This document shows, piece after piece, positions 1 through 33,415 of a stretch of DNA of 33,415 nucleotides (positions are counted from its first letter, which is position 1; each line of letters opens with the position of its first letter). The notes below the pieces were generated by a model, which searched no databases, was not told the origin of the DNA, and saw only the letters and a program-made list of their open reading frames with translations. This DNA is from a virus. The translations under genes and the position numbers were made by a program. The stretch spans positions 1-33,415 of the IMG/VR virus record IMGVR_UViG_3300035670_000807, one strand, 5' to 3'.

Positions 1-176
1 GCATCTTCTCAGGGATCATCGGTGCGGCCATCGGGCAGGGTCCGAACGCTGGTGCAGTCGGTGCGGCATCCGGGGCCATCGTCGGGGCTGGAAAGGGTGC
101 GTATGACACCAACAGTCGCCGGGGCAAGATTGTCACCAAATGCCTGCAAGGGCGGGGCTACTCGGTGCTGGAATGA
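1..176 (+). CDS. Glycine-zipper lipoprotein, 3' part only
   Basis: This is the C-terminal 57 codons or so of the same protein encoded complete at 32910-33263. Base 1 is the second base of a codon. It covers the Gly/Ala-rich helical hairpin (G-I-I-G-A-A-I-G-Q-G and A-A-S-G-A-I-V-G-A-G) and the C-terminal K-C-L-Q-G-R-G-Y segment. Its three differences from the right-hand copy are base substitutions that leave the frame intact. The stop overlaps the next start as ATGA. The gene is partial because the window begins inside it. Confidence 0.85.
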   Translation, partial: IFSGIIGAAIGQGPNAGAVGAASGAIVGAGKGAYDTNSRRGKIVTKCLQGRGYSVLE

Positions 177-325
177 CCTTAGATGAGTTTATCAACCGAC
201 GCTGGCGATTCGCTCCCCGCCTGCCTGATTGTCCACCCGAGGAGCGGCAAGACCCAAACGACGCATGGATCGACTATGAGAAAGAGGAGAGACTGAATGA
301 AGATGATCGACGAGATGAAGGATGA
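173..325 (+). CDS. Conserved 50-aa acidic mini-protein (left copy)
   Basis: The ATG overlaps the lipoprotein stop (ATGA), which favours this start over an upstream in-frame ATG at 140. The product begins MTLDEFINRRWRFAPRLPDC and ends in a charged tail rich in E, D and R. I recognise no domain. A second copy at 33260-33412 differs at 11 bases but changes only a few, mostly conservative residues (for example E/D and A/V). That pattern shows the reading frame is under selection. It is followed by a start codon inside its own 3' end. Confidence 0.75.
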   Translation: MTLDEFINRRWRFAPRLPDCPPEERQDPNDAWIDYEKEERLNEDDRRDEG

Positions 326-401
326 CCCGGAACCAATGTGGCTCAAGGTCTCCGCAATAGTGGTCGGTGTTCTGTTTGTGTTCACCATGGTGATGCTATG
401 A
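297..401 (+). CDS. 34-aa single-pass membrane mini-protein
   Basis: The frame starts at an ATG inside the end of the 50-aa gene and stops at 399-401, where the stop overlaps the next ATG (ATGA). The product has a charged N-terminus (MKMIDEMKDDPEP) followed by one hydrophobic helix, WLKVSAIVVGVLFVFTMVML, ending at the C-terminus. Function is unknown. Single-pass mini-proteins of this type are common in phage early regions. Coupling on both sides supports that it is translated. Confidence 0.6.
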   Translation: MKMIDEMKDDPEPMWLKVSAIVVGVLFVFTMVML

Positions 402-496
402 GGGTTTGGCGACTTTATAGGCACTACCGATTTCTGGGGCTCTCACGCCTCGCCGCACTAACCCACGCATGGAGAATTACCCGTGACTTCAAGTAA
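398..496 (+). CDS. 32-aa basic mini-protein
   Basis: The ATG overlaps the previous stop as ATGA, and the frame runs into the start of the ERF gene. The product is Arg-, Leu- and Trp-rich (MRVWRLYRHYRFLGLSRLAA and then LTHAWRITRDFK). It resembles short basic phage proteins of unknown role that carry an R-x-x-G-L-S-R motif. No function is assigned. Confidence rests on the tight overlaps and the non-random composition. Confidence 0.5.
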   Translation: MRVWRLYRHYRFLGLSRLAALTHAWRITRDFK

Positions 497-1058
497 ACAC
501 AAAAACATATTCGAGGCTTTGAACGCGGCCCAGGCCAACATGGGCAAGGTCGTGAAACAGTCTGAGAATCCGCACTTCCGGTCGTCCTATGCTGACCTCG
601 CAGATGTCATGCGAGTGGCCTTGCCTGCCCTTACCGCAGAGGGAATCTGTCTCTGGCACAAGATGGACACCTCTGGCGAGACGATGCTAATGGTCACCAC
701 TCTGACCCACGGGTCGAGCGAGACCGAAATATCTTGCGGAGTGCCCCTGATCGTCTCAAAAAACGATATGCAAGGGATGAAGTCTGCGACGACTTACGCC
801 AAGCGCATCGGGGTGGAGAGTCTCACCGGGATCGCACCCGAGGACGATGATGGCAACGCCGCCGCAAAAGCACCGCCACCGCCTCCCAAACCCAAGGTCA
901 AGCCCCAGATAGCAGACGACCGCCGCGAGACCCTCAAGCGCGTGTTTGAGGGCATCACGAAGATGGATGATCTGGTCGCCCTCTGGGAGACGATGACCAA
1001 CGAGGAACGGATCATCTTTGCGGACATGAAGGACATCACCAAGGAGAGACTTAAATGA
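483..1058 (+). CDS. erf: ERF-family single-strand annealing recombinase
   Basis: The 191-aa protein carries the hallmarks of the ERF superfamily. Near the N-terminus are N-P-H-F-R-S-S-Y-A-D-L-A and then A-L-P-A-L-T-A-E-G. About residues 99-125 give G-M-K-S-A-T-T-Y-A-K-R and G-I-A-P-E-D-D-D-G-N-A-A. A proline-rich linker (about 130-142) leads to a small helical C-terminal domain. ERF proteins anneal complementary single strands in phage recombination. The start is GTG with a GGAG upstream at normal spacing. With the YqaJ exonuclease and SSB-like gene downstream it forms a recombination module, probably acting in place of RecA-dependent functions during replication or circularisation. Confidence 0.92.
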   Translation: MTSSKHKNIFEALNAAQANMGKVVKQSENPHFRSSYADLADVMRVALPALTAEGICLWHKMDTSGETMLMVTTLTHGSSETEISCGVPLIVSKNDMQGMKSATTYAKRIGVESLTGIAPEDDDGNAAAKAPPPPPKPKVKPQIADDRRETLKRVFEGITKMDDLVALWETMTNEERIIFADMKDITKERLK

Positions 1059-1324
1059 TCGACCCAAGCGAAAACATTGTGCGGGCAGAGGCCGCAATCA
1101 AAGTCATGCGGGAAACACTCCAGCCTATGAACGCCGAGGACTACGAGTCCCTGGTCGAGCAGGCCAGGATCGTGCAAGACATGATGTTCCAGATCGAGCG
1201 GTGGGCAATCGCCAAGACCGAGATGGAGGACGACTGGGCCGAGCGCGAAGCATCGTTCCGGGGCCTGCTCAACGGACTCAAGGGCGTGATGACCGAGATC
1301 GAGAGAAAGGTGGGTGTCAAATGA
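1055..1324 (+). CDS. Small helical protein of unknown function
   Basis: The 89-aa frame is coupled to erf by an ATGA overlap. The product is almost entirely charged helix, probably coiled coil: acidic and basic residues alternate with heptad-spaced L, I, V and M. I see no catalytic motif. Its position inside the recombination operon suggests an accessory role in DNA metabolism, which is inference only. Confidence 0.8.
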   Translation: MIDPSENIVRAEAAIKVMRETLQPMNAEDYESLVEQARIVQDMMFQIERWAIAKTEMEDDWAEREASFRGLLNGLKGVMTEIERKVGVK

Positions 1325-1518
1325 GCCAGACCGAGTGGATACTAGAGAACCTGCGTAAGCGACCACTCACTCCGCTAGATGCTCTCCAGGGGTGTGGATG
1401 CCTGCGGCTCGCCGCAAGAATCCTCGAACTTAAAAGCAGGGGTCACAATATCGTGCGCGAAATGGTCACCGATGGCGACCGAACCTTTGCGCGTTATCGT
1501 CTGGCGAGGTCGAAATGA
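1321..1518 (+). CDS. Small helix-turn-helix protein
   Basis: The 65-aa product starts at the ATG overlapping the previous stop (ATGA); a longer in-frame start at 1201 lies wholly inside the upstream gene and is less likely. The order T-E-W-I-L-E-N-L-R, P-L-T-P-L-D-A-L, C-L-R-L-A-A-R-I-L-E-L-K-S-R-G-H then a basic strand matches the short winged-helix family common in phages (HTH_39 type). It probably binds nucleic acid. The target is unknown. Confidence 0.75.
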   Translation: MSQTEWILENLRKRPLTPLDALQGCGCLRLAARILELKSRGHNIVREMVTDGDRTFARYRLARSK

Positions 1519-1730
1519 GAGCGATCCTAATCGGCCTTATAAGCGGTCTGGTGGCCTCCTGGGTGGTCTTGAAGGTCACGCCCTCAAAAGCATCGGCAGA
1601 GGCCCTCATAGCGGCCTACGACCAGGGGAAACAGGATGCCCTGCGGACGAACCCCGTCTCCATGGACTTAGAGATGGTCTGTCTGAACCTCTGGGCAAAC
1701 AAACAACCGACCCAATGGGGGCAGAGATGA
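1515..1730 (+). CDS. Small N-terminally anchored protein
   Basis: The 71-aa protein starts at an ATGA overlap. The N-terminus, MRAILIGLISGLVASWVVLK, is a single hydrophobic segment that could be a signal anchor. The remainder is soluble, with a YDQGKQDAL motif and a Cys at about residue 56. I recognise no family. Similar membrane-anchored small ORFs are frequent in phage early operons. Confidence 0.65.
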   Translation: MRAILIGLISGLVASWVVLKVTPSKASAEALIAAYDQGKQDALRTNPVSMDLEMVCLNLWANKQPTQWGQR

Positions 1731-1975
1731 CCAGGGATGAAGTCGCCGAGATTGTCCACGGGATGCCGCAGGGGATGGATGCGGACGATTATCTGGTCGA
1801 ACTGGTGAATCGAGCCCTCCGCAAGCGGCAATGGGATTTTGTTGCGCGGGGCCATGTTCTCGACTTCAAGCAGAGGGAGTGGGTCGGCCTCACCGATAAG
1901 GAGATTAACGAGTGCTGGGCCTCTGGCTATGTTGTCACAATGGTCGAACAGAAACTCAAGGAGAAAAACGCATGA
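1727..1975 (+). CDS. Conserved phage protein, unknown function
   Basis: The 82-aa product starts at the ATG overlapping the previous stop. It ends with a G-L-T-D-K-E-I-N-E-C-W motif followed by a helix. This resembles a short C-terminal module seen in many small phage proteins, in which a T-D-x-E-I motif precedes an aromatic residue. No enzymatic residues are evident. It is coupled upstream and downstream by ATGA overlaps. Confidence 0.75.
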   Translation: MTRDEVAEIVHGMPQGMDADDYLVELVNRALRKRQWDFVARGHVLDFKQREWVGLTDKEINECWASGYVVTMVEQKLKEKNA

Positions 1976-2655
1976 GCGATTTCAAAGAAATGCGGTCACC
2001 CAACGCCCTCCAGGGCACGGGGGCATGGTTCAACGCCCGCACAGGCCACCTCACCGCAAGTCGTATGCGGCAGGCAATGGCCTATCTCAAACAGTCTGAG
2101 AAGGACAAAGAGGCCGGGAAGATGCGGGAGGATCGTGCGGAGAGGAAAAACCTCAAGATCGAGGTTCTCGCGGAGCGCATGACCGGGGACATTGTGGAGA
2201 AGTATGTCAACGCCGCAATGCAATGGGGTATCGAGCAAGAGGCCAACGCAAAGGCGGCTTATGAGGCCGCGACCGGGCGCATCGTGACGGATGTGGGGTT
2301 CGTTCTCCATCCAACGATTGAGTGGCTAGGCGCGTCTCCAGACGGTTTTGTGGGTGACGGTCTCATCGAAATCAAGGCTCCCACGACTGGGACGCACCTG
2401 CAATGGATTCTGGATGGTGTCGTGCCCGAGGAGCATATTCCTCAGATGACCCTGCAATGCGCCTGTACAAAGCGGGGATGGGTGGATTTCGTCTCATACG
2501 ATCCTCGGGTCGCAGAGGCGCAACAACTGTTCGTGCGGAGGTTCTATCCTACGGACGAGCAAATCGAAACGGTCGAGCGTGAGGCAAAACTGTTTCTGGC
2601 AGAAGTAGAGGGTCTTTTCCAATTAATCACACAGAGAGAGATGGTGGAACTATGA
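1972..2655 (+). CDS. YqaJ-family phage exonuclease
   Basis: The 227-aa protein matches the YqaJ viral recombinase family, lambda-exonuclease-like PD-(D/E)XK nucleases. Visible motifs are W-F-N-A-R-T-G-H-L-T-A-S at 19-30, a W-G-I-E-Q-E-A-N-A helix at 85-93, A-S-P-D-G with catalytic Asp124, and L-I-E-I-K with Glu133 and Lys135. A core helix follows (Q-M-T-L-Q-C at 158-163). The enzyme would resect dsDNA ends to feed the ERF annealase two genes upstream, the exo/beta pairing known from lambda. The start at 1972 is set by the ATGA overlap; an upstream in-frame start at 1912 lies inside the preceding gene. Confidence 0.92.
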   Translation: MSDFKEMRSPNALQGTGAWFNARTGHLTASRMRQAMAYLKQSEKDKEAGKMREDRAERKNLKIEVLAERMTGDIVEKYVNAAMQWGIEQEANAKAAYEAATGRIVTDVGFVLHPTIEWLGASPDGFVGDGLIEIKAPTTGTHLQWILDGVVPEEHIPQMTLQCACTKRGWVDFVSYDPRVAEAQQLFVRRFYPTDEQIETVEREAKLFLAEVEGLFQLITQREMVEL

Positions 2656-2906
2656 GCGGAATCTGGAAAGAAGTGATCGTGTCGACGGGCGAGTATCAGA
2701 CCCCAGACGGACAAACCAAGCAGAGATGGGCCAAGTGTGGAATCGTGATTCAGAAACCGAACGGGTCTCTGTCGATGAAACTTGACCTTTTCCCGCAATG
2801 GTTCACCCTGGCAGACCCCAGGCCGAAAGACGACAAACCTCGGGCGCGAACAGTATCACAGGGTGATCCTTTTGCGGGATTGGATGACGACATCCCGAAC
2901 TTTTAA
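2652..2906 (+). CDS. SSB-like protein with acidic C-terminal tip
   Basis: The 84-aa protein has a short beta-rich body (KEVIVSTGEYQTPDGQTKQR, then W-A-K-C-G-I-V-I and a strand ending L-D-L-F-P) that could be a reduced OB fold. A disordered basic linker leads to the tail F-A-G-L-D-D-D-I-P-N-F. That tail is very close to the D-D-D-I-P-F tip with which bacterial SSB recruits partners; here there is one extra Asn. Being last in the erf/exonuclease operon fits an ssDNA-binding role. The body is too short for a typical SSB, so the call rests on tip and context. Confidence 0.65.
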   Translation: MSGIWKEVIVSTGEYQTPDGQTKQRWAKCGIVIQKPNGSLSMKLDLFPQWFTLADPRPKDDKPRARTVSQGDPFAGLDDDIPNF

Positions 2907-2957
2907 GCGATCTGAATGCGAACGCAATGCGGATGCAATGCCAACGCATCCGTATTG

Positions 2958-2985
2958 TTGAACTTCAAGCAATTTGTGGTATCTT
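2958..2985 (+). promoter_or_regulatory. Sigma70-like promoter for the 2992-3106 RNA
   Basis: A -35 TTGAAC at 2958-2963 and a -10 TATCTT at 2980-2985 are separated by 16 bp, with a TG two bases upstream of the -10 (extended -10). Transcription would begin at about 2992, just before the first strand of the long stem. This is one of the two best promoter matches I found in the window. Confidence 0.6.
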
Positions 2986-2991
2986 AGGCGT

Positions 2992-3106
2992 GTCGGAATT
3001 GAGACCCCGGCATCTGGTGGGAAAGAACCTCTAAGTGAGGGTTTGTTGTCATCGTCCCACCCGATGCTGGCCTCTCAAGCCCAAATCCTCACTTAGGGGT
3101 TTTTTT
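2992..3106 (+). ncRNA. Candidate structured leader or small RNA with two competing stems
   Basis: No gene occupies 2907-3106. Stem 1 pairs 2999-3022 with 3055-3078 (21 of 24 positions pair, including one G-U). Stem 2 pairs 3028-3045, inside the loop of stem 1, with 3082-3099 (18 positions, with two G-U). Stem 2 is followed by seven T residues. The two stems interleave, and the connecting loops (5 and 3 nt) look too short for both to form fully. The RNA therefore looks bistable: stem 2 would be a terminator and stem 1 an antiterminator, or the whole is a ~115-nt small RNA. I match it to no known family. Confidence 0.6.
3028..3106 (+). terminator. Intrinsic terminator with long loop, part of the bistable RNA
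   Basis: An 18-position stem (3028-3045 with 3082-3099) encloses a 36-nt loop and is followed directly by T at 3100-3106. The 3' strand also contains AGGGG seven bases before an ATG at 3107, so stem 2 would hide that possible ribosome site too. Confidence 0.55.
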
Positions 3107-3235
3107 ATGGGCAATCCGACTGCGGCTGGGTTCGGGAGGATAAACACCGGGGGCCCAGACCAAAGAGCAGACCGGGGGGATAGATCGGGAAGGACTGCAA
3201 CGAGGCGGCGAAGTCAGCACCTCACAGATCGATAA
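3107..3235 (+). CDS. Doubtful 42-aa basic ORF after the terminator
   Basis: An ATG directly after the T run opens a 42-codon frame rich in Gly, Arg and Thr. AGGGG seven bases upstream could serve as a ribosome site, but it lies in the terminator stem. The composition looks low-complexity, no family is recognised, and the stop is not coupled to anything. It may be untranslated RNA instead. Confidence 0.2.
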   Translation: MGNPTAAGFGRINTGGPDQRADRGDRSGRTATRRRSQHLTDR

Positions 3236-3351
3236 GGCTGGCGAGTCTATGCGGCTCCGAAGGCGAAGCGCGTAGTAAAGGAAGATTCGGTCTGTCCGAG
3301 GGATAGGCTGAGTCTTGCCCACCAAAGGCGAAGATATATAAGGGAGATGTG
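3236..3351 (+). other. Purine-rich non-coding leader before queD
   Basis: No convincing gene lies between 3107 and 3351. The stretch has the heptamer GGCGAAG three times (3207-3213, 3262-3268, 3327-3333), short hairpins such as TCGG-TCTGT-CCGA, and a TCTTGCC/GGCGAAGA pairing near 3312-3334. It may be a structured 5' untranslated region of queD. I could not match it to the preQ1 riboswitch patterns I know. Confidence 0.35.
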
Positions 3352-3675
3352 ATGGAGATGTGGGTCGAGGCGGTATGTGAGATGGCGCATCGGGTGGATG
3401 ACCCGATTGGAATTCCAAGATTGCATGGGCACTCATATTGGGTGCGGCTTTATGTTGAAAGCGATGTCGACCAGATTGTTTCGGCAATACAGGTGCAGGC
3501 AGACCTCCGCAGGCACTTGCGGACTGTTGACCACTCTCTGATGAACGACACCCTTCCCTCTGGGACGATGGAAGAACTCGCCAGATGGGTCGCCGTGCAA
3601 ATGTCGGGCTGGAAAGTGACCAGGGTGGCGATTGAGCGCAAATCGCTAGGGGTCGGCGTGGAGTTTCGGGTGTGA
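3352..3675 (+). CDS. queD: QueD-like 6-carboxytetrahydropterin synthase homologue
   Basis: The 107-aa protein has the QueD/PTPS core: A-H-R at 12-14, L-H-G-H-S-Y at 24-29 (zinc histidines), D-H-S-L-M-N-D for the catalytic His region, then T-M-E-E-L-A-R-W and a late Glu in A-I-E-R-K. QueD makes the pterin intermediate on the path to preQ0. The residue normally occupied by the catalytic Cys (C-x-x-L-H-G-H) is Ile21 here, so activity may be altered or supplied differently. AGGGAG at 3341-3346 is 5 nt from ATG 3352, favouring it over GTG 3349. The dpdA-like gene starts inside its stop codon (GTGA). Confidence 0.75.
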   Translation: MEMWVEAVCEMAHRVDDPIGIPRLHGHSYWVRLYVESDVDQIVSAIQVQADLRRHLRTVDHSLMNDTLPSGTMEELARWVAVQMSGWKVTRVAIERKSLGVGVEFRV

Positions 3676-4361
3676 TCCATTACCATGGCACTCCGATCAC
3701 CCCGAGGGCAAAACTGCTGGAAATGTCTGGTCGGCACTTTTGCGTTTCGTTTGCTGACCCAAGAGACCTTGTGACTTGTCTCGAAATTGGGCAATCTCTA
3801 ATGATGGACAACGGGGCCTTCACCGCATACACCAAGGGCAAACCTTTGGATGAGGCTGGATTCGAGGCATGGTGCGAGCAATATCTCTGCGCTCCGAATT
3901 GGGCCGTGATCCCTGATGTCATTGGCGGAACAGTAGAGGAGCAACGAGCCCTCATCGGCAGATGGACTTTCCCGGTCGACTTGTCTGCTCCGGTCTGGCA
4001 TCTTCACTTGCCAATCGAGTGGCTTTTAGAACTTTGCGACCGTTTTCCAAAGGTCTGCCTGGGTTCGAGCGGCGACTTCTGGCAGATTGGCACTCGCAAG
4101 TGGACGCAGAGGATGGATCAAGTCTTTGAGGCCCTCTCGAAACACAGACGGTTCATCCCCTGGATTCATGGGATGCGGATGTTGGGGCAGGCCGATGGTG
4201 TTTGGCCCCTTGCGTCTGCCGACTCATCGAACATTGCGCGACACCATGCCGAACTCAGAATAAGCCCGGAGGTTATGGCGCAAAGGATCGACGCAATACA
4301 ACCCGCAAGGAAGTGGAAACCTAGTCCGCAAATCAGTTTGTTGGAGGAAGCAAATGGATGA
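3672..4361 (+). CDS. dpdA: DpdA-like transglycosylase (7-deazaguanine insertion into DNA)
   Basis: The 229-aa product fits the tRNA-guanine transglycosylase superfamily as phage DpdA versions do. M-M-D-N-G-A-F at 44-50 corresponds to the base-binding Asp loop. V-I-P-D-V-I-G-G is at 79-86, L-G-S-S-G-D at 130-135, I-H-G-M-R-M-L-G at 165-172 and S-A-D-S-S-N at 182-187, with Asp184 as the likely nucleophile. DpdA enzymes exchange guanine in DNA for a 7-deazaguanine, which blocks restriction enzymes. Start is GTG at the GTGA overlap with queD. FolE, QueE and QueC are not in the window, so precursors would come from the host. Assignment to a DpdA subgroup needs a profile search. Confidence 0.65.
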   Translation: MIHYHGTPITPRAKLLEMSGRHFCVSFADPRDLVTCLEIGQSLMMDNGAFTAYTKGKPLDEAGFEAWCEQYLCAPNWAVIPDVIGGTVEEQRALIGRWTFPVDLSAPVWHLHLPIEWLLELCDRFPKVCLGSSGDFWQIGTRKWTQRMDQVFEALSKHRRFIPWIHGMRMLGQADGVWPLASADSSNIARHHAELRISPEVMAQRIDAIQPARKWKPSPQISLLEEANG

Positions 4362-4734
4362 TTTTGAGACATTCTGGGCCGCATGGCCTCGCAAGGTCGC
4401 CAAGGCAGAGGCTCGCAAGGCGTGGGCTCAGACCGCCAGGGTTCGCCCTGATCTGCAAACCATTCTGAAAGCAATCACGGCGGCATCTGGCACAGAGCAG
4501 TGGATGAGGGGCAACGGTCAATTTATCCCTCACGCCGCCACTTGGCTACGCGGTGAGCGGTGGGAGGACGAGCATGAGGTTCGGCTTGCGGGTGTGGTCA
4601 ACGAGAAACCCTGGCATGAGACTGCCACGGGGATCGAGGCCAAGGGTGCGGAACTCGGCATCTTCCCGACCAATTTCGACTCCTGGCCCGCATTTAAGCA
4701 GGCAGTCATGCACCAAGTGATGAAGGCCGCATGA
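4354..4734 (+). CDS. Replication-protein C-terminal-like domain protein
   Basis: The 126-aa protein opens with F-W-A-A-W-P-R-K-V-A-K-A-E-A-R-K-A-W and has F-I-P-H-A-A-T-W-L-R-G-E-R-W-E-D-E at about 48-64. This pair of motifs is typical of the C-terminal part of phage replication initiators and DnaT-like helicase loaders, where they follow an HTH domain. Here the module stands alone. It might load the host helicase onto phage DNA; that is inference. It overlaps dpdA by 8 nt and the next gene by ATGA. Confidence 0.7.
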   Translation: MDDFETFWAAWPRKVAKAEARKAWAQTARVRPDLQTILKAITAASGTEQWMRGNGQFIPHAATWLRGERWEDEHEVRLAGVVNEKPWHETATGIEAKGAELGIFPTNFDSWPAFKQAVMHQVMKAA

Positions 4735-4964
4735 CCTGTCGAGACTGCGCCTCACGCGAGCAGGGTTATCACGGCATTTTCGATGTGTCGTGCCCGCAAT
4801 GTCGAACGGCAATAGCATTGTCTGAGAAATGCAAACTCGCCCGCAAACAGATGGTCGACCGGATGCTCAACAAATGGGGAGAGACTGTCGGCTGGGAGGC
4901 TGAACCTCATTGCGGATGCGCTAGGGTTTGCGTACGAAAACAACGAATAAAGGACGACAAATGA
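4731..4964 (+). CDS. Cys-rich zinc-ribbon-like protein
   Basis: The 77-aa protein has paired cysteines: C-R-D-C near the N-terminus, C-P-Q-C at about 21-24, a central helix with one more Cys, and H-C-G-C-A-R-V-C near the C-terminus. The Cys pairs suggest one or two small zinc sites. Similar short proteins with a G-Y-H-G motif are common next to phage replication genes. The role is unknown. It is coupled on both sides by ATGA. Confidence 0.8.
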   Translation: MTCRDCASREQGYHGIFDVSCPQCRTAIALSEKCKLARKQMVDRMLNKWGETVGWEAEPHCGCARVCVRKQRIKDDK

Positions 4965-5185
4965 ATCTGAGCCCAAGGGAAAAAACAATCATCGACTTTT
5001 TGAGTGAGATGCGAACCGCAAAGGAGATTGCGGAAAAACTCGGCGTTAAAAATCCACCGAGCGAGGTTATTGCCCGCCTCAAAAACATGAAACTGATTGA
5101 GCGCATCGACATCCCCAATCGAGATGTCTTATACAAAGCAACGCCCTGGCAGAATCGACCTTGTGTCTTAGGGGTGCGATTCTGA
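4961..5185 (+). CDS. Small winged-helix DNA-binding protein
   Basis: The 74-aa product starts at the ATGA overlap; an upstream in-frame ATG at 4928 lies inside the Cys-rich gene. Its order matches a winged-helix fold: helix 1 E-K-T-I-I-D-F-L, helix 2 T-A-K-E-I-A-E-K-L-G, recognition helix S-E-V-I-A-R-L-K, then a K-L-I-E-R wing strand. No enzymatic motif is visible. It may be a regulator or a replication accessory. Confidence 0.7.
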   Translation: MNLSPREKTIIDFLSEMRTAKEIAEKLGVKNPPSEVIARLKNMKLIERIDIPNRDVLYKATPWQNRPCVLGVRF

Positions 5186-5475
5186 TGTGGCGCAATAAGC
5201 GACTACTGGAAATAGTCCGCGAGTCACCCTGTCAGCATTGCGGGATCGAGGATGGCACGGTGGTCGCCGCTCACTCTAATCAACTCCGAGATGGCAAGGG
5301 CCGGGGCATAAAAGCCCACGATTACAGGATCGCGGCCCTCTGCTTTAAGTGTCACTACGAGATCGACCAAGGTGCTGGTCTCGCTAAATTTCAAAGGCTG
5401 GAGATATGGGAAGAAGCGCACAGGAAAACAGTGGGGTGGCTTTTCGAGGGCGGGAGAATAAGCGTCAATGGATGA
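5185..5475 (+). CDS. YbcO/DUF1364-like putative nuclease
   Basis: The ATG at 5185 shares its A with the previous stop (TGATG); a TTG at 5161 would be the alternative. The 96-aa protein has C-x2-C (residues 19-22), A-H-S-N followed by G-K-G-x-G-I-K, then A-L-C-F-K-C-H-Y-E-I-D. These are the motifs of the YbcO/DUF1364 family, a metal-dependent HNH-like nuclease from lambdoid prophages. It probably acts on branched or replicating phage DNA. Confidence 0.82.
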   Translation: MWRNKRLLEIVRESPCQHCGIEDGTVVAAHSNQLRDGKGRGIKAHDYRIAALCFKCHYEIDQGAGLAKFQRLEIWEEAHRKTVGWLFEGGRISVNG

Positions 5476-5558
5476 AGTGCAAGAATTGTGCGGGTCGGAT
5501 GCTAAAGAAACCTTTTCGCAAATATTGTTGCGGATGCAATAAACTGTTCAAGATATGA
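5472..5558 (+). CDS. 28-aa zinc-knuckle-like mini-protein
   Basis: The frame opens with ATG overlapping the YbcO-like stop (ATGA) and closes with a TGA that overlaps the next ATG. The product begins MKCKNCAGRM and contains K-Y-C-C-G-C-N-K-L. The C-x2-C and C-C-x-C pairs at this spacing could hold one zinc ion. It is too short for routine gene callers. Perfect coupling at both ends supports that it is real. Confidence 0.6.
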   Translation: MKCKNCAGRMLKKPFRKYCCGCNKLFKI

Positions 5559-5863
5559 CTCCGACCCAACTGACCCTAAAAAAACTCAGAGACGATGGGT
5601 GGCTCGCCGAGGTGGTAGAGCGATGGGTTCCGGGCGCAAACATCCGCAAAGACCTATTCGGCTGGATCGACATCGTGGCCCTGAGAGATGGGCAAACCTT
5701 GGCGGTGCAATGCACCTCCTACTCCAACATCTCAGCCCGCTCAAAAAAGATTGCGGAATCAGAAACAGTCGCCCAGGTTCGCAAGGCTGGATGGAGCATC
5801 TGGGTAATCGGCTGGAGGAAGGTCAACAACAGATGGACGGACAAGACGGTGGACTTATCGTGA
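5555..5863 (+). CDS. PD-(D/E)XK nuclease-like protein, possibly degenerate
   Basis: The 102-aa product has a restriction-endonuclease-like layout: an N-terminal helix, R-K-D-L-F-G-W-I-D-I-V-A-L with a candidate catalytic Asp, then T-L-A-V-Q-C-T-S where a nuclease would have E-x-K, and a helix ending in W-S-I-W-V-I-G-W. The Q-x-C replacement suggests a variant or inactive site. Families of this shape occur in phages as VRR-NUC or resolvase-like proteins. Start is at the ATGA overlap. Confidence 0.65.
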   Translation: MTPTQLTLKKLRDDGWLAEVVERWVPGANIRKDLFGWIDIVALRDGQTLAVQCTSYSNISARSKKIAESETVAQVRKAGWSIWVIGWRKVNNRWTDKTVDLS

Positions 5864-6033
5864 GAGACAAGGCCGTGACCAAACTCACCCAGACCGCGAT
5901 CCTGCTGACCAAGCGCAAATTCTGTTCGCACTGTCAGTCGTTCAAACTCGCAGACCAGGGCAAAGACAAACGGGTGAGCAATGGCAAACGGTGGATGTGC
6001 GCCCAATGTTTTGATCGCCGCAATAAACCATAG
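5860..6033 (+). CDS. 57-aa zinc-ribbon protein
   Basis: The product has C-S-H-C and C-A-Q-C pairs about 25 residues apart, flanked by basic segments, the classic spacing of a zinc ribbon. I chose GTG 5860 because it overlaps the previous stop (GTGA), the style of this operon; ATG 5833 in the same frame would add nine residues and is a fair alternative. It is the last gene before the 6049-6122 leader and terminator. Confidence 0.7.
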   Translation: MRDKAVTKLTQTAILLTKRKFCSHCQSFKLADQGKDKRVSNGKRWMCAQCFDRRNKP

Positions 6034-6048
6034 CGTGATAGACTGTTT

Positions 6049-6096
6049 GCGGGTAATGTGGAGATTCATTCTCCCAAGGGGTCAATCCCCCTATTT
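6049..6096 (+). ncRNA. Multi-hairpin leader upstream of a terminator
   Basis: Between the zinc-ribbon gene and the next HTH gene, the RNA can form GGAGA-TTCAT-TCTCC (6060-6074) and GGGG-TCAAT-CCCC (6078-6090). GCGGG at 6049-6053 is complementary to CCCGC at 6099-6103, which is also the 5' arm of the terminator. The two pairings are mutually exclusive, giving an antiterminator/terminator choice. A short small RNA is the alternative reading. Confidence 0.45.
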
Positions 6097-6122
6097 GGCC
6101 CGCTATTCGCGGGTCTTTTTTT
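6097..6122 (+). terminator. Intrinsic terminator
   Basis: GGCCCGC at 6097-6103 pairs with GCGGGTC at 6109-6115 (one G-U) around a TATTC loop, and is followed by seven T residues. It separates the early operon from the operon leading to the terminase genes. Confidence 0.8.
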
Positions 6123-6133
6123 AAGGAGGCATG

Positions 6134-6355
6134 ATGACGGTCAGAAGAAAAATCCTAGAGGCACTCCAAGCAGGCCCAGCCACTTCCACCGAACTTGCGG
6201 CTCGCACAGGCGAGATCAGAGCAAACATTAAGGTCGCGCTGGTCACAATGGTCAAGCGCAACATGGTCACCAGGGAAAGAATCGTGCGGGAGGGCAAAGG
6301 CCCAAAGAGTCAGTACTGCTACCAACTAGGGGGCACAGATGAGAATCTCAGTTGA
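6134..6355 (+). CDS. Small winged-helix protein
   Basis: A strong AAGGAGG (6123-6129) precedes two ATGs; the one at 6134 has the better spacing and 6131 is the alternative. The product of about 73 aa has I-L-E-A-L-Q, a T-S-T-E-L-A-A-R-T-G helix, a recognition helix A-L-V-T-M-V-K-R and a basic wing, so it is a winged-helix DNA-binding protein. It opens the operon after the terminator and could regulate late genes. The next gene starts inside its 3' end. Confidence 0.75.
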   Translation: MTVRRKILEALQAGPATSTELAARTGEIRANIKVALVTMVKRNMVTRERIVREGKGPKSQYCYQLGGTDENLS

Positions 6356-7007
6356 GGCAAACCTCGACGACATCACCAAACGACTGAACTATTTGCAGAG
6401 GTCGCAGATTCCCTTTGCGGCAAGTAAGACCCTCAACCAATTGGCATTCCGTATTGCTAGGCGCACGATGCCTCAAAAGGCAGAGGAAACCTTTAAGGGC
6501 GGCGCAACCAATTGGACAAAGAAAGGCTTTAGATACCTCAAGTCTGACAAGAAGAAACTGTTTGTCGATGTGTTTGTGGATAAGGTTCAAGCCAAGTATA
6601 TGAAGTTTATGATTGCGGGCGGGACACGGTTTCCAGCCAAGCGAGCAATCATCGTGGCGACCAAACACTCAAGGGTAAACAAGAGGGGCAACTTACCCAA
6701 ACACTATGTGCAAAACATTCTTGCGGAAAGAGACAAATACTTTAGCGGGACACCAAACGGAACTAAGCAACTGCCTGCTGGTATCTGGGAGAGATACGGT
6801 CGAGCAGTCCCAGAGAACGCTAGGCCAGGAAGTAAACCAAGAGCCCAGAAGATTAGACTGGTCGCCCTCTACACAGAGGATGCTGAGTACACACCACTGT
6901 TCCCATTCGGCAACTTTGCAGATCAAGTCGTGTTCAGTAGGCAAGACGGGTTCGCCAGGATGTTCCGAGAGAATCTGGGTCGCGCCATAGCGACGATGAA
7001 GCGATGA
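6339..7007 (+). CDS. Putative tail-completion or minor tail protein (gpZ-like)
   Basis: The 222-aa basic protein starts 17 nt before the previous stop. It has an N-terminal helix (V-E-A-N-L-D-D-I-T-K-R-L-N), A-A-S-K-T-L-N-Q-L-A-F-R, a K-G-F-R strand, G-G-T-R-F-P-A-K-R, and P-A-G-I-W-E-R. This order resembles proteins often found just upstream of terminase genes and annotated as minor tail protein Z-like. It may act in neck or tail completion. The assignment is tentative because position and general fold are the main arguments. Confidence 0.55.
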   Translation: MRISVEANLDDITKRLNYLQRSQIPFAASKTLNQLAFRIARRTMPQKAEETFKGGATNWTKKGFRYLKSDKKKLFVDVFVDKVQAKYMKFMIAGGTRFPAKRAIIVATKHSRVNKRGNLPKHYVQNILAERDKYFSGTPNGTKQLPAGIWERYGRAVPENARPGSKPRAQKIRLVALYTEDAEYTPLFPFGNFADQVVFSRQDGFARMFRENLGRAIATMKR

Positions 7008-7056
7008 CCCCCCCGGTTTGGGTCCTGTCAGCGCACCCCAAAGATGAGGGTAATTC

Positions 7057-7068
7057 GCGCCCCGGCGC
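7057..7068. other. Candidate cos dyad upstream of the terminase genes
   Basis: The 106-bp gap before the small terminase gene holds no ORF. GCGCC-CC-GGCGC at 7057-7068 is a perfect 5+5 dyad with a 2-bp centre. A hyphenated dyad just upstream of a Nu1-like gene is where lambda-type phages place cosN. No packaging-end data are available, so this is a position-and-symmetry argument. Confidence 0.35.
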
Positions 7069-7113
7069 AAAGTTAGTGACAACTTACAAACAGTTTCCTT
7101 TTAGTTTCCCCGC

Positions 7114-7617
7114 ATGATCGTCAACAAAACTCAACTCGCGCAGATCATCGGTCGATCCGAGGAGTGGCTCACGCAAGCCCAGAAACAGTCAGACTTTCCG
7201 GTACTCCAGAAGGGTCGGGGTCGAGCGGGTTCTCGCTATGAAACCGCCGATGTGATTGACTGGATGAATCGAAAGAACATCGACAACCTACTTGGGGACG
7301 CGGGTGCGATTGACATCGAGGAGGCCAAGCGTCGGAAACTTGCGGCGGAGGCGGCACTTGCGGAAACCGAACTCGCCCAGGTGCAGGGTCGTCTGGTGGA
7401 GGCCGAGGTCGTGGAGCGGGCCTGGGCTGAACTGGTCGCAAACTGTCGTGCCAAACTGTTAAGCATTCCAAGCAAGGTTTCGCCCGAGGTATTCGCGGCG
7501 GAGTCACTGGTCGAGGTCAAGGCCACAATGAAGTCGGCAATCACGGAAGCGTTAAATGAACTCTCCAATTCAGAGATTGATTCGGAACGCCCTGAGAGCG
7601 TTCGCGCCGCCTCCTGA
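7114..7617 (+). CDS. Terminase small subunit (Nu1-like)
   Basis: The 167-aa protein begins I-V-N-K-T-Q-L-A-Q-I-I-G-R-S and continues to F-P-V-L-Q-K-G-R-G-R, A-D-V-I-D-W-M. This is the winged-helix DNA-binding domain of lambda Nu1. A coiled-coil follows (about 65-95), with a C-terminal segment that would contact the large subunit. It would recognise cos. There is no obvious ribosome site before ATG 7114. The large subunit starts 62 nt before its stop. Confidence 0.85.
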   Translation: MIVNKTQLAQIIGRSEEWLTQAQKQSDFPVLQKGRGRAGSRYETADVIDWMNRKNIDNLLGDAGAIDIEEAKRRKLAAEAALAETELAQVQGRLVEAEVVERAWAELVANCRAKLLSIPSKVSPEVFAAESLVEVKATMKSAITEALNELSNSEIDSERPESVRAAS

Positions 7618-9376
7618 TCTCAAGGTTTCGGACTGGGCAGACCAAGAGCGCAAACTGTCACCCGAGGCGAGTGCTGAACCGGGGCAGTGGATAACCTCGC
7701 GGGCTGAGTATCAGCGCGGCATCATGGATGCGTTTTCGGAGACCGGGGTCGAAATGGTGGTCGTGATGTCGTCGGCCCAGGTGGGCAAGACCGAGATTCT
7801 CAACAATGTGATCGGGTTCCATGTCGCCCAAGACCCGAGCCCGATGCTGGTCGTCCAGCCGACCCTGGACATGGCCCAGACTTGGAGCAAGGATCGTCTG
7901 GCCCCGATGTTGCGTGACACGCCACAATTGCAAGGGCTGGTGAAAGACCCTCGCGCCCGCGACTCTGGGAACACCACCCTCCACAAGATATTCCCCGGCG
8001 GTCACATTACGGCCTGCGGTGCGAACAGTCCCTCCTCCTTGGCCTCCCGCCCCGTGCGGATCGTTCTCTGTGATGAGGTGGATCGGTATCCGGTCTCGGC
8101 AGGATCAGAAGGTGATCCTGTCTCCCTGGCACGCAAGAGAGCATCGACCTTCTGGAACCGTCGCATCGGACTGTTTTCGACCCCGACGAATAAGGGCAAC
8201 TCGCGCATCGAGGCGGCGTTCGAGGAGTCTGACAAGCGTTTCTATTTTGTGCCCTGCCCGCACTGCAAGCATGAGCAGTCCCTTAAATGGTCGTGCGTCC
8301 AGTGGGAGCAAGACAAACCCGAGACCGCCCAATATGCCTGCGAGGAGTGCGGTTCTCTCTGGACGGATGCGGAGCGGGTAAGGGCGATTCGGCATGGTAA
8401 GTGGTCGCCCACTTCTGAGTTTAAGCGCGTGGCAGGCTTCCATCTGTCTGGCCTCTACTCTCCGTGGACACCCCTGGATGCGGCGGTGCGGGAGTTTCTG
8501 GAGGCCAAGAAGCAACCCGCAACCCTGCGGGTGTGGGTGAACACTTACTTAGGCGAGACCTGGGAGGAGCAGGGCGAACAGGTGGACGACTACGCAATCG
8601 CCGAGCGGCGGGAACCCTTTGGGGACACCCTGCCGATGGAGGTGGTGCTATTGACTGCCGGGGTGGATGTGCAGGACGACCGCCTGGAGGTCGAGATTGT
8701 CGGATGGGGCCGGGATGATGAGTCATGGTCTCTGGACTATCGAACCATCTACGGCGACCCCTCCAGCCCGACGGTCTGGCAAGACATGGACTCAATTCTG
8801 AACCAACAATTTGAGCGGGAGGACGACACCCTTTTGATGGTGCGGGCCACTTGCGTCGATTCCGGTGGTCATCACACAAACTCGGTCTACAACTATGTGC
8901 GGCCCCGCGAGGGCAAGCGAATTTTTGCGATTAAGGGTGTCGGCGGTGAGGGCAAACCCCTGGTCGGCAAACCAGGGCGCAACAACATCGGCAAAATCAA
9001 ACTATTTCCGATTGGAGTCGACACCGCAAAGGATGTCCTATTCTCTCGGATGCGGATCGCCGAACCAGGGCCAGGGTATATGCACTTCCCTCTGTCTCGG
9101 AGCGACGAGTATTTCCGCCAACTGACTGCCGAGAAACTGGTCACGCGGTATCACAAAGGGTTTGCGCGGCGGGAATGGGTGAAGATCAGGCCCAGGAACG
9201 AGGCCCTGGATGTGCGTGTCTACGCGATGGCGGCTCTCGGCATCCTCAATCTTAATGTCAACGCACTTGCGGATCGGGTGATGATGAAACACGAAAACCC
9301 TCCCGAGCCGAAACAGTCACCACCACCCAAAAGAAATCCGCGACAAACTGGTGGATTTGTGCAGTCTTGGCGGTAG
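7556..9376 (+). CDS. Terminase large subunit (GpA family)
   Basis: The 606-aa protein has the lambda GpA layout. An adaptor segment comes first, then Walker A M-S-S-A-Q-V-G-K-T-E (71-80) and Walker B V-L-C-D-E-V-D-R (170-177). A Cys4 cluster follows (C-P-H-C and C-E-E-C-G), then a nuclease domain starting A-G-V-D-V-Q-D-D-R-L. It would pump DNA into proheads and cut at cos. Length is close to that of lambda gpA (641 aa). The C-terminus ends in a proline/lysine-rich tail. Confidence 0.95.
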   Translation: MNSPIQRLIRNALRAFAPPPDLKVSDWADQERKLSPEASAEPGQWITSRAEYQRGIMDAFSETGVEMVVVMSSAQVGKTEILNNVIGFHVAQDPSPMLVVQPTLDMAQTWSKDRLAPMLRDTPQLQGLVKDPRARDSGNTTLHKIFPGGHITACGANSPSSLASRPVRIVLCDEVDRYPVSAGSEGDPVSLARKRASTFWNRRIGLFSTPTNKGNSRIEAAFEESDKRFYFVPCPHCKHEQSLKWSCVQWEQDKPETAQYACEECGSLWTDAERVRAIRHGKWSPTSEFKRVAGFHLSGLYSPWTPLDAAVREFLEAKKQPATLRVWVNTYLGETWEEQGEQVDDYAIAERREPFGDTLPMEVVLLTAGVDVQDDRLEVEIVGWGRDDESWSLDYRTIYGDPSSPTVWQDMDSILNQQFEREDDTLLMVRATCVDSGGHHTNSVYNYVRPREGKRIFAIKGVGGEGKPLVGKPGRNNIGKIKLFPIGVDTAKDVLFSRMRIAEPGPGYMHFPLSRSDEYFRQLTAEKLVTRYHKGFARREWVKIRPRNEALDVRVYAMAALGILNLNVNALADRVMMKHENPPEPKQSPPPKRNPRQTGGFVQSWR

Positions 9377-9403
9377 AATCGGGCAAACAAATGCGAGGAG
9401 CGC

Positions 9404-9988
9404 ATGGCAAATCTATTTGATCCCGCACAGTCACCCACCGTCGAACCCGAGACCATTGTCGTCGGCGACTATATCCAGTGGCGGCGAATCTTAGGTTCGG
9501 ACTACCCAAACACCGAATACACGATGCAATATGTTGCGCGTATTACGGCGGGCGGGGCAAGTGAGATCACCCTGGTCGGCACGGCCTACGAGAACGACTA
9601 TCTTTTCACCGCAAATTCTGCGACGACCGCAAACTTCACTGTTGGCTTCTACCATTGGCAACTGGAAGCGATCCGCAACTCGGACTCGAACCGGATTGTT
9701 TTGGAGCGGGGCTTTTTCACTGCGGTTCCAGACTTAGATGTTAACGGTTCAGACCCTCGGACTCATGCCGAGATCATGCTGGCAAAGATTAAGAGTCTGT
9801 TGGAGGGTAAGGCGGACGCAGATGTTGCGAACTACTCGGTGGCGGGCCGCAGTCTGACCAAACTTTCGTTCGATGAACTCATCAAGGCGCGGGATTACTA
9901 CCAAGAGGAATACAACAAAGAGGTGAGAATTCAGCGAATCCAGAAAAAGCAGGCGACCGGAACCACAGTGAAGGTGCGATTCCTATGA
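9404..9988 (+). CDS. Beta-domain protein with gpW-like head-tail joining domain
   Basis: The 194-aa protein has two parts. Residues 1-115 form a beta-rich domain (D-Y-I-Q-W-R-R, F-Y-H-W-Q-L-E-A). Residues 120-190 resemble lambda gpW: K-S-L-L-E-G-K-A, S-V-A-G-R-S-L-T-K-L-S-F-D-E-L, then a long charged helix. GpW closes the head and connects the tail. The location between terminase and portal is the gpW position. The N-terminal fusion partner is unusual and of unknown role. Confidence 0.7.
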   Translation: MANLFDPAQSPTVEPETIVVGDYIQWRRILGSDYPNTEYTMQYVARITAGGASEITLVGTAYENDYLFTANSATTANFTVGFYHWQLEAIRNSDSNRIVLERGFFTAVPDLDVNGSDPRTHAEIMLAKIKSLLEGKADADVANYSVAGRSLTKLSFDELIKARDYYQEEYNKEVRIQRIQKKQATGTTVKVRFL

Positions 9989-11637
9989 AATTCCTAGATT
10001 TCTTCAAGCCCAAGAAAGCCAAAAAGGGCGTTCGGATGTACCAAGGAGCGCAAAACAATCGCCTGTTCGCGGACTTTCTGACCTCGACCCGATCACCAGA
10101 CTCAGAAATTCGCTACGCGCTCAAGGTTTTGCGGAACCGTTCGCGTGATCTATCTCGAAATAACGAGTATGCGCGGCGGTATCTGAACCTCCTCAAGACC
10201 AATGTGGTCGGCGAGCGTGGCGTGACCCTCCAAGTCAAGGCCAAGAACGAGGATGGAACTTACGACCGCGTGGGCAATACCATCGTGGAGAACGCATGGG
10301 CGCGGTGGTCTCGCCTCGGAAACTGTACGGTCGACGGGAAGATGAACTTCGTGGACGCGCAGAGGCTTTTCATCGAGTCCCTGGCCCGCGATGGCGAGGT
10401 CATCGTCCGAATGGTCAACTACGACAACGAGGACAAATTCGCAATCGAATTCATCGAGCCCGACCAACTGGATGAGGAGAAGAACGAAATCCTCGCCGAC
10501 AAAAAGCGGGTGCGGATGGGTGTCGAACTGAACGACTATCGCAAGCCCATCGCCTACTATATGCTCACCGAGCATCCTGGCGACCTAGAGTATTCACGCG
10601 GCCTGACCCGTTTCCATGAGCGTGTCCCGGCTGAGAAGATTCTCCACATTTATCTTCCCGACCGTGCCCAACAGACCAGGGGTGTTCCCTGGATGTCGTG
10701 CGCGATTGAGTCCCTCAAGATGCTCCACGGGTATCGTGAGGCTGAACTGGTCGCGGCCCGGACGGGTGCGAGCAAGATGGGCTTTTTCACCTCGCCCCAG
10801 GGTGACGGGTTCACCCCAGATGATGTCGAGGAGCAATTCGTTCCGATAATGAATGCCGAGCCGGGAACCTTTCACCAACTTCCCGCAGGCGTGGACTTCA
10901 AGGCATTCGACCCAAATCACCCAAGCACGGCCTTCGGTGATTTCGAGCGGGCAATCCTTCGCGGCATCGCCTCTGGCCTGGGCGTGTCTTACTATGCTCT
11001 GGCAAACGATCTGACTGCGGTCTCCTACTCAAGCATTCGGGCAGGCGAACTCGCCGACCGTGACTTCTACAAGATGCTTCAAAACATAATGATCCACCAC
11101 TTCGTCGAACCCGTGTTCCGTCGGTGGATGCTCCAGGCGATGACTGCAAACCGATTCCCGCTCCCGATCACGAAATACAACAAGTTTGCGGACAATGCTC
11201 AATTCCGGGCACGGGGCTTTGCGTGGGTCGATCCCCAGAGAGAGATTCAAGCCAATGTGATTGGCCTGCAAAACGGCATCCTGTCGATGCAAGACATTGC
11301 GAATGTGTATGGTCGGGATGTTGAGGAAACCTTCGAGCAAATCGCCCTGGAGAAAACCCTTGCGGAGCAATATGGCGTTCAAATGGCATTCGAGCCATTC
11401 GGTCAAAAGATGCAGGTTCCGCCCACGGTCACGGGAAGCGCGGAGCCCGAGCCCGCTCCCGAGCAAGAAAGGTCTCAAACCATCAACATTCACCCCGTGC
11501 TGAACGGCACATTCGAGGTCAAATCTGCCCCAATGGACTTAAATCTAAAGGTCGAGACCGAGGTCAAGAAGGAATCCAAGTCGATCAAACTGGTGCGTGA
11601 TGCCAAGGGCATGGTCACCGGGGCCGTGGAGGAATAA
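9985..11637 (+). CDS. Portal protein (lambda gpB-like)
   Basis: The 550-aa protein fits the Phage_portal_2 family: N-R-S-R-D-L-S-R-N-N-E-Y-A-R-R-Y near the N-terminus, L-A-R-D-G-E-V-I-V-R, E-F-I-E-P-D-Q-L, Q-T-R-G-V-P-W, and Y-S-S-I-R-A-G-E-L toward the C-terminal half. It forms the dodecameric channel at the capsid vertex. The last ~60 residues are a charged, probably flexible tail after a Pro/Glu-rich linker. The start overlaps the gpW-like stop (ATGA). Confidence 0.95.
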   Translation: MKFLDFFKPKKAKKGVRMYQGAQNNRLFADFLTSTRSPDSEIRYALKVLRNRSRDLSRNNEYARRYLNLLKTNVVGERGVTLQVKAKNEDGTYDRVGNTIVENAWARWSRLGNCTVDGKMNFVDAQRLFIESLARDGEVIVRMVNYDNEDKFAIEFIEPDQLDEEKNEILADKKRVRMGVELNDYRKPIAYYMLTEHPGDLEYSRGLTRFHERVPAEKILHIYLPDRAQQTRGVPWMSCAIESLKMLHGYREAELVAARTGASKMGFFTSPQGDGFTPDDVEEQFVPIMNAEPGTFHQLPAGVDFKAFDPNHPSTAFGDFERAILRGIASGLGVSYYALANDLTAVSYSSIRAGELADRDFYKMLQNIMIHHFVEPVFRRWMLQAMTANRFPLPITKYNKFADNAQFRARGFAWVDPQREIQANVIGLQNGILSMQDIANVYGRDVEETFEQIALEKTLAEQYGVQMAFEPFGQKMQVPPTVTGSAEPEPAPEQERSQTINIHPVLNGTFEVKSAPMDLNLKVETEVKKESKSIKLVRDAKGMVTGAVEE

Positions 11638-12050
11638 TGGCAATCACAAGCGCACTCTGCAATTCGTACAAACAGGAGATTCTGGAGGGGGTTCACGCCT
11701 CGACGGACACCTACAAAATCGCCCTTTACACGGATTCTGCGACCCTCGGGGCCTCGACCACCGCATATTCTGCGACGAATGAGGTCTCTGGCACGGGTTA
11801 CACCGCAGGCGGCGAGACCCTTGCGGGATTCACGACTGGACTCTCCACCTCGACCGCCTACCTGACATTCTCTGACCCTGCCTGGGCCAACTCCACGATC
11901 ACCGCTCGCGGATGCCTGATCTACAACTCCAGCAAGTCTAACAAGGCCGTGGCGGTCTTTGACTTCGGTCAGAATGTTTCGAGTGTCAACGGAACCTTCA
12001 CAGTCGACTTCCCTGGCGCGGGCGGCAGTAGTCTCATCAGGATCGCATGA
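11637..12050 (+). CDS. Conserved virion-associated protein, decoration-like
   Basis: The 137-aa protein shows alternating beta strands with a Y-K-I-A-L-Y-T-D-S-A-T motif, N-E-V-S-G-T-G-Y-T-A-G-G, A-R-G-C-L-I-Y-N and a C-terminal strand ending I-R-I-A. Proteins of this pattern are widespread in phages between portal and capsid genes and are usually called structural or hypothetical. A head decoration role is plausible but unproven. The ATG shares bases with the portal stop (TAATG). Confidence 0.75.
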   Translation: MAITSALCNSYKQEILEGVHASTDTYKIALYTDSATLGASTTAYSATNEVSGTGYTAGGETLAGFTTGLSTSTAYLTFSDPAWANSTITARGCLIYNSSKSNKAVAVFDFGQNVSSVNGTFTVDFPGAGGSSLIRIA

Positions 12051-12661
12051 TTCTGTTCGATAGCGTCGAGGGCTTATTCGACGATCAGGCTGGTGACTTC
12101 GATGATAGTGGCGTGGTCAATGCGACCGCAACGGTCACTGGACTCCAGGCCACCTCATCCATTGGGACGGTTTCTGCGGCAGGGGTTCAATCTCCGACCC
12201 AGGCGGTCACGGGCTTAGAGGCCACCTCCGCATTTGCAAGTGTCACCGCAACGGGAACCGAATCTCGCACCGCAACAGTCACCGGACAATCTGCGACCGC
12301 TTCTGTCGGAACGGCGATTGCGATTGGCGAGGGCGATGGGATTGCAACTGTTTCTGGCGTGATCGCAACATCCAGCATCGGGACGGTTACGGTTCCAACG
12401 CAGACCAACAAGAAGGGACGCAAGCGCAATGCTAAGTTTCTGGAATTCAATCCGAGACCAGTCACAATCTCTATTGATGCAAAGGCGCAACTCTCAGGAG
12501 TGTCCGCAACAACCGGAGCAAATAGTATTGTGGCCTCTGGAACTGTGTCGGGCCGCGCTCAAGTCTATGCAATCAATGCACAAACAGATGTTCAGACGCT
12601 AGAGGCTGGCGGTATTATTAACCCGACCGATGAGGAACTCATCTTTCTTTTGGCGGCTTAA
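12047..12661 (+). CDS. 24-residue repeat virion protein
   Basis: The 204-aa protein starts with F-D-S-V-E-G-L-F-D-D-Q-A-G-D-F-D-D (4-20). It then has four repeats with exact 24-residue spacing at 28, 52, 76 and 100, consensus A-x-V-T-G-x-x-A-T-S-S-I-G-T-V, and a degenerate one near 147. A basic linker (K-K-G-R-K-R-N) lies at about 122-128. The repeats suggest stacked beta units, as in spikes or head fibres. The N-terminal motif recurs twice in the J-like tail protein. Similar G-V-S-A-T-G repeats are known in phage structural proteins. Confidence 0.75.
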   Translation: MILFDSVEGLFDDQAGDFDDSGVVNATATVTGLQATSSIGTVSAAGVQSPTQAVTGLEATSAFASVTATGTESRTATVTGQSATASVGTAIAIGEGDGIATVSGVIATSSIGTVTVPTQTNKKGRKRNAKFLEFNPRPVTISIDAKAQLSGVSATTGANSIVASGTVSGRAQVYAINAQTDVQTLEAGGIINPTDEELIFLLAA

Positions 12662-15241
12662 ATGGCAGAGTACAAGGGAACCGAGATTGATACACGACCG
12701 ACCGAGGCGATGGCAGAGGAGGCCCAGCGAGGTCTGGACTGGCGGGCCGAGTTTGGACGAGGTGGAACGGAGATTGGAGTCGCTCGCGCCCGAGACCTTG
12801 CAAATCGTCGAGAACTTAGTCTGGATACCGTCCGACGCATGGCAAGTTTCTTTGCGCGTCATGCAGTAGACAAGCAGGCCGAGGGTTTCAGCCCAGGTGA
12901 AGAAGGTTATCCGAGCGCAGGCCGAATCGCCTGGGCACTTTGGGGTGGTGATCCAGGGGAATCCTGGGCAAACGAAAGGGTGAGCAGAATGGACGCAATC
13001 GACAATCGGGCCGCACCGGACGCACTTCGGGTCGGCGACTTCGTTTCCTGGGACAATCCTGGCGGTCGTGCCAGAGGCCGCATTGAGCGGATCGAGCGGG
13101 ACGGGGTCATAAATGTGCCCGAGTCTAGTTTCGAGATCACCGGAACCCCAGACGATCCCGCCGCCCTCATCCGCCTCTATCGTGAGGGCGAGGAGGGATG
13201 GGACGCAACCGGAACACTGGTCGGGCATCTGTTCTCGACCCTGACAAAGATTGACGACCTTCGTGCCAAGACCCTAGAATCGGCACAGGAAGGAACCAAC
13301 ATGGATCAAAGGCATATTGTCGGAGTCACCGAAACCGAAAACAGTTATGTCGTGGAGTTTGCAAAGGCTCACGACGAGACCCTCATGCCAGAAGATGAGG
13401 AGGTCGTCGAGATGGTTGAGGAGATGGTCGAAAACACCATGATTCCCGGCGAGCGCAAAGGCGAACCCCTCACGACCAGGGCCGACGAGATGGAGCCCAT
13501 TGTTGAGGCCGAGCGTCGCGTCCGAATGGCAATCTCCAGCGAGATGCCTGTCGAGCGCATGGGCGGCATGGAAATCCTAGAACACTCTGCGGACGCAATT
13601 GACCTGAGTTTCTTGAACTCGGGCCGCGCTCCGCTTTTACTCGATCACGATCCCACTCAGCAGATTGGGGTCATCGAATCCGTGAATCTCGATGAGTCTG
13701 CGCGTAAGTTACGCGCCACGGTGCGCTTTGGAAAAAGCGGACGGGCTTCCGAGGTTTACGACGATGTGGTGGACGGTATTCGCGGCAATGTGAGTATTGG
13801 CTACTATGTCAAAAAGGTCACGCGGGAGGCCGATGGCAAAGTCTATCGGGCAACTTCGTGGCAACCCCTAGAGGTTTCAGTCGTATCTATTCCCGCCGAT
13901 TCGTCAGTCGGCGTGGGTCGGTCGGCGGAGATTTCGCAACCCGTTATAGAAGTAATCTCAAACCCGAAAGGAACGAAAATGTCTCAAGAAAACACGGGCG
14001 CGGTCACCGCAGAGGCCGCAATCGCCAAGCGCAATGCTGAACTCAAGCAAATCAGCGAACTCGCCGCACGGCACAACAAATCGCAACTGGTCGCCACCGC
14101 TATCGAGCGCGGCATGAGTTACGGTGAGTTTCAAGGTTTCCTGCTGGAGCGCAACCTTGACAAACCCCTCCATGCCCCTGATGTGGAGATGACCAAATCC
14201 GAGCAGAAGCGTTACTCGCTCCTCCGCGCTATCGACTCGATGGCAAAGAACGGTCGCGTCACTGGCTTCGAGGCTGAGATTTCTGCCGAAATCGCTCGCA
14301 ACACTGGCAAAGAGGCTCGCGGCTTCTATGTTCCGATGCGTGTGTTCGCCAAGCGTGACATCCTCACGACTTCGCCTGCAAACGGCTCGAACATCATCGC
14401 CGAGGACTATATGGCTGGCGAGTTTATTGATGCCCTCCGTGCCAATCTGGTGATCGGCAACCTCGGTGCGCGGATGATGACTGGCCTCAAGGGTGATGTT
14501 GCAATCCCCAAGATGGGCACGACTTCGACCGTGGCCTTCGTGGGTGAGAACTCCGCTCCCTCCGAGTCGGCTCAGACCTTCTCCCAGGTCACGATGTCTC
14601 CCAAGACCCTGGCTTCGTTCACCGACATTTCCCGCAAACTGGCTATCCAGTCCGATCCTTCTGTCGAGCAGATCATCCGTGAGGACATCCTCCAGTCGTT
14701 CGCTCGCAAGATCGACGAGGTGGCTATCGAGGGCGGCGGTGCAAACGAACCCACGGGTATCCTGGGCACGAACGGCATCGGCTCCGTGGCAATCGGAACC
14801 AACGGTGGCGCGGTTACTTTCGCATCCCTGGTGAACCTTGAGCGTGAAGTGGCAATCGACAATGCTCTGATGGGCAATCTCGCATTCCTGACGAACCCGA
14901 AAGTGGTCGCCTCGATGCGTAACCGTCCCCGCCAGACGAGCGGTGTTGAGGGCAACTTCATTCTGAACGACACCAATGTTCTGCTTGGCTACAATGTGGC
15001 TAGCACGACCCTGGTTCCTTCAGACCTCACCAAAGGAACTGCGAGCGGCGTTTGCTCCGCGATGATCTTCGGAAACTTCTCCGACCTGATGATCGGTATG
15101 TGGAACTCGCCCGATGTGCTGGTCGATCCTTACACCGGATCGTCGGCTGGAACCATCCGCATCGCCGCTTTCCAAGAGGTCGATGTCAAGGTTCGTCACG
15201 CAGAGTCGTTCGCCGCAATCAAAGACATCACGACAACCTGA
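12662..15241 (+). CDS. Fused N-domain, S78 prohead protease and major capsid protein
   Basis: One 859-codon frame holds three modules. Residues 1-105 carry P-T-E-A-M-A-E-E-A and G-R-G-G-T-E-I-G-V-A-R-A-R, followed by a Tudor-like domain, V-G-D-F-V-S-W-D (124-131). Residues 214-430 are an S78 protease with L-L-L-D-H-D-P (His329), V-S-I-G-Y (Ser378) and L-E-V-S-V-V-S-I-P (Glu404). Residues 440-859 are an HK97-fold capsid protein. Good internal ribosome sites lie before Met214 and Met440. These could give separate protease and capsid chains, or the precursor is cleaved by its own protease. A strong terminator follows the stop. Confidence 0.93.
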   Translation: MAEYKGTEIDTRPTEAMAEEAQRGLDWRAEFGRGGTEIGVARARDLANRRELSLDTVRRMASFFARHAVDKQAEGFSPGEEGYPSAGRIAWALWGGDPGESWANERVSRMDAIDNRAAPDALRVGDFVSWDNPGGRARGRIERIERDGVINVPESSFEITGTPDDPAALIRLYREGEEGWDATGTLVGHLFSTLTKIDDLRAKTLESAQEGTNMDQRHIVGVTETENSYVVEFAKAHDETLMPEDEEVVEMVEEMVENTMIPGERKGEPLTTRADEMEPIVEAERRVRMAISSEMPVERMGGMEILEHSADAIDLSFLNSGRAPLLLDHDPTQQIGVIESVNLDESARKLRATVRFGKSGRASEVYDDVVDGIRGNVSIGYYVKKVTREADGKVYRATSWQPLEVSVVSIPADSSVGVGRSAEISQPVIEVISNPKGTKMSQENTGAVTAEAAIAKRNAELKQISELAARHNKSQLVATAIERGMSYGEFQGFLLERNLDKPLHAPDVEMTKSEQKRYSLLRAIDSMAKNGRVTGFEAEISAEIARNTGKEARGFYVPMRVFAKRDILTTSPANGSNIIAEDYMAGEFIDALRANLVIGNLGARMMTGLKGDVAIPKMGTTSTVAFVGENSAPSESAQTFSQVTMSPKTLASFTDISRKLAIQSDPSVEQIIREDILQSFARKIDEVAIEGGGANEPTGILGTNGIGSVAIGTNGGAVTFASLVNLEREVAIDNALMGNLAFLTNPKVVASMRNRPRQTSGVEGNFILNDTNVLLGYNVASTTLVPSDLTKGTASGVCSAMIFGNFSDLMIGMWNSPDVLVDPYTGSSAGTIRIAAFQEVDVKVRHAESFAAIKDITTT
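13287..13303 (+). promoter_or_regulatory. Internal ribosome site and start for the protease module
   Basis: AGGAAGGAA (13287-13295) lies 5 nt before an in-frame ATG at 13301, which is codon 214 of the fusion. Initiation here would give a 646-aa protease-capsid chain without the N-terminal domains. The placement exactly at the module border argues against chance. Confidence 0.6.
13967..13981 (+). promoter_or_regulatory. Internal ribosome site and start for the capsid module
   Basis: AAAGGAA (13967-13973) lies 5 nt before the in-frame ATG at 13979-13981, codon 440. Starting here yields a 420-aa capsid protein with a helical scaffold-like N-terminus (residues 441 to about 540), the usual arrangement in HK97-type capsids. 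It would allow capsid protein to exceed protease. Confidence 0.65.
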
Positions 15242-15261
15242 TGTCCTGATCTGGCAAAATA

Positions 15262-15287
15262 GGGGGGCCTTCGGGCTCCCCTTTTTT
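15262..15287 (+). terminator. Strong intrinsic terminator after the capsid gene
   Basis: GGGGGGCC (15262-15269) pairs with GGCTCCCC (15274-15281), eight positions with one G-U, around a TTCG loop. Six T residues follow. It would insulate the highly expressed capsid gene; readthrough would be needed to reach the next gene, whose ATG is two bases further on. Confidence 0.92.
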
Positions 15288-15289
15288 AT

Positions 15290-15826
15290 ATGCAAAACAT
15301 TCGCCAATACAAAGACAAACACAAGGGCCAGACTTGCGCAGTGCTGGGCGGCGGGGTGATGTTGCCCTCCGACTTGCGGGCAATCCCCCAGGTGGATGTC
15401 TTGATTGGGGTCAATCAGCACAGTCTGATTCTGCCCCTGGACTATGTAGCGTTTCTGGACAGGCATATGTGGCCCTATGTCGAGGGGTATCGGGACATTT
15501 TGAAATGTACGACCCTTAACAAATGGGCGAGTCGGCACGATGTCATCCATTGCGGAGAGTGTCCGCCGATTGGGTTCTCTGGTGGCCTTGCGGTCTGGAT
15601 CGCCGACCAGATGGGCTTCGACACCATTTATGTTTGCGGCATGGACCAATATCAAGACCTCGGGGGCCGGGAGTATTGGTGGCAAGGACCGCAGTCGGAA
15701 CCCTTCGAGGCCAAGCACCGATCCGCCAGGGACGACCTCTCCCGGTGGAAACAGTTTGTCTCTAGTATGCAAAACCCGAGTCGCATATACTTTGTGTCAG
15801 GCAGACTCAAGGAGGTTCACCAATGA
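15290..15826 (+). CDS. DUF115/MptE-like protein, possible nucleotide-sugar function
   Basis: The 178-aa protein begins with K-G-Q-T-C-A-V-L-G-G-G near the N-terminus, then V-D-V-L-I-G-V-N-Q-H-S, D-Y-V-A-F-L-D-R, a G-F-S-G-G-L-A segment, and V-C-G-M-D-Q-Y. The order (Rossmann-like Gly loop, V-N, then C-G-M-D) resembles the DUF115 family (6-hydroxymethylpterin pyrophosphokinase-like), often found with glycosylation genes. The ATG is only two bases past a terminator and has no separate ribosome site. It opens a cassette with a glycosyltransferase and a methyltransferase. Confidence 0.6.
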   Translation: MQNIRQYKDKHKGQTCAVLGGGVMLPSDLRAIPQVDVLIGVNQHSLILPLDYVAFLDRHMWPYVEGYRDILKCTTLNKWASRHDVIHCGECPPIGFSGGLAVWIADQMGFDTIYVCGMDQYQDLGGREYWWQGPQSEPFEAKHRSARDDLSRWKQFVSSMQNPSRIYFVSGRLKEVHQ

Positions 15827-16050
15827 AACAAGTCGAAATTATTAGCGCAGTCCATTGGGACGGTCACCATCGGGACTCCGGTGATGTGATCGAGGTCAAG
15901 GATTCAGATGCGGACTGGCTCATCGCCCGCAAGAAGGCCAAACCTTACACGGCGGCAATCGCTCCGGTCGTCAATCGGGTGATCGAGGTCGAGACCTCGG
16001 AGGCTCCCAAACTGACAAAACGAACTTGGAAAAAGAAGGACTCCGAGTAG
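15823..16050 (+). CDS. Small conserved phage protein, unknown function
   Basis: The 75-aa product starts at an ATGA overlap with a strong AAGGAGG upstream. It has a beta-rich N-terminus with S-G-D-V-I-E-V-K-D-S-D-A-D-W-L-I, followed by a Lys-rich tail. This matches a common small phage domain (G-D-V-x-E-V-x-x-x-x-A-x-x-L) of unknown role near head genes. The glycosyltransferase start lies within its 3' end. Confidence 0.75.
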   Translation: MKQVEIISAVHWDGHHRDSGDVIEVKDSDADWLIARKKAKPYTAAIAPVVNRVIEVETSEAPKLTKRTWKKKDSE

Positions 16051-16649
16051 TCGCGGTTTTGCGGGGCGGCGGGGACTACACCCCCGCCCATGTTCACGCC
16101 CTGCGGTTCATGGTCGAGAAGCGACTAGAACTTCCGTTTCTATGCGTGACCGATCAGGCAGTCGATGCCGACTATGTGCCCATGATCCACAAGTGGCCTG
16201 GGTGGTGGAGCAAGATGGAAATCTTCCGCCTGCGGCCCCCGATCCTGTTCATGGACTTGGACACCATCATTCTCGGCCCGGTCTCATTTCTGGAGAAGAT
16301 CGAGCGCGAGAAGTTTGTCATTCTGCGGGATGTTTACCGGGGCAAATCCAATCCCCTCGCAATGCAATCCTCGATCATGTACTGGTCGGAGGACATGACT
16401 TGGCTATATGAGAAGTTTGCGGAGCGTCCGGTTTTCGACCTCCCGCACGGGGACCAACAGTATTTGGAGCAGACGGTCACCGCGTCCTATTTTCAAGACT
16501 TCACAGATGAGATTGTCAGTTTCAAGGCTGATGTTCTCGAACACAATCGAACCGGAAAGGTGGTGATATTCCATGGCAAACCTCGACCTTGGCAACAGTC
16601 TCGCGTCCCTTACCCAACGGAAAGGGTGGTGGGTTCCTATAAAGGATGA
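16026..16649 (+). CDS. GT-A-type glycosyltransferase
   Basis: The 207-aa protein has an N-terminal V-V-A-V-L-R-G-G-G-D-Y strand, L-C-V-T-D-Q, then F-M-D-L-D-T-I-I with a D-x-D metal motif at about 77-79. A later H-G-D-Q-Q-Y and a C-terminal H-G-K-P-R-P-W also match glycosyltransferases of the GT8/GT-A type. Start is TTG, since no ATG lies near and the conserved first strand begins just after it. It may glycosylate a virion protein, host glycan or DNA base. The neighbours point to a modification cassette. Confidence 0.75.
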   Translation: MEKEGLRVVAVLRGGGDYTPAHVHALRFMVEKRLELPFLCVTDQAVDADYVPMIHKWPGWWSKMEIFRLRPPILFMDLDTIILGPVSFLEKIEREKFVILRDVYRGKSNPLAMQSSIMYWSEDMTWLYEKFAERPVFDLPHGDQQYLEQTVTASYFQDFTDEIVSFKADVLEHNRTGKVVIFHGKPRPWQQSRVPYPTERVVGSYKG

Positions 16650-17220
16650 GGTGGCCCTCGAGATCATTCTCCGCGAGGTGCGCGACCTCGATCTGATCCT
16701 TCCGCATTGCAAACAGTATCGCCGAGTGATCCAGGCGGGCGGAAATATCGGCATCTGGCCCACGACACTCTCTGGCAAGTTTCGGACCGTTTGGACCTTT
16801 GAACCGGATATGGACAACTATGCGGCCCTGGTCCAAAACACCATGAACATCGCAAATATTGTGCGGAACAGGCTTGCCCTGGGGGACAAACCTGGGACTG
16901 GTTCCATGGACCATATTGACCCCGTGAACATCGGAGCCCACCAAGTCAAGGAGGGGGATGACTTCAAGATTGCGACCGTGGACTCCTATATGTTCGATGA
17001 TGTCGACCTTCTGCAACTGGACATCGAGGGCTTCGAGCATCAGGCCATTCTGGGGGCCGCAGAGACCATCGACCGATGCTCCCCGGTGATCGTGTTAGAA
17101 CTCAAGGGCCTGGGCAAACGCTATGGCTATGCAGATGAGGAAACGATAGAGTTTCTGGCGGATTTGGGGTATAAAATCAAAGACCGCATCCACCGGGATG
17201 TTTTGTTTGTGAGGACTTAA
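16573..17220 (+). CDS. FkbM-family SAM methyltransferase
   Basis: The 215-aa protein matches FkbM methyltransferases: V-I-Q-A-G-G-N-I-G-I-W-P (SAM-binding Gly loop), T-F-E-P-D-M-D-N-Y, and the signature D-L-L-Q-L-D-I-E-G-F-E-H-Q-A-I-L-G-A followed by V-I-V-L-E-L. FkbM enzymes usually methylate hydroxyls of sugars or small molecules. It overlaps the glycosyltransferase gene by 77 nt, which suggests that the two act on the same glycan. The ribosome site AAAGGTGG precedes ATG 16573. Confidence 0.88.
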   Translation: MANLDLGNSLASLTQRKGWWVPIKDEVALEIILREVRDLDLILPHCKQYRRVIQAGGNIGIWPTTLSGKFRTVWTFEPDMDNYAALVQNTMNIANIVRNRLALGDKPGTGSMDHIDPVNIGAHQVKEGDDFKIATVDSYMFDDVDLLQLDIEGFEHQAILGAAETIDRCSPVIVLELKGLGKRYGYADEETIEFLADLGYKIKDRIHRDVLFVRT

Positions 17221-17221
17221 A

Positions 17222-17530
17222 ATGGCAGTCGAGAGCGCAGACGACCGAGCGATTTTCTTGTCGGTGGATGATTTCGGCGTGTCAGCAACCTACACTCACG
17301 CGGCGGTCTCCACGACTATTTCTGGCATCTTCGACAACGATTTCGTTGAGGTCGATGCTGGTGGTGCGATTCCTTTTGCGATGCAACAACCCCGTTTCCT
17401 GACCCGCACTTCTGATGTGTCTGCGGCGGTCGAGGACGACACCCTGGTCATCTCTGGCGTGACTTACAAGATCAAGGTCGTCCAGCCCGATGGGACTGGG
17501 ATGACAAACCTCATTCTGGAAAAACAATGA
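17222..17530 (+). CDS. Head-tail joining protein (gpFII-like)
   Basis: The 102-aa beta-rich protein, with a late V-I-S-G-V-T-Y-K-I-K-V-V-Q-P-D-G-T-G-M segment, follows the pattern of lambda FII/attachment-like proteins. Its position, just upstream of a tail-terminator-like gene, is the expected one. It would link the closed head to the tail. The ATG is two bases after the methyltransferase stop. Confidence 0.7.
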   Translation: MAVESADDRAIFLSVDDFGVSATYTHAAVSTTISGIFDNDFVEVDAGGAIPFAMQQPRFLTRTSDVSAAVEDDTLVISGVTYKIKVVQPDGTGMTNLILEKQ

Positions 17531-17970
17531 GTCATGTCCGCAAACAGATTCGTGACAATGTGGTCACGACGGTCACCGGGCTGACTACCACTTCCACCCG
17601 CGTCTACCGCTCCAGGGTCTACCCTATCGCCTCTGGCAAACTTCCCGGCCTCTGCGTATATACAAGATCAGAGACGGTCGAGAGCGGCACGATGACCCGA
17701 CCCCGCACCAAGATGCGGAGCCTGGATGTGGTCATCGAGGGTTATGCCCTGGCAAACACGAACTTGGACGACACCCTGGACCAAATCAGTCTGGAGGTCG
17801 AGGAGGCCATGGTCACTGATGTGACCCGTGGCGGCAAGGCCAAGGACACCGAACTGGTGGATGTTGAGATCGAGCAAGTCGGCGAGGGCGAGACCCAGGC
17901 CGGGATCGTGCGGATGACCTTCTCGGTCATGTACGCCACGGTCGAAAATGATGCAGAAACACCAGTTTGA
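17527..17970 (+). CDS. Tail terminator (gpU-like)
   Basis: The 147-aa protein begins with a helix (V-R-K-Q-I-R-D-N-V-V-T-T-V-T-G-L) and continues with V-Y-R-S-R-V-Y-P, L-P-G-L-C-V-Y-T, L-D-V-V-I-E-G-Y and D-D-T-L-D-Q-I-S-L-E-V-E-E-A-M. This fold order is typical of lambda gpU-type tail terminators, which cap the tail tube. It is coupled to the FII-like gene by ATGA. Confidence 0.8.
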   Translation: MSHVRKQIRDNVVTTVTGLTTTSTRVYRSRVYPIASGKLPGLCVYTRSETVESGTMTRPRTKMRSLDVVIEGYALANTNLDDTLDQISLEVEEAMVTDVTRGGKAKDTELVDVEIEQVGEGETQAGIVRMTFSVMYATVENDAETPV

Positions 17971-18012
17971 CCCTAGAATTGACATAGCCATTCACCCACA
18001 GGAGGAAACATC

Positions 18013-18402
18013 ATGGCAACGCATAAGGGTTCCGAGGGAACCGTAAAGTCGGGCGCAAACGCTATTGCGGAAATCCGCTCCTACACAATCACTGAGACTG
18101 CTGATGTGCTTGAGGACACGACCATGGGTGATGCTTCCCGCACCTATCTGGCCTCTCTCAAGACCTTCACGGGCTCCATCGAGTGTTTCTGGGACGAGAC
18201 CGACACCAACGGTCAACTGACTCTCGATCCTGGCTCAACGGTCACCATCAACATCTACCCCGAGGGCTCCACCTCTGGCGATACCTACTACACCGGGTCG
18301 GTCATCATCACCGAGAAGTCGGTCACCGCTTCGTTCGACGGCATGGTCGAGGCTTCGTTCTCCTTCCAGGGAACGGGCGCACTCAGTGAGACCACAGTTT
18401 AA
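18013..18402 (+). CDS. Major tail (tube) protein, gpV-like
   Basis: The 129-aa protein has the short tail-tube signature: a G-S-E-G-T-V-K start, I-R-S-Y-T-I-T-E-T-A-D, T-F-T-G-S-I-E-C-F-W-D, and a final S-F-S-F-Q-G-T-G-A-L. It would polymerise into the siphovirus tail tube. GGAGG at 18001-18005, 7 nt before ATG, is among the strongest ribosome sites in the window, consistent with high expression. Confidence 0.9.
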   Translation: MATHKGSEGTVKSGANAIAEIRSYTITETADVLEDTTMGDASRTYLASLKTFTGSIECFWDETDTNGQLTLDPGSTVTINIYPEGSTSGDTYYTGSVIITEKSVTASFDGMVEASFSFQGTGALSETTV

Positions 18403-18743
18403 TGGGCCTCGGTGAGCGGATCGCCGCCAAGCGACAGAAGAATCGCCGCAAAGTAAGCGTGGCTGAGTGGGGCGATGATGCTCCCCTCGAAATCTACGCG
18501 GGCACTCTGACCTGTCATGATGTGGATCGTCTCCAGAAGAAGCACAAAGATTTTCTCAACAACATGACGATTGAGGCGATGGTCGACCTCATCATCTTGA
18601 AGGCAGAGAATGCGGACGGCGACAAACTTTTCACGCTAGAGGACAAACCCCATCTGATGCGCGAGCCCGTGATTGTGGTCTCGCGGGTCGCGGGTGAGGT
18701 GTTTGGGTCGGTTCTCTCGGTGGAGGACGCAGAAAAAAACTGA
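18402..18743 (+). CDS. Tail assembly chaperone (gpG-like)
   Basis: The 113-aa zero-frame product starts at TAATG after the tube gene. It has W-G-D-D-A-P-L-E-I-Y, a helical L-Q-K-K-H-K-D-F-L segment and E-A-M-V-D-L-I-I-L-K-A, typical of gpG-type chaperones. It coats the tape measure protein during tail assembly. The last codons form the A-AAA-AAC slippery site, and a minority product extends into the -1 frame. Confidence 0.85.
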   Translation: MGLGERIAAKRQKNRRKVSVAEWGDDAPLEIYAGTLTCHDVDRLQKKHKDFLNNMTIEAMVDLIILKAENADGDKLFTLEDKPHLMREPVIVVSRVAGEVFGSVLSVEDAEKN

Positions 18744-18883
18744 GGGCCGATCCACTGAGGTTCAACCTCATCGCCTTGGCGGATCGGTTACACAAAACAA
18801 TTGAGGAGATGGAGGAAATCTCCCTAGATGAGATGCATGAGTGGGTGGCTTACTTTCGGGTGAAGGATAAAAATGGCAAATGA
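18402..18883 (+). CDS. Tail assembly chaperone GT fusion via -1 frameshift
   Basis: After slipping at 18734-18740 the ribosome reads CTG at 18740 and continues 47 codons to TGA at 18881-18883. The extension, L-R-A-D-P-L-R-F-N-L-I-A-L then E-M-H-E-W-V-A-Y-F, has the T-domain features of lambda gpGT, which recruits tail tube protein to the tape measure. The fusion is about 160 aa. Its end overlaps the tape measure start. Confidence 0.85.
18734..18787 (+). promoter_or_regulatory. Programmed -1 frameshift signal
   Basis: The slippery heptamer A-AAA-AAC sits at 18734-18740 in the correct phase, with the zero-frame stop directly after. Six bases downstream, CCGATCC (18747-18753) can pair with GGATCGG (18781-18787). 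The enclosed TGAGG-TTCAA-CCTCA (18756-18770) forms a second hairpin. This is a textbook slip site, spacer and stimulator arrangement. Confidence 0.88.
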
Positions 18884-20534
18884 CACGACAATCCGAATCT
18901 CGGCGATAGACCAGACCCGCGAGGCATTTCGCTCAGTCCAGGCGAACATCTCTGGTCTGACAAAAAACTTGAAGGGTATGGCGGGGCCGATTGCGGCGGC
19001 ATTCTCTGTCGCGGCGGTCGGGGCATTTGCCAAGTCAATCATTGACACCGCCGATGCTCTGGGTGATCTTTCAGAGCAAACCGGAATCACCGTCACCGAA
19101 CTTTCCGCCCTGGGCAACGCCGCCCAATTCAACGGGTCGAGCGCAGAAGAATTCAACGACGCAATCGTTAAATTTCAGAAGTCACTTGCGGAGGCCCAGA
19201 AGGGTGTGGGTTCGCAATCTGATGCGTTCAAAACTTTGGGCGTTTCAATTAAAAACGCAGACGGTTCGTTCAAAGAAACCACAAAAGTTTTTTATGAGTT
19301 TGCTGATGCAATGTCCGTTACCCAAGAAGGAACGGTCAAGACAAAACTTGCACAAGAACTGTTGGGGAAAAGCAACGCAAAACTGATCCCGTTATTGAAC
19401 CAAGGATCAGAGGCCCTTAAAAACTACAAGGCTACTTTTGACGATGACTTTGTGAAGAAGTCGGGTGAATTCAACGACAACATCGACAAACTCAATAAAA
19501 ACTTTCAATCTCTCGGCGTGACTTTACTTGGCCCAGTGATCTCTGGGTTCAATAAATTTGCAGAAAGAATGAGAAGTGGGCTGACCGCTAATCAAATCAA
19601 GGAAATTGAGCGTCTTACTGAGATTTCAAAAGATTACGCAGACCGCGTTGATCGCATCATGGCAACCTCTGGGCAAAAAACTCAACGGGTGATGGTGGAC
19701 TCAGCGAAAGCGGCGCAAGAGCAAGCAAAAGAAATAGAGCGTCTTATTACCTTGTCAAAAGACTATTCAGACCGTGTGGATCGTATTGGAAAGCAAGAGG
19801 TCACTCGAAACAAATTAGCGGAAGAAAGCGGCAAGACGGCGGCAACCTTGTTGGAGATGATTAAGACTCCGACTGAACTCTATGGTGAAAAACTTAGGGT
19901 TGTTAATCAATTGCAACAGGACTTCTACTTAAACGCAGAGCAGTCTGCCCTCATCATTGAAAAACTTCGCGAGAACTTTGTTGGACTGCAAGAGGGGGTG
20001 AGGTTTGCGGGAATCTCGATTGATGACATCGGGCGAAATGCGTTTATGACCTTAGAGGACGGAATTGTTGGATTGATAAACGGCACAAAGGGACTCAAGG
20101 ACGCATTCCGAGAGATGGCGACCTCGATTGTGAACGACCTTTTGCGGATGTATATCCGTTATCAGATCACCAAACCTCTGTTCGACGCTATCTTTGGAAC
20201 GACCACTCAGGCGGCGGCTCCCATCGTGCAGGCATCGCCCGCAATCCCAACAGGACGAGCGATTGGTGGGCCTGTCTCATCCGGTGTCCCTTATATGGTC
20301 GGCGAGCGCGGGCCTGAGATGTTCATCCCAAATTCGTCTGGTGCAATCGTCCCGAACGACAAGATGGGCGAGGCCGCACCGACCATCGTGCAAAACATCA
20401 ACATTTCCACCGGAGTTTCTCAGACTGTTCGCACCGAGATCATGGCAATGTTGCCTAGAATAACGGAGGCCACAAAAGCGGCGGTCGCAGACTCCCGGCG
20501 GCGTGGCGGAACCTTTGCGAAAGCGTTTGCATAA
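18873..20534 (+). CDS. Tape measure protein
   Basis: The 553-aa protein has an N-terminal helical region (I-S-A-I-D-Q-T-R-E-A-F-R-S-V-Q), a hydrophobic segment around 30-55, A-D-A-L-G-D-L-S-E-Q-T-G, and at the C-terminus G-R-A-I-G-G-P-V and M-V-G-E-R-G-P-E-M-F-I-P. These are typical of lambda gpH-type tape measures. At about 1.5 angstrom per residue the tail would be roughly 80 nm. The central part is visibly more AT-rich than neighbouring genes and holds a 43-residue tandem duplication. Confidence 0.92.
   Translation: MANDTTIRISAIDQTREAFRSVQANISGLTKNLKGMAGPIAAAFSVAAVGAFAKSIIDTADALGDLSEQTGITVTELSALGNAAQFNGSSAEEFNDAIVKFQKSLAEAQKGVGSQSDAFKTLGVSIKNADGSFKETTKVFYEFADAMSVTQEGTVKTKLAQELLGKSNAKLIPLLNQGSEALKNYKATFDDDFVKKSGEFNDNIDKLNKNFQSLGVTLLGPVISGFNKFAERMRSGLTANQIKEIERLTEISKDYADRVDRIMATSGQKTQRVMVDSAKAAQEQAKEIERLITLSKDYSDRVDRIGKQEVTRNKLAEESGKTAATLLEMIKTPTELYGEKLRVVNQLQQDFYLNAEQSALIIEKLRENFVGLQEGVRFAGISIDDIGRNAFMTLEDGIVGLINGTKGLKDAFREMATSIVNDLLRMYIRYQITKPLFDAIFGTTTQAAAPIVQASPAIPTGRAIGGPVSSGVPYMVGERGPEMFIPNSSGAIVPNDKMGEAAPTIVQNINISTGVSQTVRTEIMAMLPRITEATKAAVADSRRRGGTFAKAFA
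19599..19791 (+). repeat. Tandem 43-codon duplication within the tape measure gene
   Basis: A block reading K-E-I-E-R-L-x-x-x-S-K-D-Y-x-D-R-V-D-R-I occurs twice, 129 bp apart (second copy about 19728-19791). About 16 of 20 residues match, while many third bases differ. An in-frame duplication would lengthen the tail by one unit. Confidence 0.75.
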
Positions 20535-21013
20535 TGGCGACTCAAGAACTTTTATATGAGATGGCAAAACACTTTCGAGCCGACTTCGAGGCTGGAAAAT
20601 TGTATTGGGTCGACTCTCGGTGCGGGAAAAAAGAGGCCGGGACACTCAAGAGCAAATTGAACAGGGTCTATGTAAAGTACAACGGCAAAAGTTATTTGCG
20701 ATACAGGGTTTTGTTTGCCCTTTATCATGGCTACTGGCCTTTTGGAGAGGTCGATCACCTTGATGGATGCTCATCTAATGACTCTATTTCAAATTTGAGG
20801 GATGTTCCGAGGGCGATCAATGCTAGAAATTGCAAGGTTAGAACCGACAACACCTCTGGTCAAACTGGCATTCGTTTCGAGGAAAAACTTGGAAAGTGGC
20901 GGGCTCGATTGGGTCATCGTCATCTAGGGGTTTTTGAGAACTTGAGCGAGGCGATTGTTTGTCGCAAAAACGCGGCACTTGAAAACTCATACACCGAAAG
21001 ACACGGAGCATGA
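20534..21013 (+). CDS. HNH homing endonuclease with AP2-like domain
   Basis: The 159-aa protein has V-D-H-L-D-G (73-78), N-D-S-I-S-N-L-R and R-A-I-N-A-R-N: the HNH_3 core. A C-terminal T-G-I-R-F-E-E-K-L-G-K-W-R-A-R-L with F-E-N-L-S-E-A forms an AP2-like DNA-binding domain. It sits between the tape measure and a tail tip gene, joined by TAATG at one end and ATGA at the other. Freestanding homing endonucleases spread by cutting insertion-free alleles. Composition is more AT-rich than downstream tail genes, which suggests recent arrival. Confidence 0.88.
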   Translation: MATQELLYEMAKHFRADFEAGKLYWVDSRCGKKEAGTLKSKLNRVYVKYNGKSYLRYRVLFALYHGYWPFGEVDHLDGCSSNDSISNLRDVPRAINARNCKVRTDNTSGQTGIRFEEKLGKWRARLGHRHLGVFENLSEAIVCRKNAALENSYTERHGA

Positions 21014-21627
21014 TTTCTTACCCTCTCAGCCTGCCGACCACCTCTGGAATCATGCGTGTCCGTTTGGTGGCAAACGATGTCGTGGGCGTGTCTCAGTCAC
21101 CATTTACGGCGGTTCAGCAGGTCTACCGCTACACGGGGCAATTCTGGGAGGCCGACATCACCCTTCCGCCCATGAAGCGGGCTGATGCGGAATACTGGAT
21201 TTCGTTTCTGCTGAAACTCAACGGCCCCTTCGGAACCTTCTTGATGGGCGACCCAAACGGGGCAACGCCCAGGGGAATCGCCACCGGAACGCCGCTTGTG
21301 AACGGTGCGGGGCAGACGGGCAACGAACTCATCACCGACGGGTGGACGACCTCCCAGACGGGCATCCTAAAGGCTGGAGACTATATCCAACTCGGAACCG
21401 GGGCGACCTCCAGGCTTTACAAGGTGCTAGATGATGTCAACTCGGATGGGTCTGGGAATGCAACTCTGACTGTTTGGCCTGATTTGCGGTCGGCCCCGGC
21501 GGACAATGCGGCGATCACGGTCTCGAACACAAAGACCACTTTCCGCTTGAACTCGGCTCAAACCTCCTGGGACATTAACGAGGCCACCATCTACGGTCTG
21601 ACATTCGGGGCACGGGAGGCACTCTAG
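21010..21627 (+). CDS. Distal tail / minor tail protein (gpM-like position)
   Basis: The 205-aa protein is beta-rich: S-Y-P-L-S-L-P-T at the N-terminus, W-E-A-D-I-T-L-P-P-M, then G-T-F-L-M-G-D-P and a late strand F-R-L-N. Proteins of this pattern follow the tape measure gene in related siphoviruses and are annotated as minor or distal tail proteins. Its exact lambda equivalent is uncertain. The start overlaps the HNH stop. Confidence 0.65.
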   Translation: MISYPLSLPTTSGIMRVRLVANDVVGVSQSPFTAVQQVYRYTGQFWEADITLPPMKRADAEYWISFLLKLNGPFGTFLMGDPNGATPRGIATGTPLVNGAGQTGNELITDGWTTSQTGILKAGDYIQLGTGATSRLYKVLDDVNSDGSGNATLTVWPDLRSAPADNAAITVSNTKTTFRLNSAQTSWDINEATIYGLTFGAREAL

Positions 21628-22184
21628 TGGCCCGCACCCTGCCTGCCGCACTCTCGACAGAATTCGGGGCCGCGCAACTCAAGCCCTTCTATGCGGTAGA
21701 ACTCGACTTCGACTCAGGCGTTCTCCGCTTCTGGACGGGATATGGCACTCTGACTGCAAACGGTGAGGAGTGGGATGGGGCAGGGACGATTCTCGCAATC
21801 TCCAGCCCAAACGAGAACATCGACCTCTCTGCGGACGGAATCACAATCACCTTCACGGGTCTGAATTCCAGCATCGTGGCGGTGACCCTCACCCAGAATT
21901 ATCGGGGTCGGTCTGCAAAAGTCTATATGGGCGCACTCGATTCCTCGAACGAACCCGTCTCCAATATGTATCAGGTCTTTGCGGGCCGCATGGATGTGAT
22001 GACGATTCAAGAGGACGGTCAGACCGCAACTGTTTCTTTGCAAGTCGAAAATGTTTTGATCGACTTAGAACGGCCTCGCACCCGAAAATACACGGACGAG
22101 GAGCAACGCAAGCGTTTCCCTGGAGATGCATCTCTAGAGAATGTTGCGGCACTCCAAGACCGACAAATTTCCTGGGGCCGCTAG
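21627..22184 (+). CDS. Tail tip protein (phiJL001 gp84/gpL-like)
   Basis: The 185-aa protein starts with GTG overlapping the previous stop. It has L-R-F-W-T-G-Y-G-T-L, W-D-G-A-G-T-I-L, I-T-F-T-G-L-N-S-S-I, F-A-G-R-M-D-V-M-T-I and a C-terminal L-E-R-P-R-T-R-K-Y-T-D-E-E-Q. This matches baseplate-like proteins of the phiJL001 gp84 type, which join the distal tail to the J-like central fibre. Confidence 0.72.
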   Translation: MARTLPAALSTEFGAAQLKPFYAVELDFDSGVLRFWTGYGTLTANGEEWDGAGTILAISSPNENIDLSADGITITFTGLNSSIVAVTLTQNYRGRSAKVYMGALDSSNEPVSNMYQVFAGRMDVMTIQEDGQTATVSLQVENVLIDLERPRTRKYTDEEQRKRFPGDASLENVAALQDRQISWGR

Positions 22185-25055
22185 ATGGGCTTTTCGTTCA
22201 AAGGTTTATTCAAGGCGGTGGTCGTAGCGGCGGCAGTCGCGGCGGCAGTGTACTTTCTTGGCCCGACTTTCGGATATACGGTCGCGGCGGGGTCAATAAC
22301 AACTGCGGCGGTCGTGGCGGCGGCAACCTACACGGTGTCGTCGTTACTTGCGGAAACTCCAAAGAACTTCGATCTTGGCGAGCAACTCCGAGGGCAACTC
22401 ATCACCTCTCGGGCTCCCGCCGCAGATGCGCGGGTGGTCTATGGCGAGACCCGTTTGGGCGGAAACATTGTAATGGTGGAGACCACCGGATCGAAAAACG
22501 AGACGATGTTCCAAGCGATGACCATTGCGGGGCATGAAATCCAGTCTATCGAAACGGTCTATGTGAACGATGAGGCCCTCACCCTCAATCTGGTCGGCAA
22601 CGCCTACACGACCACCTACAAGGGCAATGCGACCGCCTTGTCGTTCAATTGGCTTCTTGGAACCGATACGCAATCGCCCATGCCGTTTTTCACCGGGACA
22701 ACGGCGGCGACCTATCCATTCAAGGGCATCGCGGTGCTAGGGGTCAAACTGGTTTACAACCAAGACACATTCCCCCAGGGCATTCCAAATATCACGGTCA
22801 AATTGCGCGGAAAGAAGGTCTATGACCCCCGCACGACCACCACCGCTTATTCCACAAACGCGGCCCTTTGCATCCGAGACTATTTGACCGACACGACCTT
22901 CGGCCTGGGTGCAACGGCGGCAGAGATTGACGACACCTCCTTCTCTGCGGCGGCGGACATCTGTGACGAGAATGTCACCCTGGCGGCAGGCGGAACCGAG
23001 AAGCGATACACGATCAACGGGGCCTTCTCCTCGGCAGAAAAGCCCAAAGAAGTCATCGCCAAGATGCTCACGGCCTGCGGCGGAAAACTGTCTTATGTCG
23101 GCGGCAAGTGGACTCTGCGGGTCGCCGCTTACCGCTCCCCGACCGTCACTCTGACTGAGGACGACATTGTTGGCCCCGTGACCATGCAGGCGTCTCAGTC
23201 CCGCCGCGACATCTTCAACGCGGTCAAGGGCACTTACTCTGAGCCGGGAACCCTGTATCAACCCGCATCCTTTCCACCCGTTACAAACGCCACCTATGAG
23301 TCTCAGGATGGCGAGCGCATCTGGAAGGATGTCCAGTTTCCCTTTACCACCTCTGCGGCGACTTGCCAACGACTTGCCAAGATCGACCTCGAAACCGCTC
23401 GCCAACAGATCAGTTTCACGGTGTCTTGCAAACTCACCGCCTTTTCCCTCCAGCCTGGGGACACGGTGAATGTGAACTTCGAGCGGTATGGCTGGACGAA
23501 TAAGGTGTTCGAGGTTTACAACTGGACTTTCAACATCGCGGACTCGGACTCTGGCCCGACTCCCCAGGTCGACCTTGTTTTGCGGGAGACCGCCTCTGGA
23601 ATCTACGACTGGAACACAGGCAACGAGACCCAGATCGACCTCGCCCCGAACACGAACCTTCCAGACCCCTTCGATGTCACCGCTCCAGGCATCACGATCA
23701 CAGACGAACTTGCGGTGATCTCCGAGGAGGTTCTGACTAAGTTAGTGGTTACCGTCGCTGGAGATAGCACATTTCAGGACTTCTATGAGGTGCAGGCCCG
23801 CAAATCAGGGGATGCAACCTATACAAACCTCGGGCAAGCCACGGGAACTCGGTTTGAACTGCCCAATGTGGAGGACGGGGCCACATACGAGGTGCGGGCT
23901 CGCTCCGTGAACGGCCTTGGGGTGCGCTCTGCCTACACGACTGGATCGCATCAGGTGGTGGGCAAGACGACCCCGCCTGCCGATGTGACCAACTTCTCCA
24001 TGAATATTGTTGGGGCCGAGGCCCATTTTACTTGGACACCAGTCCCAGACCTCGACCTCTCGCACTACAAGATCAGGCACTCCCGTCTGACCACCGGGGC
24101 CACTTACGCCGAGGCGGTCGACCTTATCTTCCGAATCGCTCGCCCTGGGGTGACTGCCGTCGCCCCGGCGATGACCGGAACCTACTTTATCAAGGCAATC
24201 GACAAACTCGGGAATGCGTCGGTCAACGCGGCTGAAATCGTGGCGATCATCGAGGACATTAAGGGCCTCAACGCGGTCGAGACCCTCACCGAGTCACCTA
24301 CTTTTGCGGGCAACAAGACCGAGTGCAATGTGGTCGATGGAACCCTGGTGCTGGACACGGCGGCAGACTTCGATGACATCTCGGGTCTTTTTGACGACAC
24401 CGAGGGCGAGTTTGATGCGGGCGGCGGGACTATTTCCACCACCGGAACCTATGACTTCTCCCAGGTGGTCGACTTGGGTGCGGTCTACACAAGCAGGGTC
24501 ACGGCCTTTGTGGAGGTCGGGCGGATCGACTATGTGAACACCTTTGACTCTGCGGTCGGTCTTTTTGACTCCCGAGAGGGTGACTTTGACGGGTCTCCGA
24601 ATGCGTTTGACGACACCAATGTGGAACTCCAAGTGTCGGTGACAAGCGATGACCCTTCGGGTTCACCAACATGGTCGGATTACCGCAAGTTTTTCGTGGG
24701 CGACTACAAGGCCCGAGGGCTCCGTTTTAGGGCGATTCTGACCTCCAGGGATGCCCAGGCCACCCCGTCCATCTCATCCCTGTCTGTCACGGTAGATATG
24801 CCCGACAGGGTGACTTCTGGGGATGATATAACCTCGGGAACTGACGCAGGCGGCAAGGTCGTGAACTTCGCCCCGGCGTTCAAAGCGGCCCCGGCGATAG
24901 GCATTGCGGCCCAGAATTTAACATCTGGCGACTATTATGAAATCGTCTCAAAATCTGCGTCTGGCTTTACAATACGATTCAAGAACTCAGGCGGCACGGT
25001 CGTCGATAGAACATTCGACTATGTGGCGCGTGGCTATGGCGAACTCGCCGCATAA
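22185..25055 (+). CDS. J-like tail tip/host specificity protein
   Basis: The 956-aa protein opens with a hydrophobic Ala/Val segment (about 9-57). The tail tip attachment body follows: A-D-A-R-V-V-Y-G-E-T-R-L-G-G and, farther on, C-I-R-D-Y-L-T-D-T-x-F-G-L-G and Y-T-I-N-G-A-F. Two fibronectin-III-like domains lie at about 505-680. Two copies of an F-D-x-x-x-G-L-F-D motif lie near 729 and 787, then a C-terminal beta domain. It would form the central tip and contact the receptor. The stop is 14 bases before the next gene. Confidence 0.9.
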   Translation: MGFSFKGLFKAVVVAAAVAAAVYFLGPTFGYTVAAGSITTAAVVAAATYTVSSLLAETPKNFDLGEQLRGQLITSRAPAADARVVYGETRLGGNIVMVETTGSKNETMFQAMTIAGHEIQSIETVYVNDEALTLNLVGNAYTTTYKGNATALSFNWLLGTDTQSPMPFFTGTTAATYPFKGIAVLGVKLVYNQDTFPQGIPNITVKLRGKKVYDPRTTTTAYSTNAALCIRDYLTDTTFGLGATAAEIDDTSFSAAADICDENVTLAAGGTEKRYTINGAFSSAEKPKEVIAKMLTACGGKLSYVGGKWTLRVAAYRSPTVTLTEDDIVGPVTMQASQSRRDIFNAVKGTYSEPGTLYQPASFPPVTNATYESQDGERIWKDVQFPFTTSAATCQRLAKIDLETARQQISFTVSCKLTAFSLQPGDTVNVNFERYGWTNKVFEVYNWTFNIADSDSGPTPQVDLVLRETASGIYDWNTGNETQIDLAPNTNLPDPFDVTAPGITITDELAVISEEVLTKLVVTVAGDSTFQDFYEVQARKSGDATYTNLGQATGTRFELPNVEDGATYEVRARSVNGLGVRSAYTTGSHQVVGKTTPPADVTNFSMNIVGAEAHFTWTPVPDLDLSHYKIRHSRLTTGATYAEAVDLIFRIARPGVTAVAPAMTGTYFIKAIDKLGNASVNAAEIVAIIEDIKGLNAVETLTESPTFAGNKTECNVVDGTLVLDTAADFDDISGLFDDTEGEFDAGGGTISTTGTYDFSQVVDLGAVYTSRVTAFVEVGRIDYVNTFDSAVGLFDSREGDFDGSPNAFDDTNVELQVSVTSDDPSGSPTWSDYRKFFVGDYKARGLRFRAILTSRDAQATPSISSLSVTVDMPDRVTSGDDITSGTDAGGKVVNFAPAFKAAPAIGIAAQNLTSGDYYEIVSKSASGFTIRFKNSGGTVVDRTFDYVARGYGELAA

Positions 25056-25069
25056 CAGGAGCAAACAGA

Positions 25070-25639
25070 ATGGCAACGCATGACTACAACATCGCAAACC
25101 AAGGTTTCCCGGCATTCCGGTCAGACCTTAACGATGCGCTCGCGGCGATAGTCTCTAACAACTCAAGCGCAACCGCTCCCGCAACGACCTTCGCCCATAT
25201 GATCTGGGTGGATACCGCCGCAGACCCGAGCGTGGTCAAGGTGCGGAACGCAGACAACGATGCCTGGATCACCCTGTTCCAACTAGACCAGACGAACGAT
25301 GTCTCGAACATTGCGGTCAAGAACGCCGCCCAGACCTTCACGGCCTCTCAGCGTGGGACTGTTACAACAGACAACGATGGTTCGTTTGATCTTTCTGTGA
25401 CAAACAATTTCCAATGCACACCCTCTGGCTCTATCACCCTGACCTTTACCAACCGCACCGCAGGGCAGAGTGGCTTTATCCTGCTCATCAATACAGGGGC
25501 GCATACGGTATCGGCTCATGCTGACACAGAGGTTTCCACGACTGCTCTGGCGACTATCTCAGCCGCAGGGACATATCTGCTTTCGTACTTCGCCACTTCG
25601 ACCAATGTATATGTCGTGAACTCTGGAGCGTTGGCTTAA
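25070..25639 (+). CDS. Small tail fibre/tip protein
   Basis: The 189-aa protein has an N-terminal T-H-D-Y-N-I-A-N-Q-G-F-P-A-F-R-S-D-L-N helix, typical of adapters in phage fibre proteins, then M-I-W-V-D-T-A and beta-rich repeats with a G-A-H-T-V-S strand. It likely sits on the tail tip. AGGAG lies upstream of ATG 25070 at normal spacing. Confidence 0.78.
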   Translation: MATHDYNIANQGFPAFRSDLNDALAAIVSNNSSATAPATTFAHMIWVDTAADPSVVKVRNADNDAWITLFQLDQTNDVSNIAVKNAAQTFTASQRGTVTTDNDGSFDLSVTNNFQCTPSGSITLTFTNRTAGQSGFILLINTGAHTVSAHADTEVSTTALATISAAGTYLLSYFATSTNVYVVNSGALA

Positions 25640-27024
25640 TGGCTATCCTACCTGTTGGCATCGGCTCCGCAGAAGAAGGCGGCTACCAGATCGAGCGCAG
25701 TCTGCGGTTTAACTCTGCTGACGATGCTTATTTAACCAGAACCCCTGCTGGCGCTGGCAACCGCAAGACTTGGACATGGAGTTCGTGGATCAAACTTGGA
25801 AGATTAGCCAACGCTTTTGAAAATCAAGACACAATTTTTAATGCTTACACAGATGACAACAATCGGGCGTCTATAATTTTTCAAGATAACGCAGAAAATA
25901 AATTTGATTTTTTCAGCATGACGGGCGGCTCTGTTAATGCACGATTAACGACTACACAGGCCTTTAGGGATTTTTCTGCTTGGTACCATGTAATCGTTGC
26001 AGTAGACACAACACAAGCAACTAATACTGATAGATTAAAGATGTATGTGAATGGGGTTCAAGTAACTGCTTTTAGTACGGCTACTTATCCTTCTCAAAAT
26101 ACTGACCTACAAATCAACACTGCTTCTGCACACGACATAGGAGCAAGTAGGTTTAGCGGGTCGGTAGGGCCGTATTACTACGATGGTCTAATGACCGAAG
26201 TTCATTTTGTAGATGGTCAGCAACTAAGCCCAACAGACTTCGGTGAATTCAACTCAGACACAGGTGTATGGCAACCCATCGAGTACACAGGCACTTACGG
26301 TACTAACGGGTTCTATCTCGACTTTGCGGATAACAGCAGCACGACCACTCTGGGCTACGATGCGGCTGGCTCTAATGACTGGTCAACCTCTGGATTTAGT
26401 GTAACTGCGGGTGCTGGCAATGATTCTCTGGTGGACTCACCGACACGCTATGGCACAGACACAGGTGCTGGTGGTGAGGTGCGGGGGAATTACGCTACTT
26501 GGAATCCGCTTGATACTCGGGGAGGTGCGGTTCCAATCGATGGCAATCTTAATCCTGGGGTAGATAATAGTAAGGGTGTTCGAGGAACTGTCGGAGTAAC
26601 TTCTGGGAAGTGGTACTGGGAATTTACTTTAGTAACTGCCTCTACTGATTATGCTATTGGTATTAGTAATCAGAATCCATTTGGGACTTATGTTGGCTCT
26701 AATACTGACAGCGTTGGTTATGTTGCCGCTGGCGGGGAAGTTCTGAGAAACGCATCCGTTATTCAAACTTATGGAGCGTGGAATACTAGCGGCAAGGTTG
26801 TCGGATTTGCGCTAGATCAAGATGCGGCTACTTTGCAACTATTTGTAGATGGAGTGTCGCAGGGGGCTGCGTTTTCTCACTCGCTGGCTGGAACAATTTT
26901 TCCAATGATTAACTTTGGAACTGGGTATGGGACTCCAACTGGAGCAATTAACTTCGGTCAACGCCCATTCGCATTTTCAGCGCCATCAGGATTTAAGGCT
27001 TTGGTAACTACAAATCTCCCATGA
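25639..27024 (+). CDS. LamG + SPRY-like fibre protein, N-terminal half of a split gene
   Basis: The 461-aa protein has a LamG/concanavalin domain (about 20-190: S-L-R-F-N-S-A-D-D-A-Y-L, W-S-S-W-I-K, W-Y-H-V-I-V, M-Y-V-N-G-V-Q) and a SPRY-like second domain (about 300-455: G-K-W-Y-W-E-F-T, F-V-D-G-V-S-Q, I-N-F-G-Q-R-P-F). It stops right after K-A-L-V-T-T-N-L-P. In similar fibres the chain normally continues into a Y-F-x-x-x-x-Y-T-G-N-G domain, which here begins at 27551 after an HNH gene. The region is AT-richer than the rest. Confidence 0.85.
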   Translation: MAILPVGIGSAEEGGYQIERSLRFNSADDAYLTRTPAGAGNRKTWTWSSWIKLGRLANAFENQDTIFNAYTDDNNRASIIFQDNAENKFDFFSMTGGSVNARLTTTQAFRDFSAWYHVIVAVDTTQATNTDRLKMYVNGVQVTAFSTATYPSQNTDLQINTASAHDIGASRFSGSVGPYYYDGLMTEVHFVDGQQLSPTDFGEFNSDTGVWQPIEYTGTYGTNGFYLDFADNSSTTTLGYDAAGSNDWSTSGFSVTAGAGNDSLVDSPTRYGTDTGAGGEVRGNYATWNPLDTRGGAVPIDGNLNPGVDNSKGVRGTVGVTSGKWYWEFTLVTASTDYAIGISNQNPFGTYVGSNTDSVGYVAAGGEVLRNASVIQTYGAWNTSGKVVGFALDQDAATLQLFVDGVSQGAAFSHSLAGTIFPMINFGTGYGTPTGAINFGQRPFAFSAPSGFKALVTTNLP

Positions 27025-27563
27025 TGCACATTCATCATATTATCCCTAAGCACATGGGCGGCACAGACGACCCAGAGAATCTTATTGAGTGCAGTATTGA
27101 AGAACACGCCCAGCACCATAAACAATTATGGGAAAAGCATGGGCATGAGTGGGACAGGATTGCGTGGCTTTCTTTATCTGGTCAAGTGTCTGTTTCTGAT
27201 GCTAGGCGTCTGGCCCAGTTGGAAGGTGCTAAACGAGGGGGCTCTATCTCTGCGGCTATCCGCAAAGAAAAAGGCAACGACATTGGCACATGGAACAGAA
27301 TCACGGGCAATGTCAAAACGATTGCCACAAAAGAAGGCATGGCAAAGGGTGGCTCAATTGTTGGCAAGATGCTTGTCGAGGATGGTCGCTGGGAAAAGAT
27401 TAGAAGTCTTGGCTCTGTTGCTGGTGGCAAGGCCACTATGAGCAAATTAAACTCTACTAAATGGCGTTGCGTTGAGTGTGGGATGGTGTCGACAACTGGC
27501 GGCATTGGCAACCATCAGCGTGGGTCTGGTCACAAAGAAAAGGAACTTGTATGCCAGTCATAG
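27021..27563 (+). CDS. HNH endonuclease inserted between the fibre halves
   Basis: The 180-aa protein starts M-M-H-I-H-H-I-I-P-K-H-M-G-G and continues N-L-I-E-C-S-I-E-E-H-A-Q-H-H, the HNH motif. A central region repeats the A-K-x-G-G-S-I motif of DNA-binding modules. The end is C-V-E-C with G-N-H and G-H, a possible zinc finger. Its ATG overlaps the upstream stop and its stop overlaps the next start by 13 nt. No intron sequence surrounds it. Confidence 0.88.
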   Translation: MMHIHHIIPKHMGGTDDPENLIECSIEEHAQHHKQLWEKHGHEWDRIAWLSLSGQVSVSDARRLAQLEGAKRGGSISAAIRKEKGNDIGTWNRITGNVKTIATKEGMAKGGSIVGKMLVEDGRWEKIRSLGSVAGGKATMSKLNSTKWRCVECGMVSTTGGIGNHQRGSGHKEKELVCQS

Positions 27564-28567
27564 ATCGTGGCGATGACTATTTTCAAGCAGGAACATATAC
27601 GGGCAATGGCTCCACGCAGACCATTACTGGCTTGCGATTCCAGCCGGATTTCGTTTGGATCAAGGGACGGTCTGGTGCAACTGACCATGCGCTCTATGAT
27701 GCGGTCAGGGGAGTGCAGAAACAGTTAGAGAGCAATCAGACTGGCGCAGAGTCTACCGAGACAACGGGCCTGACTGCATTTACCTCTGATGGGTTCACTG
27801 TTGGCTCTCTTGCACAGGTCAATACCAATGCGGCTACTTATGCTTATTGGGCATGGAAAGCCAATGGCTCTGGTGTAAGCAACACCGATGGCTCGATCAC
27901 CAGCACAGTCTCAGTCAATACAACGAGTGGGTTCTCGATTGTTACTTATACGGGTAACAGCACTAATGGGGCTACCGTTGGGCATGGTTTGGGTGTTGTC
28001 CCATCTATGGTTATAGTCAAATGTAGGACGCTTGCGGAATCATGGCATTGTTATCATGTCTCTTTAGGAAACGCTCAAAAAATACTGTTAAATAGTACCG
28101 CCGCCGTTAGTGCAACTTCCGTCTGGAATAGCACCACACCAACATCATCTGTCGTTACTTTTAACGATGACACGGCAGTAAATGATTCAGGTCAAACCTA
28201 TGTCGCTTACTGTTTCGCTCCTGTCGCTGGGTATTCTGCGTTTGGGTCATACACAGGCAATGGTTCGGCTGACGGGCCGTTTGTTTACACGGGCTTCCGT
28301 CCTAGGTATGTGATGATTAAAATTGCAACTGGCGATACAGGTCAATGGGTAATTTATGACACGGCTAGAGATACTTATAACGCTATGGATTTAGAACTGC
28401 AAGCAGAGTCATCAAACGCCGAAAATCAACTTGGGTCAAACCCAATAGACTGTCTTTCTAATGGCTTCAAAATTAGGTCAACAACTTTGAGGATCAATAG
28501 AAGCACATCGACATTTATTTACATGGCATTCGCAGAAAACCCCTTTGCCTACTCTCTTGCACGATAA
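27551..28567 (+). CDS. Fibre protein C-terminal half (DUF7483-like), split from the upstream gene
   Basis: I chose ATG 27551, with AAAGGAA 5 nt upstream, rather than the longer frame from 27476 that is a shadow of the HNH gene. The 338-aa product starts P-V-I-D-R-G-D-D-Y-F-Q-A-G-T-Y-T-G-N-G-S. It has repeated blocks of F-Q-P-D-F-V-W-I-K-G-R-S and G-F-R-P-R-Y-V-M-I-K, and ends near F-A-E-N-P-F. These match the C-terminal domain that usually follows LamG/SPRY units in one chain. It probably assembles with the N-half to make the fibre. Confidence 0.85.
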   Translation: MPVIDRGDDYFQAGTYTGNGSTQTITGLRFQPDFVWIKGRSGATDHALYDAVRGVQKQLESNQTGAESTETTGLTAFTSDGFTVGSLAQVNTNAATYAYWAWKANGSGVSNTDGSITSTVSVNTTSGFSIVTYTGNSTNGATVGHGLGVVPSMVIVKCRTLAESWHCYHVSLGNAQKILLNSTAAVSATSVWNSTTPTSSVVTFNDDTAVNDSGQTYVAYCFAPVAGYSAFGSYTGNGSADGPFVYTGFRPRYVMIKIATGDTGQWVIYDTARDTYNAMDLELQAESSNAENQLGSNPIDCLSNGFKIRSTTLRINRSTSTFIYMAFAENPFAYSLAR

Positions 28568-28579
28568 TTGGAGAACATA

Positions 28580-29107
28580 ATGTTTCAACTAAACGGACAA
28601 CCAATCTCAATTGACAGGGCGTACACCGCACCTGATGGCACTAAATATGCCAACCTCCGAGACCCTGCTATTCGCTCTGCCCTGGGCGTGGTAGAGGTTC
28701 CTGACCCTGAGTCTTTCGATCAAAGATTCTACTGGGGCGTGGGCAATCCCAAACTACTGGATGACCGTGAGGAAGTGGACGAGGATGGCAACCCTCTCTA
28801 TGTCAAGGTACTCGGTGAAGTCAATGGCGAACCCGCTATGGTGGACTCTGACGAGCGTCTGGTCACTAAAGGACTCAAGTCTCAGTGGATCGCCCAGGTG
28901 AAGGACACCGCAGGGAAGATGCTGGCGCAGACGGATTGGATGGTCATTCGCAAGGCCGAGAGGGGCGTGGATGTCCCGCAAGATGTTGCGGATACCCGAG
29001 CCGCCATCATCACAGAAGCAGACCGCCTAGAGTCTCTCATCACCGCTTGCACGGATGTGGAGGGACTCATTGCGGTGGTCAATTCTCAGGCATGGCCCCG
29101 GGCATAA
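28580..29107 (+). CDS. Fibre-associated or assembly protein
   Basis: ATG 28580 has GGAG 7 nt upstream, and a TTG at 28568 is less likely. The 175-aa protein has an N-terminal I-S-I-D-R-A-Y-T-A-P-D-G-T-K-Y-A-N-L segment and a C-terminal half with W-I-A-Q-V-K-D-T-A, T-D-W-M-V-I-R-K-A-E-R-G and a coiled-coil. The D-W-x-x-x-R-x-x-E motif is common in phage tail-fibre assembly or associated proteins (DUF4376 type). Confidence 0.75.
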   Translation: MFQLNGQPISIDRAYTAPDGTKYANLRDPAIRSALGVVEVPDPESFDQRFYWGVGNPKLLDDREEVDEDGNPLYVKVLGEVNGEPAMVDSDERLVTKGLKSQWIAQVKDTAGKMLAQTDWMVIRKAERGVDVPQDVADTRAAIITEADRLESLITACTDVEGLIAVVNSQAWPRA

Positions 29108-29157
29108 ACAGTCGTTTCGCACTATTGTTTTTCACCTTAACCCGCTAGAAATCTCGC

Positions 29158-29382
29158 ATGGAAGATATTGAGCGCATCGCAAAACTTGAGGCCCAGCATC
29201 AATTGATGATGCAACTGCTTCAAGAGACACGCGACGACATCAAGACCATGCGGGAAGATATGCATCAGGTGCGGGATAGTCTGACCAAGTGGAAAGGGAT
29301 CGGCGGCGGCATCGTCATCGCCGTTTCCCTGATTTGGTCGGCTGGTCTGGCCCTTTGGAGCATCTTCGCGCCCAAGGGGTAG
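29158..29382 (+). CDS. XhlA-like coiled-coil/TM lysis protein
   Basis: The 74-aa protein has an N-terminal coiled-coil (I-E-R-I-A-K-L-E-A-Q, D-D-I-K-T-M-R-E-D-M) and one TM helix (I-G-G-G-I-V-I-A-V-S-L-I-W-S-A-G-L-A-L). This architecture matches the haemolysin XhlA family found in phage lysis cassettes. It sits directly upstream of the other membrane lysis genes. Confidence 0.72.
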   Translation: MEDIERIAKLEAQHQLMMQLLQETRDDIKTMREDMHQVRDSLTKWKGIGGGIVIAVSLIWSAGLALWSIFAPKG

Positions 29383-29385
29383 ATC

Positions 29386-29835
29386 GTGTTAGTTGAGATT
29401 GCGGCGGCGAATGCGGCCTTCGCGATCATAAAAGAGGCCGTTCAGCACTCGGGCGACCTCATGGCGGCAGGCAAGTCCGTGATGGACTACTTTAACGCCA
29501 AATCATCCATCCAGAAGAAGATTGAGGAAACCCCTCCGCACAAGAGGAACGACCTTGAGGAATTCTTTGAACTGGAGCGGATGAAAAAACAAGAGCAAGA
29601 ACTCAAAGAATTGATGATCTATCAGGGCCGCCCTGGGCTCTGGGATGATTGGCTCAGATTCCAGGCCAACGCCAAGAAGCGGCGGGATGAGGCCAAGCGC
29701 GAGGCCGAGGCAGAGATTGAGCGCAAGAAAGAAGAACTCCAGCACCTATTTGAAAACCTGATGATGATCGCCGCGATCATTGCCCTGGTCGCGGTATTGA
29801 TTGGTCTAATTTACTGGGCACTCCAAGGAGCGTAG
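29386..29835 (+). CDS. Coiled-coil protein with C-terminal TM, lysis-cassette member
   Basis: The 149-aa protein starts with GTG. An Ala-rich N-terminal helix is followed by a long charged coiled-coil (E-L-E-R-M-K-K-Q-E-Q-E-L-K, A-E-A-E-I-E-R-K-K-E-E-L) and a final TM helix (I-A-A-I-I-A-L-V-A-V-L-I-G-L-I). It resembles small proteins found next to phage holins and could be a lysis regulator. Evidence is architectural only. Confidence 0.72.
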   Translation: MLVEIAAANAAFAIIKEAVQHSGDLMAAGKSVMDYFNAKSSIQKKIEETPPHKRNDLEEFFELERMKKQEQELKELMIYQGRPGLWDDWLRFQANAKKRRDEAKREAEAEIERKKEELQHLFENLMMIAAIIALVAVLIGLIYWALQGA

Positions 29836-30105
29836 ATGTTTAAGGAACTCACCACCGAGGAAATCGAGGTGCGGGTCTGGGCGACCATTGTCCTAGTCCT
29901 GGCGGCGATTCTCCTGATCTCTGTTGTTTGCATTCTTTTCGCCGTAATGTTTGTTGACCAGAATATGGAGAAGATTGCGCCCATAGACGAGGCTTTCCTG
30001 GGAATAATGAAAGACATCATGCTTTTGTGTATCGGGGCCGTGGGCGGCATTGTGGGCCGCAAAGGGGCCTACTCAGCGATCAACGCAATGAAGGAGGAGA
30101 AATGA
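29836..30105 (+). CDS. Two-TM holin-like protein
   Basis: The 89-aa protein has two hydrophobic helices (A-T-I-V-L-V-L-A-A-I-L-L-I-S-V-V and M-L-L-C-I-G-A-V-G-G-I-V-G) separated by an acidic loop. AAGGAG lies 5 nt before the ATG. Size and topology fit a class II holin or a holin partner. It precedes the 3TM holin and the endolysin. Confidence 0.65.
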   Translation: MFKELTTEEIEVRVWATIVLVLAAILLISVVCILFAVMFVDQNMEKIAPIDEAFLGIMKDIMLLCIGAVGGIVGRKGAYSAINAMKEEK

Positions 30106-30506
30106 TCCCACTCGCCGCAATTATGAGCATCGGAGAGAAGGTTCTCGACAAGGTTCTCCCCGATCCCGAGGCCAAGAATAAAGCGATGGCGGAACTCGGC
30201 AAGATACAGGCAGAGGGTCGTCTTGCGGAACTCAACGCGGACAACATCGAGGCCCAGGAACTCACCAAGCGGGCCGAGGCAGATATGCGTTCGGACTCCT
30301 GGCTCTCCAAGAACATCCGCCCGATGACCCTGATCTTCATTCTGCTCACCTATACGGTGTTCGGGCTTATGTCGGCCTGGGACATCGAGGTGAACAACAA
30401 CTATGTGGAACTCCTCGGGCAATGGGGAATGCTCATCATGTCTTTCTATTTTGGTGGGCGAACACTTGAGAAGATCATCGACATGAAATCGAAAGGCGGC
30501 AAATGA
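30102..30506 (+). CDS. Holin of the 3TM gene-transfer-agent type
   Basis: The 134-aa protein has the GTA_holin_3TM layout: an N-terminal I-M-S-I-G-E-K-V-L-D-K-V-L-P-D-P segment, a helix with K-N-K-A-M-A-E-L, then S-W-L-S-K-N-I-R-P and two hydrophobic segments (M-T-L-I-F-I-L-L-T-Y and a second around 107-120). Start is at an ATGA overlap. It would permit endolysin release. Confidence 0.85.
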   Translation: MIPLAAIMSIGEKVLDKVLPDPEAKNKAMAELGKIQAEGRLAELNADNIEAQELTKRAEADMRSDSWLSKNIRPMTLIFILLTYTVFGLMSAWDIEVNNNYVELLGQWGMLIMSFYFGGRTLEKIIDMKSKGGK

Positions 30507-30970
30507 CACAGATGACCAAGAACTTTTCCCTGGCTGAACTAACCAAGTCTGAGACCGCGCTCCGTCACGGCATGGAGAATGAGCCGGGAGATGATGAACT
30601 CAACAACCTACTGATGCTCTGCGCGAATGTTCTCCAGCCGATTCGTGACCACTACGGCAAGGGCGTGAAGGTGAACTCGGGTTATCGGTCGCCAGATGTG
30701 AACGCCAAGGTGGGCGGCTCACGCACCTCTGACCATTGTCGGGGCATGGCGGCGGACATAGAGATTCCCGGTGTCCCGAATGCTGAACTCGCAGAATATA
30801 TCCGCGACAACCTTCCCTTCACCCAGGTGATCCTAGAGTTTTATACGAGGGGGGTAAGTGACTCCGGGTGGGTTCATGTATCTTACGATCCGCAAAACCT
30901 AAAGCGGCAGGCACTTACCGCCGTGAAGGAGAACGGAAAGACGGTCTACTTGCAAGGCATTGTGGCGTGA
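30503..30970 (+). CDS. M15-family peptidase endolysin
   Basis: The 155-aa protein has V-N-S-G-Y-R-S-P-D-V-N (57-67), G-G-S-R-T-S-D-H-C-R-G-M-A-A-D-I (71-86), and W-V-H-V-S-Y (123-128). The zinc ligands would be His78, Asp85 and His125, as in M15 D-Ala-D-Ala peptidases. No signal peptide is visible, so it relies on the holin. Start overlaps the holin stop (ATGA). Confidence 0.9.
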   Translation: MTQMTKNFSLAELTKSETALRHGMENEPGDDELNNLLMLCANVLQPIRDHYGKGVKVNSGYRSPDVNAKVGGSRTSDHCRGMAADIEIPGVPNAELAEYIRDNLPFTQVILEFYTRGVSDSGWVHVSYDPQNLKRQALTAVKENGKTVYLQGIVA

Positions 30971-31428
30971 CGACGATTGCGGCATCTCTGGACTTTCAGA
31001 TGATCGCCGCAGACTCCCGGTGTTCGACAGACACTTGGATGTTCAATGTCTCAAAACTCAGGTCGGGGCCGGGAACCGCGTTTGGCGCGGCGGGAACCTG
31101 GGAGCAGATTCTCAAGTTTTATGCGGCCCTGGAGCAAAACGGAGAACTCGGATCGGAATGCGATGTCGAGGTCTTAGAACTCCGCAAAGACGGACTCTGG
31201 ATTTACAACGGCAGTCTGGTGTGTTTCCCCATCAAGGAACGATTCTGGGCGATTGGGACGGGCGCACCTTACGCAATAAGCGCGATGCATCTGGGCAAGT
31301 CGCCCGCCGAGGCGATAGAGATTGCAAAACTATTTGATCCAGGCACAGGAGGCGAAATCGAAACCATGAGGATTCCAAATGTCTCACAATCGAAAACTGA
31401 CCGACGACGAACTCATAAAACTGTTTAA
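30967..31428 (+). CDS. HslV-like Ntn-hydrolase
   Basis: GTG 30967 overlaps the endolysin stop (GTGA). The 153-aa product begins M-T-T-I-A-A, so Met removal would expose Thr as nucleophile, as in HslV. It continues A-A-D-S-R-C-S-T (Asp16), V-S-K-L-R (Lys30), F-G-A-A-G and W-A-I-G-T-G-A-P-Y-A-I-S-A with a trailing A-E-A-I-E-I-A-K. This is the proteasome beta-subunit/HslV pattern. No HslU is present. A role in prohead or host protein turnover is open. Confidence 0.72.
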   Translation: MTTIAASLDFQMIAADSRCSTDTWMFNVSKLRSGPGTAFGAAGTWEQILKFYAALEQNGELGSECDVEVLELRKDGLWIYNGSLVCFPIKERFWAIGTGAPYAISAMHLGKSPAEAIEIAKLFDPGTGGEIETMRIPNVSQSKTDRRRTHKTV

Positions 31429-32341
31429 GGAGTACGGTTCTCCTGACAAAATTGCCAAGGTGACTGGCATGAATGTGAGGAGCATCTATATGCGCCGCAG
31501 GCAGATCGAGGAAAAGTTTGGTGTCGAACTTCTCTCCTACGCGGCCCCTCAGTCCCCAGACTCTCGGAACATGAACCGAGACTTCCGGGCAAGCACTCCC
31601 AAGAAACTCGACTTCACCTGTATGGATGGCGTGATTATGGTGGCCTCTGATGCCCACTATTGGCCTGGAGATGCTTCGGTCGCGCACAAGGCATTCGTCA
31701 CCCTTATCAAAGAACTAAAGCCCAAGGCGGTCGTGATGAACGGCGATGTGTTCGACGGGGCCAGGGTATCGCGGCACGATCCCCTCTACGGGACAAACCC
31801 TCCCACGGTGAAAGAGGAACTCGATGCGTGTCGTGAGCGACTCGGAGAGATCGAAAAGGCGTTCAACAACGCGGCCCTAATCTGGACTTACGGCAACCAC
31901 GACTCCCGTCTCTGGCGGTATCTCAAGACAAACTCACCAGAAGTCGAGGGTATGCCTGGGATGGATGTGTTCGACTACTTTCCAGGCTGGAGACACGGGT
32001 ATCTGGTCGAGGTCAACAAAGATACGATCATCAAACATCGGTGGCATAACGGCATCCACGCAACCTACAACAACACCTTGAAGGGCGGTCGCTCTATCGT
32101 GACAGGTCACCTCCACAGGCTCCAAGTCACCGCCTGGGGGGACTACAACGGGCGTAGATACGGGGTCGATACAGGAACCCTCGCGGAGCCCTCGCACGAA
32201 TCCTTCGCCTACTTAGAGGGAAGCCCAACGCCCTGGGCCTCGGGGTTTGTCGTGCTGACCTATCACAAAGGCCAGATGCTCCACCCTGAGATTGTGGAGG
32301 TTATCAACGGCGTGGCCTACTTCCGAGGCAAGCCCATTTGA
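31379..32341 (+). CDS. Calcineurin-like metallophosphoesterase with N-terminal HTH
   Basis: The 320-aa protein has an N-terminal helix-turn-helix (about 8-40: D-E-L-I-K-L-F, D-K-I-A-K-V-T-G, S-I-Y-M-R-R) and a phosphoesterase core. The core shows S-D-A-H (90-93), N-G-D-V-F (121-125), Y-G-N-H-D-S-R (171-177), K-H-R-W-H (219-223) and T-G-H-L-H (242-246). These are the metal ligands of the family. It overlaps the Ntn-hydrolase gene by 50 nt. It may act on phage or host DNA or on a nucleotide signal. Confidence 0.9.
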   Translation: MSHNRKLTDDELIKLFKEYGSPDKIAKVTGMNVRSIYMRRRQIEEKFGVELLSYAAPQSPDSRNMNRDFRASTPKKLDFTCMDGVIMVASDAHYWPGDASVAHKAFVTLIKELKPKAVVMNGDVFDGARVSRHDPLYGTNPPTVKEELDACRERLGEIEKAFNNAALIWTYGNHDSRLWRYLKTNSPEVEGMPGMDVFDYFPGWRHGYLVEVNKDTIIKHRWHNGIHATYNNTLKGGRSIVTGHLHRLQVTAWGDYNGRRYGVDTGTLAEPSHESFAYLEGSPTPWASGFVVLTYHKGQMLHPEIVEVINGVAYFRGKPI

Positions 32342-32481
32342 GCGGGTGGCTCATCGGGGTGGTGACCGTGATTTATGTCGGGGTCGCAATCTCATTCTGG
32401 GCCGAGGGGAAACCTGGGATGGCGCTGACCTTTTTAGGGTACTCTGTCGCTAACATTGGGCTCATCTGGGCCTCTAAGTAA
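32338..32481 (+). CDS. 47-aa two-TM mini-protein with TTG start
   Basis: A TTG overlapping the phosphoesterase stop (TTGA) opens a 47-codon frame. Two hydrophobic segments are visible (W-L-I-G-V-V-T-V-I-Y-V-G-V-A-I, and M-A-L-T-F-L-G-Y-S-V-A-N-I-G-L-I-W). The G-x-x-F-x-G-Y-x-x-x-N-x-G-L-I pattern is typical of short phage membrane proteins. It is easily missed by gene callers. It has no known function. Confidence 0.65.
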   Translation: MSGWLIGVVTVIYVGVAISFWAEGKPGMALTFLGYSVANIGLIWASK

Positions 32482-32510
32482 GTCTCATGCGGGGCTGGCC
32501 CACAGTCCAA

Positions 32511-32544
32511 AGATTCGGTCGTTGAACACACTCTCCTCGAATCT
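32511..32544 (+). repeat. Inverted repeat in the gap before the 61-aa gene
   Basis: AGATTCG (32511-32517) and CGAATCT (32538-32544) form perfect 7-bp arms with a 20-bp spacer. It could be a hairpin or an operator half-site pair. No T run follows, so it is not a clear terminator. Confidence 0.35.
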
Positions 32545-32583
32545 GGTCAGTCCCGCACCCCTCTCCCGCACCGCACAACAAGT

Positions 32584-32599
32584 CTAGGGTTATCCCTAG
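32584..32599 (+). promoter_or_regulatory. Palindrome upstream of the strong promoter
   Basis: CTAGGG-TTAT-CCCTAG is a perfect 6-bp dyad ending 9 bp before the -35 element. Position and symmetry suit a repressor or activator binding site. Confidence 0.45.
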
Positions 32600-32601
32600 C
32601 G

Positions 32602-32641
32602 ATACTGTTTGCAATTCTGCAAAAGGTGCGCTATACTGTTT
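32602..32641 (+). promoter_or_regulatory. Direct repeat overlapping promoter elements
   Basis: The 9-bp sequence ATACTGTTT occurs at 32602-32610 and 32633-32641, 31 bp apart (about three helical turns). It overlaps both the -35 and -10 edges. Such spacing would let two protein dimers bind one DNA face. A related sequence, GACTGTTTGC, occurs at 6041-6050. Confidence 0.4.
32609..32637 (+). promoter_or_regulatory. Strong sigma70-like promoter
   Basis: TTGCAA (32609-32614), a 17-bp spacer and TATACT (32632-32637) form a near-consensus promoter. Transcription should start near 32644, about 44 nt before the 61-aa gene, and continue toward the lipoprotein and, on a circular molecule, the early genes. 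Confidence 0.72.
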
Positions 32642-32687
32642 TCACGGTCGAATCACTCCTAGACCGGATGAAAAAAGGAGAAGTCAA

Positions 32688-32873
32688 ATGAGCAAAACCA
32701 TCAACCTGTATGAAGTGCGTGTTTTCCCGGTGGGCTCCTATGTAAGCCGCAATCTGAGCCGCAAAAGCCGCATCCTTCCCTATCGCACCGCCCAAGCAAT
32801 CGTTCGTCGTCTCAAGAAATCAGGCGTTGATGCGGTGATCGGATCACCCTGGCGCGTCAACATCACCGTTTAA
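32688..32873 (+). CDS. 61-aa basic early protein
   Basis: The product (I-N-L-Y-E-V-R-V-F-P, S-Y-V-S-R-N-L-S-R-K-S-R and a helix A-I-V-R-R-L-K-K-S-G) is highly basic. AAGGAG lies 7 nt before ATG, and a strong promoter lies upstream. Strong promotion and small basic size fit an early host-takeover protein, which is inference only. I recognise no family. Confidence 0.75.
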   Translation: MSKTINLYEVRVFPVGSYVSRNLSRKSRILPYRTAQAIVRRLKKSGVDAVIGSPWRVNITV

Positions 32874-32880
32874 TCAAGGA

Positions 32881-32896
32881 GGGGGCTTCGGCCCCC
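32881..32896 (+). terminator. GC-rich UUCG hairpin between genes
   Basis: GGGGGC-TTCG-GCCCCC is a very stable 6-bp hairpin with a UUCG tetraloop, 7 bases after the 61-aa gene stop. No T run follows, so it may cap or stabilise the mRNA or partially attenuate, not fully terminate. Confidence 0.45.
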
Positions 32897-32909
32897 ATCG
32901 GGAGACCTT

Positions 32910-33263
32910 ATGAAACCAACCATCATCATCGCGGCCCTGCTCCTGGCAGGGTGCGCGTCGGGGCCGATCATCGACCCCAAGGCAAGCAAGACCCCGGAGA
33001 ACTTCTATCTCGACCAAATGGAATGCGAGCGCATCTCTGAGAATGTTTCTTACGGCAACGAGATGCTCAAGGGCGCGGTTATCCAGGGCATCTTCTCAGG
33101 CATCATCGGTGCGGCCATCGGGCAGGGTCCGAACGCTGGTGCAGTCGGTGCGGCATCCGGGGCCATCGTCGGGGCTGGAAAGGGTGCGTATGACACCAAC
33201 AGTCGCCGGGGGAAGATTGTCACCAAATGCCTGCAAGGGCGAGGCTACTCGGTGCTGGAATGA
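32910..33263 (+). CDS. Glycine-zipper lipoprotein (complete copy)
   Basis: The 117-aa protein starts with a signal peptide ending in L-L-L-A-G-C, a lipobox, followed by a short linker. The second half is a Gly/Ala-rich helical hairpin (I-F-S-G-I-I-G-A-A-I-G-Q-G, A-A-S-G-A-I-V-G-A-G), the glycine-zipper type seen in outer-membrane lipoproteins. A second Cys lies near the C-terminus (K-C-L-Q-G-R). It may alter the envelope, for example in superinfection exclusion. GGGAG precedes ATG 32910. Confidence 0.85.
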   Translation: MKPTIIIAALLLAGCASGPIIDPKASKTPENFYLDQMECERISENVSYGNEMLKGAVIQGIFSGIIGAAIGQGPNAGAVGAASGAIVGAGKGAYDTNSRRGKIVTKCLQGRGYSVLE

Positions 33264-33412
33264 CCTTAGATGACTTTATCAACCGACGCTGGCGATTCGC
33301 TCCCCGCCTGCCTGATTGCCCACCAGAGGAGCGCCAAGACCCAAACGATGTTTGGATTGATTACGACAAAGAGGAGAGACTGAATGAAGATGATCGACGA
33401 GATGAAGGATGA
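33260..33412 (+). CDS. Conserved 50-aa acidic mini-protein (right copy)
   Basis: This is the same gene as at 173-325. It begins MTLDDFINRRWRFAPRLPDC and differs from the left copy at a few residues, mainly E-to-D changes and one A-to-V. The start overlaps the lipoprotein stop. Confidence 0.75.
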   Translation: MTLDDFINRRWRFAPRLPDCPPEERQDPNDVWIDYDKEERLNEDDRRDEG

Positions 33413-33415
33413 CCC
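33384..33415 (+). CDS. 34-aa membrane mini-protein, 5' fragment
   Basis: The window ends 32 bases into the gene that is complete at 297-401. The visible codons are identical to the left copy. Confidence 0.5.
   Translation, partial: MKMIDEMKDD

What the first reader, a model, noticed from the sequence alone, without database searches (positions are those of the whole stretch)
25639..28567. Tail fibre gene split in two by an HNH endonuclease
The LamG/SPRY protein ends at K-A-L-V-T-T-N-L-P. The downstream protein begins P-V-I-D-R-G-D-D-Y-F. Related fibres join these parts in one chain, as I recall the family. The HNH gene fills the gap with no leftover sequence. Its start overlaps the first stop, and its 3' end carries a ribosome site for the second half. 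The three reading frames are all different. This parallels phage nrdA genes split by homing endonucleases and implies a two-chain fibre.
Basis: partly seen in the sequence, partly recalled or inferred. Interest (0 to 1): 0.72.

Follow-up and report, generated by a model that had tools for sequence, protein, structure and literature searches.

The report
Phage fibre gene split by nuclease
In this uncultured phage a selfish DNA-cutting gene sits exactly at the joint of a tail-fibre gene that is a single gene in most relatives, and three unrelated kinds of such cutting genes occupy that same joint in other phages, so the fibre is probably built from two chains and the joint looks like a repeatedly colonised landing site.

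Summary
A LamG/SPRY fibre half (25639-27024), an HNH gene (27021-27563) and a DUF7483 fibre half (27551-28567) follow one another in three reading frames with overlapping ends. Relatives, including the syntenic cultured phage CRP-811, carry both halves in one chain joined at ...NLP-x-P...; here only residue x is lost, replaced by the start Met of half 2. Of 147 distinct relatives surveyed, 122 are fused and 16 have a nuclease gene exactly at this joint. Those nucleases belong to three unrelated groups: the window-type HNH, a second HNH group and GIY-YIG. Nine are split with nothing between; cultured Pelagibacter phages share that state. Each nuclease gene ends inside half 2's coding sequence and supplies half 2's ribosome site. 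Each nuclease group at the joint is one lineage, yet its carriers are not one clade, so nucleases have moved between joints or replaced one another. The parallel with split nrdA holds. The claim that this HNH itself made the split is unproven: the split may be older than its present occupant, and the number of fissions is unresolved. A two-chain fibre is likely but untested. This is a new variant of a known kind.

The parts
25639..27024 (+). Fibre half 1: LamG-like N-terminal part plus SPRY domain, 461 aa, ends ...ALVTTNLP-stop
   Evidence: alignment to one-chain relatives
27021..27563 (+). Free-standing HNH homing-endonuclease-like gene (180 aa): H..N..H motif at the N-terminus and a C-terminal Cys-Cys-His-His zinc-finger-like segment
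   Evidence: Pfam HNH, phrog_655; relatives at the same joint; dN/dS about 0.18 against L006
27021..27024 (+). ATGA overlap: HNH start codon and half 1 stop codon
27540..27544 (+). AAGGA ribosome-binding-site-like motif for half 2, inside the HNH coding sequence
27551..27563 (+). 13-nt overlap: the HNH reading frame takes its stop codon from half 2 coding sequence
27551..28567 (+). Fibre half 2: DUF7483 protein, 338 aa, starts MPVIDRGDDYF

Best explanation
A free-standing HNH homing-endonuclease gene occupies the linker between the SPRY and DUF7483 domains of a phage fibre protein that is one chain in most relatives. The gene is a minimal cassette. Its start codon overlaps the stop of half 1. 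Its 3' end carries the ribosome site and start codon of half 2 and takes its own stop codon from half 2 codons. Translation would pass from half 1 to nuclease to half 2. The two fibre chains fold as separate domains and assemble into the virion without the covalent link. The nuclease probably cuts fibre genes that lack it, or carry another nuclease, at or near this joint during co-infection, so that repair copies it and nearby fibre DNA into them. Shown here: anatomy, uninterrupted relatives, recurrence, three nuclease families at one joint, discordance between nuclease and fibre trees, purifying selection on the nucleases. Inferred: DNA cutting, homing, two-chain assembly.
For: Fused relatives with the joint intact, e.g. 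L002 ...APSGFKALVTTNLP-TPTIEDGGDYF; the syntenic cultured phage CRP-811 has one 796-aa gene...CTANLPDPVIDP, between the same neighbours. 122 fused, 16 nuclease-split and 9 bare-split loci. All nuclease loci share the joint, an overlap of 10-17 nt with half 2 and a ribosome-site-like motif. Each nuclease family at the joint is one lineage against relatives elsewhere (support 92, 99, 100), while the carriers of each family are not one clade on the half 2 tree (AU p 3e-4, 1e-4, 4e-5). L007/L015: identical nuclease and 94-100% identity over the next 400 nt, then 59%; half 1 is 75% then 58%. The joint lies in a coil between two well-predicted domains of a fused relative (mean pLDDT 88, pTM 0.89). 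No intron was found.
Against: Bare two-gene forms exist, so the split may be older than the nuclease. The nuclease-split carriers as one clade are rejected in one data set (p 0.008) and not in another (p 0.74), so the number of fissions is unknown. Fused pairs also show blocks of identity that begin at the joint, so general module shuffling can mimic homing. Nuclease activity and target are untested; the HNH model is of low confidence (mean pLDDT 67) and has no PDB match at E 0.001.
Confidence: 0.72

Rival explanations
1. The fibre was already two genes in this lineage, by chance fission or ancestrally, and nucleases of several families later settled in the boundary between them, as T4 mob and seg genes sit between genes. 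The HNH then split nothing.
For: Bare two-gene relatives, environmental and cultured. Within clades of split genes the nuclease type varies. The nuclease-split carriers as one clade are not rejected in the 69-row set.
Against: Fused genes predominate (122 of 147) and lie at deep branches of a midpoint-rooted tree. The bare forms have different joints and mostly group apart from nuclease-split ones. The syntenic CRP-811 gene is fused.
Confidence: 0.35
2. Ordinary fibre-module shuffling at a conserved linker explains the pattern; the nuclease is a passenger and homing plays no part today.
For: Fused pairs L003/L011 and L017/L055 show the same step change at the joint.
Against: Identity blocks next to the joint (88% or more) occur in 5 of 105 nuclease-split pairs against 5 of 2368 fused pairs, though pairs are not independent and two of the fused ones involve L320, which overlaps or nearly duplicates L003. 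The nucleases keep dN/dS of about 0.07-0.5. Joint-specific lineages exist in three unrelated nuclease families.
Confidence: 0.2
3. The halves are rejoined, by RNA splicing, intein or split-intein trans-splicing, or ribosome bypass, so the fibre is still one chain.
For: The outcome would match the fused relatives.
Against: No intron in Rfam. The insert is filled by the nuclease ORF, with no room for a ribozyme. Half 1 ends at NLP and half 2 begins at M-P with no intein residues. Frames differ, with stop codons between.
Confidence: 0.02

Closest known systems
Phage Aeh1 nrdA split by the HNH gene mobE (reviewed in PMC2988022; original Friedrich et al. 2007, cited there)
   Same: A free-standing HNH gene inside a normally contiguous essential gene. 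For the T4 form of mobE the start codon overlaps the upstream stop (PMC2988022). In Aeh1 two polypeptides assemble into an active enzyme.
   Different: Here the target is a virion fibre, the joint lies between two domains rather than in a functionally critical region, and three unrelated nuclease groups use the same joint. Function of the two chains is untested.
T4 gene 60/39 split by mobA, and Aeromonas phage 25 gene 43 with a seg-like gene against the 44RR spacer form (PMC2988022)
   Same: Split coding regions with a homing endonuclease between them; for gene 43 a nuclease-free split form also exists, so it is uncertain which came first, as here.
   Different: Those are replication enzymes, one lineage each; here several lineages of a fibre family are affected.
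SegH and Hef replacing mobC and mobE in T4-related phages (Sandegren et al. 2005, cited in PMC2988022; paper not read here)
   Same: Different homing endonucleases occupy one locus in related phages.
   Different: There the loci lie between genes; here the locus is the joint inside a gene that is intact in most relatives.
Fractured genes with split inteins and a homing endonuclease between the halves (Dassa et al. 2009, listed among the references of PMC3653736; known from memory, not read here)
   Same: Two gene halves separated by an endonuclease gene.
   Different: No intein halves here, so no trans-splicing is expected.

Membership tests
Free-standing HNH homing endonuclease | HNH catalytic motif | tested here: met
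   Pfam HNH above its cut-off (22.7 against 21.4 bits) and phrog_655 homing endonuclease 1.3e-7; conserved His, Asn and His positions among joint relatives. The model is weak.
Free-standing HNH homing endonuclease | Own ORF not inside an intron or intein | tested here: met
   No Rfam intron; no extra residues at either border and different frames
Free-standing HNH homing endonuclease | Cuts a target near its own insertion site in phages that lack it | not testable with these tools
   Needs enzyme assay
Free-standing HNH homing endonuclease | Lateral spread to the same site in other genomes | tested here: met
   Joint lineage is one clade but its carriers are not; the clearest identity block, L007/L015, belongs to the second HNH group. 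General recombination is not excluded.
[quoted passage not shown]
   122 fused loci; CRP-811, MEP301, CRP-406 and S-B43 in culture
[quoted passage not shown]
   Bare splits exist and the number of fissions is unresolved
[quoted passage not shown]
   Indirect only: separable domains in the model and cultured two-gene phages
Intein or split intein | Intein residues at the ends of the halves | tested here: not met
   Half 1 ends NLP and half 2 begins M-P as in fused chains

The most novel reading that the evidence does not exclude
The joint of this fibre family is a landing site contested by at least three unrelated homing-nuclease families that evict one another while each supplies the ribosome site and start codon of half 2. 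Their cutting would drive exchange of receptor-binding modules between phages, so selfish nucleases would help shuffle fibres and perhaps host range.
Probability: 0.3. Interest if true: 0.75.

Novelty: new variant of a known kind. Interest (0 to 1): 0.55.

Why it matters
Genes split by free-standing homing endonucleases are documented for a few replication and metabolic enzymes. I found no report of one in a virion fibre, nor of three unrelated nuclease groups using the same joint (the literature search covered open-licence papers only). Fused, bare-split and nuclease-split forms coexist, so the order of events (fission first or nuclease first) and the effect on fibre-module exchange can be tested by sequence sampling and simple biochemistry. 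Annotation also matters: such fibres are easily miscounted as two unrelated genes.

Tried and rejected
Intron: no Rfam match except an unrelated RNA at 3124-3246. Intein or split intein: excluded by the borders and frames. Shared DNA-binding module explaining why different nucleases use one joint: compared the window-type C-terminal part with the GIY-YIG C-terminal part and with the second HNH group; hhalign probability 0.6% and 1.4%, rejected. Shared 3' tails between families as a trace of swaps: only one strong case, L019/L179, 12 nt; suggestive only. Many independent fissions, first suggested by 11 fused/split changes on a FastTree: weakened by AU tests that disagree. The identity block in L007/L015 as proof of homing: weakened by the fused control. 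Half 1 tree: too few resolved branches to use. PDB search with the HNH model: nothing usable. Literature on DUF7483: none found. First HNH scan of viral contigs with the whole protein found nothing; the N-terminal part and an alignment worked.

Full report
WHAT IS THERE. Half 1 (25639-27024), the HNH gene (27021-27563) and half 2 (27551-28567) lie head to tail on the + strand in three different frames. The HNH start codon overlaps the half 1 stop (ATGA). An AAGGA motif at 27540-27544 stands 6 nt before the half 2 ATG, inside the HNH gene. The HNH reading frame runs 13 nt into half 2 and takes its TAG from half 2 codons. Pfam finds SPRY in half 1, HNH in the middle gene and DUF7483 across almost all of half 2. 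Both halves match the two ends of phrog_19943, a 1227-aa virion protein family.

UNINTERRUPTED RELATIVES. In IMG/VR relatives the two halves are usually one chain joined at ...NLP-x-P-x-I.... In the alignment of L002, L034 and L061 with the window, half 1 ends at the P of NLP and half 2 resumes at the next P; one residue is replaced by the start Met. The best phage matches to the neighbouring tail protein (22185-25055) are Roseobacter phages. In CRP-811 the same gene order holds, and the fibre between the same neighbours is a single 796-aa gene with ...CTANLPDPVIDP at the joint. MEP301, CRP-406 and S-B43 are also fused.

A SHARED JOINT. Among 147 distinct DUF7483 loci, 122 were fused; 16 had a nuclease gene between the halves, and one more (L004) has a GIY-YIG gene there but its contig begins at that gene, so its half 1 is not seen; nine were split with nothing between. 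Part of the surveyed loci were found by searching with the nucleases themselves, so these numbers are not population frequencies. The nucleases fall in three groups: window-type HNH (window, L006, L008, L016, L234, L231, L232), a second HNH group matching phrog_374 (L005, L007, L015, L019, L073, L097, L098), and GIY-YIG with NUMOD3 (L022, L179, L004). In every case half 1 ends NLP (or NL, NLA) and half 2 starts with Met followed, with two exceptions, by Pro. Every nuclease overlaps the half 2 start by 10-17 nt, takes its stop codon from half 2, and carries a ribosome-site-like motif before it. The only other interruptions seen within either half were two short gaps without a nuclease.

HISTORY. 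On the half 2 tree, carriers of each nuclease family are not one clade (AU p 3e-4, 1e-4 and 4e-5). Against relatives found elsewhere in phage genomes, each nuclease family at the joint is a single clade (support 92, 99, 100). Nuclease and fibre therefore have different histories: nucleases moved between joints or displaced one another, or fibre parts moved. In the L007/L015 pair the nuclease is 99-100% identical, the next 400 nt of half 2 is 94-100%, then identity falls to 59%; half 1 is 75% in its last 100 nt and 58% beyond. L073/L098 and L231/L232 are similar but weaker. L019, L004 and L231 share 78-97% over the first 400 nt of half 2 although each has a different nuclease family. A control limits this: fused pairs L003/L011 and L017/L055 show the same step change without any nuclease, so the joint is also a general module boundary. 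Such blocks are more frequent among nuclease-split pairs (5 of 105 against 5 of 2368), but pairs are not independent.

HOW MANY SPLITS. FastTree needs 11 fused/split changes and IQ-TREE 8. A single clade of all nuclease-split carriers is rejected with 27 rows (p 0.008) but not with 69 rows (p 0.74). I treat the number and direction of events as unresolved. Cultured pelagiphages HTVC011P, Greip and HTVC024P have two adjacent genes with a 1-nt overlap, and HTVC204P two genes with a short spacer, so a two-gene fibre is compatible with infectious phages.

STRUCTURE. AlphaFold2 of the fused relative L034 gives mean pLDDT 88 and pTM 0.89. Residues 446-453, which hold the joint, are coil between the SPRY part and the DUF7483 part. 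Foldseek matches to the PDB are SPRY domains. A break there would leave both domains whole. The window HNH model is of low confidence (mean pLDDT 67) but shows strand-strand-helix at the HNH motif and a zinc-finger-like end.

MECHANISM. Most likely a homing endonuclease gene uses this joint as its site and its tight overlaps keep both fibre halves translated. Homing, cutting and two-chain assembly are inferred. dN/dS between pairs of joint nucleases is about 0.07-0.5 (0.18 for window/L006), which argues that the genes are functional.

KNOWN AND NEW. The nearest precedents are Aeh1 nrdA/mobE, T4 gene 60/mobA and phage 25 gene 43 (PMC2988022). Phage RNR genes split in several ways are surveyed in PMC3653736. 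New here are the fibre target, the single joint used by three nuclease groups, and the coexistence of fused, bare-split and nuclease-split forms. I file it as a new variant of a known kind.

Noticed in passing
window 20534-21013 (+): A second, unrelated free-standing HNH gene (HNH_3, phrog_99) between the tape-measure-like gene and the next tail gene, overlapping its neighbours at both ends in the same tight way.
   Followed up: no
window 3124-3246 (+): Rfam RF02932 (Betaproteobacteria-1 RNA) at 61 bits, above its gathering score; possibly a hint to the host or a phage RNA.
   Followed up: no
L003/L011 and L017/L055, first 400 nt of the DUF7483 part: Fused fibres share 81-100% over about 400 nt after the joint and then diverge to about 50%, so the start of DUF7483 behaves as an exchangeable module without any nuclease.
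   Followed up: partly
L019 and L179, 12 nt before the half 2 start: Two unrelated nuclease genes (second HNH group and GIY-YIG) end in the same 12 nt TAAGGAAGTAAT before ATG, as if swapped by recombination in this short tail.
   Followed up: partly
L396 (ctXG6705), 3999-4463: A phrog_374-like HNH gene sits directly downstream of a fused fibre gene, overlapping its stop by one base.
   Followed up: no
L398 (Patescibacteria MAG contig), 49-2025: SPRY and DUF7483 fibre sequence broken into several ORFs, either decay or sequencing errors.
   Followed up: no
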